Shown here piece after piece: positions 1-45,711 of a stretch of DNA of 45,711 nt. Made by a program: the position numbers and the translations under genes. Below the pieces are notes generated by a model. It saw only the letters and a program-made list of their open reading frames with translations. It did no database searches and had not been told where the DNA came from. The stretch comes from Gemmatimonadota bacterium (lineage in GTDB: Bacteria; Gemmatimonadota; Gemmatimonadetes; Longimicrobiales; Gaopeijiaceae), in assembly GCA_009844885.1 (NCBI GenBank), contig VYAQ01000001.1:1-45711 (forward strand). The letters are read 5' to 3'. Positions within the stretch are counted from its first letter, which is position 1, and each line of letters opens with the position of its first letter.

Positions 1-366
1 GGCAGCTCGCTTCGCTAAGAACAGGCGTCCGCTTGCGAGATGGATACTGAACGACGAAACGGGCGTCAGACTAGCCCGTGGGCACGGCCGTCCGGGACCC
101 GGCGGCGGTCGCCGCCGATGCGGTGGCGCAGCACTCCGGCGACGCCGTTCAACGAGCCTCGTGAAGCGTGGTCGGCAGTGGGACGGTGAAGACCGACGCC
201 GAATCGTATGCGCACCGTCGATGGTCAAGGGCACCGATCCGGGCGCGGCGGAGTGCATCAACCCGGACTACTTGCGACTCCCCCCGGGTGTCTCGCCTCG
301 GTGCTCGTGCTCGCCTTCACGGGGCGGGAACACTCTCCCGCATCGAGTCAGATGTTCGACCGAATC
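1..366. other. No convincing gene; region downstream of mcrC
   Basis: I see no gene I can support here. Several short open frames exist on the plus strand between 160 and 530, but they overlap one another and the 3' end of mcrC, have arginine/serine-rich GC-shadow composition, and show no domain. A short open stretch from GTG at 78 to a stop near 165 could be a degraded gene end but is too short to call. More of the restriction locus may lie beyond the left edge. Confidence 0.5.
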
Positions 367-1443
367 TTACCTGCCGAGGCGAGGGAAACTGCTGGATGGA
401 GGATCGAGAATGGTCAGCATCTCTCGGTGGATCTCCCGCCAGTCACGGTTTAGGTCCACCGTGCGCGCCTGGATGGGGAAGCCTTCCAATCGGATGCCGG
501 CCCTAACGCGCTCGCCGGACTGCGCATAAAGCAAGATGCCCTCGTGTTGCGGGCCGACCGGACGGCGTGCCTGGCGGTTGCGGAGGTAGGCCAGCAGCTG
601 GTAGAGGTGCCCTGAGTTGAGCTTTCCGCCCGGTAGCACCGTCGTGTAGAACTTCGTGTCCAAGATGATCCGGCGCTGTCGGGACTTGGATGTGAGGATC
701 ACATCGGCCTGCATGCCCGGGATCAATGCGCGGTTCGTTTCGGTCGTCCCTTCCGTGCCGCTCCAAGAGATGCGTCGGCCGCGCACGGTAAAATCGCGCC
801 GCTCGCGCTTGTAGAAGCCGATGACGAAGTCCTCGAACAGCTTCCACATCCCCTTGCCTCGCCGGAAGTCCCAGAAGACCGACTGGCCCCTCCGTTCATC
901 GACCCCGAGGCCCTCGTGGATCAACCAGCATACCGACAAGAGGAACCGGTAGAGCCGTCGGTTGCCGCCCGCAAGCTGCACGCGGGTGAAGGCGCTACGC
1001 GTCAGCCGCAGCGACGATACGCCCGGCATCCTACGATAAGCGGATCGAACCGTACTTCGTACGTCAGGAGCTAGGTCGGTGTGAGACGTGTCTTGCAATA
1101 GCCTGCGCAGAGAAGCCCGCAGGATGCGGTTCCGGAGGATATCCGCCGACAGCTCCTCGAAGTCGCATGCCGCCCGCGCCCGCGCCTTAAGCGCCCGCTT
1201 GACGGTGTCGCCCACCACCAGCTTTCCACGTATCCCTGCCAGATCTTCGCGGCGCTCCAGATACCCGCGGTCCATTCCCCGGCGAACGAGGTGGTTGACG
1301 CCCCCGGCGAGCACCTTGCCGAGCAGGTCGTAGACCGTCGATAGGTCAGCCAGCGCCTCAAGGCGGGCCGTGTCGCGCTCTTGAACGTGACCCCACGCAT
1401 AGCAGAGCATGTAGTAGATGTTGAGGATGGGAATGCTCGTCAT
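367..1443 (-). CDS. mcrC: McrC-like nuclease subunit of a modification-dependent restriction system
   Basis: This is the predicted nuclease partner of the McrB-type GTPase encoded immediately upstream. McrC proteins stimulate McrB GTP hydrolysis and cut DNA at modified cytosines (family knowledge). From ATG 1443 the product is about 358 aa. It opens with the typical IPILNIYYMLCYAW segment (McrC proteins usually begin with a very similar NIYYML-YAW string), and its C-terminal third carries a PD-(D/E)XK nuclease core: MQADVIL, then IILDTKFY, followed by a QLLAYL helix. I chose ATG 1443 because it has GGAAG six bases upstream and gives the usual N-terminus. An ATG at 1509 would overlap mcrB by 14 bases but lacks a ribosome site. 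It is probably co-transcribed with mcrB. Confidence 0.88.
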   Translation of the reverse strand: MTSIPILNIYYMLCYAWGHVQERDTARLEALADLSTVYDLLGKVLAGGVNHLVRRGMDRGYLERREDLAGIRGKLVVGDTVKRALKARARAACDFEELSADILRNRILRASLRRLLQDTSHTDLAPDVRSTVRSAYRRMPGVSSLRLTRSAFTRVQLAGGNRRLYRFLLSVCWLIHEGLGVDERRGQSVFWDFRRGKGMWKLFEDFVIGFYKRERRDFTVRGRRISWSGTEGTTETNRALIPGMQADVILTSKSRQRRIILDTKFYTTVLPGGKLNSGHLYQLLAYLRNRQARRPVGPQHEGILLYAQSGERVRAGIRLEGFPIQARTVDLNRDWREIHREMLTILDPPSSSFPRLGR

Positions 1444-1495
1444 GGCCGCTTCCGACCCCGTGGCGGGCTCCCTGTTGCCCCTGACCCGCTTGGGA

Positions 1496-3721
1496 TCATC
1501 CACCGTCATTCGGCTTGGAGTTTTCCTTCAGCCGGTCCAGCGCGCTGTCGATCTTTTCCTGAGAGTCGAACCAGTACTCCGCGAGTAGCGGCTCAATCTG
1601 CGTGTCCACCACGGCTTGGTACCAAGTCTCATCGCGGGTGGCGTCCTTGTCGGTGGGCACGAAATAGCTATGCCCAACCCGAAAGCCGCGGCCCAGTTCG
1701 GGATCATTCGCGATCTCCTCATTGAGTTCGGCCATGCGTTCGATGATCCGGGTCACGAGTTCGCCAGTGACGCCCTGACCTTCGAGAAAATCCCGGAACG
1801 CCTTCTTCCCGTGTTCGGTGCCGTAGGCCGGGTTGAGAGTCGCGAAGGCAAACCTCCGGCGGAGAGCGTAGTCCACCAGAGCCAGCGACCGGTCGGCGGT
1901 ATTCATCATCCCCAGGATGTAGACGTTGTCGGGAATGTAGAACCGTTCGTCCGACGGGTCGGCGTAGGTCAGCGAAACAGCATACTCCTCGCTGCGCTTG
2001 TCGGCTTCGATCAGCATGAGGAGTTCGCCGAAGATGCGTGACAGGTTGCCCCGGTTGATCTCGTCGATGATGAAGACGTGCGGAATCTCGGGGTCCCGCC
2101 GCGCTCGCTCGCAGAAGCGGTGGAAGACCCCGTCCCTCAGTTTGAATCCGCCGCTCTCGGTGGGTCGGTATCCCTGGACGAAGTCCTCGTAAGCGTAGGA
2201 CTGGTGGAACTGCACCATCTCAATGGGTGCCGAATCCTTGCGTTCGATCAGGCACCACGCGATGCGGTGTGCCATGAAAGTCTTCCCGGTGCCGGGAGGA
2301 CCCTGGAGGATGAGGTTTCGGCGGGTCCTCATGAGGTGGAGAAATCGCTCGAAGTCGCGACACGGGATAAAGAGGTCCTTACAGGCTTCGGTGGATGTGT
2401 AGCCATCGGACTCCGGATGAGCCCCCTCGCCGTTCGGCAGGGGAACTGGATGACCGATGAGCCACAGGTACAGCCGCGCCCAATGTCGATACCGGGAGAA
2501 ACCGGTCAGCCGCTTCTTGGCCCAGTCGCCGCCCCAGTAGGGTTGCAACGGCATCTCCTGCTTGCAGGGATGCCATTCCACGGCTCGGGTATGAACACGA
2601 AACCCGCTCGCGCCGGGATCGTAGCGGTACTCGCCGGTAATCCGGCCCCAGCCGAGCAGGTAGCTTCCTCCCTTCCGGGTCGCGATCACGAGGTCCCCGA
2701 CTTCCATCCCGTTCGCGAAATCCCGCAGGAATCTGACCCTGTTGGACGGGTTCTCGCCGAAGCCTCGGCCGACCAAATCCTGCTTGATCTCATCCGAGGA
2801 CCTCCGCAGATCGCTGACGTTGTCCCAACCTATCGACGCGATCCCGTCCTCGACGACGCCGGGCCACATGCGCTCTCCGGACACGTTCATGTTCATCAAC
2901 CACCAGTCCCGGTTCCCAAACCGGTCCCGGAACCACGAGTCGGCCTTCTCGTCATCCCAGAACTCGCGGTACGGTGGGTGGTAGAAGTGGACCTCCCGGT
3001 CATCGGACACGGCTTCCAAAGCGCGCCGGATGTCGAGAATCGATTTGTCGATGGCGACCCGTGGCCTATCGTCGTCGCCAGCGTGCGTGTCGCCGAGGCG
3101 GATGATCTTCTTCTTGTGTCCGCCCGAAACGATCGGCTCGAACTTCTCCGGGAAGAGCAGGAAGAGCATGGCGTGCCGGAACATGCTGCCCTGGGCGAAC
3201 TCGGTATCGTCCAACCACGATGCGAAGTCCCAAGGACTTTCCAGAAGGGATTCACGGTTGTTTCGCTCCAGCGAACTCCATTTGGCCATGCGGTCCGCAA
3301 AGAATAGGATCTCCGTCCGGACCCTCATGTGGTATCCTTGGCCCGCGTGGACCACGCCCGCTCCGAGCAGCGTGTCGCTCAGCAGCGCATGATCTTCCTC
3401 AAACGCTCTCCCCGATCTCTTCCACCAGTAGCCGATATCCTCTCGCTTCTTCGCTGGACCCATGTTTTTCCGGTGCTGGATCAAGCGGTATACCCATACC
3501 ATTTCGGAACGAAGGCATTTGGCGTCCGCCGAGGCGCGTTCCAGCCCACTGCGAACGTCGTCCACCGACTGGGCTTCGGCGTGAACCTTTCGCACTTCCT
3601 GGAAGATTGGTCCAGTCCATAAGGGCCGGTTCGCGAATAGCGACTTCTCGCCCACGAGGCACCGCTGCTTCCAGCGTTCGGCGGCGGCCAAGATGGGCTC
3701 AGCGTCTTGGAAACGGCTCAA
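1496..3721 (-). CDS. mcrB: McrB-like AAA+ GTPase with EVE-like modified-base reader
   Basis: Predicted motor and sensor subunit of a type IV restriction system, about 741 aa. The C-terminal AAA+ domain has Walker A GPPGTGKT (residues about 474-481), Walker B FIIDEINRGN (D553-E554) and the MMNTADRSLALVDYALRRRF sensor/arginine-finger block (NTAD being the McrB GTPase signature). The middle of the protein, starting at WWLMNMNV and running through ASIGWDNVSDL, GDLVIATRKGGSYLLGWG and the R-AVEW strand, resembles the EVE/YTH-type domain that reads modified bases in McrB homologues. The N-terminal 230 residues are not recognised. Only TTG starts are available; TTG 3721 has GGGAG seven bases upstream, while TTG 3727 is too close to it. 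mcrC follows in the same direction. Confidence 0.88.
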   Translation of the reverse strand: MSRFQDAEPILAAAERWKQRCLVGEKSLFANRPLWTGPIFQEVRKVHAEAQSVDDVRSGLERASADAKCLRSEMVWVYRLIQHRKNMGPAKKREDIGYWWKRSGRAFEEDHALLSDTLLGAGVVHAGQGYHMRVRTEILFFADRMAKWSSLERNNRESLLESPWDFASWLDDTEFAQGSMFRHAMLFLLFPEKFEPIVSGGHKKKIIRLGDTHAGDDDRPRVAIDKSILDIRRALEAVSDDREVHFYHPPYREFWDDEKADSWFRDRFGNRDWWLMNMNVSGERMWPGVVEDGIASIGWDNVSDLRRSSDEIKQDLVGRGFGENPSNRVRFLRDFANGMEVGDLVIATRKGGSYLLGWGRITGEYRYDPGASGFRVHTRAVEWHPCKQEMPLQPYWGGDWAKKRLTGFSRYRHWARLYLWLIGHPVPLPNGEGAHPESDGYTSTEACKDLFIPCRDFERFLHLMRTRRNLILQGPPGTGKTFMAHRIAWCLIERKDSAPIEMVQFHQSYAYEDFVQGYRPTESGGFKLRDGVFHRFCERARRDPEIPHVFIIDEINRGNLSRIFGELLMLIEADKRSEEYAVSLTYADPSDERFYIPDNVYILGMMNTADRSLALVDYALRRRFAFATLNPAYGTEHGKKAFRDFLEGQGVTGELVTRIIERMAELNEEIANDPELGRGFRVGHSYFVPTDKDATRDETWYQAVVDTQIEPLLAEYWFDSQEKIDSALDRLKENSKPNDGG

Positions 3722-3779
3722 TGGCAAGCTCCCGTCAGCCTTGGAATCGGAGTGCTCGGATGCGAGATAGCGGTGGGAA

Positions 3780-3809
3780 ACGATAAGGCGATTGCTGGCT
3801 TGCGATCAA
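3780..3809 (-). promoter_or_regulatory. Candidate sigma-70-like promoter of mcrBC
   Basis: On the minus strand, TTGATC (3809-3804) and TATCGT (3785-3780) lie 18 bases apart, about 60 bases upstream of the mcrB TTG start. The hexamers match the bacterial consensus only moderately. No operator is evident. Confidence 0.3.
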
Positions 3810-4067
3810 CCGGATCGTGTCTATCGAAGGAGCCAGCCCCCCTTTTCCCTCAGTAAGTCTGTGCCACGCCTCCGAGCCCAGGGACACAGCGTCCTAGAGG
3901 CTTGAAGAGGCCGCAGTGGAAAGGGCCGTGAGGGAAAGCGATTCCCGCGAATTGAGGCGATTTCCCCGCCGTTTTCGGCCAACGGGAGCCGATGAGATTC
4001 AAGGGCAGAGAACGCAGATCGTGCAGCCCTGTATGTAGTTAGACGATCCTCTGCCCGGATTCTGGCC
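3810..4067. other. Intergenic stretch between mcrB and the STN gene
   Basis: Together with the mcrB leader this gap is about 345 bases. A 91-codon open frame on the minus strand (4096 to 3821) overlaps the end of the STN gene, lacks a ribosome site and resembles no family, so I do not call it. The stretch is where the rest of a TonB receptor would be expected after the STN domain. No receptor plug or barrel sequence is recognisable in any frame, so if a receptor was lost, the loss was clean. Confidence 0.5.
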
Positions 4068-4508
4068 TCAGCTGCTCCGCCCGTCGGGCGGGGCAAGGTC
4101 GCTGCCGGCCCTGGGGACCACGACCACCTGGGAGCCGAGTTCGACGTAGCCGAGGTCCGTATCGGCCAGGAGCCGGTCGAGGGCGCGCGCCAGGTTCAGC
4201 GTCGTGCAGTCGCAGTTGACGCGGAGGTCGCCGGGTAGAAGACTCGGGCTGAAGGCGATCTGGACGTTCGACTGCTCGGCGAGCCGCGCGAGGGCCTCCG
4301 CCAGCGGCGCCTGCTCGATGGAGAGCATGGAGATGGTCGCCAGCAGGGTGCCGGGCGCGGGGTCCACGCCGGTTTCGCCCCGGAGCGCGGCCAGCACCTG
4401 GCTGTCCTGCGCGGAGAGCGCTGCGGGGAGCAGGACGGTGGCGGCGAGCGACCGCCCGATTATCCGTGCGCCCCGCAGGAATCGGGTGCCCCGCCGTCGC
4501 GGGCTCAC
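4068..4508 (-). CDS. STN-domain-only exported protein (truncated TonB-receptor N-terminus)
   Basis: The product is about 146 aa: a signal peptide (basic N-region, SLAATVLLPAALSAQ) followed by one secretin/TonB short N-terminal (STN) domain, ending just after VVVPRAG. The STN domain closely matches that of the full receptor encoded at 8142-10853, including NVQIAFS, SLLP, CDCTTL, LADTDLGY and ELGSQVVVVPRAG, and the DNA is also similar. The receptor continues into a carboxypeptidase-like domain, plug and barrel; here the frame stops within 15 codons. The GTG start at 4508 overlaps the FecR stop (GTGA), so translation is coupled. A 15-base palindrome (CCGCCCG-T-CGGGCGG, 4077-4091) lies in the last codons. 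It is either a functional periplasmic STN signalling protein or a deletion remnant of a receptor gene. Confidence 0.75.
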   Translation of the reverse strand: MSPRRRGTRFLRGARIIGRSLAATVLLPAALSAQDSQVLAALRGETGVDPAPGTLLATISMLSIEQAPLAEALARLAEQSNVQIAFSPSLLPGDLRVNCDCTTLNLARALDRLLADTDLGYVELGSQVVVVPRAGSDLAPPDGRSS

Positions 4509-5572
4509 GAGGCCGCTCCGCGATCGGCGGACTCGATCCTCACAACCCCTGCATCGATGCTGCAGCGGGCGTCGATCACGCTGCACACGACCGTCATGAC
4601 TTCCGACAGCGATTTCGAGTCGAACCACATGGTGAGCGTCTGGTTCGTGAGCCTGTCGTCGCTGACCACCACATCGGTGCCGTAGCGTGCTTCGACCTCT
4701 TCCATCGCCACGCCCAGCGGGGTGTCGTGGAAGATCAGGAAGCCGTCCAGCCAGTCGGCCATGCTCCCGGTGGGCGCGGCCGCCGCGACCGGCTCGGGCA
4801 GCCCGCGCAGCAGCCTCGTGGCCTGGCCCGCGCCGACCTGCACTTCATGGTCCGGACCGGCGAGAGCGACGCGGCCCTCGATGACCGCGACGGACAGCTC
4901 TGCCGCATCCACGGCCAGATGGAAGCGCGTCCCGAGCACCTGGGCCGTCCCGGCATCCGTCACCACGCGAAACGGCCGGGCCGGGTCGCTGGTAACGGCG
5001 AAGAAGGCCTCGCCGTCGAGCGTCACCTCGCGAGCGGCTCCCTCCGGGAAGTTCGTGGGCCAGGCCGTGGCCAGGCGGCTGTCGGGGCCGAGGCGGATCA
5101 CGCTGCCGTCACCGAGCCGCACCATCTCGGTCTCGCCGGGGCCGGTCGTGAATTCACGGGTCGCGGCCGTCGTGCCCGCGGGGCCGCTGTCGCGGCCCAA
5201 ACCGGCGATGACTTGCCATACTCCCACGCCCACCACCGCGACCACCGCCGCGGCTACCAGGTCGAACCGGCCACGCCGCGGGCGCAGGACCCTGAGCTGC
5301 CGCCCGAACCGCGCCACGCCCGGCCCCGCCGCGCCGGCCTGCCGCGCCTCCGCCCTCCAGATCACGTCCTCTGCGGCCGGCGCCGCGCCGGGCACGATGC
5401 GGCGGTCCGCGATGCGGCCCGCCTCGACGACGCGGCCCAACTCGGCCAGGGTGCGTTGGCGTTCCGGCCGGCTGCTCGCCCCTTCGTCGTCTGCCCCCAG
5501 CCACTTGTCGACCGCCGTGTCTTCCTCTTCCGTGGTCTGCTTGCGCAGATGCCGGAGCAACAATTCGTCCAT
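4505..5572 (-). CDS. FecR-family anti-sigma/signal-transducing membrane protein
   Basis: Inner-membrane regulator that, in FecI/FecR systems, relays a signal from a receptor STN domain to the ECF sigma factor. From ATG 5572 it is about 355 aa. An N-terminal cytoplasmic segment (MDELLLRHLRKQTTEEE through a helical region) is followed by one membrane helix (FDLVAAAVVAVVGVGVWQVIAG). A periplasmic FecR domain follows (GETEMVRLGDGSVIRLGPDSRL, REVTLDGEAFFAVTSDPARPFRVVT, VLGTRFHL), then a C-terminal STN-like/DUF4974-type segment (FLIFHDTPLGVAMEEVEARYGTDV). ATG 5572 has GGGAGG upstream; ATG 5590 overlaps the sigma stop but has a weaker site. A longer open frame reaching 6259 is only shadow over the sigma gene. 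Confidence 0.88.
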   Translation of the reverse strand: MDELLLRHLRKQTTEEEDTAVDKWLGADDEGASSRPERQRTLAELGRVVEAGRIADRRIVPGAAPAAEDVIWRAEARQAGAAGPGVARFGRQLRVLRPRRGRFDLVAAAVVAVVGVGVWQVIAGLGRDSGPAGTTAATREFTTGPGETEMVRLGDGSVIRLGPDSRLATAWPTNFPEGAAREVTLDGEAFFAVTSDPARPFRVVTDAGTAQVLGTRFHLAVDAAELSVAVIEGRVALAGPDHEVQVGAGQATRLLRGLPEPVAAAAPTGSMADWLDGFLIFHDTPLGVAMEEVEARYGTDVVVSDDRLTNQTLTMWFDSKSLSEVMTVVCSVIDARCSIDAGVVRIESADRGAAS

Positions 5573-5586
5573 TCGGTCCTCCCTGG

Positions 5587-6222
5587 TCATCCTGACTCGC
5601 CCTGGTCGCCCCGAGTCGCACTGACCGCCTGCCGCACCCTTCGCAAAGCGGCGCTCATCTGGTTCGCCACCGTCTGCGCCGAGATGTCCAGCACCGACGC
5701 GGCCTCCGCGTGGCTGAGCCCCCGCTGGAAGACGAGCTCGAACACATCGCGCCGGCGCCGCGGCAACGATGCGACGGCGGCCTCGAACGCATCCGCCAGC
5801 ACCTTTGCGTCGAACTCCTCGGCGGGTGTCGCGGGCCGCGGAGCGTCGCGGTGCTGTTGGCCTTCCGCCCACCGCCGCCGCACGCCCTGCTTCCGCTTCT
5901 CGTCGATCACGAGGTGCCGCACGATCCGGTACAGGTACGCGCGCGCGGAGCCCCGCGGCCGCCAACCCCGCCTCCGTTCCCACACTTGGATGAACGCTTC
6001 CTGAACGACATCGCGGGCAAGGTCCACGTCGCCCAACTGCCGCGCCGCATAGCGCACGAGGTCCTCCCAGCAGAGGTCCATGAGGCGACCGAGCGCCCGG
6101 GACGACCCGCCCCTTATCGCGGCCATGAGGCCATCGAGCCGGGCGTCGCCGGTGGCCAGCCGTTCGTCTTCTGTGGCCGGCCGGGGGTCGTCGGTTTCTC
6201 GCATCAGTTGCAGGCTTTGCAT
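5587..6222 (-). CDS. ECF RNA polymerase sigma factor, FecI-like
   Basis: Sigma-70 family extracytoplasmic-function factor of about 211 aa from ATG 6222. Region 2 is visible as LARDVVQEAFIQVWERR and YLYRIVRHLVIDEKRK. Region 4 is AVASLPRRRRDVFELVFQRGLSHAEAASVLDISAQTVANQM, a helix-turn-helix. It heads a three-gene minus-strand cluster (sigma, FecR, STN protein) with stop/start overlaps. The frame remains open to 6327, but the conserved leader element at 6230-6292 lies in that extension and is shared with a different gene, so translation probably begins after it. Its likely targets are its own promoter and the TonB receptor promoter at 10866-10928 (inference). Confidence 0.88.
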   Translation of the reverse strand: MQSLQLMRETDDPRPATEDERLATGDARLDGLMAAIRGGSSRALGRLMDLCWEDLVRYAARQLGDVDLARDVVQEAFIQVWERRRGWRPRGSARAYLYRIVRHLVIDEKRKQGVRRRWAEGQQHRDAPRPATPAEEFDAKVLADAFEAAVASLPRRRRDVFELVFQRGLSHAEAASVLDISAQTVANQMSAALRRVRQAVSATRGDQGESG

Positions 6223-6229
6223 CGACTCC

Positions 6230-6292
6230 GCATTCGGTCTCGTCCTGACACTTACACAAAGGAAGCGGATGAGGGGCGCCGTACTACCATGG
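6230..6292 (-). promoter_or_regulatory. Conserved 63-nt leader/promoter element, copy 1 (sigma gene)
   Basis: This stretch aligns without gaps to 10866-10928, with 48 of 63 positions identical by my count. On the minus strand the conserved parts are CCATGGTAGT, GCGC, ATCCGCTTC, then TTG-Y-GTAAG and AGACCGA. It ends 8 bases before the sigma start codon. Its reading frame relative to the downstream gene differs between the two copies, so it is conserved as DNA or RNA rather than as protein. Probably a shared promoter and 5' leader. Confidence 0.65.
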
Positions 6293-6333
6293 ACGGGCCA
6301 CAGACAGGTCTTGGCGGACATGGACAATAAGCA

Positions 6334-6365
6334 TTATCATGATTCATGAAATATTCTAATGATAA
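6334..6365 (+). promoter_or_regulatory. AT-rich palindromic operator over the vapB-type start
   Basis: A sharp AT-rich patch in GC-rich surroundings. It contains two overlapping perfect palindromes, ATCATGAT (6336-6343) and TTCATGAA (6343-6350, which includes the start codon), enclosed by an inverted repeat TTATCAT (6334-6340) / ATGATAA (6359-6365). RHH antitoxins commonly bind such repeats to repress their own operon, so this is a likely autoregulatory operator. Confidence 0.55.
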
Positions 6366-6675
6366 GTCGGCCGGGCGGCGTGTCGCGGAGCCCGTCCAGG
6401 TCTACCTGCGCCCGCCCGAACGGGATCGCCTGGAACGGCTGACAGCGAAGCTCGACACGACCAAATCCGATGTTCTGCGACGGGGCCTGGAGGCTCTGGA
6501 AGGTCAGTTGTCGGATCCGGAGCGCCACCCGGTGCTGGGAATCATCGGGATGGTGTCGACGGCCCACGCCCCGGGGATCGACGTCGCGCGGTCGCATGAC
6601 GAGTACCTGGCGGCCATGGAGGCGGCTTCCTGGTCCAGTCGGCGGCGCGTGCGCGGCGGGCGCGGTTCGGAGTGA
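6346..6675 (+). CDS. Ribbon-helix-helix antitoxin (VapB-type)
   Basis: A 109-aa protein with a ribbon-helix-helix signature near its N-terminus: PVQVYLRPPERDRLERLTAKLDTTKSDVLRRGLEAL. This is a beta strand followed by two helices, as in CopG/Arc-type antitoxins. The C-terminal half lacks a recognisable fold and probably neutralises the PIN toxin encoded next. The stop overlaps the toxin start by 4 bases (GTGA at 6672-6675), so the two are translationally coupled. The start codon lies inside the palindromic operator and has no clear Shine-Dalgarno site, which suggests a short or nearly leaderless transcript. Confidence 0.82.
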   Translation: MKYSNDKSAGRRVAEPVQVYLRPPERDRLERLTAKLDTTKSDVLRRGLEALEGQLSDPERHPVLGIIGMVSTAHAPGIDVARSHDEYLAAMEAASWSSRRRVRGGRGSE

Positions 6676-7088
6676 AGGGCCTCTTCATGGACACCAGCGC
6701 GTGGTACCCCCTCGCCGACCGCGGTCATCCGGATCATGCCGAGCTGGCCCGAACTCTGCGGGAGCGTGTGCGCCGCGGCGCGCGGATCGTGACCACCAAT
6801 GTCGTCGTGGGCGAGACTCACGCTCTGCTGCTTCGTCGTGCGGGACGGGCGGCCGCGCTCGCCTTCGTGGAAGCGGTCCGCCGGCCACCGAACCGGGTCG
6901 AGTACATCACCGCTGAGCGCGAGGAGGAAGCGATCGGCCGGTGGCTCGAGCGGTTCGCCGATCAGCGGTTCTCCCTCGTCGATGCCTGCAGCTTCGCGGT
7001 GATGAGCGAGCTGGGCATCCGGGAGGCGCTGACCCTCGACCGCCACTTTGCGGTTGCGGGTTTCGTGGTTTTGCCGGCGCAGGGCTGA
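6672..7088 (+). CDS. vapC: PIN-domain ribonuclease toxin (VapC-type)
   Basis: A 138-aa PIN-domain protein. The four acidic residues expected for the Mg-dependent RNase site are present: D7 in MDTSAWY, E48 in VVVGETHALL, D104 in SLVDACSFAVM and D123 in LTLDRHF. Length and order match VapC toxins, which cut specific tRNAs or rRNA. The GTG start overlaps the antitoxin stop. The pair lies between the sigma cluster and the convergent TonB-receptor locus and may be a mobile or stabilising insertion there. Confidence 0.9.
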   Translation: MKGLFMDTSAWYPLADRGHPDHAELARTLRERVRRGARIVTTNVVVGETHALLLRRAGRAAALAFVEAVRRPPNRVEYITAEREEEAIGRWLERFADQRFSLVDACSFAVMSELGIREALTLDRHFAVAGFVVLPAQG

Positions 7089-7106
7089 GCCCTCCCGAGA
7101 AGGAGG
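7081..7106. terminator. Inverted repeats between convergent vapC and lipoprotein gene
   Basis: Two short palindromes follow each other: AGGGCT-G-AGCCCT (7081-7093, covering the vapC stop) and CCTCC/GGAGG with a 6-base loop (7091-7106). There is no T-tract. They may end transcription from either side, but this is weak evidence. Confidence 0.3.
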
Positions 7107-7146
7107 CAGATCCGCGGGGTGAAGAAGTAACCGCGCGTCAGCGACC

Positions 7147-8142
7147 TCACCCGCCCCCGCAAAGCGGCGGATGCCCGGCACTCCCCGCTTCCGCCACGAC
7201 GGCCAGCCGCCGTTGCGTAGCCGTGGCGAAGGCGCCGGTGCCATCGCCGAACACCGACGGAATGCGGATCTCGCCCGAGGGGTTGAAGTTCCCTCCACGC
7301 ACCCAGTTGGTCCAGTTGCGGTCCGTGGCCACGATCGAGACCGAGGCCCGCGTCCCTTCCGGCATTCCCCCCTGCAGCTCGCGGATCGCGTCGGCGTCGT
7401 CGTCTTCGGTGAAGATGCTGAACAGCGTGAAGTCCCGGGGGAACACGATCTCGGTGTCTTCGCGTCCGATGGCCAGTCCCAGGAGGTCGAGCGAGTCCGG
7501 CGACTCGATGTCGCGCGCGCTCAGGGCGTCGGCGAGTCCATTGATCCGCGCGTTCGCCAGGTAGGCCCAGGCATCCGCCACCGGCGCCCACCTCAGGTTC
7601 AGGTTGGTGTCCGGCTGCAGGCGGCAGACCCCGTCCTCCCCGGTCACGCCTTCGAACGCGAGGGGGCCGGGCACGCGACTCGACGACGTAAGAACCCGTC
7701 CATCCGCGGCCACGACTTCAAGCTCCAGCAGTTCGCCGGGCGCAAAGGGCGAGGGAGCGACCCGGGCCCGGTAGCAGGTGCCGGCGTGAATGGGTTCGAC
7801 CACGATGGTGTCTCCCTCCGGGGTCAGGTCAAAAAGGCCCCAGTCGATGCACTTCGTCGCGCTGTCCTGCTCCATGAGGAGCACGTCCGTCCCCGAGGCC
7901 CCCGTCACGCGCACCGTTGCGCCGTCCACGCGGGGATCCCTGGAGTAGTCGAATGTCCGGTGCAGGTAGGCGTAGGCGTCGAGCGTGGGGTCTTCACCGG
8001 CTTCCTCCAGATCGAGGACCACGAAGGTCTCGGCGATGATGACGTCTTCGGCCGCAGTGATCACGACTTCCGTGAGCTCGCAGCCGAGCACGGACGCGCC
8101 GGCAAGCAGCGCTACAACCCGGGAGGCAGACGGGCGGGCCAT
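7147..8142 (-). CDS. TonB-receptor partner lipoprotein, DUF4249-like
   Basis: About 331 aa. It starts with a lipoprotein signal peptide (MARPSASRVVALLAGASVLGC, lipobox LGC) and continues with beta-rich sequence. The segment VDGATVRVTGASGTDVLL, then GTCYRARVAPSPFAPGELLELEV, matches the layout of DUF4249-type proteins that accompany outer-membrane receptors. Its ATG overlaps the receptor stop by one base (TGATG), so the pair is coupled and likely forms a surface complex. Substrate unknown. The DUF4249 assignment rests on layout and context rather than on a diagnostic motif. Confidence 0.72.
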   Translation of the reverse strand: MARPSASRVVALLAGASVLGCELTEVVITAAEDVIIAETFVVLDLEEAGEDPTLDAYAYLHRTFDYSRDPRVDGATVRVTGASGTDVLLMEQDSATKCIDWGLFDLTPEGDTIVVEPIHAGTCYRARVAPSPFAPGELLELEVVAADGRVLTSSSRVPGPLAFEGVTGEDGVCRLQPDTNLNLRWAPVADAWAYLANARINGLADALSARDIESPDSLDLLGLAIGREDTEIVFPRDFTLFSIFTEDDDADAIRELQGGMPEGTRASVSIVATDRNWTNWVRGGNFNPSGEIRIPSVFGDGTGAFATATQRRLAVVAEAGSAGHPPLCGGG

Positions 8143-10853
8143 CAGAACGACACCTCCAGCCCGATCGTGGGCAGGATCGGGATCATCGAGATGCCGCTGC
8201 GACGGGGCTCGCTGCGGTCGAACTCGAAGAAGTAGAACAGGACGTTCTTGTGGTTGTACACGTTGATCACGCTCAGGTAGGGCGTAAGCGTTCCCCAGCC
8301 GCGCACGATGGTCTTCCGCAGCGACGCGTCCAGCCGATGCCGGGCCGGATAGCGCTCGGCGTTGCGCGGGCCGAGGACGACGGCACTCTCCCACTCCGGG
8401 TCCAGCACCCCGTCGAGCGGGCGCGGGTTGTAGACCTCGTAGGCGCCCAGCGGCCTGGTGTACGGCAGCCCGGTGCCGAAGTTGGCCCTGAGTCCGGCCT
8501 CCAGTCCCCACCAGTCCAGGGTGCGGCGCAACACCAGATCGACATCGAGACGCCGGTCGAAGACGGGCGGATAGGTGATGTCGGGCGGGGGGTCGGTGCC
8601 GTACCGCGTGTCGGGGAAGGTGCGGTCGGTCTTGAGGAAGGAGATCGAGATCCAGCCGGTCGTGCGTCCCAGATCGCGTCGCACGAACAGATCCGCACCG
8701 TAGGCGCGGCCGCGGCCGGAGACCAGGTCGTCAAGGGGATCGTTGGGGTCTTCCGCGGCGTTCTGGGTGATCACCCCGTTAAAGGTGCGGTAGTAGCCCT
8801 CGAGCGAAGCGAACCACGCGTCATCGGGGCCGAAGAAACTCTCCACGCCGAGCTGCGCCTGATCGGAGATGACGTGCGGCGCCTCCGCCCCGGCCAGCAC
8901 CCAGATGTCGAGCCCGAAGGGGAACTCCTCGTCGCGCAGCGAGTGCAGGAACTGCGAGTAGCGCCCGGCCGAGAAGCGCACGGCCGAGCCGCGGTTGCGA
9001 AAGAACCACTTGGCGGCCAAACGCGGGGAAACCGTCGTGCTGACCGGTGGCCCCGCACCGCCGGCGTCCTGGTCCTGCTCGTTGGCGGGTCGCCAGTGGT
9101 CTGCCCTCAGCCCCCCCTCGAACAGCCACCGCGGCCCGGGTTCCCAGTAGATCTGGCTGTAGGCGGTCAGCTCGATTCCGCTGCCCGCGCCCCCGAAGAA
9201 CGTGGTGCCGCCGGCCCGGGCAGCGTTCTCGTAGTCGCGGTCGTTGGCGGCCAGACCGGACTTCCAGCGCAGGCCGGGCGAGGGGCGACGTTCCAGGTCG
9301 GCCTGGAGGGTCGCGCGCTGGATCCGGGTGTCGAACTCGGCCTCGAAGTCGGTGAAGGCGAAGTCGGAGAAGAAGCGGGAGAACGCAGCACGTACGGACA
9401 TTGACCCACCGCCACGCATGGGGTTGACCCACGACCCGCCGATCGCGTCGTTGCCCCACGCCCACGAGACGGGGAGCGAGAAGTCGTCGATTTCCGACAG
9501 GTCGATGATATCGCGCCCGCTGTAGCCGGTGATGCGGATGCGGTTGCCACCCTTCGTCCAGCCCTCGAAGACGCCCTGAAAGTCGGACAGGTGGTAGGGG
9601 AAGTCGGCCCATGGCTTCAGCAGGACATCGAAGTAGGACCGGCGGCCCGACAGGCGCCATCGCGTGTTCGCGAACCCCAGCACCTCCTCGGCGGCGCCGG
9701 GGAGCGCGCCGTCGACGGCAACCCGCGACGCCAGCAGGCTCACGCCCGCGTCCACGCTGGTCACCCCGTCGCCCGCGTCGGTCTCCACCGTCAAAACCGA
9801 CGAAACGCGGCCGCCGTACTCCGCGGGAAAGCCGCCGGCACGGAGCTCGGCCCGGGCGACCATGTCGGCATTGAAAACCGAGAACAGGTTGCCAAGGTGG
9901 AAGGGATTATAGATCGGAATGTCATCCAGCAGGATCAGGTTCTGGTCCGCCGACCCTCCCCTCACGTTGAACGCGGCCGAAAAGTCGGACACCGTGGTCA
10001 CGCCCGGAAGCACCTCGACCGCCCTGAGCGGATCGCTCTCCGCAATCCCCGGAATCGCCTTGAGTTCATCGCGCCCGATGTCCTGAACCGTGATCCCGGC
10101 GGTCTCTTCGAAGCGCGCGCGGGTCCGGCTGCGCTGGGCCTCGACCACCACGCCCTCGAGCTGCAGCGCATCGGTGCGCATCACGATCTCGATCTCGGCC
10201 GCATCCACGGCCCCCGCCTCGACGTCCTGCCTGTGGTCGGCAAAGCCGATGCGCACGATCGAGAGTACGTAGGGCCCCGGCGGCAGGCCGGTGAACGTGA
10301 AGAAGCCGAGATCGTCGGTCTGCGCGAACCGGACCCGGGTGGAATCCGCCGCCGGCAAGAGGCTGGCCACCGCTCCGGACACGGGGACGCCGTCCTCGGA
10401 CCAGACCCGGCCGCTGATCGCGCCCTGCCGCGCGGGATCGCCGCCCGCCCTGGGGACGACGACGACCTGCGATCCCAGTTCGAGGTATCCGAGGTCCGTA
10501 TCGGCCAGGAGCCGGTCAAGCGTCCGGGCCAGACTTAGCGTCGTGCAGTCGCATTCGACGCCCATGTCGGTAGGGAGGAGGCTGGAACTGAATGCTATCT
10601 GGACGTTCGACCGCTCGGCGAGCCGCACCAGGGCTTCGCCGAGCGGCGTCTTCTCAATGGACAGCTGGGAGATGGTGGCCAGTAGGGTACCGGCGTCAGC
10701 ATCAACACCGATTTCCCCTCTCAACGCGGCCAGCACCTGGGCGTCCTGCGCGGAGAGCGCCGCTGGCATGGGTGTGAGGAGCACGATGGCAAGCGCGCCA
10801 GAACAACCGCACCACCGTGCCGGCTTCAACATCCGATTCTCCCAGGCCTCCAT
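8142..10853 (-). CDS. TonB-dependent outer-membrane receptor with STN domain
   Basis: About 903 aa from ATG 10853. A signal peptide ends at ALSAQ (near residue 36). An STN domain follows (about 55-135), then a carboxypeptidase-like regulatory domain (GAISGRVWSEDGVPVSGA onward, about 144-225). The TonB plug follows (PLRAVEVLPGVTTVSDFSAAFNVRGG and LLDDIPIYNPFHLGNLFSVFNADM, ending PAEYGGRVSSVL), then a long barrel ending in an aromatic residue (GLEVSF). The STN domain marks it as a transducer receptor that can talk to FecR. ATG 10832 (LKPARW) is a good alternative start, with GGGAG upstream. The gene carries the second copy of the 63-nt leader shared with the ECF sigma gene and is coupled to the downstream lipoprotein. 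Ligand unknown. Confidence 0.92.
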   Translation of the reverse strand: MEAWENRMLKPARWCGCSGALAIVLLTPMPAALSAQDAQVLAALRGEIGVDADAGTLLATISQLSIEKTPLGEALVRLAERSNVQIAFSSSLLPTDMGVECDCTTLSLARTLDRLLADTDLGYLELGSQVVVVPRAGGDPARQGAISGRVWSEDGVPVSGAVASLLPAADSTRVRFAQTDDLGFFTFTGLPPGPYVLSIVRIGFADHRQDVEAGAVDAAEIEIVMRTDALQLEGVVVEAQRSRTRARFEETAGITVQDIGRDELKAIPGIAESDPLRAVEVLPGVTTVSDFSAAFNVRGGSADQNLILLDDIPIYNPFHLGNLFSVFNADMVARAELRAGGFPAEYGGRVSSVLTVETDAGDGVTSVDAGVSLLASRVAVDGALPGAAEEVLGFANTRWRLSGRRSYFDVLLKPWADFPYHLSDFQGVFEGWTKGGNRIRITGYSGRDIIDLSEIDDFSLPVSWAWGNDAIGGSWVNPMRGGGSMSVRAAFSRFFSDFAFTDFEAEFDTRIQRATLQADLERRPSPGLRWKSGLAANDRDYENAARAGGTTFFGGAGSGIELTAYSQIYWEPGPRWLFEGGLRADHWRPANEQDQDAGGAGPPVSTTVSPRLAAKWFFRNRGSAVRFSAGRYSQFLHSLRDEEFPFGLDIWVLAGAEAPHVISDQAQLGVESFFGPDDAWFASLEGYYRTFNGVITQNAAEDPNDPLDDLVSGRGRAYGADLFVRRDLGRTTGWISISFLKTDRTFPDTRYGTDPPPDITYPPVFDRRLDVDLVLRRTLDWWGLEAGLRANFGTGLPYTRPLGAYEVYNPRPLDGVLDPEWESAVVLGPRNAERYPARHRLDASLRKTIVRGWGTLTPYLSVINVYNHKNVLFYFFEFDRSEPRRSGISMIPILPTIGLEVSF

Positions 10854-10865
10854 CCTGTTTGCCTC

Positions 10866-10928
10866 GCACTCGGTCTGATCCGGGCGCTTACGCAAGAGAA
10901 GCGGATAGGTGGCGCTCCACTACCATGG
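10866..10928 (-). promoter_or_regulatory. Conserved 63-nt leader/promoter element, copy 2 (TonB receptor)
   Basis: Ungapped match to 6230-6292 (48 of 63 identical). It ends 13 bases before the receptor ATG and fills most of the gap between the DUF5916 gene and the receptor. Same strand and same relation to the start codon as copy 1. This supports control of receptor and sigma gene by one factor, probably the ECF sigma. Confidence 0.65.
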
Positions 10929-10953
10929 CAGTCTCGATGCGCGGCGCCCGAGG

Positions 10954-13299
10954 CTACCGGCCCAGCAGATTGAACTGCCGCGTGAACTTGATGATCAACG
11001 AGCGCGCCAGCGTGCCGCTCTGCACGAACCGGGCTCCGTCGTGGTTGAGACCGGCGGGATAGTCCAGGCCCTGCACGTCGTTGTAGACGATGAACAGTCC
11101 GGTCCCCGCGGTGTTGAGCCAGCCGAAGCGAAGGTTGGCCGACCAGCTGTCGACCTGGTTCGAATACTGCACCAGCGACTGCACGTAGATCCGCGGCGTG
11201 AAGAAGTAGCCGAAGTTCATTCCCAGCAGCACGGTCTCGAAACCGCCCTGAGGCAGGTTCACATTGAAGTAGTTGATGCGCGCCGAGGTGCTGAACGACG
11301 GGTTGGGGCGCCAGGTGAGCGAACCGTTGCCGCCCGCCCGCGAGCCGCTCAGGAAGTGCCCGAAGTTGATGCGCGAAGTCGCCGAAAACCGGGAGATGGG
11401 GTTGCTGTTGAACACCAGCTGGGACTCCCAGCCGCGGTACGTCCCCACGGGCACGGTCACGTCGGTGCCGCGGATGGTGAAGGGCTGGTAGATGCCTTCG
11501 GTGACGAGGTTGATCCCGGTGTGGATCTGCGCTCCCGAGTGCCACTCCCAGTGGGAATCGATATGGAGAAAGCCCGATTCCTGGAAGCCCGCCTCGACTC
11601 CGCTCTTGCGGCTCTGGTAGGTGTAGTACGAGATGTGCGGCCGGATTTCGCGAAGCCACCCGGGATGGATCCTGTACATCACGTAGGACTGGTAGTAGCG
11701 GTATCCGGCGCGGGGCAGGAAGCCCACTTCCGGGTTGAACCCCTCACCGATCTCCCGGACCTGGGCCGTCCAGACAAAGGTCCGCGTATTGAGGTTGCCG
11801 GAGACGTCCCAGGCGTATTCGTTGTTGCCGGCTCCGGGACCGTTGGTGGTCGCGGCGAAGCCGCTCAGGGCAAGCGCTTGTCCCACGCCGACGGAGGCAT
11901 CGACGGCCTGCGTGCGGTTGAAGTCTCCCGCGGGCCCGCTCTTGTTGATGAACAGGCCCCCGACGCGGGACCGGTTGGGGAGCTCCCTGGCGAGCCGGAC
12001 GACCGAGAAGCCGTGCGCGTCCGCCCCGAGCTCGCTCACTCCGCCGGTCTCGATGTGCAGCAGCCCGACGTTCAGGCCCGCGGCCCGGCCCGACAGCCGG
12101 GCACCGCCCCTGATCGGCACCGGCTGGCCCTGGTGGATGCCTATGGCGCGGCTGAAGAACAGATCGGCGCCTCCGCCTCCGACACTGAAGAACCCGGCGT
12201 TCTCGAGGAAGAACGGCCGTTTCTCCGGGAAGTTGAGCGCGAAACGCGTGAGGTTGAGCTGCTGGTCGTCGACCTCGACCTGGGCGAAGTCGGTGTTGTA
12301 CGTCACGTCGAGCGTGAGCCCCTGGGTGACCTGGAACTTGACCTCGCCGCCGATATCGCCGTTCTGGCCGAAGCCGGTCTCGCCGGGATTGGTGTAGTCG
12401 CGGGCCGTGGAGCCCAGCAGGTAGGGGGTGGCCGTCGCGAAGCGCCTGAACGGGGGCGTGAGTCCCTCGAGGTCGCCGGCGTAGTTGAGGCGGTAGAGGT
12501 TGAATTCGCGCGGCACCGGGGTCCAGAACGATTCCTCGTTCAGGCGCCGGACGCGGCGGGAGACGTTGAAGCCCCATCTCCGGGTGTCGTTGCCGTATCG
12601 CAGGGTGCTGAAGGGGATGCGGAACTCGGCGTACCAGCCCTCGTCGTCGACGGTGGTAGCGACGGTCCAGCTGCCGTCCCAGTTCTTGTTGAAGCCGCCG
12701 CCGGATCCGGACTGGAAGCGCCGCCGGGAGTTGAATCCGCCTCCCTGGAAGCGGCCTCCCCCGCGTCCCTCGTTGGCGACCTGGCCGTCGTACTCGATTC
12801 CGGTGGGCGTGGTGCCGAAGACGAAGCCGTTCTGGTCGTCGTTGTACGTATCGAGCACGAAAACGACGGCGTCGCTCTGGTTGACCTCGTAGTCGCGGAT
12901 GCGTTCGCCGTACGTGATGGCGTCCGCCTGGCTGTCGAAGGCCCACACGCCGACGTAGAGCGCGTCGTCGTCGAACAGGACGCGGACCTCGGTGCGCTCG
13001 CTGGCGGGCTGCCCGTCGAAGGGCTCGCGCTGGGTGAAGTCGGTCATGGCGCCGGCTTGTTGCCAGACGGCCTCGTCGAGCCGGCCGTCGACGGTGGGCG
13101 ATTCGGTGACTTCGACGGCCGTGGCGGTGGTCGGCAGGGTGCCGGCTGCTCCGCCGTTGCCCGCGCCGGACTCGGAGTTCTGCGCGAGGAGGGGGGCCGC
13201 GGTCAACAGCGCGGCCATTGCGCAGGCGCATCGGGCAAGTTGCGCGAATACGGCGCGGCCGCCGCGGCCCTGGACGTCCCGTTCGGGGCTTGTTTTCAT
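10954..13299 (-). CDS. DUF5916 outer-membrane beta-barrel protein with CBM9-like N-terminus
   Basis: A 781-aa exported protein (signal peptide ending ALLTAAPLLAQ). Residues about 60-260 resemble the carbohydrate-binding family 9 fold: SPTVDGRLDEAVWQQAGAMTDF, then VRVLFDDDALYVGVWAFDS, and later WYAEFRIPFSTLRYG. The rest matches DUF5916: WGFNVSRRVRRLNEESFWTPVPRE, FALNFPEKRPFFLENAGFF, then strands rich in alternating aromatic residues, ending in FTRQFNLLGR. This family is common in Gemmatimonadota and Bacteroidetes and is thought to lie in the outer membrane; its substrate is unknown. The gene is upstream of, and separate from, the receptor unit. Confidence 0.85.
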   Translation of the reverse strand: MKTSPERDVQGRGGRAVFAQLARCACAMAALLTAAPLLAQNSESGAGNGGAAGTLPTTATAVEVTESPTVDGRLDEAVWQQAGAMTDFTQREPFDGQPASERTEVRVLFDDDALYVGVWAFDSQADAITYGERIRDYEVNQSDAVVFVLDTYNDDQNGFVFGTTPTGIEYDGQVANEGRGGGRFQGGGFNSRRRFQSGSGGGFNKNWDGSWTVATTVDDEGWYAEFRIPFSTLRYGNDTRRWGFNVSRRVRRLNEESFWTPVPREFNLYRLNYAGDLEGLTPPFRRFATATPYLLGSTARDYTNPGETGFGQNGDIGGEVKFQVTQGLTLDVTYNTDFAQVEVDDQQLNLTRFALNFPEKRPFFLENAGFFSVGGGGADLFFSRAIGIHQGQPVPIRGGARLSGRAAGLNVGLLHIETGGVSELGADAHGFSVVRLARELPNRSRVGGLFINKSGPAGDFNRTQAVDASVGVGQALALSGFAATTNGPGAGNNEYAWDVSGNLNTRTFVWTAQVREIGEGFNPEVGFLPRAGYRYYQSYVMYRIHPGWLREIRPHISYYTYQSRKSGVEAGFQESGFLHIDSHWEWHSGAQIHTGINLVTEGIYQPFTIRGTDVTVPVGTYRGWESQLVFNSNPISRFSATSRINFGHFLSGSRAGGNGSLTWRPNPSFSTSARINYFNVNLPQGGFETVLLGMNFGYFFTPRIYVQSLVQYSNQVDSWSANLRFGWLNTAGTGLFIVYNDVQGLDYPAGLNHDGARFVQSGTLARSLIIKFTRQFNLLGR

Positions 13300-13393
13300 T
13301 CAGGCTGCCATTCGAAGGTGTGAGTGGCCCGAATATAGTGCCGGACCGCCCGAAACTCGAACGGGGAGGGGTGAGGCCAGACCCGCTCCACCG

Positions 13394-14662
13394 CTACCCC
13401 AGCTCCACCAGGAAATAGCGCTTCTTGCCGACCCTGACGACCAGGAAGCGATCGTGGAGCGGGGCCTCGGAGCCCACGCGGATGGTGGTGTCGGTCGCGC
13501 GCCTGCCGTTCAGGTAGACGCCACCGCCCTTGATGAGGCGCCGTGCTTCGCTGCGGGACGGCGCCATGGCTGCATCGGCCATCAGCACGGCCAGTTCGAT
13601 GCCGTCTCCCGCGAGCGCCGACCTGGCCAGCCCGGTCGAGGGCACGTCCGCAAAGATCTCCTCGATGTCCGCGGCCCCCAGGCCCTCCAGACTGCCGCCG
13701 AACAGCACCCGCGACGCCCGCTCCGCGCGCTCCAGCCCGTCCGCCCCGTGCACGGTGCGGGTCACCTCGGCGGCGAGCCGGCGCTGTGCGTCCCGGCGGT
13801 GCGGGTGCTCGGCCACGGCGTGCTCGAGCGCGGCGATGTCGGGTTCGTCGAGCAGCGTGAAGAAGCGCAGTTGGCGGATGACGTCGGCGTCCTCGGTGTT
13901 CAGCCAGAACTGGTAGAAGCGGTAGGGCGACGTGCGCTCGGGGTCGAGCCAGACGGTTCCCTCTTCCGTCTTGCCGAACTTCTCGCCCCCCGAAGCCGTG
14001 AGCAGGGGAAAGACGATGCCGTGGCAGCGGGGCCCGCCGAGTCTGCGCACGAGGTCGATGCCCGCGGTGATGTTGCCCCACTGGTCCGAGCCGCCCATTT
14101 GCAGCGTGCAGCCGTAGCGGCGATTGAGCTCCCAGAAGTCGTAGGACTGCAGCAGCTGGTAGGAGAATTCGGTGAAGGAGATGCCGGACTCCTCGTCCTC
14201 GAGGCGCCGCCGGACCGACTCCTTGCGCAGCATGGCGTTGACCGAGAAGTGCTTGCCGATGTCGCGCAGGAAGTCGACGAATCCGAGCTTGTCCAGCCAC
14301 TCGAGGTTGTTCGCCATGCGGGCGGGGTTGGTGCGGGACTCGAAGTCCAGGAACGCCGCCAGCTGTTTGCGGATCCCCTCGGCGTTCTCTTCGGCCCGGG
14401 CTCGGTCGAGGAGGAGGCGTTCCTGCGCCTTGCCGGACGGATCGCCGATGAGGCCGGTGCCGCCGCCCACCAGCGCGATCGGACAGTGGCCGGCCCGCTG
14501 CAGGTGGACCAGCCCCATGATCGGGACGAGCGAACCGACGTGCAGCGACGATGCGGTGGGGTCGAAGCCGATGTAGCCGGTGACCTGTCCTGCGTTGAGC
14601 GCGGCCGCGGCGTGCTCGGTCGCGTCCGCGAGGAGACCTCGGCGGCGGAGTTCGTCGATCAT
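13394..14662 (-). CDS. tyrS: Tyrosyl-tRNA synthetase
   Basis: Charges tRNA-Tyr. 422 aa, the usual TyrRS length. The class I HIGH-type signature is HVGS (41-44), and the KMSKS-type loop is KFGKT (228-232). Tyrosine-site motifs are clear: YIGFDPTASSLHVG, VGGGTGLIGDPSGK, SYQLLQSYDFW and QMGGSDQWGNI. The C-terminus holds an S4 RNA-binding domain (SRSEARRLIKGGGVYLNGR). Its ATG overlaps the menE stop by 4 bases (14659-14662), so it is the last gene of the menaquinone operon, an unusual coupling. Confidence 0.97.
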   Translation of the reverse strand: MIDELRRRGLLADATEHAAAALNAGQVTGYIGFDPTASSLHVGSLVPIMGLVHLQRAGHCPIALVGGGTGLIGDPSGKAQERLLLDRARAEENAEGIRKQLAAFLDFESRTNPARMANNLEWLDKLGFVDFLRDIGKHFSVNAMLRKESVRRRLEDEESGISFTEFSYQLLQSYDFWELNRRYGCTLQMGGSDQWGNITAGIDLVRRLGGPRCHGIVFPLLTASGGEKFGKTEEGTVWLDPERTSPYRFYQFWLNTEDADVIRQLRFFTLLDEPDIAALEHAVAEHPHRRDAQRRLAAEVTRTVHGADGLERAERASRVLFGGSLEGLGAADIEEIFADVPSTGLARSALAGDGIELAVLMADAAMAPSRSEARRLIKGGGVYLNGRRATDTTIRVGSEAPLHDRFLVVRVGKKRYFLVELG

Positions 14663-16062
14663 GTGTGGCGGTCCGTGGCTAGGGTCTCAGTCATTTCCGG
14701 GCCGTATCGCTCGGCCACCTGCGCCCGCATCACCTTTCCCGTTCTGGTCCGCGGCAGCTCGTCCACGACGACGATCCGCCCTGGCTGCCGGCCGCGTGCG
14801 AGGCGGGCGCGGCAGTGCCGCTCGATGTCGTGCGCGGTCACTCCCGCCGGCCGGCCCGGTTCGACCACCGCCGCCACGACCTCGCCCCATTGCTCGCACG
14901 GCACGCCGAACACGACCGCCCCGGCCACCCCGGGGAGCGTCTCGATCACCCGCTCGACCTCGCGGGGACTCACGTTCAGCCCCCCGCTCACAATGATCGC
15001 GTCCTTGCGGCCCTCGATCCAGACGAGCCGGTTGTCGTCGACCCGGCCGATGTCGCTCGTGGTGAACCAGCCGTCGGCGTCCGTGCCCAGGGGTTCGGCC
15101 GGGCGGCCGGGTCCCGCGATCACCACGGAGGCCAGCGTCGGACCCCGGACCGCGAGCACGTTCCCGGGTCCGGCCCGGACCTCCATGCCGTGAAGCGGCC
15201 GGCCTACGGTGCCGGGGAAGCGGCGGGCCTGATCCGGGGGCGCGGTGGCGACCTGCGAAGCGGTTTCGGTCATGCCCCAGGTCGGGGCGACCGGAAGGCC
15301 GGCGCGCCAGGCCTCGTCGAGGAGGGCGGGTGACGACGCCGCGCCTCCCACGAGGACGCAGCGCAGGGTTTCCGGGACCTCGGTCAGACGCGTCAGTAGC
15401 CTGCGAAGCATGACCGGGACGACGGCCAGGTGCGTCACGTCTCCGGCGCGCACGGCGCGGGCGACGGCGTCTTCGTCGAACGACGGCCAGAGTCGGACGG
15501 AGGAACCGTTCATCACCGCCCGCACCACCAGCGACAGGCCGCCGATGTGGCCGATCGACAGGCAGAGCCCCCAGCGGTCGTCCGGGGTCAGGGCCAGGCG
15601 GCGGGTGACGGCCGCAGCCGAGGCGGCGAAGGCGTCGTGGCCCAGGCCGATCGCCCTGGGGGCGCCGGACGAACCGGAGGTGAGCAGGAACGCGACAACG
15701 TGGCGCGGCACGTCGGGGCCGCGGTGGCCGGCCAAATGGAAACCGAAGTTGTCAATATGTAAAGCGGAGTTGACAGTCTGCCGGGCGTGCGCGACCTCCG
15801 CGTCGGTCAGGCCTTCGTGGAGCGGCATGGCGATGCAGCCGCTCCTCCAGGCTCCGAAGAGGGCCGCAACGGTCTTTGGACCGGGCGTGAGGCACAGCGT
15901 GACGAAGGAGCGGGGCGGTGCGCCGGCGTCCCGGATGCGGTCCGACCAGTCCGTGGCGGCCTCGTCCAGTTGGGCGAAGGTGAAGCAGCCGTCGTCCCAG
16001 GTCAGCGCGGTGGCGTCGGGGGTGGTGGCCGCCCGCCGCGCGAGATCGTCTGCGGGGGTCAA
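14659..16062 (-). CDS. menE: o-Succinylbenzoate-CoA ligase
   Basis: Adenylate-forming enzyme that makes OSB-CoA in menaquinone synthesis. 467 aa. ANL superfamily motifs are present: the P-loop LLTSGSSGAPRAIGL, the aromatic motif PTWGMTETASQ, the adenylate-binding DGWFTTSDIGR, the hinge GRKDAIIVSGGLNVSPREVE, and the catalytic lysine region RTRTGKVMR near the end. Assigned to MenE rather than another acyl-CoA ligase because it lies between menA and tyrS in a men operon. Start and stop overlap their neighbours by 4 bases. A low-GC patch at 15747-15775 (codons for TVNSALHIDN) carries a dispersed repeat described separately. Confidence 0.88.
   Translation of the reverse strand: MTPADDLARRAATTPDATALTWDDGCFTFAQLDEAATDWSDRIRDAGAPPRSFVTLCLTPGPKTVAALFGAWRSGCIAMPLHEGLTDAEVAHARQTVNSALHIDNFGFHLAGHRGPDVPRHVVAFLLTSGSSGAPRAIGLGHDAFAASAAAVTRRLALTPDDRWGLCLSIGHIGGLSLVVRAVMNGSSVRLWPSFDEDAVARAVRAGDVTHLAVVPVMLRRLLTRLTEVPETLRCVLVGGAASSPALLDEAWRAGLPVAPTWGMTETASQVATAPPDQARRFPGTVGRPLHGMEVRAGPGNVLAVRGPTLASVVIAGPGRPAEPLGTDADGWFTTSDIGRVDDNRLVWIEGRKDAIIVSGGLNVSPREVERVIETLPGVAGAVVFGVPCEQWGEVVAAVVEPGRPAGVTAHDIERHCRARLARGRQPGRIVVVDELPRTRTGKVMRAQVAERYGPEMTETLATDRHT
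15747..15775 (+). repeat. Dispersed low-GC motif, copy A, inside menE
   Basis: AGTTGTCAATATGTAAAGC (15747-15765), followed by GGAG and then TTGACA, which is the inverted partner of TGTCAA at 15750-15755. It is AT-rich within a very GC-rich coding sequence. It matches 16 of 19 bases with both copy B (31347) and copy C (45545). Confidence 0.5.
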
Positions 16063-16961
16063 GGCGTCCCGAGCAGGATGCCGACCGCGAGCCCCGCACC
16101 GTAGAACGCGACGCCGCGGGCCGTCTGTCCCAGCGCGGGGTTGAGCGTGCGCCGGTCAGGGCCGGGCTCGCGGATGATGGCCACCACCCGGGATGCGGCC
16201 GGAACGCACGGCCACCACCCGGCCAGCGACAGGAGCGTCCAGGGCGACCACCCCATCGCGGCAATCCCCGCGATCGGCACGGCGGTCGCCACCGCGAGGC
16301 AGGCGAAGTACTGCGCCACGCTGAAACGGTCGCCGAACCGCACGGCAAGGGTGCGCTTCCCCGCAGCCCCATCGGTTTCGCGATCCCGGTGGTTGTTCAC
16401 GACCAGGATCGCCGTGCTGAAGGCCCCCATCCCCACGCCCGCGACGATCGCGTCGGCCGACCAGGCGAGGGCCTGCACGTAGTACGTCCCGGCGGTGGCC
16501 GCGAGTCCGAAGAAGATGAAGACGCCCACGTCTCCGAGACCGTGATAGGACAGCGGATACGGTCCGCCCGTGTACCCCACCGCGAACGCCAGCGACAGCA
16601 GCCCGATCACCGCCACGGGCCAGCCGCCGACCGCCACCAGGTACACGCCGACCAGGAAGGCCGCCACCATCGTCAGCGCCATGCCGCACCAGACCGACTG
16701 GGGCGACAGCAGGCCGGCCTGGGTGACGCGGACGGGCCCGAGCCGCTCGGCGGTGTCGCTGCCCTTGAAGAAGTCGTAGTAGTCGTTGGCGAGGTTGGTG
16801 GCGATCTGGATGAGAAGGCCGCCCGCCAGCGCGGCCACCGCCGGCCCCACGGCGAATTGACCGTCGGCAGCCGCGAAGCCGGTGCCCGCGACGACCGGAG
16901 CGGACGCCGCCGTGAGCGTGCGCGGCCGCGTGGCGAGGATCCAGGCTTTGGTGCGGGTCAT
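16059..16961 (-). CDS. menA: 1,4-Dihydroxy-2-naphthoate polyprenyltransferase
   Basis: Membrane UbiA-family prenyltransferase that attaches the isoprenoid tail to DHNA, giving demethylmenaquinone. About 300 aa from ATG 16961 (a TTG two codons earlier is also possible). It contains the prenyl-diphosphate/Mg motif NLANDYYDFFKG and the second aspartate-containing loop VVNNHRDRETD, with about eight hydrophobic helices between and around them. The N-terminal AWILATRPRTLTAASAPVVAGT is typical of MenA. The stop overlaps the menE start (ATGA). The gap to menB holds a 15-bp tandem repeat. Confidence 0.93.
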   Translation of the reverse strand: MTRTKAWILATRPRTLTAASAPVVAGTGFAAADGQFAVGPAVAALAGGLLIQIATNLANDYYDFFKGSDTAERLGPVRVTQAGLLSPQSVWCGMALTMVAAFLVGVYLVAVGGWPVAVIGLLSLAFAVGYTGGPYPLSYHGLGDVGVFIFFGLAATAGTYYVQALAWSADAIVAGVGMGAFSTAILVVNNHRDRETDGAAGKRTLAVRFGDRFSVAQYFACLAVATAVPIAGIAAMGWSPWTLLSLAGWWPCVPAASRVVAIIREPGPDRRTLNPALGQTARGVAFYGAGLAVGILLGTP

Positions 16962-16980
16962 CGGCAATGCCGGAGTGCGC

Positions 16981-17040
16981 CCGCCCGCCTGGCCGCCGCC
17001 CGCCTGGCCGCCGCCCGCCTGGTCATTGCCCGCCTGGTCA
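16981..17040. repeat. 15-bp tandem repeat, four copies, between menB and menA
   Basis: Four consecutive 15-base units, the first two identical (CCGCCCGCCTGGCCG), the others varying only at the ends. They fill most of the 103-base gap between menB and menA, the only sizeable gap among the coupled genes of this operon apart from about 40 bases between menF and menD. On the minus strand the last units contain ATGACC, resembling the menA start but out of frame with it. Confidence 0.8.
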
Positions 17041-17064
17041 TTGCAGCGCCCACGCCGCCGAATC

Positions 17065-17900
<836 letters not shown>

Positions 17901-17904
<4 letters not shown>

Positions 17905-19781
17905 TGCGTCTCCCGATCTAAGAGCTCGTTAACGTTTCGGGCCACCGCCGCCTGGACACGCCGATGGCTCAACCGGTTTCGTTCCCGGTCGGTGCGGACA
18001 CGGATCACTTCCGCTCCCCGGCGCCCCACGGCCGCCGCGACCGCCTCTTCCAGCTCCGGCGGGCTGGCCGCGTCCGTGAAGGGCAGGCCGTACATCCGTG
18101 CCGCGTGCCGAAAGTCGAGCCCGTGCGGCGTCGCGAAGTAGGGCGTGAAGACCGGCTCGAAGTCGCGGATGGGAAGCATGTGAAAGATGCCGCCTCCGTC
18201 GTTGTCGACCAAGACGAACACGACGTTGAGATCCCGGTCGCGGGCCGCGAGGAGGCCGTTCATGTCGTGGTAGAAAGCGAGGTCGCCGAGCAGCGCGACC
18301 ACGGGACCCGCGCCGCCCGCAGCGCACCCGAGAGCCGACGATACGACCCCATCGATTCCGCTCGCGCCACGGTTGCCCAGGATCTGGAGGCCGTGCGGTC
18401 CGGGCCGGCCGTACGCGTCTACGTCTCGGACCGGCATCGACGACGAGACGAAAAGGGTCGCACCGGCGGGCAGCGCGCGCACCGTCGCCGCCGCGTACGC
18501 ACCCTCGTTGTCCGCGTCGGCGGTGCTTGGCTGGACCGCATCCCAGGCGGCCGCTTCCATCTCCGTCCAGCGGCGCGTCCAGCGAAGCCGCGCCGTGGAG
18601 AGCCCGGCGGCGGCGCTGTCGTCCCCGCCGACGTCGCCGTCGTCACGCGCCAGGCGGTCGAGCACGCGCGACGCCGGGGCGCGCACATAGTGGTCGGCGA
18701 GACCCTGGTGGTCCTTGCGGTGCGTCCCGTCGTCGATCACGATCTGCGTCGCGCGTCCCCAACTGGCCAGGGCCGCTTCCAGGGCCCTCGACGTCGGCGT
18801 GCGCCCGATCCGGACGACCAGATCCGGTGCGAGGCGCTCGACCACCTCGGGAACGCGGAGGAAATGGTCGTACGCACCCAGAATGGGCGCGTCGCCGGCC
18901 TCGTCCGCGCCGACCGTGAAGCGCGCGCCGGAGAGCGGATCGGCCAGCGTCGGCACGTTTCTGTGCGCGGCGAATCTCGCCACCGCCGGCCCGTCCAGTC
19001 CCGGGTCGCATACCGGACCAGCGACGAGCAGGGGGCGGCGCGCGGCCGCCAGCCGGCGCCCGACCAGCGTGTCGCGATCGGACCCCCGGACACGTCCACC
19101 CGGCCGGGGCCGCCACGAGCCCGGCTCGGCCTCCTCGGCTTCGGCCACCCGCGCCAGTTCGGATTCCGAGGGCCGAGGCCCCTCCTCGCCCGGCCCCCGC
19201 AGGCCGAGCCCTTCCGGCGACCCTGGCTGCAGGGGCTTGTCGAACGGCACGTTGAGGTGGACGGGGCCGCCGGGCGGACCCAGGGCCTGCCGGGCGGCTC
19301 TGCGAACCGTGTGGGTCATCGAGCGGGGCCCCGTGCTCTTCAGTTCGCCCTGCGACGGGAGCGGCAGGTCCGCCTCGAACCGCACACGATCGCCGAAGAT
19401 CCCCGGCTGGAGGATCGTCTGGTTCGCGTCCGCGCCGCGCATCTCCGGCGGGCGGTCGGCCGTGACCAGGATGAGCGGCAGATCGGACTGGTCGGCCTCG
19501 ATCACCGCCGGCAACAGGTTGCCCACCGCGGTACCCGACGTCGTCACCACCGCCGCCGGTCCCAGATGGGTACGCCCGTATCCCACCGCGAAGTAGCCCG
19601 CCGAGCGCTCGTCCATGTGCACGCGGGCCCGCATGCCGGGAAGCGAGCGCGCCGCGAGCACCAGGGGGGCCGATCGGGAGCCGGGAGCGATCTCCACCTC
19701 CTCGACGCCGTACTCCGCGAGCGTGCTGAAAATGGCCTGTGCCCACGCGAGGTTGAGTTCCCCGCCGGTCACGCCTGACAT
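17901..19781 (-). CDS. menD: SEPHCHC synthase (thiamine-diphosphate enzyme)
   Basis: Joins isochorismate and 2-oxoglutarate in menaquinone synthesis, using thiamine diphosphate. 626 aa, slightly long for the family. The N-terminal domain reads [17 protein letters not shown], with the TPP-activating glutamate region [16 protein letters not shown] and [16 protein letters not shown]. The C-terminal cofactor domain reads [32 protein letters not shown] and [15 protein letters not shown]. It lies between menF and menB on the same strand. Confidence 0.95.
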
Positions 19782-19821
19782 CGCCGCTCGAATGCCGGGA
19801 GGGTTCTGTCCACGGGCTCAC

Positions 19822-21237
19822 TCACCCCGATCCGGTCGCCGCGCCGGCGGCGATTCCCGCACGCGCCATCGCCCGGAGCACCGGCTGGAACTTGAGTTCG
19901 GTTTCCTCCCACTCGAGGGCCGGGTCCGACCCGGCCACGATCCCGCCCCCCGCGAAGAGCCGCCAGCGAGAACCGGTGCCCACCGCCGAACGCAACGCGG
20001 GCACGAAGATCCCCTTGCCGTCGGAACCGAACCAGCCCACGGGTCCCGCGTACCATCCGCGGTCGAACACCTCGCTCTCCGTGAGGATCGACCGCGCGAC
20101 GTTGCGGGGAATGCCGCACACGGCCGGCGTGGGGTGCAGCGAAGCGACGATGTCGAGGAGGGTCAGGGCGTCCGGGATCGTCGCGGCGATCTTGGTCTCG
20201 AGGTGTTGGATGCGTGCGAGCGTCAGGACGTGAGGCGCAACGTCCCGTCGCACCGTGCACCCGAGCGCGGACAGCCTTGCCACCATGTCCCGTACCACGA
20301 AGTCGTGCTCGGCGCGGTCCTTGTCGCTGTTGTAGAGTTCGCGGGCAAGCTGCGCGGTCTCGACGGAGTCGGACCCCACGCCGATGCTGCCTGCCACCGC
20401 CGTCGAGCGCACTACGCCGTTCACGACGGTCGCGATGGTCTCGGGCGCCGCGCCCACGAGGGCCGATCCCGGTCCCGGCTCGAAAAGGAACACGTGGCTG
20501 CCATGGTTCTCCTCCCAGAGAGCCATCACCAGATCCAGGGGTTCGACCGGATGGGGCGGGTCCACTTCCATCGTCCGGGCGAGCACGACCTTCTCCGCCT
20601 GGCCGTCCCTGATCCGGCGCAGCGTGCCCGACACCATTCGGTGCCAGATGGCGCGTTCGAGCCTGGACGCGGCCAATCTCGTGCCGGACGCGCCGAGGCC
20701 CTCGTACCGATGAACGGGGCGTGAGCGCGTCGCTCCGTCACCCACACGCCGCGCCCACAAGTCCCACTTGCGCCGCACGTCGGCCCGGCTGCGCGCACGC
20801 ACGACCAGGGTGCACGTCCGCGTTACGGGATTGTGCTCCAGCTCCGCTTCGGGAAGGTGGAACAGCGCCGGGGGGAACGACGCCCACACGCGATCGCCGC
20901 TCTTGCGGGGTGCGAAGGCGAAACCGCCGAATACGCGCGAACGCCCGCCGCCCTCAATGCCACCGAAGATCCGGGCAGCCTGATCCTGCACCGCCTGGAA
21001 ACGGCACGACCCGGTGGCCCCGCGGGCCCGGCCGCCGTCTTCAGCGAACAGTCGTCCGGGAACGGCGATCTCCCCCACAACGCCCGTGTGGGCAATCCAG
21101 CGATCGCCCAATGCCCAGAAACCCCTGGCTCCACCCTGGCCCGCAGAAAGCAGCGCCGCCGGAGAGCAGGCGTCGACTTCCCGCCGTACCTGGTGGATTC
21201 GCGACCCGGGCCGGGGCCGCGACACGGTTTGCGTCAA
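19822..21237 (-). CDS. menF: Isochorismate synthase
   Basis: Converts chorismate to isochorismate, the first menaquinone step. About 471 aa from TTG 21237. The chorismate-enzyme domain occupies the C-terminal half: KVVLARTMEV, FLFEPGPGSALVGAAPE, TAVAGSIGVG, KDRAEHDFVVRDMV, LETKIAAT, SLHPTPAVCGIPR and WYAGPVGWFGSDGKGIFVPALRSA, ending in LFAGGGIVAGSDPALEWEETELKF. TTG 21237 overlaps the upstream lipoprotein stop by 4 bases (TTGA) and has AAGGGG five bases before it, fitting the coupling style of this genome. GTG 21225 is an alternative. Confidence 0.92.
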   Translation of the reverse strand: MTQTVSRPRPGSRIHQVRREVDACSPAALLSAGQGGARGFWALGDRWIAHTGVVGEIAVPGRLFAEDGGRARGATGSCRFQAVQDQAARIFGGIEGGGRSRVFGGFAFAPRKSGDRVWASFPPALFHLPEAELEHNPVTRTCTLVVRARSRADVRRKWDLWARRVGDGATRSRPVHRYEGLGASGTRLAASRLERAIWHRMVSGTLRRIRDGQAEKVVLARTMEVDPPHPVEPLDLVMALWEENHGSHVFLFEPGPGSALVGAAPETIATVVNGVVRSTAVAGSIGVGSDSVETAQLARELYNSDKDRAEHDFVVRDMVARLSALGCTVRRDVAPHVLTLARIQHLETKIAATIPDALTLLDIVASLHPTPAVCGIPRNVARSILTESEVFDRGWYAGPVGWFGSDGKGIFVPALRSAVGTGSRWRLFAGGGIVAGSDPALEWEETELKFQPVLRAMARAGIAAGAATGSG

Positions 21238-21731
21238 ACGACCCCTTCGAGCACGAACTGCTCCTGGTCCTGGGACGGCCCGACCACGTTGTTGACGCCG
21301 CAACCCGCCAACAGGACGCGGGCGTCGGCCTTGCCGCTGTCCGAGGGCGCGATCGTCTCCACACCCTCCGCAGGCTGCTCGTCGCTCAGCCCGCCAAGTA
21401 TGCTGATATCGTGGTCGGCCACCCTGGAGGCCACCACACGGAGGTTGGTCTGGCCCGTGCCGGGGTTGTCGAAGGCCGTCGCGGTGAGAATATCGTGGTA
21501 CGCGTTGCCGGTCAGAAGCTGGGTGCCCAGCCCTGAGGTCTGTTTGCGGCCCCGCACGAAGCCGGCGTCCTTGTTGCCGTCCTCGATCGTGTATCCCAGG
21601 ATGTTCAATTGGGCCACGGCGCAGTCGTACGCGTCGTCCTTCCCCGGCGGCGCAACACCATGGAAGGACACGGGCGCGGTGGAGCAGCCCATGAGAAGAA
21701 TGACGGCTCCGAGTGCGATTGATCTCGTCAT
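21234..21731 (-). CDS. Small lipoprotein at the head of the menaquinone operon
   Basis: A 165-aa predicted lipoprotein: MTRSIALGAVILLMGC with lipobox LMGC, followed by about 145 mostly polar residues. ATG 21731 has GGAG nine bases upstream. The core (YDCAVAQLNILGYTIEDGNKDAGFVRGRKQ) has a pattern seen in small periplasmic or outer-membrane lipoproteins of unassigned function; I do not recognise a named family. Its stop overlaps the likely menF start, so it is translated with the men genes, though a role in quinone synthesis is not implied by its sequence. Confidence 0.82.
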   Translation of the reverse strand: MTRSIALGAVILLMGCSTAPVSFHGVAPPGKDDAYDCAVAQLNILGYTIEDGNKDAGFVRGRKQTSGLGTQLLTGNAYHDILTATAFDNPGTGQTNLRVVASRVADHDISILGGLSDEQPAEGVETIAPSDSGKADARVLLAGCGVNNVVGPSQDQEQFVLEGVV

Positions 21732-21880
21732 TTCAATAGCTCCTCTGCCCGCAGGAAAAGCGCACGGCACCGCTAGAGTGAAGGTCGCCGCCGCGGGTAG
21801 AAGCGTCAACCTGAATGCGCCTTGCGAAGTAATGGTCGAGCCGCGGGGCGCTCGCCACGTTTTCTGGCCGCGCGTGACCC

Positions 21881-21893
21881 CATAACATATGTT
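21881..21893 (+). promoter_or_regulatory. Candidate -10 element and palindrome just before ppk
   Basis: CATAAC at 21881-21886 sits 12 bases before the ppk ATG and overlaps a perfect 10-base palindrome, AACATATGTT (21884-21893). No ribosome site is present. If CATAAC is the -10 box, the transcript would start only a few bases before the ATG. Confidence 0.35.
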
Positions 21894-21898
21894 TACCC

Positions 21899-24253
21899 AT
21901 GTCCGACTCCGCCTCGATCCGGTCTACCCGGGAAGTACGCGCCACACCCGCACGTGTTCCCGCCGAAGAGGTGCGAACCGTCGGCGAGGAGGAGCGCAGC
22001 CGGGGCCGGGATCCAGCCCCAACCGGCGACCCGGCAAGCGCAGAGTCCCCCGATCCGCCCACGTTCACTACCCCGGCGGACCCCACACCGATCCCTCCGC
22101 GCGCCGACGAGCATGACTTCGCCCGGCCCGAGTACTATCTGAATCGCGAGCTGACCTGGCTCAACTTCAACTTCCGTGTACTACACGAAGCGGAGGACCC
22201 GCGGACGCCCCTGCTGGAACGGCTGAAGTTCCTTTCGATCGTGGGATCCAACCTCGACGAGTTCTTCATGAAGCGGATCGGCGGACTGAAGCAGCAGGTC
22301 GGCGCGGGAATCATCAAGCGCACGATCGACGGACGCACCCCGGCCGAGCAGATCGACCAGTGCTACGCCGTGGTGCGGAAGCTCGAATCGCGGCAGCGGC
22401 AGGCGGGCCGGGAGATCCTCGCGCTCCTGGCGGACGAGGGGATCCGTATCGTGGCCTGGGAGCAGTTGAGCAAGAAGGAGCGGAAGTGGCTGCGCCTCCA
22501 CTACGTGCGCAACATCTACCCGCTGGTGACCCCGCAGGCCACCGATCCGGCGCATCCCTTCCCCTTCATCTCCAACCTCTCGCTGAACCTGCTGGTTACG
22601 CTTCGCCACCACGCCGAGGAAAACCCGTCGCTGGCGCGCGTGAAGGTGCCGGTAGGCACGGGAATCCCCAGGTTCGTCAAGGTCGACGAGACGTCCACCT
22701 GGGTCCCGCTGGAAGTCGTGATGGCCAACAACCTGGACCTGCTCTTCCCCGGGATGAGGGTTGAAGCATGCGAGATCTTCCGCGTCACGCGCAACGCGAT
22801 CTACGACGTGGACGAAGACATGGCGGACGACCTGCTGGAGTTGATCGAGACGGGCCTGCGGAAGCGCCGCCTGGCGCCGATCGTCCGCCTTCAGGTCGAA
22901 GAGGGTTTCGATCCGAAGCGGCGCAAGATGCTGGCCAACGAACTCGGCCTGAAGGACAGCGATATCTTCGATGGGGACGGGCTGCTTGGCCTGCGCGATC
23001 TGATGGCGCTCCACGAGCTGCCCCGGCCCGGCCTGAAGGACCCGGCCCACCATCCGGCGGAACACCCCGATCTGCTGACACGCCGACCCGTCTTCGACGT
23101 GATCCGCGAACAGGGCCCGGTCCTGCTTCATCATCCGTATCAGGCGTTCGACACCTCGGTTCTGCGCTTTCTTCGGGAAGCATGCCGGGACCCGAAGGTG
23201 CGCGCGATCAAGATGACTTTCTATCGGATGGCGCCGCGCAGCGGCATCATCGACCATCTGGTGCAGGCCGCGCGCGCGGGCAAGCAGGTGGCGGTGGTCA
23301 TCGAACTGCAGGCACGGTTCGACGAGGCCGCAAATATTCAATGGGCCAACGAGCTGTCGGCTCACGGCATTCACGTCACATACGGCGTGCTCGGGCTCAA
23401 GACGCACTGCAAGGTCATTCTGGTCGTCCGGCAGGACGAGGACGGGCTCCGGCGCTACGCTCACATCGGAACCGGCAACTACCACGTCGGCACCGCCCGC
23501 CAATACTGCGATCACGGTCTGCTTACGTGCGATTCGGCCATCGGGGCCGACCTGACGGAACTGTTCAACTATCTGACCACCGGATACCGGCCCAAGCGCA
23601 AGTACTGGAAGATCCTGTCAGCCCCGAAACACCTGCGCGGCGCGCTTCTCAAACGGATCGAGCGTGAGGTCAAATTGCACTCCGAGGACTCGCCGGGCCG
23701 CATCCAGTTCCAGATGAATGCGCTGGAGGACCCGCAGGTGACGCGCGCGCTCTACAGGGCGTCGAGCAAGGGCGTGGCGGTGGACCTCATCGCGCGCGAC
23801 AGCTGCCGCATCCGTCCGGGTATTCCGGGCCTGTCCGAGAACATCCGGGTGATCAGCATCGTGGGCCGCTTCCTGCAGCACTCCCGGATCTACTATTTCC
23901 ACAACGGCGGCGACGAGGAGTACTACATCGGATCGGCCGACTGCATGGCACGCAATCTGAGCGCACGGGTGGAAGCGCTGGTGCCGGTCGAGGACGTGAC
24001 GCTCCGCGCCGAGTTGCGCCAGGTGCTCGACATCCAGTTGGCCGATCGCCGCTGCGCCTGGGAGATGGGACCCGACGGGAGCTACACGCAGCGCAAGCCC
24101 CCGCCGCGCCGCGAAACCGGGACCTTCCAGACGATGATCGCGTGGGGCCATGCGCGCGAGTTCGAGGGCACGCGGCTCAGAAACCGCCGGGCTACGGGCC
24201 TCGAGGGAGCGTGGGAGGCGGGGGTGACGGCACGGGACACTCGGGCGGGGTGA
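21899..24253 (+). CDS. ppk1: Polyphosphate kinase 1
   Basis: Reversibly polymerises ATP gamma-phosphate into polyphosphate. 784 aa. After a proline-rich N-terminal extension of about 75 residues (longer than in typical PPK1), the PPK N domain begins with YYLNRELTWLNFNFRVLHEA. FKRR-type motifs follow: LKFLSIVGSNLDEFFMKR. Catalytic features are HHPYQAFDTSVLRFLREA, KMTFYRMAPRSGIIDHL, the phospho-accepting histidine in LKTHCKVILVVR (about H503), RRYAHIGTGNYH, and the second phospholipase-D-like half with DSCRIRPGIPGLSENIRVISIVGRFLQHSRIY. The adjacent divergent gene is the men operon lipoprotein. Confidence 0.97.
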   Translation: MSDSASIRSTREVRATPARVPAEEVRTVGEEERSRGRDPAPTGDPASAESPDPPTFTTPADPTPIPPRADEHDFARPEYYLNRELTWLNFNFRVLHEAEDPRTPLLERLKFLSIVGSNLDEFFMKRIGGLKQQVGAGIIKRTIDGRTPAEQIDQCYAVVRKLESRQRQAGREILALLADEGIRIVAWEQLSKKERKWLRLHYVRNIYPLVTPQATDPAHPFPFISNLSLNLLVTLRHHAEENPSLARVKVPVGTGIPRFVKVDETSTWVPLEVVMANNLDLLFPGMRVEACEIFRVTRNAIYDVDEDMADDLLELIETGLRKRRLAPIVRLQVEEGFDPKRRKMLANELGLKDSDIFDGDGLLGLRDLMALHELPRPGLKDPAHHPAEHPDLLTRRPVFDVIREQGPVLLHHPYQAFDTSVLRFLREACRDPKVRAIKMTFYRMAPRSGIIDHLVQAARAGKQVAVVIELQARFDEAANIQWANELSAHGIHVTYGVLGLKTHCKVILVVRQDEDGLRRYAHIGTGNYHVGTARQYCDHGLLTCDSAIGADLTELFNYLTTGYRPKRKYWKILSAPKHLRGALLKRIEREVKLHSEDSPGRIQFQMNALEDPQVTRALYRASSKGVAVDLIARDSCRIRPGIPGLSENIRVISIVGRFLQHSRIYYFHNGGDEEYYIGSADCMARNLSARVEALVPVEDVTLRAELRQVLDIQLADRRCAWEMGPDGSYTQRKPPPRRETGTFQTMIAWGHAREFEGTRLRNRRATGLEGAWEAGVTARDTRAG

Positions 24254-24340
24254 TCATGGTGACCACGCGGCGCGGAGGCTGAGCGACCCCGGTCAGGCCA
24301 ACCCGCTCTTCGGCCCAAGCGGCCACCGGCATGGTCTTGC

Positions 24341-24369
24341 TTGCGATCACAATCTCCGCGGCTCATAAT
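24341..24369 (+). promoter_or_regulatory. Candidate sigma-70 promoter for the peptidase cluster
   Basis: TTGCGA (24341-24346) and CATAAT (24364-24369) are separated by 17 bases, about 110 bases before the ATG of the S9 peptidase gene. The rest of the ppk-peptidase gap (24254-24481) shows no gene. Confidence 0.45.
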
Positions 24370-24481
24370 TGTCCTCCACTCCGGTGTACTAATCTGGATT
24401 CTTTTTCCCTTGTAGCCGTGCCGCGGTGAGGCCACCCGGCGGCAGCGCGGCACCTCGCCGTTCCGTTACCGGAGGTGCGCG

Positions 24482-26815
24482 ATGAATTCCCATTTCTCCC
24501 GACGCGTTGTCTCCGCCACGAAGGCCGCTCGCCGACCGGCAGATCAGCGGATGATGGGCCGCGCCCACCAGAGGCCCGCCCCCCGGCCGTTCCCTGCGGG
24601 GCGGGTGTCCCGGGGTCCGGTTGCGGGTCTAGTTGCCGGGATTTCCCTCCTGGCGGCTCCCGCAATCGCGCAGGAGGCACCGCAGCTGACGACGGACAAC
24701 CTGTGGACCTTCCGCCAGCTGTCCGCCCCGGAGTGGTCGCCAAACGGGCAGCGAATCGCGTTTACGGTCGGCGAGGGGGAAACCAACTCCAGCGCGATCT
24801 TCATCGCAGATGTCGACGGCACGGTTCGACGACTGTCCCTGAGGCGGACCGACGATCCGGATCGGTCCGGCGAGCCTGTGATGCGCACTCTGCTCCCCGA
24901 GCCCTGGACCCCTGACGGAGGTACGCTGCTCTACCTGGCCGGGGGCGACATCCGCGCCGCCGACGCCGGCACGGGGGCCGCGCGCACCCTGGTGGACTTC
25001 GGCGCCACCTCGCCCGGCTACACGCCCCAGCAGTACTTCAACGGCCCTGATCCGGTGCTGTCGCCGGACGGCAGCAAACTCGCCTACATTCGTGAGAGCG
25101 AGCTCTGGGTCCTCGACCTGAAGGGCGGCGGTGTGCGGCAGCTAACCAGCTCGCATGGCGAGGGGTGGCACAACCTTCAGCCGCGCTGGTCGCCGGACGG
25201 CACGAAGATCCTCTACACAGCGCAGGCGACCGACGAACAGCGCCGGTTCCGGTACACCGACTTCTCGGGCCTCATCATCGGCGTAAGATTCACGCTGATC
25301 GGCTACGGGCGTGTGCGACTCGGCGTGATCCCGGCCACAGGGGGCGAAACCACCTGGCTGGGACCGCCCGAGGGCGAGCGCTACTCTCTGCGGGGTGGGA
25401 GCGGCGCGTACTGGTCCCCGGACGGCAACTCGGTCGCGATCAACTGGCTGTCGCTGGATCACACGGCGCGCGAAATCCGGATTGCGTCGCCCGCGACTGG
25501 CGAGGTCCGCACCATCTGGCGCGAGGAAGTGGATGCGTGGATCTCGCCGCTCGCCATCTGGGTGGCGTGGTCGCCGGACTCCCGGCGCCTCCTCTTTACG
25601 TCCGAGCGCACCGACTGGAACCACGTCTACACGATCGACGCCCGCGCCGACGATCCCCGGCCGCTCCAGATCACGTCGGGCGACTTCACGGTCACCAGCA
25701 ACCAGGTGTACGACCGCTTCGAGGTCACCCCGGTGTGGTCGCGGGGGGGGCGGACGATTCTGTTTCCGTCGAACGAAGCCGGTACGCCGGAGCGCCACCT
25801 GTACGAGGTCCCCGCGGCGGGTGGGGAGTGGCGGCGCGTCACGCCGCTGCCGGGCGTGAACCTCTCTTCCACGCCCTCGCCCGACGGCTCCCGGGTGGCC
25901 TATCTCCACAGCAACCACACCGCGCTGCCCGAACTGTACGTGCAGGAGGTCGACTCCGACGCTCCACTTCAGCTCACCTCACTCGCCGTTCCCGCCTGGC
26001 TGGAGGAATATCGCCTGCGAACACCCGAAATCGTCCGGTTCCCCAGCCCCGACGACGGCAGCGCGGTCACGGGCAGGATCTTCCGGCCGCACGGATTCGA
26101 CGCGGCAAGCAAATACCCGGCCGTGGTTTTCGTGCATGGCGCGGGGTACGCGCAGAGCGTGTTCCGAGGCTGGATGCGCCTGGACCAGACCGCGTTCAAC
26201 CGCTACCTCGCGCAAGCGGGCTACGTGGTCCTGGACGTCGACTTCCGAGGCAGTGCCGGCTACGGCCGCAAGTTCCGGATGGACGTCTTCGACCGTCTCG
26301 GCGACGTGGACGTGGCCGATGTGCTCGGCGGCGTCGAGTTCCTGAGGGGTCTGGGATACGTCGACATGGACCGCATCGGCATCTGGGGCCACAGCTACGG
26401 CGGATTCATGGTCGCCAGCGCCCTGTTGCGGTCTCCGGAGACGTTCGCGGTCGGGGTGTCCAGCGCTCCGGTCACCGACTGGGAGCGTTTTTTCTACCTG
26501 GCGCCGGGCTACAACGAGGAGCACTTCGGCTTTCCCTGGGAAAACCCCGAAGGGACTCGCCGGGGCTCCCCCATCACGTACGCCGCCAACCTGGTTCGCC
26601 CCATGCTCATCCTGAGCGGTATTCAGGACACCATGCACCTCGACGCCGCGGCACTCGTCAACGAACTTCTCGCGCACGGAAGGACCACCTTCGAATGGAT
26701 CTTCTATCCCGACGAGGCCCATGGAATACAAGGGCCCCGCGCCCGCTCGGACTACTATCGCCGTATCGCCGAATACCTGGACCGGTATCTGCGCGAAGAG
26801 CCCGCGGAGCGCTGA
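24482..26815 (+). CDS. Exported S9-family (prolyl oligopeptidase/DPP-like) peptidase
   Basis: 777 aa. A long basic N-region and hydrophobic core (VAGLVAGISLLAAPAIAQ) form the signal peptide; the start has GGAGG six bases upstream. A TolB/WD40-like beta-propeller follows (repeats PEWSPNGQRIAF, PVLSPDGSKLAY, PRWSPDGTKILY, YWSPDGNSVAI, AWSPDSRRLLF). The C-terminal alpha/beta hydrolase domain has the nucleophile GHSYGG (S638), acid D716 in GIQDTMH and H747 in DEAHGI. Enzymes of this type release dipeptides or cut oligopeptides in the periplasm or outside the cell. First gene of a plus-strand cluster with a second S9 peptidase and an amidohydrolase. Confidence 0.93.
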   Translation: MNSHFSRRVVSATKAARRPADQRMMGRAHQRPAPRPFPAGRVSRGPVAGLVAGISLLAAPAIAQEAPQLTTDNLWTFRQLSAPEWSPNGQRIAFTVGEGETNSSAIFIADVDGTVRRLSLRRTDDPDRSGEPVMRTLLPEPWTPDGGTLLYLAGGDIRAADAGTGAARTLVDFGATSPGYTPQQYFNGPDPVLSPDGSKLAYIRESELWVLDLKGGGVRQLTSSHGEGWHNLQPRWSPDGTKILYTAQATDEQRRFRYTDFSGLIIGVRFTLIGYGRVRLGVIPATGGETTWLGPPEGERYSLRGGSGAYWSPDGNSVAINWLSLDHTAREIRIASPATGEVRTIWREEVDAWISPLAIWVAWSPDSRRLLFTSERTDWNHVYTIDARADDPRPLQITSGDFTVTSNQVYDRFEVTPVWSRGGRTILFPSNEAGTPERHLYEVPAAGGEWRRVTPLPGVNLSSTPSPDGSRVAYLHSNHTALPELYVQEVDSDAPLQLTSLAVPAWLEEYRLRTPEIVRFPSPDDGSAVTGRIFRPHGFDAASKYPAVVFVHGAGYAQSVFRGWMRLDQTAFNRYLAQAGYVVLDVDFRGSAGYGRKFRMDVFDRLGDVDVADVLGGVEFLRGLGYVDMDRIGIWGHSYGGFMVASALLRSPETFAVGVSSAPVTDWERFFYLAPGYNEEHFGFPWENPEGTRRGSPITYAANLVRPMLILSGIQDTMHLDAAALVNELLAHGRTTFEWIFYPDEAHGIQGPRARSDYYRRIAEYLDRYLREEPAER

Positions 26816-28866
26816 TCGGCCTCTGTTTGGCGACCGCGGCAGCCAGCTGCGATCCGGCCAGCCGAGACACCGACCCGGCAGTGGGGTCCGGGCCCGCCCG
26901 TGTGTCGCCCGACGACCTCTTTCGAGTGGTGGAAGTCGCCGAGCTGGACCTTCACCCCAGTGGGGGGCGGCTCGCGTTCGTGACCAGCCGCCTCGACCGG
27001 GAAGCCAACGCCTACCGCAGGGCCGTCTGGGAGGCCGACCTGGCCACGGGAGAACTCAACCCGTTCACCGCGGGCGACGGCGACCAGTCGCCCAGATGGT
27101 CTCCGGACGGGCAGTGGCTCGCGTTCCGGTCGTCCCGGAGCGGGTCGCAGCAGCTCTGGGTTCGCCCGGCCGCGGGCGGAGACGCCCAGCGGATCACGGA
27201 CTTTGAATCCGGCATTTCGACGCTGGCCTGGGCCCCCGACTCCCGCCGCCTTGCGGTGGTCTCCGAGGTGAGCGAGCCAGCGGTCGCCGAGCAACTGCTG
27301 GGAGAAGCCGTCGAGTCGGAGTCGGGTGACCTCATTGTGGCGGACCGCCTGCGTTACAGGGCCGGCACGACCTATCTCGGGTCGTCCTATCCCCACGTCT
27401 TCGTGGTTTCCATCGACGGAGAGAAGCCCGTGCAGGTCACCAACGGGCCCTTCGAGGATTCGGAACCCGCCTGGTCTCCGGACGGCGACAGGATCGCGTT
27501 CGTCTCCAACCGTACGGAAGAACCGGACTTCAATCGGAACACCGACATCTGGATCGTGGCCGCGGCAGGGGGGGAAGCCGAGTGGTTTTCGGGCGGACCG
27601 GGCACGGATGCGGCACCGCGCTGGTCGCACGATGGCGAGTGGCTCGCGTTCCGGGGCAACAGCGACCCGCACGACTACGGGTCCCAGCACCAGATCTGGC
27701 TGGCGAGCGGCGACGGCGGCGTGCCCCGCAACCTGACTGGCGACATCGATCACACTCCGTCCAGCTTCGCCTGGACGCCCGCAGCTAACCTCGCGGTCTC
27801 GTTCCAGATCGAAGGGAACGTCGAGATCCACCGACTCGGCCTGGACGGGGCTCACCACACGGTCGTGGCGGGCACAGGGCAGGCAACCGATTTCGCAGTC
27901 GGTTCCGATGGCACGCTGGCGTATCTGTGGACCACGCCCACCGCTCCGGCGGAGGTGTTTCTCGCACCCGGTGGCGCAATGGCGGCAGCTGGAGAACCGG
28001 TGGATGGCTCCGCCGGCCGGGCGCTTTCGGGCTTCAACGACGATTGGCGCGCGTCGCGACAACTCGCCGATGCAGAGGCGTTCTGGTACAGGGGGGCCGA
28101 CGACTGGGACGTCCACGGCTGGATCATGCGGCCACCGGACATGCGGGCCGACGCCACCTACCCGCTGGTCCTCCAAATCCACGGCGGCCCCTACGGCATG
28201 TACGGCACCGGGTTCAGCCTGGAGTTCCAGATTCTCGCGGGGCAGGGCTGGGGCGTCCTCTTCACCAACCCGCGCGGCAGCACCGGCTACGGTCAGACAT
28301 TCGAGCACGCGGTCACCGGCGACCTGGTCGGCAAGGCGTTCGACGACATCATGGCCGGCCTGGACGCGGCCCTCGCCACGCACGCGTGGATCGATCCTGC
28401 CCGGCTTGGCGTCACGGGGGGCAGCTACGGCGGCCTGATGACCAATTGGGTGATCGGGCACACCGACCGCTTCGCCGCCGCCGTTACGCAGCGGAGCATC
28501 TCCAACTGGATCAGCTTCTTCGGCACGGCCGACATCCCTTCCTGGGTCGAGCTCGAGCTCGGCGGGACTCCCTGGGAGGCCGCGACGCGGCTGTGGGAAT
28601 CGTCTCCGGTGGCCTACGCGGACCGCATCACGACTCCGACCCTGGTCCTGCACAGCGAACTGGACTTCCGCGTGCCGGTCAGCCAGGGCGAGGAAATGTA
28701 CCGGGCGCTGGCTCGCGAGGGAGTGCCGTCTCTCTTCGTGCGCTTCCCCGACGAAGGGCACGGCCTTCCGAGGTCCGGCCAGCCCCTTCACCGGCTTGAG
28801 CGCCTGCAGTGGCTCGTGCGCTGGTTCGCCACGTACCTGGGGCCGGCCCAAGCGGGGCAACCATGA
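26812..28866 (+). CDS. Second S9-family peptidase, probable lipoprotein
   Basis: About 684 aa when numbered from 26812. Propeller repeats are PRWSPDGQWLAFRSSRSG, AWAPDSRRLAVVS, PAWSPDGDRIAFVSNR and PRWSHDGEWLAFRG. The hydrolase domain has LQIHGGPYGMYG, NPRGSTGYG, the nucleophile GGSYGG (S538), D618 in SELDFRV and H650 in DEGHGL, an acylaminoacyl-peptidase-like set. The start is uncertain. The frame reads through a lipoprotein-like signal (RRARGALIGLCLATAAASC) that overlaps the end of the upstream peptidase gene. The usual start codons that could serve it are an ATG at 26695 (121-base overlap) or GTG at 26881, which would lose the signal. Probably co-transcribed with its neighbours. Confidence 0.88.
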   Translation: MIGLCLATAAASCDPASRDTDPAVGSGPARVSPDDLFRVVEVAELDLHPSGGRLAFVTSRLDREANAYRRAVWEADLATGELNPFTAGDGDQSPRWSPDGQWLAFRSSRSGSQQLWVRPAAGGDAQRITDFESGISTLAWAPDSRRLAVVSEVSEPAVAEQLLGEAVESESGDLIVADRLRYRAGTTYLGSSYPHVFVVSIDGEKPVQVTNGPFEDSEPAWSPDGDRIAFVSNRTEEPDFNRNTDIWIVAAAGGEAEWFSGGPGTDAAPRWSHDGEWLAFRGNSDPHDYGSQHQIWLASGDGGVPRNLTGDIDHTPSSFAWTPAANLAVSFQIEGNVEIHRLGLDGAHHTVVAGTGQATDFAVGSDGTLAYLWTTPTAPAEVFLAPGGAMAAAGEPVDGSAGRALSGFNDDWRASRQLADAEAFWYRGADDWDVHGWIMRPPDMRADATYPLVLQIHGGPYGMYGTGFSLEFQILAGQGWGVLFTNPRGSTGYGQTFEHAVTGDLVGKAFDDIMAGLDAALATHAWIDPARLGVTGGSYGGLMTNWVIGHTDRFAAAVTQRSISNWISFFGTADIPSWVELELGGTPWEAATRLWESSPVAYADRITTPTLVLHSELDFRVPVSQGEEMYRALAREGVPSLFVRFPDEGHGLPRSGQPLHRLERLQWLVRWFATYLGPAQAGQP

Positions 28867-28885
28867 TCCGATCTGGAGCGAAATC

Positions 28886-30361
28886 ATGACGGAACGAACG
28901 ATGCGAGCGGCTGAGAGGGCCGCACGCAACCACACTTTCATCCGGGGCCCCCTGGCACTGGCCATCGTGCTGACCGCCGCCTGCGTGCCTCCCGGGACAG
29001 GCGGTGACGTCACCGCGCTGGTGGGCGGCCGCCTGATCGACGGGACGGGCGCCGTGGCGGTGGATGATGCCGTGGTGGTGATCGGCGGCGACCGCATTGT
29101 GGCGGCCGGGTCAGCCAGCAGCGTGGCCGTGCCGGCGGACGCCAGGGTCATCGACGTGGCCGGCAAGACCGTCATGCCCGGGATGATCGAGGGGAACAGC
29201 CACATCATCTTCGATGGGCAGTCCAACCACCCGGCGTACTTCGCGGGACGCTACCGCGACTACTACGAGATCGGGGCGCGGAACCTGAACGCGAGCCTCA
29301 TGCAGGGGATCACCACTTCGCGGGACACCATGGATCCGCTCGAGGAGATGATCCGTTTGCGCGAGCACGTCGAGAGCGGACTTATCGCCGGATCCCGCCT
29401 TTTCACTTCGGGGACGATCCTGAACTACCCGGGCGTCTACCGGATGTTCGACGATCCCACCGATTCGGTCTTTTTCGGCATCCCGCCAGAAGGCGTGGAA
29501 TACGCGCGGGCCGCGATGAGGCTGCCCGTGCGCGACGGCGCCCACGGCAGGGAGATCGTCGCCGACTACGCCGAGCGCGGAGTCGACTTCATCAAGGTGT
29601 CGAGCCACAGCGGGCCGGAAAACGAGCCCCCGGAACTCGCCACCGAGGCCCTCACCGAGATCGTGGACGAAGCGCACGCGCACGGACTGCGGGTCACGAC
29701 CCACACGTCGTCGATCGAGAGCATTGTCGCGGTGCTGGATGCGGGCGTGGACGCCATGGAACACCCCACCCTGGTGAGCGAGGAGGAAGTGGGGCCGCAG
29801 GGCGAGTTTTCGGACGAACTGGTGCAGCGCTTCGTGGACCAGAACGTCTACTCCGTGTCGCTCATGGTCGTGCGCGAGGTGTACGTAACCTACATGGAGG
29901 ACCCCAGCCGCCTCGAGGATCCGTGGTACATTCGCCACGCCCCCGCCGACATGGTCCAGGAGGCCCGTGAATGGGTGGCCAGAGACCTCGAACGCGACCC
30001 GGAGGCGCTGGAGAAGCAGCGGGCCGGTTACGAGCTGGGACGCCTGAATCTCGCCAAGCTGATCGCCGCGGGTGCGCCGATCGCGATGGGGACCGACAAG
30101 GGCACCCGGCTCAACTTCCACGAGAGCGGGAACCACGTGCGCGAACTCGAGATCTTCATCGAGCTCGGGATGACGCCGATGGAGGCGATCGTCTCGGCAA
30201 CGCGCCGGGGCGCGGAGCTACTGGGGATGGAAGACGAGTTCGGCACTATCGAGGCCGGGAAGCTCGCCGACGTGATCGTCGTGGACGGCAACCCGCTCGA
30301 AGACATCTGGGTGCTGCGCGAGGTGGACATGGTGTTCAAGGAGGGGATCCGGTACCGCTAG
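28886..30361 (+). CDS. Amidohydrolase-family lipoprotein with altered HxH motif
   Basis: 491 aa. A lipoprotein signal (GPLALAIVLTAAC, C33) is followed by an amidohydrolase fold: N-terminal sandwich (LVGGRLIDGTGAVAVDDAVVVIGGDRI), TIM-barrel and a C-terminal GTIEAGKLADVIVVDGNPLEDI. Likely metal-site residues are K237 (DFIKVSSHSG), H273 (VTTHTSS), H293 (AMEHPTL) and D404 (GTDKGT). The usual HxH on strand 1 is replaced by N104-S-H106 in GMIEGNSHIIFD. ATG 28886 has GGAG seven bases upstream. It follows the S9 peptidase by 19 bases and is likely in the same operon. It may hydrolyse peptide-derived or cyclic amide substrates; the substrate cannot be read from the sequence. Confidence 0.88.
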   Translation: MTERTMRAAERAARNHTFIRGPLALAIVLTAACVPPGTGGDVTALVGGRLIDGTGAVAVDDAVVVIGGDRIVAAGSASSVAVPADARVIDVAGKTVMPGMIEGNSHIIFDGQSNHPAYFAGRYRDYYEIGARNLNASLMQGITTSRDTMDPLEEMIRLREHVESGLIAGSRLFTSGTILNYPGVYRMFDDPTDSVFFGIPPEGVEYARAAMRLPVRDGAHGREIVADYAERGVDFIKVSSHSGPENEPPELATEALTEIVDEAHAHGLRVTTHTSSIESIVAVLDAGVDAMEHPTLVSEEEVGPQGEFSDELVQRFVDQNVYSVSLMVVREVYVTYMEDPSRLEDPWYIRHAPADMVQEAREWVARDLERDPEALEKQRAGYELGRLNLAKLIAAGAPIAMGTDKGTRLNFHESGNHVRELEIFIELGMTPMEAIVSATRRGAELLGMEDEFGTIEAGKLADVIVVDGNPLEDIWVLREVDMVFKEGIRYR

Positions 30362-30422
30362 CGCCTGGCGGCTGCCGGGGATCGAAGCAACCGACGACGG
30401 GCCCAGGGGTGTCGCAACAGGC

Positions 30423-31607
30423 ATGAACCGCTGTGTTTCACGACCCCGGATACTGCTAGTCGGGCTCCTCCTCTGCCAGGCATGCTCCGAGAGCGGCGAA
30501 GACGGCTCGGCCGGGCCCCAGGCCACACCACTCGGTGCCCCGGAAGCCGTCTTCCCGGAAGACTTCGGATACGTTCAGGCCGTGCGCGAGCTGCGCGGCG
30601 GCGATGTCCTGGTCCCGGATCCGCTCGGCAACACGCTCTACCGGGTGGACATGGACGCGGGCACGCGCACCGTGGTGGGCCGCGTGGGCGAGGGACCGGA
30701 GGAGTACCGGCAGCCCGACGCGGTCTGGCCGCTGCCGGGAGACTCCACCTTGCTGGTTGACCTCGGCAACGGACGGCTCGTTCGCCTGGGTCCGGATCTC
30801 GGATTCGGCGCAGCGCACCCTATCGGCCGCCCGCAGGATGACGGGAGTTTTGTGATGGCGCTTCCTGCCGGGGTCGACATTGCAGGGAACGTCTACGCCG
30901 CCGCACTCGGGGGCTTCGCGGCCGATCCCGAAGCGCCCGGCACAATCCTCCGTATTGGCCTGACCGAGGGAACGGCGGATACGGCTGGCACCTACAAGCG
31001 CACGGACGTGGTGATCGACGAGTCTTCGAACCGGATTTCCATTTCGCCGATTCCGCTGTCTCCAGCCGACGCCTGGGGGGTTGCTGCGGACGGAACGGTG
31101 GTCGTGGCCCGCTCCGTGGGTTACGGCGTGGACTGGCACAGCCCGGACGGTTCGGTAACTCGCGGCGACACTGTCGGCTACGAACCCATCACCATCACAG
31201 TGGCCGAGATGGAGGAGTATTTCCGTGACAGGCGCCGTCACGCTGGTGTGGGCATGAGCATGACGAGTTCCGCTTCCGGCGAGGCGACGACGACTTTCTA
31301 CCGCGGCGGCTCCGGCAGGTCGGAAGAGCCCGATTATGACAACTATAGTTGGCCAAATGTAAAGCCTGCTTTACATTCTACAACCGTTCGGGTCGACCCA
31401 CGGGGCCGCGCGTGGGTGCGGCGTCATGTGCCTGCGGGCCGCAGCACCGCATACGACCTCTTCGACCGACAGGGAAATCTGGTGGCCGCCGTCACGCTGG
31501 ACGGCGACCGGCGCGTGGCGGGCTTCGGCGCCGAGTCCGTCTACATGGTCTCCTTCACCGAACTGGACCTGGCCTACCTCGAGCGGTACGCGCTCCCGGA
31601 GGGGTAG
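30423..31607 (+). CDS. 6-bladed beta-propeller lipoprotein, paralogue 1
   Basis: 394 aa. Lipoprotein signal MNRCVSRPRILLVGLLLCQAC (C21). The remainder is a propeller of the 6-bladed type common in Gemmatimonadota and Bacteroidetes: VLVPDPLGNTLYRVDMDAGTRTVVGRVGEGPEEYRQPDAVW, LLVDLGNGRLVRLGPDLGFG, WGVAADGTVVVARSVGYGVDW, VRVDPRGRAWVRRHVP and a closing AYLERYALPEG. It is closely related, along its full length, to the product of 33607-34797 on the other side of pncAB. Function unknown; probably a surface sensor or binding protein. A 22-base perfect hairpin lies within the coding sequence (31356-31377). Confidence 0.85.
   Translation: MNRCVSRPRILLVGLLLCQACSESGEDGSAGPQATPLGAPEAVFPEDFGYVQAVRELRGGDVLVPDPLGNTLYRVDMDAGTRTVVGRVGEGPEEYRQPDAVWPLPGDSTLLVDLGNGRLVRLGPDLGFGAAHPIGRPQDDGSFVMALPAGVDIAGNVYAAALGGFAADPEAPGTILRIGLTEGTADTAGTYKRTDVVIDESSNRISISPIPLSPADAWGVAADGTVVVARSVGYGVDWHSPDGSVTRGDTVGYEPITITVAEMEEYFRDRRRHAGVGMSMTSSASGEATTTFYRGGSGRSEEPDYDNYSWPNVKPALHSTTVRVDPRGRAWVRRHVPAGRSTAYDLFDRQGNLVAAVTLDGDRRVAGFGAESVYMVSFTELDLAYLERYALPEG
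31347..31377 (+). repeat. Dispersed low-GC motif, copy B, with 10-bp hairpin
   Basis: AGTTGGCCAAATGTAAAGC (31347-31365) matches 16 of 19 bases of copy A. Its 3' part forms a perfect hairpin: AATGTAAAGC (31356-31365), loop CT, GCTTTACATT (31368-31377). It lies in the propeller gene in codons for PNVKPALH, and the paralogue encodes nearly the same residues with GC-rich codons and no hairpin. Confidence 0.6.
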
Positions 31608-31656
31608 GGGGCGGCACCAGGCGACGGGCGCCGCGACCAGGGGCCGGGAAGCAACT

Positions 31657-32382
31657 TCACAAGCCGGCCGCCTCCAGCTCCGCCAGCGTTACCACCCTGC
31701 CCTTCTCCGCCCAGCGCGCCAGCGTGACCTCTTCGGGTTCGAGTCCCAGTCCCCACGTTGTGTCCCGGACCGCCAAGACCGCGTAGCCGCGCGCCTGCAG
31801 CCCGTCCACGGCCTGGGTCATGCACACGTCCCGCGCGACGCCGATCACCACGAACTCGGCCGGGCGGCCCAGTGCCGCAACCAGCGACGTCACGAACGCC
31901 TCGCAACCCGGGTTCCCCTTGAACACGTTGAAGCGCGTTTTCTGCACGAACACCGGGCGCCGCTCTGCAACGGCGCGCCGCGCGACCGCCTCCGCGGCAT
32001 CCGCGCCAGCATCATGTGCCAGCACCACCGGGTCGACCGGGCGAATCTCCGCAATCACCTGAGCGCCGGCACGTTCGTCCGGGTCCGGTGAGCGCCCCAT
32101 GCAGTGCGGGGGGTAGGTGTCGCGGGCGGGATCCGGGGCGACGGCGTCGATTTCGGGATCTTCGAGGCCGTGCCAGTCGCCCGTGTAGACAAGGATGTCG
32201 CAGTGCTCCCGCATCCAGGCCGTTGCAGCTTCCAGCGCGGGAATGATTGTAATGGCCCCCGGATCGGAGTCGTCGAAGAGGTCGCGGACATAGAGCCGGC
32301 CTGCCGGGTCCATGAAGTCGACCTGCACATCGACGATCCACCCCACCAGCGCGGGACGGGCCGCTCTCTCTCCCCCGCTCAT
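31657..32382 (-). CDS. pncA: Nicotinamidase
   Basis: Deaminates nicotinamide to nicotinate for NAD salvage. 241 aa, isochorismatase-like fold. The catalytic triad is visible: D18 in WIVDVQVDF, K148 in VQKTRFNVF and C187 in GVARDVCMTQAV. Metal ligands are D69 and H71 (TGDWH) and H93 in YPPHCMGRSPD. The ATG overlaps the pncB stop by 4 bases (32379-32382), so the two enzymes of the Preiss-Handler entry are made together. Convergent with the propeller gene on its right-hand map side. Confidence 0.93.
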   Translation of the reverse strand: MSGGERAARPALVGWIVDVQVDFMDPAGRLYVRDLFDDSDPGAITIIPALEAATAWMREHCDILVYTGDWHGLEDPEIDAVAPDPARDTYPPHCMGRSPDPDERAGAQVIAEIRPVDPVVLAHDAGADAAEAVARRAVAERRPVFVQKTRFNVFKGNPGCEAFVTSLVAALGRPAEFVVIGVARDVCMTQAVDGLQARGYAVLAVRDTTWGLGLEPEEVTLARWAEKGRVVTLAELEAAGL

Positions 32383-33515
32383 GTCACCAGCTCCAGCCTG
32401 TCGTTCGCACGAAACCAGCGGCCGGCCTTGGCCACCGGCTCACCCTCGACGAGCACGATATCGGCGGTGTAGTCGAAGGAGCCACGCATGAGCACCGATC
32501 CCACGCCATACGAATCCGCCGGCACGCCGGCTTCCTCGAAGGCCCGGATCTTGTCGGCGGCGAACCCTCCGGAAACGACGATCTTCACCCGCTGGAAGCC
32601 TGCGCCGTCCAGCGCGTCGCGCACCTTGTGAACCAGGTGGCGGTTGACGCCGCGCGGGTCGAAGTCGCCCATCTCGCCGACCATCGCCCGATCCACCATG
32701 GTGCCGGACGTGTCCAGCCGCACCCCCCAGAGCCGGTCGCCCAGGGCACGCGCAACCGCCAGCGAGGTGGCCACGCTGTCGTTGTCGAAGTCCACCAGCG
32801 ACACGATCTGAACGTCGTCCGAGAGCTGCCCGGCGAGCCCCTTCGTCGCGGCCACCGTGTCACCGCCGTGGGCTGCGATCAGTCCATGAGGCACGGTGCC
32901 GATCCCGGACGACCCCCACCACGATGCCTGCGCATCGGTCGACACCCCGATCGCGCCCGCGATGTGGGCAGCCCAGCCGTCGCCGGTCTGCACCATCCAG
33001 TGATCGTGGCGGGCTGGGAAGAACATGACGGGCTTGGGCCAGGCGGCCTCGACGACCGCGCGGGTGTTGGTGGCGATGCGCGTCCGGCGGGCCAGCACCC
33101 CGGCGTACAGCGTCTCCAGGTGCGCGAAGGCCGGGTACGGACCGGTGATCAGCATGACCGTCTCCCAGGGGTGGGCACGATCCCCGTCGCGCAGGGCGCT
33201 CACCTCGAGATCGCTGAAGTCGTACCCTTCCGTGAGGCAGAGCTTCAGGATGGCGATCGCCTCGTCGGTGCCGGCGACCACGGCATCGTGCTTCTGAAAC
33301 ACCTGCATGGTGACCAGGGGCCCGCGACCCTGGGCGAGCAGCATCTCGCGCGCCCGCACGAAGTACTTATCGGAGTAGTAGCCGCTCCGCATCTTCTCCA
33401 CCGGGAAGGCGAAGATGGCGGGGTCCAGGCGTTCCGCGTGCCGGATGGGGCCGGGGGGACGGGTCGGAACCGCTCCCCGGTCGTCGATCCGGATGCCTTG
33501 GGCTTTGCGCGACAC
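32379..33515 (-). CDS. pncB: Nicotinate phosphoribosyltransferase
   Basis: Converts nicotinate and PRPP to nicotinate mononucleotide. 378 aa, shorter than E. coli PncB. It has the phosphoribosyltransferase type II layout: SGYYSDKYFVRAREML, the MLITGPYPAFAHLETLYAGVLARRT segment, FFPARHDHW, the phosphate-binding part GVRLDTSGTMVD and FQRVKIVVSGGFAADKI, and DSYGVGSVL. It is upstream of and coupled to pncA. Some archaeal-type and actinobacterial NAPRTs have similar length. Confidence 0.9.
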   Translation of the reverse strand: MSRKAQGIRIDDRGAVPTRPPGPIRHAERLDPAIFAFPVEKMRSGYYSDKYFVRAREMLLAQGRGPLVTMQVFQKHDAVVAGTDEAIAILKLCLTEGYDFSDLEVSALRDGDRAHPWETVMLITGPYPAFAHLETLYAGVLARRTRIATNTRAVVEAAWPKPVMFFPARHDHWMVQTGDGWAAHIAGAIGVSTDAQASWWGSSGIGTVPHGLIAAHGGDTVAATKGLAGQLSDDVQIVSLVDFDNDSVATSLAVARALGDRLWGVRLDTSGTMVDRAMVGEMGDFDPRGVNRHLVHKVRDALDGAGFQRVKIVVSGGFAADKIRAFEEAGVPADSYGVGSVLMRGSFDYTADIVLVEGEPVAKAGRWFRANDRLELVT

Positions 33516-33606
33516 CGAGCCGGTATGCCCTGCGTAGTGGGGATATCGACATTCACCGCGGACATGCGGGAGTCATTGGTCTAACTCTAACAGGGAGCGC
33601 CGTCGA

Positions 33607-34797
33607 GTGAGCAGCCTTCCCGCAGCCAGGCACGCCGGATGGGCTGTCGCCGCGGCCCTCTGTGTGTACGCCTGCGGCGATTCGGGCACCGGCGGCGGGA
33701 CCACGGACAACTTCGTGCAAGCCGAGTCGCTCGGCCCAGCCGACGCGGTCTTTCCCGAGGACTTTGGCTACGTGCACACCGCCGTCGAACTTCCGGACGG
33801 TCACGTCCTGGTGGCCGACCCGCTGGGGAAGGCGCTCTACCGCGTCGACATGGACGATGGCACGCGCACCGTGGTGGGCGGTCTGGGTGAGGGCCCGGGT
33901 GAATACCTGCAACCCGACGCGGTCTGGCCCTTCCAGGGCGACTCCATTCTCCTCGTGGACCTGGGCAATGCGCGGCTGGTGCGGATCGGGCCGGATCTCG
34001 GGTTTGGCGCGAGTCGCCCGATCGCCACGTTCGCCGGGGACGAGGCTCCGGTCATGGTGCTGCCCGACGCCGTCGATGGGGAAGGCAACGCCTTTGTATC
34101 GGTCCTGGGAGGCTATCCGCCACCGGACAGCGGCGCGATTCTGCGGGTCGGTCTGACAACCGCGGCGGTGGACACCGTGGCCAGATACAAGCTGCGCGAG
34201 TACGAGATCACCGAGACCGACGACGGCACTTACGTCATTCCGATTCGACTGTCGCCCCAGGACGCATGGGGCGTGGCCCCCGACGGATCGGTGGTGATTG
34301 CCCGAGCCGGGCACTATGGCGTGAACTGGATGGCGCCGAACGGTGCCGTGACCTACGGCGACACCATCCCGTACGCACCAGTTCCCGTCACCAGGACCGA
34401 TATGGCGGAGGACCTGCGGGCAGCGCAACGTCACGGCGGGATTTCCATGGATTCCGGAGTGAGCGAGGACGGCGCCAGGACCACCAACTTCTCGCGCGGG
34501 GGATTCGGGCCACCGGACGAAGAGGTCGACTACGACGACTACACCTGGCACGACGTCAAGCCGGCCTTTCACAACGCGGTGGTGCGCGTGGATCCGCTTG
34601 GCCGAGCCTGGGTTCGCCGGCACCTGCCCGCGGACAGCGACACCCGCTACGACCTGTTCAACCGCAGTGGGCAGCTGGTCAGGGCGCTGACCCTTGAGAG
34701 CGACCGGATCGTGGCGGGCTTCGGCCCTGCGCACGTCTACATCGTCACCTTCGACGAGTTGGACCTGGCCTATCTGGAACGTTATCGGCTGCCGTAG
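33607..34797 (+). CDS. 6-bladed beta-propeller lipoprotein, paralogue 2
   Basis: 396 aa from GTG 33607, which has AGGGAG upstream. Lipoprotein signal ending CVYAC (C23). Sequence and blade order parallel the gene at 30423: AVFPEDFGYV, DPLGKALYRVDMDDGTRTVVG, LLVDLGNARLVRIGPDLGFG, DAWGVAPDGSVVIARAGHYGVNW, VRVDPLGRAWVRRHLP and AYLERYRLP. More than half of residues look identical by eye. It is transcribed divergently from pncB, with about 90 bases between. Function unknown. Confidence 0.85.
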   Translation: MSSLPAARHAGWAVAAALCVYACGDSGTGGGTTDNFVQAESLGPADAVFPEDFGYVHTAVELPDGHVLVADPLGKALYRVDMDDGTRTVVGGLGEGPGEYLQPDAVWPFQGDSILLVDLGNARLVRIGPDLGFGASRPIATFAGDEAPVMVLPDAVDGEGNAFVSVLGGYPPPDSGAILRVGLTTAAVDTVARYKLREYEITETDDGTYVIPIRLSPQDAWGVAPDGSVVIARAGHYGVNWMAPNGAVTYGDTIPYAPVPVTRTDMAEDLRAAQRHGGISMDSGVSEDGARTTNFSRGGFGPPDEEVDYDDYTWHDVKPAFHNAVVRVDPLGRAWVRRHLPADSDTRYDLFNRSGQLVRALTLESDRIVAGFGPAHVYIVTFDELDLAYLERYRLP

Positions 34798-34824
34798 CCG
34801 GATGCCGGCCGCGCACTGCGGCAG

Positions 34825-35250
34825 TCATGTCCCAAGCCGTTCCAGATCCAGGGTCTGGGGGTCGTCCACGAGCTGATATTCCCCTTCGATGCTCTCGGGC
34901 GAGGTCAGTTGTCCCCTGTACGACCCGGACACGATCTGCCCAAAGAAGGTCATGTCGAGGTCGAGGAGTAACGCGGGGTATTCGTGGGTGCCGCTGAGGG
35001 TTCCGGAAAACACCAGCCTCTCGACCCGGAGGACGAACGAGCCGGTGACGGTCCCGGCGGGAGCCTCCTCCAGGTCGAAGCTCCATTCCTCAAGGGCCCC
35101 GGCCGAGACGCCGGTTCCAACCCAATTGCCGGTGACCGTGGGGTTCTCCGGCTCCACCGTGCCGTTCTCGCATGCGGAAGACAGGGCTGCAACCGAGAGG
35201 AGCGCCACCAACCTGTGGATCAGCCGAGGCTGGATGGGCGACCGGATCAT
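34825..35250 (-). CDS. Small lipoprotein downstream of a TonB receptor
   Basis: 141 aa. Lipoprotein signal LIHRLVALLSVAALSSAC, then a short beta-rich domain beginning VTGNWVGTGV and continuing with alternating strands (SFDLEEAPAGTVTGSFVL, LVFSGTLSGTHEY, LDLDMTFFGQIVSGSYRGQL). The repeated G-W/G-S strand pattern resembles small lipocalin-like or META-like surface proteins, but I cannot name a family. It begins 11 bases after the receptor stop and is likely co-transcribed with it. A longer open frame through the receptor region is shadow. Confidence 0.7.
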   Translation of the reverse strand: MIRSPIQPRLIHRLVALLSVAALSSACENGTVEPENPTVTGNWVGTGVSAGALEEWSFDLEEAPAGTVTGSFVLRVERLVFSGTLSGTHEYPALLLDLDMTFFGQIVSGSYRGQLTSPESIEGEYQLVDDPQTLDLERLGT

Positions 35251-35261
35251 GGGGCAGAGGA

Positions 35262-37940
35262 CTAGAGGTCGTACCGTACCCGTACCAGGGCCAGCCGTCC
35301 CAGTTCCGGAGCTCCGACGAATTCCCGGTGCAGGTTGTTCAGCGCGTTGTACACCGTCAGCTCCAGCCGCGCGCTCGGCTGGAAGGGCAGTTGATAGCCG
35401 GCCGTCACGTCCAGCACGTGGTAGGCCTCCACCGGGCCGGCGAAGACGCCGGATCTCATGTCGAAGCCATCGGAGAACCGCCAGCGGCCATCGAAGAGGA
35501 ACCCCGCCGCACGATCCGTGAATGCGAAGCCCATCGAGCCCTTGTGGCTCGGGGCGTTCAGCGCGAGGTCGTCGCTGCCGGGACACGCGCCGTCCTCGTC
35601 GAAATCGAAGCACTCCTTGCTCTGAAACGAGTAGCCGGCCGTCAGGCTCAACCGGTCGGAAGCGATGATCCGGGCCGACAGGTCGGTGCCCCAGTAGCTG
35701 GCGGACCCGAAGTTGCGAGAGGCGAGAACCACATCCGGGGCGTCGAGCTGGTCCGGGGCCACGACTCCGACCGGAACGGAAGCGAGGCCCTCGGCCAGCG
35801 CGGCAATCTGGTCCGCCGTGACGACCCCTGCCTGAACCAGGGGACCCAGACGGCTCGCGAGAAAGAGGCCGGTCGAGGCCGGATCGAGGAAGACGTTCGG
35901 AGACTCCACCTTCAGCGCACCGACGAAGTTCTCGACGTCTGCGAAGTACACGTCGGCCGCCAGGCGAACACGGTCGCCGAGCAGCCCCTTGTATCCCGCT
36001 TCGATGCTGTTGAACACGGTGGGCACCAGCCCGGGAAGGTCCGACGGTCCGGTATCGAGCGGGAAGACGTCGCCGCCTTCGGGTCCGAGCGCATCCGTGT
36101 TGAGACGCCGAAAGACGGTGGCCAGCGCCGGGTCGGTGGCGAGGTTCCCGGGACCCATCAGGAACTGTTGCATCGCCGCCGGGGCGAACTGCATGACCAG
36201 CGCGTCCCAGAACAGCGCCGCGTTCGCCGGAAGCTGGCCGGCCATGAAAGGCGAGCGCATGCAGTAGTCCATGAGTCCGCCGGGGCACCGATCCGCGAAG
36301 GTCAGCCCTCCCGCCGGCACCCCGAGGGCGCGCAACGTATAGCCGATGTCCGGAGCCAGCGGCAGGAACCCCGTCGGGATGTCCAGGAAGAGGGCGGACG
36401 TGCCGGGCGTAGCGAAGGCGCGGTTGTAGGTCAGCCGCAGGTTCTGGCCCTCGGCAGGGCGGAAGACCAGCGCGGCGCGGGGCGAGACGTTCAGGTCGGC
36501 CAACCGGTTATGGTCGTCGATCCGGAACGCGGTCACGAGGTCAACGCGGTTCCCCAGCCGCGTCTCCGAGTGCAGATATGCCCCGGCTTCGACCACGATG
36601 TCGTCGTCCTCGTTGCGGCCGTAGATCGTGCCCTGGGAGCGGGGCTCGGTACGCTGCCAGTCGAATCCGTAGGTGAGGCTCTGCCGGTCGCCGAGGTCCA
36701 GGCCATGCTGCAGCTGGGCCGCCATGGTGCGCGAACGGTCGACGATCGGCTCCCCGCTGCGAAGCAGGTAGCTGTTGTCGCCCGAGTGCGTCTGATTCAG
36801 GAAGAACTGCCCGAACAGGCGCCCCTTCAGCAACCGGGCCTGCCCGTAGCGGTACTGCCAGTCGTGCGTCTGGGCCGAGCCGACGGAGGTGAGGTTGATG
36901 CTGCTGAGGGAGTTGTTCAGCCCCCCCGAGACAATGAACTCGCCATCGTCGGAAAAACGGAAATCCGTCCGGATGTCGGCGAAAAACCTTTCGTTCAGCG
37001 GATCGCGGACGCCTATGCGCGGGTGCCCGGGGATCTGCTGGCGCGCCGCGACCTCCCACGGGTCCTCGTATTCCCAGTCGACGCCGCGGAGGTATTGACC
37101 CGAGACCTTCAGTCCGAAGCGATCCGAAACCCGATGGGCGCTGCGCAACAGGAACTGGAACAGCGAGCGTTCTCCGCCGGCCATCGACGCCGTCGTGCCC
37201 GGCTTGTCGATCGGGGAGGAGGTAATGATGTGCATCACGCCCTCCGCCGCGTTGGGACCATAGAGCGCCGCGCCCGGTCCCCGCGCCAGCTCGATGCGCT
37301 CGACGTCCATGTCCGTGGTGGGGATCATGTTGATGGCGTTGATCCTGAGCGCCGGAATGCGGGCGTAGCGGTTGTCGACGATGCTCAGCAGGCGTCCCGA
37401 GGAGACATTGTTGAATCCCCGCACCACCACGTAGCTCTGCGTGAGTCCTGTTGCCGCGAGATCGACACCGGGCAACGTCTTGATGTGGTCCGCCGGGGTG
37501 CGCGCGATCATCCGCGCGATCTGCTCCCCGGTCAGCGTGGAGACCGAGGCCGGGGCGTCGAGCTCCTTTTCCTCGCGGCGCGACACGGTTACCACCAGCT
37601 GGTTGAGCGCCAGCGCCTGGGAGCGCAGCTGGATATCGACCGAGACCGATCCGCCCGCCGCGACGCCTACGCCGTCGGTGCGGGAGGTTTCGTAGCCGAT
37701 ACGGGTCACGACGATGGAGTGGGTGCCCGCCGGGACTGCTATGCTGAAGGTCCCGGACTCGCTGGTCCCGACCGCTCCTGCTTCCAGCCCGAGCACCTGA
37801 ACCGCCGCATCCGCCACCGGATCACCGGTCTCGAGGTCCGTGATCCGGCCCGTGATCGTGCCCTCCTGGGCCGCGGCGGGCGCGGAGACCACATGGAGCA
37901 GCACGGCAAGCGCCGCGCACACAGAGACCCGGCCAATCAT
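35262..37940 (-). CDS. TonB-dependent outer-membrane receptor (no STN domain)
   Basis: 892 aa with signal peptide MIGRVSVCAALAVLLHVVSAPAAAQ. A carboxypeptidase-like regulatory domain follows (GTITGRITDLETGDPVADAAVQV onward), then the plug: PASVSTLTGEQIARMIARTPADHIKTLPGVDL, YVVVRGFNNVSSGRLLSIVDNRYARIP and MDVERIELARGPGAALYGPNAAEGVMHIIT. The barrel is long and ends in VRVRYDL. Without an STN domain it should not signal through FecR. Its partner lipoprotein is directly downstream; the divergent neighbour is an NHL-repeat lipoprotein. Ligand not evident. Confidence 0.92.
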   Translation of the reverse strand: MIGRVSVCAALAVLLHVVSAPAAAQEGTITGRITDLETGDPVADAAVQVLGLEAGAVGTSESGTFSIAVPAGTHSIVVTRIGYETSRTDGVGVAAGGSVSVDIQLRSQALALNQLVVTVSRREEKELDAPASVSTLTGEQIARMIARTPADHIKTLPGVDLAATGLTQSYVVVRGFNNVSSGRLLSIVDNRYARIPALRINAINMIPTTDMDVERIELARGPGAALYGPNAAEGVMHIITSSPIDKPGTTASMAGGERSLFQFLLRSAHRVSDRFGLKVSGQYLRGVDWEYEDPWEVAARQQIPGHPRIGVRDPLNERFFADIRTDFRFSDDGEFIVSGGLNNSLSSINLTSVGSAQTHDWQYRYGQARLLKGRLFGQFFLNQTHSGDNSYLLRSGEPIVDRSRTMAAQLQHGLDLGDRQSLTYGFDWQRTEPRSQGTIYGRNEDDDIVVEAGAYLHSETRLGNRVDLVTAFRIDDHNRLADLNVSPRAALVFRPAEGQNLRLTYNRAFATPGTSALFLDIPTGFLPLAPDIGYTLRALGVPAGGLTFADRCPGGLMDYCMRSPFMAGQLPANAALFWDALVMQFAPAAMQQFLMGPGNLATDPALATVFRRLNTDALGPEGGDVFPLDTGPSDLPGLVPTVFNSIEAGYKGLLGDRVRLAADVYFADVENFVGALKVESPNVFLDPASTGLFLASRLGPLVQAGVVTADQIAALAEGLASVPVGVVAPDQLDAPDVVLASRNFGSASYWGTDLSARIIASDRLSLTAGYSFQSKECFDFDEDGACPGSDDLALNAPSHKGSMGFAFTDRAAGFLFDGRWRFSDGFDMRSGVFAGPVEAYHVLDVTAGYQLPFQPSARLELTVYNALNNLHREFVGAPELGRLALVRVRYDL

Positions 37941-38111
37941 GCCCGCAAGTTACCCTGGGAACGGTGCGCCAGCCAGCCAGACCGCGCTTTCGTCTTGACT
38001 AGCGGGCCTCTGCCGACGCAGCATGCCAGTTCAGGGGGTTCCGGAACCCGACGCCCGGATCCCCAGGGCCGGGTGCCCACAGCGGCCAGCTTCAAACCGA
38101 GGGGATTAGCC

Positions 38112-39266
38112 ATGAACAAGCCCGGAACAGCCACTGACAGCCGCACAGTCTCGCCGACGTGGGCGCTCGTCGCGCTCTTCGGCCTGCTGGCGATGGCCGG
38201 CTGCGCGTACGAGAGCGCCGACGAGCAGGACTCGGTGCCGGCCGATCCGACTGCGGTCCCTGATCCGGCGGCCGGGGACCTGCCCAACCCGGCCTCCGAG
38301 GTCATGAACGACTGGGTAGACCTGCCCGACGAACGCGAATGGGGCTCGACGGCCGGGGTCGACATCGACCCGATCGACGGTCATATCTGGGCCTACGACC
38401 GCTGCGGCGGGGTGGGACTGGCCGGCGGCTGCGCGGAGACCCTGGTCGATCCGATCTTCAAGTTTCACCGTGAGACGGGCGAGATTCTCGCCAGCTTCGG
38501 TGCGGGACTCTTCGTCCTGCCGCACGGGATCCACGTGGACGCGGACGGCAACGTCTGGGTCACCGACTCCATGGGTACGGTGGACAAGGGCCACCAGGTC
38601 ATCAAGTTCAGTCCCGAGGGCGAGGTGCTGTTGACCCTTGGGCAGCCGGGGAGGGTTGGCGTTGAACCCGGCCTGTTCAACCAGCCCTGCGACGTGATCA
38701 CGGCGCCGAACGGGGACATCTTCGTCTCGGACGGGCACAGCGGGCAGAACGCCAACCCGCCCGAGGGCTCGACCGGGCGCATCATCAAGTTCTCGCCGGA
38801 GGGCGAGTACATCATGGAGTGGGGCCAGATCGGCGACGGTCCGGGCGAGTTCCGTACCCCGCACGGCATGGCGTTCGACTCGCAGGGCCGACTCTTCGTC
38901 GCGGACCGCGGCAACCACCGTATCCAGATCTTCGACCAGGACGGCAACTACCTGGATTCGTACTACGAGTTCAGCCGCATCAGCGGGCTGTTCATCGACG
39001 CGGACGACAACCTGTACGCCATCGACTCCGAGTCCAACCCCAACAACCACGAGGGCTGGATGACCGGGATCCGGATCGGCCACGCGTCGGAGGACCGGGT
39101 GACCGCGTTCATCCCGCCGCACGACATCTCCGAGGAGCGTCCGCACGGCTTCGCCGGTGAGGGCGTCGCAGCCGACTGGGAAGGCAACGTGTACGCCGCG
39201 GAGGGGCCGATTTCGCTGGCCGCCGCCGGGGGCGGGCTGACGAAGTACGTGCGCACGGGGAACTGA
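38112..39266 (+). CDS. NHL-repeat beta-propeller lipoprotein
   Basis: 384 aa from ATG 38112 (AGGGGA upstream). Lipoprotein signal ending LLAMAGC (C31). Six or so NHL-type blades are visible: FVLPHGIHVDADGNVWVTDS, HQVIKFSPEGEVLLTLGQPG, FNQPCDVITAPNGDIFVSDGHSGQN, RIIKFSPEGEYIMEWGQIGDGPGEFRTPHGMAFDSQGRLFVADRGNHRIQIF and a final KYVRTGN. The layout resembles peptidyl-alpha-hydroxyglycine lyase-like propellers, but I would not assign that activity. An open frame runs upstream to 35172, but it is antisense to the receptor. Confidence 0.87.
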   Translation: MNKPGTATDSRTVSPTWALVALFGLLAMAGCAYESADEQDSVPADPTAVPDPAAGDLPNPASEVMNDWVDLPDEREWGSTAGVDIDPIDGHIWAYDRCGGVGLAGGCAETLVDPIFKFHRETGEILASFGAGLFVLPHGIHVDADGNVWVTDSMGTVDKGHQVIKFSPEGEVLLTLGQPGRVGVEPGLFNQPCDVITAPNGDIFVSDGHSGQNANPPEGSTGRIIKFSPEGEYIMEWGQIGDGPGEFRTPHGMAFDSQGRLFVADRGNHRIQIFDQDGNYLDSYYEFSRISGLFIDADDNLYAIDSESNPNNHEGWMTGIRIGHASEDRVTAFIPPHDISEERPHGFAGEGVAADWEGNVYAAEGPISLAAAGGGLTKYVRTGN

Positions 39267-39279
39267 GCACGGCGCACAG

Positions 39280-39315
39280 GGCCCGTGGCGAAGCGGAGTC
39301 GCGACGCCACGGGCC
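39280..39315. terminator. Hairpin between convergent NHL lipoprotein and metY
   Basis: GGCCCGTGGCG (39280-39290) and CGCCACGGGCC (39305-39315) form a perfect 11-bp stem with a 14-base loop, centred between two convergent genes. No T-tract on either side. It could terminate both transcripts. Confidence 0.5.
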
Positions 39316-39352
39316 GCAGCAGGACGGTGCACGGCTCAGGCTGGCAGGCCGG

Positions 39353-40624
39353 CTAGGCCGCCGCCAGCGCCTGGTCGAGGTCCTCGACGATGTCGTCGAT
39401 GTGCTCGATCCCAACCGACAGCCGGATGGTCTCCGGACGCACGCCCACGCTCAACTGCTCCTCTTCGGTCAGCTGCCGGTGCGTGGTGGAAGCCGGGTGG
39501 CAGGCCAGCGACTTTGCGTCGCCGATGTTGACCAGCCGCTTGAACAACTGCAGCGCGTCGTAGAAGCGGACGCCGGCATCGAAGCCGCCCTTCACGCCGA
39601 AGGTGAGGATCCCCGACGCCCGTCCGCCCAGGTACCGCACGGCCAGGTCATGGTACGGATCGCCGGGAAGGCCCGCGTACTGGACCCATTCGACCTTCGG
39701 GTGGTCCTGCAGGTGCGTCGCCACGGCCAGCGCGTTCTCGCAGTGCCGCTCCATGCGCAGGTTGAGCGTCTCGATGCCCTGCATGATCTGGAAGGCGTTA
39801 AACGGGGAGATCGCCGACCCCGTGTTGCGCAGCGGGACCGTGCGCGCCCGACCGATGTACGCCGCCGGTCCGAGCGCCTCTGTGTAGACGACGCCGTGAT
39901 AGCTGGGCTCCGGAGTGGTGAACATCGGGTAGCGCCCGTTGGTCTCGGCCCACGGGAAGTTGCCCGAATCGACGATGGCGCCGCCCAGTGAACTGCCGTG
40001 TCCTCCCATGTACTTGGTCAGGGAGTGGACGATGATGTCGAAGCCGTGCTCGACCGGCTTGAGGAGCGCGGGCGTGGCGACCGTGTTGTCGACGATGGTC
40101 GCGATGCCGTGGGCCCGCGCCATGTCCGCCACGGCGGCCAGATCCACGATGTTGCCCGCCGGGTTGCCGATGCTCTCGCAGAAGATTGCCTGGGTGCGGT
40201 CGTCGATGAGCCGGGCGAGGTCGTCGGGGGAATCGCCCTCGGCGAAACGCACGTCGATGCCCTGCTGGGGCAGCATGTGCGCGAAGAGGGTGTAGGTGCC
40301 GCCGTAGAGCTGGGGCACCGAGACGATGTTGTCACCGGCCCTGGCCAGGTTGAGGATCGAGTAGTTCACCGCGGCGCTGCCGGAGGACAGGGCCAGCGCC
40401 GCGACGCCCTTCTCCAGGCGCGCGACCCGCTCCTCGAGAACGGCCTGCGTGGGGTTCATGATGCGGGTGTAGATGTTGCCGGGGACGGCAAGGTTGAAGA
40501 GGTCGGCGCCGTGCTGGGCGTCGTCGAACTCATAGGCGACCGTCTGGTAGACGGGCACCGCGACGGCGTGCGTCGTAGGTTCCGAGTCGTAGCCAAGATG
40601 GATGGCAATGGTTTCGTCATGCAT
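39353..40624 (-). CDS. metY: O-acetylhomoserine sulfhydrylase (Cys/Met metabolism PLP enzyme)
   Basis: PLP-dependent gamma-replacement enzyme that makes homocysteine from O-acetylhomoserine and sulfide. 423 aa from ATG 40624. Diagnostic stretches: IHLGYDSEPTTHAVAVPVYQTVAYEFDD, YTRIMNPTQAVLEERVARLEKG, ALSSGSAAVNYSILNLARAGDNIVS and the PLP lysine in IIVHSLTKYMGGHGSSLGGAIVD. The C-terminal NIGDAKSLACHPASTTHRQL and SVGVRPETIRLSVGIEHIDDI follow. Length and insertions fit MetY rather than cystathionine synthase. It shares a 94-base intergenic region with the divergent Sir2 gene; I see no SAM riboswitch there. Confidence 0.93.
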   Translation of the reverse strand: MHDETIAIHLGYDSEPTTHAVAVPVYQTVAYEFDDAQHGADLFNLAVPGNIYTRIMNPTQAVLEERVARLEKGVAALALSSGSAAVNYSILNLARAGDNIVSVPQLYGGTYTLFAHMLPQQGIDVRFAEGDSPDDLARLIDDRTQAIFCESIGNPAGNIVDLAAVADMARAHGIATIVDNTVATPALLKPVEHGFDIIVHSLTKYMGGHGSSLGGAIVDSGNFPWAETNGRYPMFTTPEPSYHGVVYTEALGPAAYIGRARTVPLRNTGSAISPFNAFQIMQGIETLNLRMERHCENALAVATHLQDHPKVEWVQYAGLPGDPYHDLAVRYLGGRASGILTFGVKGGFDAGVRFYDALQLFKRLVNIGDAKSLACHPASTTHRQLTEEEQLSVGVRPETIRLSVGIEHIDDIVEDLDQALAAA

Positions 40625-40718
40625 GTGCTTGTGTTCCCATGGTGGTGGGTAGGGGTTGGGTCCGAATGGACCCGGGGAGATACGGCCGAACCGCAATTGG
40701 ATTACGGAAGCGAGAAAT

Positions 40719-41501
40719 ATGGCAGGAGACGCCAGCGGGGGAAGCCCCGCGGATGACGGACCGATACGCGAGGCCCGGGAGCTGGTGGCCGATTCCGACC
40801 GCGTGGTCGCGTTGACGGGTGCGGGCATCTCCGCCGAGTCCGGCGTGCCGACGTTTCGCGGCCATCGCGGGCTGTGGCGCAACTACCGGCCCGAGGAACT
40901 CGCGACGATCGACGCCTTCGAGCGCGATCCCGAAACGGTCTGGGAGTGGTACGCCTGGCGCCGGAGCTTTCTGGGGACATGCGTACCCAACGACGGCCAC
41001 CGCGCGCTGGCGCGGTTCTTCCTGCGCCGGGGCGCCCAGGGCCTGGTGACGCAGAACGTCGACGGGCTCCATACGCGGGCTGCCCACGAAGAGGCAGGCA
41101 ACGGGCCGCCGGACGCCGCCCTGCCCGTGGAGATTCACGGCGCGATCGCGCGCGACCGGTGCAACCATTGCGGCGCCCGCGCCGAGGCCGAGCCGCTGGG
41201 CGACTCCCTTCCGCGCTGCGCCGACTGCGGCGGTCTGCGCCGCCCCGATGTGGTGCTCTTCGGAGAGATGCTCGATCCGGACGTGCTCGGGCGCGCCCAG
41301 TCCATGGCTGAACGGGCGGATCTGTGCCTCGTGATCGGGACCAGCGCGGTCGTCTATCCCGCCGCCGCCATCCCGTTGGCTACGCTGCGCGCCGGCGGAC
41401 GCATCATCGAAGTCAACACCGAGGAGACGGGGCTGACGGGCGCGGCCGCGGTGGCGCTGAAGGGAAAGGCGGGGGAGGTGCTGCCCGAGCTGCTGAGGTA
41501 G
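40719..41501 (+). CDS. cobB: Sir2-family NAD-dependent protein deacylase
   Basis: 260 aa from ATG 40719 (GGAAG eight bases upstream). Sirtuin motifs: NAD-binding VVALTGAGISAESGVPTFRG, TQNVDGLHTRAA, the catalytic histidine in VEIHGAIARDRC, a zinc ribbon of four cysteines (CNHC and CADC), RRPDVVLFGEML and IGTSAVVYPAAAIP, ending IIEVNTEETGLT. The reaction consumes NAD and releases nicotinamide, which PncA encoded 8 kb away would recycle (inference). Divergent from metY. Confidence 0.95.
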   Translation: MAGDASGGSPADDGPIREARELVADSDRVVALTGAGISAESGVPTFRGHRGLWRNYRPEELATIDAFERDPETVWEWYAWRRSFLGTCVPNDGHRALARFFLRRGAQGLVTQNVDGLHTRAAHEEAGNGPPDAALPVEIHGAIARDRCNHCGARAEAEPLGDSLPRCADCGGLRRPDVVLFGEMLDPDVLGRAQSMAERADLCLVIGTSAVVYPAAAIPLATLRAGGRIIEVNTEETGLTGAAAVALKGKAGEVLPELLR

Positions 41502-41585
41502 TGGAGTTGCCGATCAGCGCGGCAGCACCCCGCGCCAGTTAACCCGTACAGCTCAAAACCGCTACCCGCGGCGGTACGTGACGAA

Positions 41586-42815
41586 TCAGCCGCCGTCCCG
41601 GTTGTCCGGTGCGTGCAACCGGTACATCACTACCCGCTCCGTGCCCAGGTCATCCAGACCGAGCGCGAGCATGTAGTCGGAGCCGAATTCGTATGGTGTG
41701 AGGTCGCGTCCCGGCGCAAGATGACAGACGAAGCCGCCCTCCGGACCGAACGCCATCCACTCCGCCTCCTCGCGCGGTTTCGCGAAGCGCTTCACCCACA
41801 GGCGGCCGTCACGGCCAAGCATGAGGTCGGAAGCGGTGGGGAAGAGCTCGGCGACGGACCGCGAGTCGCCGACGGAGGCTTCGTCCGCCGCGCTCCAACC
41901 AGGGCTGTCCCGGCCCCCGCGCCCCGCCACGTAGTCCTCGCGGAAGGCCTGGACGTGCCGATCGGTCACACGCCTGTCCGGGTCCAGCCAGCGAATGATC
42001 CGGCGCAGTCGGAACTCCGCATCGAGAATGCGAACCTCGGGATTCCGGGCGCTGGCCATGGCGATGGTGTTTTCGCGAGCCGCGACCACTGAGTTTGCCT
42101 GGAAAACAGGCATGAGGAAGAACCCGGGGAGGTCGCTCACCGGCTCGAAACGCGACCCCGGAAGCGAGGCCACGGTGTCGGTCAGGGCCCCGTCCGGGCC
42201 GTGGGCCAGCACCAGCAGAGCTGTCTCCTCGCCCCCCGGCGGGGCCGTGGCCTGCGTGACGTTGACCGAGGTTCCATTCGCCAGCACACCGCCACGCACG
42301 AACGCGTGGAGTTGATAGGGATCCGGCTGCACCGCGCGGCTGAATTCGCCGAGCCGAGAGAAGACGTTGAAGCGCCAGGGCATGTAATCGCTGGCCCACA
42401 GAGTATCGCCAGGCGTCACCCAGAGGAGCCACGGTCCGCGGAATTCGCCGGGGCCCTCGCCAGCCCCTCCCATTGAACGGAGGTGCTCGCCGGTCCCGCT
42501 GAACACGCGGACTTCCCTGCTGCCACCGTCTACAACCGCCACGGATCCGTCCGAGAGCCGGGCGGCGTCTCGAATCTGGTGGAAGAGGTAGGGGTCCTCG
42601 CCCTCAATCGCACCGATGGCCAGGATCGGTTGGTCGCCGAGGATGCATCCTGCGCCGACGCTCAGCGGGTCGCTGGTGACGATCTCGACGCCCGCGCTGT
42701 CTGCGACGAAGGTCGTGTCCGCCCGACGCAACGTCTCCTCACCACACGCGGCGGCGCCGAGGACCACGCCCGGGATCGCGACCACAATCCGTCGGATTCG
42801 TCTCCGGTGCACCAT
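41586..42815 (-). CDS. 6-bladed beta-propeller-type lipoprotein
   Basis: 409 aa from ATG 42815, which has AGGAG seven bases upstream. Lipoprotein signal IVVAIPGVVLGAAAC (C24). Blade-like repeats: IRDAARLSDGSVAVVDGGSREVRVFSGTGEHLRSMGGAGEGPGEFRGPWLLWVTPGDTLWASD, RFNVFSRLGEFSRAV and DLMLGRDGRLWVKRFAKPREEAEWMAF. It belongs to the same broad propeller group as the paralogues near pncAB but is more distant. Function unknown; possibly a surface sensor. It lies downstream of the AAA/DUF4143 gene on the same strand, with a 90-base gap. Confidence 0.8.
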   Translation of the reverse strand: MVHRRRIRRIVVAIPGVVLGAAACGEETLRRADTTFVADSAGVEIVTSDPLSVGAGCILGDQPILAIGAIEGEDPYLFHQIRDAARLSDGSVAVVDGGSREVRVFSGTGEHLRSMGGAGEGPGEFRGPWLLWVTPGDTLWASDYMPWRFNVFSRLGEFSRAVQPDPYQLHAFVRGGVLANGTSVNVTQATAPPGGEETALLVLAHGPDGALTDTVASLPGSRFEPVSDLPGFFLMPVFQANSVVAARENTIAMASARNPEVRILDAEFRLRRIIRWLDPDRRVTDRHVQAFREDYVAGRGGRDSPGWSAADEASVGDSRSVAELFPTASDLMLGRDGRLWVKRFAKPREEAEWMAFGPEGGFVCHLAPGRDLTPYEFGSDYMLALGLDDLGTERVVMYRLHAPDNRDGG

Positions 42816-42905
42816 GTGGACTCCTGCGTTTCTTTCCCTATCGACAACCTCCTCGGACGGAACCGTTGCGTGTCTTGCCGCCGCGCCCTTGATCACCCGC
42901 TCATC

Positions 42906-44150
42906 TCAGCTCCACAGCGCACCGACCGGCACCGCGAAGAGCCGGTCGCCGAACGACGTGGTGTGGTCTCCGTCGTAGAGCAGAACGCCCATGCGGAATC
43001 GATCGCCAGCGATTCGACGCAGGCGCCGGAGGCCGGTGAAGTCCTGGGGACGTAGCGAGGCCGCCGCCTTGACCTCGACCCCGTAGCAGTCGCCCGCCGC
43101 GTCCTCGAGCACCAGGTCGACCTCGACCTTGTCCTTGTCGCGGTAGTGATGGAACGTGAGGGGGTCATCCATCCACAATGCCTGCTTTCTGAGCTCATTG
43201 TAGACGAACGATTCGAGAAGCGACCCCAGTTCCACCGGGTTGCGAAGCAGCCTGCGGCGGGTGATCCCTCGGAGGGCGCAGATCATTCCGGTGTCGACGG
43301 CGTGCATCTTCGGCGTCTTCACTAACCGCCTGTACTCGCTGGCGTGCCATGCGGGCAGCCGCTCGACCAGAAAGAGCTGCTCCAGCAACGCAAGGTACTT
43401 GCCGGCTGTGATCCGGTTGAGCCCGAGCCTGCCACCCAGTGCCGCAAGATTGACCAGCTGACCGGAGAGGACCGCGGTCAAACGCAGGAGCCGGGACATC
43501 GCCTCCACGTTTCCGATCCGGCGCAGGTCGCTCAAGTCGCGCTGAATCAGGGTGTTCAGATATTGGCGATGCCACGCGCGTCCCCGCTTTTCACTCCCCC
43601 TCAGCAGCGGCTCCGGAAAGCACCCTGTCACGATGCGCCGCACCAGATGGTCCCTGACCCGCAGATCCTCCGCGGTCGGGACTTCACCGAGAAGCAGCGC
43701 TTCCAGAAACGCCGGCCTGTGGCCGATGATCTCACACTCGGAAAGAGTAGCGAGGCGGACGGCTTCCATTCTGCCCACGAGCGCATCGGAGACGCTCGGG
43801 AGCAGCAGCGCATTCGCGGAACCGGTAAGCAGAAAGCGACCTGGAGTTCGATTCTCATCAACGGCTTGCTTGATCGCGATGAGGGTATCCGGCACCCGCT
43901 GCACCTCATCGAGGGCGACCCGCTTCGGAGGGAGATTGCGGATGAAGCCCACCGGGTCCGCCCGCGCCAATTCGGCCTGGGCGAGGTCGTCGAAAGTGAT
44001 GTACTGCCAGGCAGGGTCGATGAGGTCCTTGACCAGGGTCGTCTTGCCGACCTGACGCGCCCCCATGACGAAGACCACGGGAGTGTCGGCCAGCGCCTCT
44101 TCGACGAGACGGGCGGTGTAGCGCGGGTACCGGACGATGACTGGCCTCAA
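42906..44150 (-). CDS. AAA ATPase with DUF4143 domain
   Basis: 414 aa. An N-terminal AAA_14 domain has Walker A GARQVGKTT (30-38), Walker B RVALDEVQ (D81-E82) and the sensor FLLTGSANALLL. The middle contains a winged-helix-like NLAALGGRLGLNRITAGKYLALLEQLFLVERL. The C-terminal DUF4143 region has DPLTFHHYRDKDKVEVDLVLED and YGVEVKA, resembling a PD-(D/E)XK nuclease core. Such proteins are widespread, often laterally transferred, and of unknown function. The start is TTG 44150; no ATG or GTG fits. Repeats upstream (44226-44285) may be its operator. Confidence 0.88.
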   Translation of the reverse strand: MRPVIVRYPRYTARLVEEALADTPVVFVMGARQVGKTTLVKDLIDPAWQYITFDDLAQAELARADPVGFIRNLPPKRVALDEVQRVPDTLIAIKQAVDENRTPGRFLLTGSANALLLPSVSDALVGRMEAVRLATLSECEIIGHRPAFLEALLLGEVPTAEDLRVRDHLVRRIVTGCFPEPLLRGSEKRGRAWHRQYLNTLIQRDLSDLRRIGNVEAMSRLLRLTAVLSGQLVNLAALGGRLGLNRITAGKYLALLEQLFLVERLPAWHASEYRRLVKTPKMHAVDTGMICALRGITRRRLLRNPVELGSLLESFVYNELRKQALWMDDPLTFHHYRDKDKVEVDLVLEDAAGDCYGVEVKAAASLRPQDFTGLRRLRRIAGDRFRMGVLLYDGDHTTSFGDRLFAVPVGALWS

Positions 44151-44225
44151 CTTCCGTGTTCGGGGCCGGGTGGGACGTGGAGAAAGCCGCCGGTTCAGCA
44201 GAGCGGCCGATTGTCAATCGTAGCA

Positions 44226-44285
44226 GCGTCCAATCGATATTACAAGAGCGTCCAATCGATATTTTCGAAGCGTCTGATCGCTATG
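44226..44285 (-). promoter_or_regulatory. Three direct repeats, 22-bp period, upstream of AAA/DUF4143 gene
   Basis: GCGTCCAATCGATATT occurs exactly at 44226-44241 and 44248-44263, and as the variant GCGTCTGATCGCTATG at 44270-44285, which overlaps the end of the M19-like gene. The spacing is exactly 22 bases each time, about two helical turns. Each perfect copy contains the palindrome ATCGAT. The patch is AT-rich. It lies 76 bases upstream of the ATPase start and is a plausible operator or repeat-bound control site. Confidence 0.6.
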
Positions 44286-45513
44286 CTCCCCAAACCTCGC
44301 GCATGACGCGCAACGCGTTGAGCCCCAGGATTCTCTCGACTCGCTCTGTCGTGTGGCCCCGCGCGTGCAACATGTCCGCAAGCTTCCGGAACTGGTCCGG
44401 GCCCTGCAGGTCGGGGATGAACGGCACCACGCCGGCCCGTTCACCCGCAGCGCCGATCCCCGCCGCGCGGCGCCGTTCGACATCCCTGCGCGCCGCTTCA
44501 TAGGCCGCTTCCATGTCGTCGTGCGCCGTCGTGCCGCCGTCGGTGCCGATTCCGACGTGCTCCTCGCCGCACACCTGCACGGCGTGTTCGATGTGGCGCA
44601 CCACGTCGTCGGCAACGGCCATGCCGTCGGCCGCGAGGAACGGCATGAAGTAGATCCCGACGATCCCCCCACCCTCGGCGACCAGGCGCAACTCCCGGTC
44701 GGTCTTGTTGCGCGGCAGGTCCGTCACCGCTCGGCAGCCCGTGTGGGTAATCGCGATGGGCGCGGTGGTTGCCTCGATGGCGTCCAGGCACGTCTGCTCG
44801 CCGCTGTGGCTCAGGTCCACCAGCGTCCGGTTCGCGTTCAGCTCGGCGACGACAGCGCGCCCGAAGTCCGTAAGTCCCCCGTTCTCGGGCACCATCGATC
44901 CGTGTCCGAGCTGGTTGGCGATGTTGTAGGTCAGCTGGATGACCTTCACGCCCAGACCCGCGAAGACGCCGGCCCGCTGCGCGTCGTCCCCCATCATCGC
45001 CGCGTTCTGGAACCCCTGGATGACGCCGACCTTGCCTTCGCTGGCTGCTCTTTCGATGTCGCCCGCCGTCCAGACCTTCAGGAGAGCGTCGGGATGCATC
45101 CGGATGATCGTGTTCCAGCGGGATATGTCGGTCACCGAGCTCTCGAAGGGCTCCTGAAAACCGGCCACGTAGCCGATCGTGGTGTTGACCGCGGCGGTCC
45201 CGGAGGCGAGAGCGTCGGCAAGCGCGCGGTTGTCGAGCGCGGTGCGCTGCTCGCCTTCCAGGGCTCCGGACGGCCCTCCTGACCTCGGGATGTTCGGGTT
45301 GCGGATCCCGCCGAGCATGTTGATGACGAAGAGGTCGGATTGGGCATCGGGCGCGTCGGACCCCGACTCGGACATGCCGGATCGGGACTCGCGCCCGCCG
45401 GTCCGGGACTCACTGCATCCGGCCCCGGCGCTCGCGAGCGCGATGCCGGCGGACGCCCCCAGGAAGGTGCGGCGCGTGATCGGCACGGGGTGCTTCGTGG
45501 CCATCTCCATCAT
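44281..45513 (-). CDS. Tat-exported M19 (renal dipeptidase)-like protein, metal site degenerate
   Basis: 410 aa. An N-terminal twin-arginine signal (ITRRTFLGASAGIALASAGAGC) may also be a lipobox. The body matches peptidase M19: FESSVTDISRWNTIIRMHPDALLKVWTAGDIERA, LGVKVIQLTYN, NRTLVDLSHSG, APIAITHTGCRAV and HVGIGTDGGTT. In active M19 enzymes the metals bind an N-terminal HxD, a bridging Glu and two His. Here the HxD position reads INMLG (around 64-68), and the Glu is Q166 (VIQGFQ). H236 and H257 remain, and D325 is present. It may be a non-catalytic relative or use another metal site. ATG 45513 has AGG five bases upstream. Confidence 0.85.
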   Translation of the reverse strand: MMEMATKHPVPITRRTFLGASAGIALASAGAGCSESRTGGRESRSGMSESGSDAPDAQSDLFVINMLGGIRNPNIPRSGGPSGALEGEQRTALDNRALADALASGTAAVNTTIGYVAGFQEPFESSVTDISRWNTIIRMHPDALLKVWTAGDIERAASEGKVGVIQGFQNAAMMGDDAQRAGVFAGLGVKVIQLTYNIANQLGHGSMVPENGGLTDFGRAVVAELNANRTLVDLSHSGEQTCLDAIEATTAPIAITHTGCRAVTDLPRNKTDRELRLVAEGGGIVGIYFMPFLAADGMAVADDVVRHIEHAVQVCGEEHVGIGTDGGTTAHDDMEAAYEAARRDVERRRAAGIGAAGERAGVVPFIPDLQGPDQFRKLADMLHARGHTTERVERILGLNALRVMREVWGA

Positions 45514-45544
45514 GAGACCTACCGGGACTGTGGGTGACAGGTGA

Positions 45545-45584
45545 AGTTGTCACTATGCAAGGCAGGACATCACTGAGACAACTT
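45545..45584 (+). repeat. Dispersed low-GC motif, copy C, with 8-bp inverted repeat
   Basis: AGTTGTCACTATGCAAGGC (45545-45563) matches 16 of 19 bases of copy A. It lies inside a perfect inverted repeat, AAGTTGTC (45544-45551) and GACAACTT (45577-45584). The ATG of this motif is the likely start codon of the next gene. Confidence 0.5.
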
Positions 45585-45711
45585 TCGCACGCGATCGCCG
45601 CGCCAGGTCACGGAGCTGCGCTCGTCACCCTGTTGACCTGCGCCGCGCTCGTCGCCTGCAGCGAGGATTTCGGGTCGCCCGTCAAACCCCCCGTCGAGCC
45701 CCCCGCACACC
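45555..45711 (+). CDS. Partial lipoprotein gene, cut by the window edge
   Basis: An open frame from ATG 45555 runs to the end of the window (52 codons). It encodes a lipoprotein signal: basic N-region (RTSLRQLSHAI), hydrophobic stretch (AALVTLLTCAALVAC, lipobox LVAC) and then a proline-rich linker (SPVKPPVEPPAH). No domain is reached. A weak AGGTGA lies about 11 bases upstream. Divergent from the M19-like gene. Confidence 0.65.
   Translation, partial: MQGRTSLRQLSHAIAAPGHGAALVTLLTCAALVACSEDFGSPVKPPVEPPAH

What the first reader, a model, noticed from the sequence alone, without database searches (positions are those of the whole stretch)
4068..10928. Split surface-signalling module: sigma, FecR and a free STN protein that may control a receptor 2 kb away
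In FecI/FecR/FecA systems the STN domain is the N-terminus of the receptor. Here the gene after fecR encodes only a signal peptide and STN domain, coupled by a GTGA overlap, while a near-identical STN domain sits on a complete receptor at 8142-10853 that shares a leader with the sigma gene. One FecR could therefore be contacted by two STN domains, one fixed and soluble, one ligand-controlled. A free STN protein could act as a constitutive signal, a decoy or a dominant modulator. The alternative is a decaying duplicate.
Basis: partly seen in the sequence, partly recalled or inferred. Interest (0 to 1): 0.7.

Follow-up and report, generated by a model that had tools for sequence, protein, structure and literature searches.

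The report
Signalling receptor split by mobile element
The odd small signalling gene is the front end of a surface-receptor gene that a mobile DNA element cut in two; the other half lies elsewhere in the same genome, so this is most likely a recent gene disruption and not an evolved free-standing regulator.

Summary
Window 4068-4508(-) encodes a signal peptide plus a complete STN domain, coupled by GTGA to fecR, behind an ECF sigma gene. A second STN (76% identical) sits on a full receptor (TBDR_B, 8142-10853).

The cause differs from both readings offered. In the nearest relative (G026), sigma-fecR is followed by a full receptor, and homology to the window stops at 4081. The missing body is in the window's own genome, on contig C278 (88% identical to G026's), right after a tyrosine-recombinase gene. 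Both broken ends share a 13-bp direct repeat; the joined flanks read open for 907 aa. Window 1-4091 (McrBC cargo) and C278 carry the left and right ends of a dispersed integrative-element family whose close copies sit at DNA encoding "PPDG". So the gene is a receptor split by an integrative element, recently: dN/dS of the mature STN and severed body is still 0.11 and 0.18.

TBDR_B does look linked to this sigma factor: of three matches to TRGTAG-N16-CGCTT in 4.9 Mb, two are the sigma and TBDR_B leaders. Published work on free signalling domains suggests the STN fragment, if made, would brake signalling. The two contigs are not physically joined.

The parts
5587..6204 (-). ECF sigma factor
   Evidence: Pfam Sigma70_r2 and r4_2; 91% identical to the G026 orthologue over 169 aa, 88% over the whole
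4505..5590 (-). FecR-type anti-sigma regulator; ATGA overlap with sigma, GTGA overlap with the STN fragment
   Evidence: Pfam FecR and FecR_C; overlaps read
4068..4508 (-). STN-only gene: front part (signal peptide + STN) of receptor A, ending 3 codons past the repeat, inside the inserted element
   Evidence: Pfam STN; 90% identical to the N-terminus of the full G026 receptor; homology ends at 4081
4079..4091 (-). 13-bp direct repeat CCGCCCGACGGGC, second copy at the receptor-body junction on contig C278
   Evidence: junction sequences; the 12-bp core occurs once in the window
4000..4091 (-). conserved left end of a dispersed integrative-element family (similarity in some copies reaches about 3930)
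   Evidence: query 3729-4110 matched in 22 of 23 same-genus genomes, 20 matches in the own genome including itself, most listed ones within its first 180 bases; aligned ends
1496..3727 (-). McrB-like AAA NTPase, element cargo
   Evidence: Pfam AAA_5; lies between the element's left end and the contig end
367..1509 (-). McrC-like subunit, element cargo
   Evidence: Pfam McrBC PF10117
6263..6289 (-). promoter-like element TGGTAG-N16-CGCTT before sigma
10899..10925 (-). same promoter-like element before receptor TBDR_B
8142..10853 (-). TBDR_B: complete TonB-dependent receptor with its own STN domain
   Evidence: CarboxypepD_reg, Plug, barrel; STN at 10431-10835 by similarity to STN-only
7147..8145 (-). 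lipoprotein-like partner of TBDR_B
   Evidence: overlaps TBDR_B; a homologue follows the receptor in 7 of the 12 relatives' loci mapped (L032-L038); no Pfam family
6346..7088 (+). antitoxin-like and PIN-domain gene pair next to sigma, present at the same place in G026
   Evidence: PIN domain; both 88% identical in L032

Best explanation
The STN-only gene is the 5' part of a full cell-surface-signalling receptor (receptor A) interrupted by an integrative element. A tyrosine recombinase inserted the element at a 13-bp site, CCGCCCGACGGGC, in the linker between the STN domain and the receptor body. The left part of the element, carrying McrBC, is window 1-4091; its integrase and right end, followed by the receptor body and its lipoprotein partner, are on contig C278. 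Shown: homology breakpoint, both halves, direct repeats, element ends repeated elsewhere, open joined frame. Inferred: that the two contigs are the two ends of one insertion, and that it can excise. Consequences, inferred: the severed body has no signal peptide that I can see, so receptor A is lost; TBDR_B, which has its own STN and the sigma-type promoter element, is then the only intact STN receptor of this kind in the genome. If the STN fragment is made and exported, it should bind the STN-like end of FecR and hold the sigma factor off, as free signalling domains do in Pseudomonas.
For: G026 has sigma-fecR-full receptor A with the same antitoxin/PIN neighbours. DNA homology window/G026 runs 4081-7089 at 88% in one alignment and stops at 4081. 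The own genome holds body A on C278, 88% identical to G026's; the next matches are 58% and 55%. C278 has a recombinase gene directly before the body, Pfam Phage_integrase. The 13-bp repeat is at both junctions and the joined flanks read 907 aa. The left end is a repeat family in 22 of 23 same-genus genomes; the integrase family is in 50 of 121 family genomes, 16 matches in the own genome. Of 18 distinct integrase loci held at 83% identity or more (C278 included), 15 carry the core CGTCCG[CT]CNGACGG after the gene, 2 carry it inverted and 1 a variant; 0 of 32 less similar loci carry it. 7 of 8 complete copies examined have 10-12 bp direct repeats, with 4.2-5.6 kb from left end to integrase end. 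STN and body diverged from G026 at dN/dS like that of sigma and fecR. Free signalling domain blocks signalling by protecting the anti-sigma factor: PMC11637429, Discussion part 1.
Against: The two contigs are not joined: at least the integrase N-terminus (about 140 aa) is missing between them, and window 1-420 shows no integrase. MAG with 4.89% contamination. The GACGGGCGG core stands at the boundary in only 4 of 17 left-end loci printed (19 given), the others presumably being other subfamilies or older copies. One candidate pair (L114) proved not to be one element; L162 showed no convincing repeat. The brake function is by analogy; no interaction was tested.
Confidence: 0.9

Rival explanations
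1. An evolved free-standing STN protein that modulates FecR (constitutive signal, decoy or dominant modulator), kept by selection as a separate short gene.
For: Signal peptide-like start and complete STN fold; translational coupling to fecR; low dN/dS of the mature STN versus G026, 0.113.
Against: Its end falls exactly at an integrase-element boundary. No other sigma-fecR-STN-only triad was found. The severed body also shows low dN/dS (0.175), so purifying selection reflects recency, not a new role.
Confidence: 0.04
2. Decaying remnant of a duplicated receptor: TBDR_B and the STN-only gene are tandem duplicates and the latter lost its body by deletion.
For: Two related STN domains about 6 kb apart; tandem STN receptors occur in G022, G030 and G024; G030 has a third, body-less STN copy, with no listed left-end match on that contig.
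Against: The lost body is found on C278 next to an integrase. TBDR_B's body is of another receptor type: 33 other full-length places at 63-75% identity, none coinciding with an STN match.
Confidence: 0.03
3. Assembly or binning artefact: sequences were wrongly joined at a repetitive element end.
For: The element family is highly repeated and several contigs end near its integrase.
Against: The junction at 4091 lies inside contig C34, with McrBC on one side and fecR-STN on the other; the mirror junction on C278 has the same repeat and the right frame. A strain mixture with and without the element would still mean a real insertion.
Confidence: 0.03

Closest known systems
FecI/FecR/FecA-type cell-surface signalling (FoxI/FoxR/FoxA, PupI/PupR/PupB)
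   Same: ECF sigma, FecR with FecR_C domain, receptor with N-terminal STN, plug and barrel; STN model resembles FpvA, PupB, FoxA and FecA signalling domains
   Different: Receptor A is cut between STN and body; the intact STN receptor TBDR_B is encoded separately, 1.9 kb upstream of sigma, behind its own copy of the promoter-like element
Overproduced free FoxA signalling domain (PMC11637429; passages, and first of two parts of the Discussion)
   Same: A signalling domain without barrel
   Different: There a laboratory construct; here a natural truncation, with no expression or interaction data
Integrative genomic islands that split a protein-coding gene, e.g. those in dusA (PMC4482086, search listing only) and GInts (PMC5385486, abstract, opening text and outline)
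   Same: Tyrosine recombinase at one end, variable cargo, flanking direct repeats; for dusA an intragenic site
   Different: About 4-6 kb, one recombinase seen, many copies per genome, close copies inserted at DNA encoding P-P-D-G in different genes; ginABCD operon not looked for

Membership tests
FecI/FecR/FecA-type cell-surface signalling | ECF sigma adjacent to FecR | tested here: met
   ATGA overlap
FecI/FecR/FecA-type cell-surface signalling | Receptor with N-terminal STN, plug and barrel | tested here: met
   TBDR_B; receptor A only as two halves
FecI/FecR/FecA-type cell-surface signalling | Receptor gene under control of the cognate sigma | tested here: inconclusive
   Shared TRGTAG-N16-CGCTT: 3 matches in own genome, 2 at the leaders; reversed control pattern gives 10. 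Spacing kept in 12 of 12 relatives' sigma leaders aligned, second box exact in 8 (read by eye)
FecI/FecR/FecA-type cell-surface signalling | STN binds FecR and controls its proteolysis | not testable with these tools
   no interaction data
Tyrosine-recombinase integrative element | Tyrosine recombinase gene at one end | tested here: met
   PF00589 on C278; N-terminus beyond the contig end
Tyrosine-recombinase integrative element | Direct repeats at both junctions and an uninterrupted site in a relative | tested here: met
   13 bp at both; G026 intact with CCGCCTGACGG
Tyrosine-recombinase integrative element | Same ends found at other loci with other flanks | tested here: met
Tyrosine-recombinase integrative element | Both ends on one contiguous sequence | tested here: inconclusive
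   In this copy the ends lie on C34 and C278, with an unassembled gap, so its filing rests on inference; met for 7 other copies
Tyrosine-recombinase integrative element | Excision and circular form | not testable with these tools
   needs reads or PCR
Stable free-standing STN regulator | Short gene conserved as such in relatives | tested here: not met
   No other sigma-fecR-STN-only triad among the short frames inspected; 62 STN-bearing genomes of 154

The most novel reading that the evidence does not exclude
A mobile element acts as a switch on cell-surface signalling: while integrated it turns a receptor into a soluble STN brake that keeps FecR protected and the sigma factor off, also silencing the co-regulated receptor TBDR_B; on excision the 907-aa receptor and signalling return. 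Both halves being undamaged fits reversible use, but equally a recent insertion.
Probability: 0.1. Interest if true: 0.75.

Novelty: new variant of a known kind. Interest (0 to 1): 0.42.

Why it matters
It shows that a tempting 'free signalling domain' can be produced in one step by an integrative element, and leaves a natural version of the free-signalling-domain experiment. It also exposes a large element family in these bacteria that carries McrBC in this copy and, in the close copies, uses a DNA site encoding a short protein motif (PPDG), so it can land in different genes, a surface receptor among them.

Tried and rejected
Assembly chimera at the STN repeat: rejected because the two STN domains are only 76% identical and the junction has defined element ends on both contigs. 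Remnant of body A in window 3728-4068: none found; homology stops at 4081. Integrase N-terminus in window 1-420: none; partial repeats of that stretch in the own genome did not bridge to an integrase. L114 as a complete copy: its left end has no core and does not pair. McrB as bridge: the fetched stretches around McrB relatives in G027 and G017 (L193, L194) lack these element ends; own contig C54 (L195) has a left end and, about 10 kb on, a McrB-like piece at its contig end, with no integrase. Short open frames in the order survey: L147, L148, L149 and L151 run off contig ends, L166 has an assembly gap and L167 a frameshift; L040 (G057) ends with its contig. PDB sequence search with the STN alignment: no hit; the fold search worked. 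Plasmid search with the STN protein: no match. PADLOC gave nothing for the McrC-like protein and only REase_II, PDC-S02 and other partial matches for the McrB-like one. A first leader alignment was spoiled by wrong slicing and was redone. Paper searches for a free STN protein, for an element in a TonB-dependent receptor gene, for intragenic integrative elements, for mobile elements in sponge Gemmatimonadota and for overproduced signalling domains showed no earlier description of this case in the listings; only listings were seen except for the two papers named, so this is no proof of absence.

Full report
What is there. On the minus strand, sigma (5587-6204), fecR (4505-5590) and a 146-codon STN-only gene (4068-4508) overlap by ATGA and GTGA. 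Pfam confirms the ECF sigma, FecR with FecR_C, and STN. The STN model has all elements of the fold (mean pLDDT 67, about 76-86 over the domain) and its PDB matches, E from 7.7e-4 upward, include the FpvA, PupB, FoxA and FecA signalling domains. The receptor TBDR_B (8142-10853) is complete. A search of the own genome with the STN-only protein finds two places: the short gene and TBDR_B, 76% identical.

Relatives. That several of these sets come from sponges is my recollection of their isolate names. In the family, 47 of 121 genomes match the STN; of the 22 other same-genus genomes 16 match and 6 do not. Of the 12 relatives' loci mapped, 11 have sigma and FecR, and in all 11 an STN-bearing receptor follows (L040 runs off its contig; L041 looks frameshifted after the STN); the twelfth, L042, is a short contig. 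DNA homology between the window and G026 runs in one alignment from 7089 down to 4081 and then stops.

The missing half. Searching the own genome with G026's receptor body found it on contig C278, 88% identical over 760 residues, against 58% for TBDR_B and 55% for a receptor on C85. C278 (4322 bases) reads: recombinase C-terminal 244 residues, about 90 bases, receptor body, lipoprotein. The recombinase matches Phage_integrase and has R, HxxR, W and Y positions as I recall them for tyrosine recombinases (stretches located). The junction sequences share CCGCCCGACGGGC. Joining the two flanks at the core gives one open frame of 907 residues. In the split state the body can start at an ATG inside the element, without a signal peptide that I can see.

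The element. The sequence just inside the window junction is a dispersed repeat: window 3729-4110 matches in 22 of 23 same-genus genomes, 20 matches in the own genome including itself, most listed ones lying within 3930-4091 (only the 30 best candidates per genome were scored, and a few matches lie elsewhere in the query). The recombinase family occurs in 50 of 121 family genomes, 16 matches in the own genome including itself (22 candidates scored). The sequence after the recombinase was printed for 29 loci. Of the 18 distinct loci held with a recombinase at least 83% identical, C278 included, 15 carry CGTCCG[CT]CNGACGG where they diverge, 2 (L092, L107) carry the core inverted and 1 (L152) has CCGCCGGACGGG after other letters; none of 32 less similar loci has it. 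In the 12 distinct loci given to the core reads P-P-D-G-R or P-S-D-G-R into an open frame of 62-469 residues (700 in a longer stretch of one of them). Pfam on ten of these flanks gives two beta-propeller-type matches below their cut-offs (DUF5128, cytochrome D1), TPR, amidohydrolase and PIN, and nothing for five. Eight candidate complete copies were examined: seven have 10-12 bp direct repeats at both ends, with 4.2-5.6 kb from left end to integrase end. Two of them (L161, L163) sit in a frame that looks like mobC by eye, and L160 has similar flanks. In the window the McrBC genes lie inside the left end, which makes them cargo; 4.1 kb of window plus 0.8 kb of C278 plus the missing integrase part fits the size range. 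The cored left end is seen in 4 of 17 other left-end loci printed. Receptor A in G026 has the core as CCGCCTGACGG, whereas G019, G015 and G013 have GATGG there, so the site is not present throughout the genus.

Age and selection. Between the window genome and G026, dN/dS is 0.183 (sigma), 0.255 (fecR), 0.233 (STN gene), 0.113 (STN without its first 35 codons), 0.175 (severed body) and 0.245 (lipoprotein). Amino-acid changes that could be polarised, window branch versus G026 branch, are 3 and 2 in sigma, 9 and 5 in fecR, 2 and 2 in STN, 12 and 10 in the body.

The second receptor. The best match to TBDR_B's body outside this genome is a 75% identical body in G017 (8 candidates scored per genome in most). 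By my count of that list, 33 other full-length places match at 63-75%, including one in the own genome (C85), plus one fragment in G052; none coincides with an STN place. TBDR_B thus looks like a normally STN-less receptor type that carries an STN and a sigma-type leader. The leader alignment of 12 relatives' sigma genes shows TRGTAG and a second box 16 bases on (CGCTT in 8, one-base variants in 4; read by eye). In the own genome the pattern occurs three times, twice at the sigma and TBDR_B leaders; the reversed pattern occurs ten times, so the number is not enriched, but the placement is telling. The third site (C332) was not assigned to a gene.

Mechanism. [quoted passage not shown] abstract and passages, and Discussion part 1 of 2). 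If the STN fragment is exported, it would compete with the TBDR_B STN for FecR and act as a brake. This is inference from homologues; the fragment may equally be unstable and silent.

Survey for free STN genes. In the order, 62 of 154 genomes match the STN alignment. I inspected seven short-frame places and G030's: besides the window, only G030:C114 (a third copy after two receptors) and G082:C128 (upstream of its sigma gene) have their own stop without a contig end, gap or frameshift; G003's is spread over two frames. Neither is a sigma-fecR-STN-only triad. Places with long frames were judged by frame length alone.

Limits. The window contig and C278 are linked by inference; the element interior between them is not assembled. 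Everything is sequence analysis, mostly of MAGs.

Noticed in passing
L150 3661-6376 (G082:C128): An STN-only frame with its own stop lies upstream of sigma, FecR and another STN-bearing frame; it may be a genuine free STN gene or another remnant.
   Followed up: partly
L039 10560-11150 (G030:C114): A third, body-less STN copy follows two STN receptors; no element end was listed on that contig.
   Followed up: partly
L041 7204-9798 (G033, single-contig genome): The receptor after FecR appears frameshifted: STN and body pieces lie in different frames.
   Followed up: no
L011, L013-L017, L022 (genus g2): STN-like N-termini continue into a body that does not begin like the usual receptor body; several of these genomes also have a normal STN receptor nearby.
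   Followed up: no
window 7104-7133: A 30-base piece like the 3' part of the DUF5916 gene lies between the PIN gene and the TBDR_B partner; with the inverted order relative to G026 it suggests a local rearrangement.
   Followed up: no
L160, L161, L163: Another subfamily of the element has CCACCGGGCG or CCACTTGGCG direct repeats and, in L161 and L163, sits within a MobC-like frame.
   Followed up: partly
window 8142-10853: TBDR_B is the only receptor of its body type seen with an STN match, suggesting capture of leader and STN by an STN-less receptor.
   Followed up: partly
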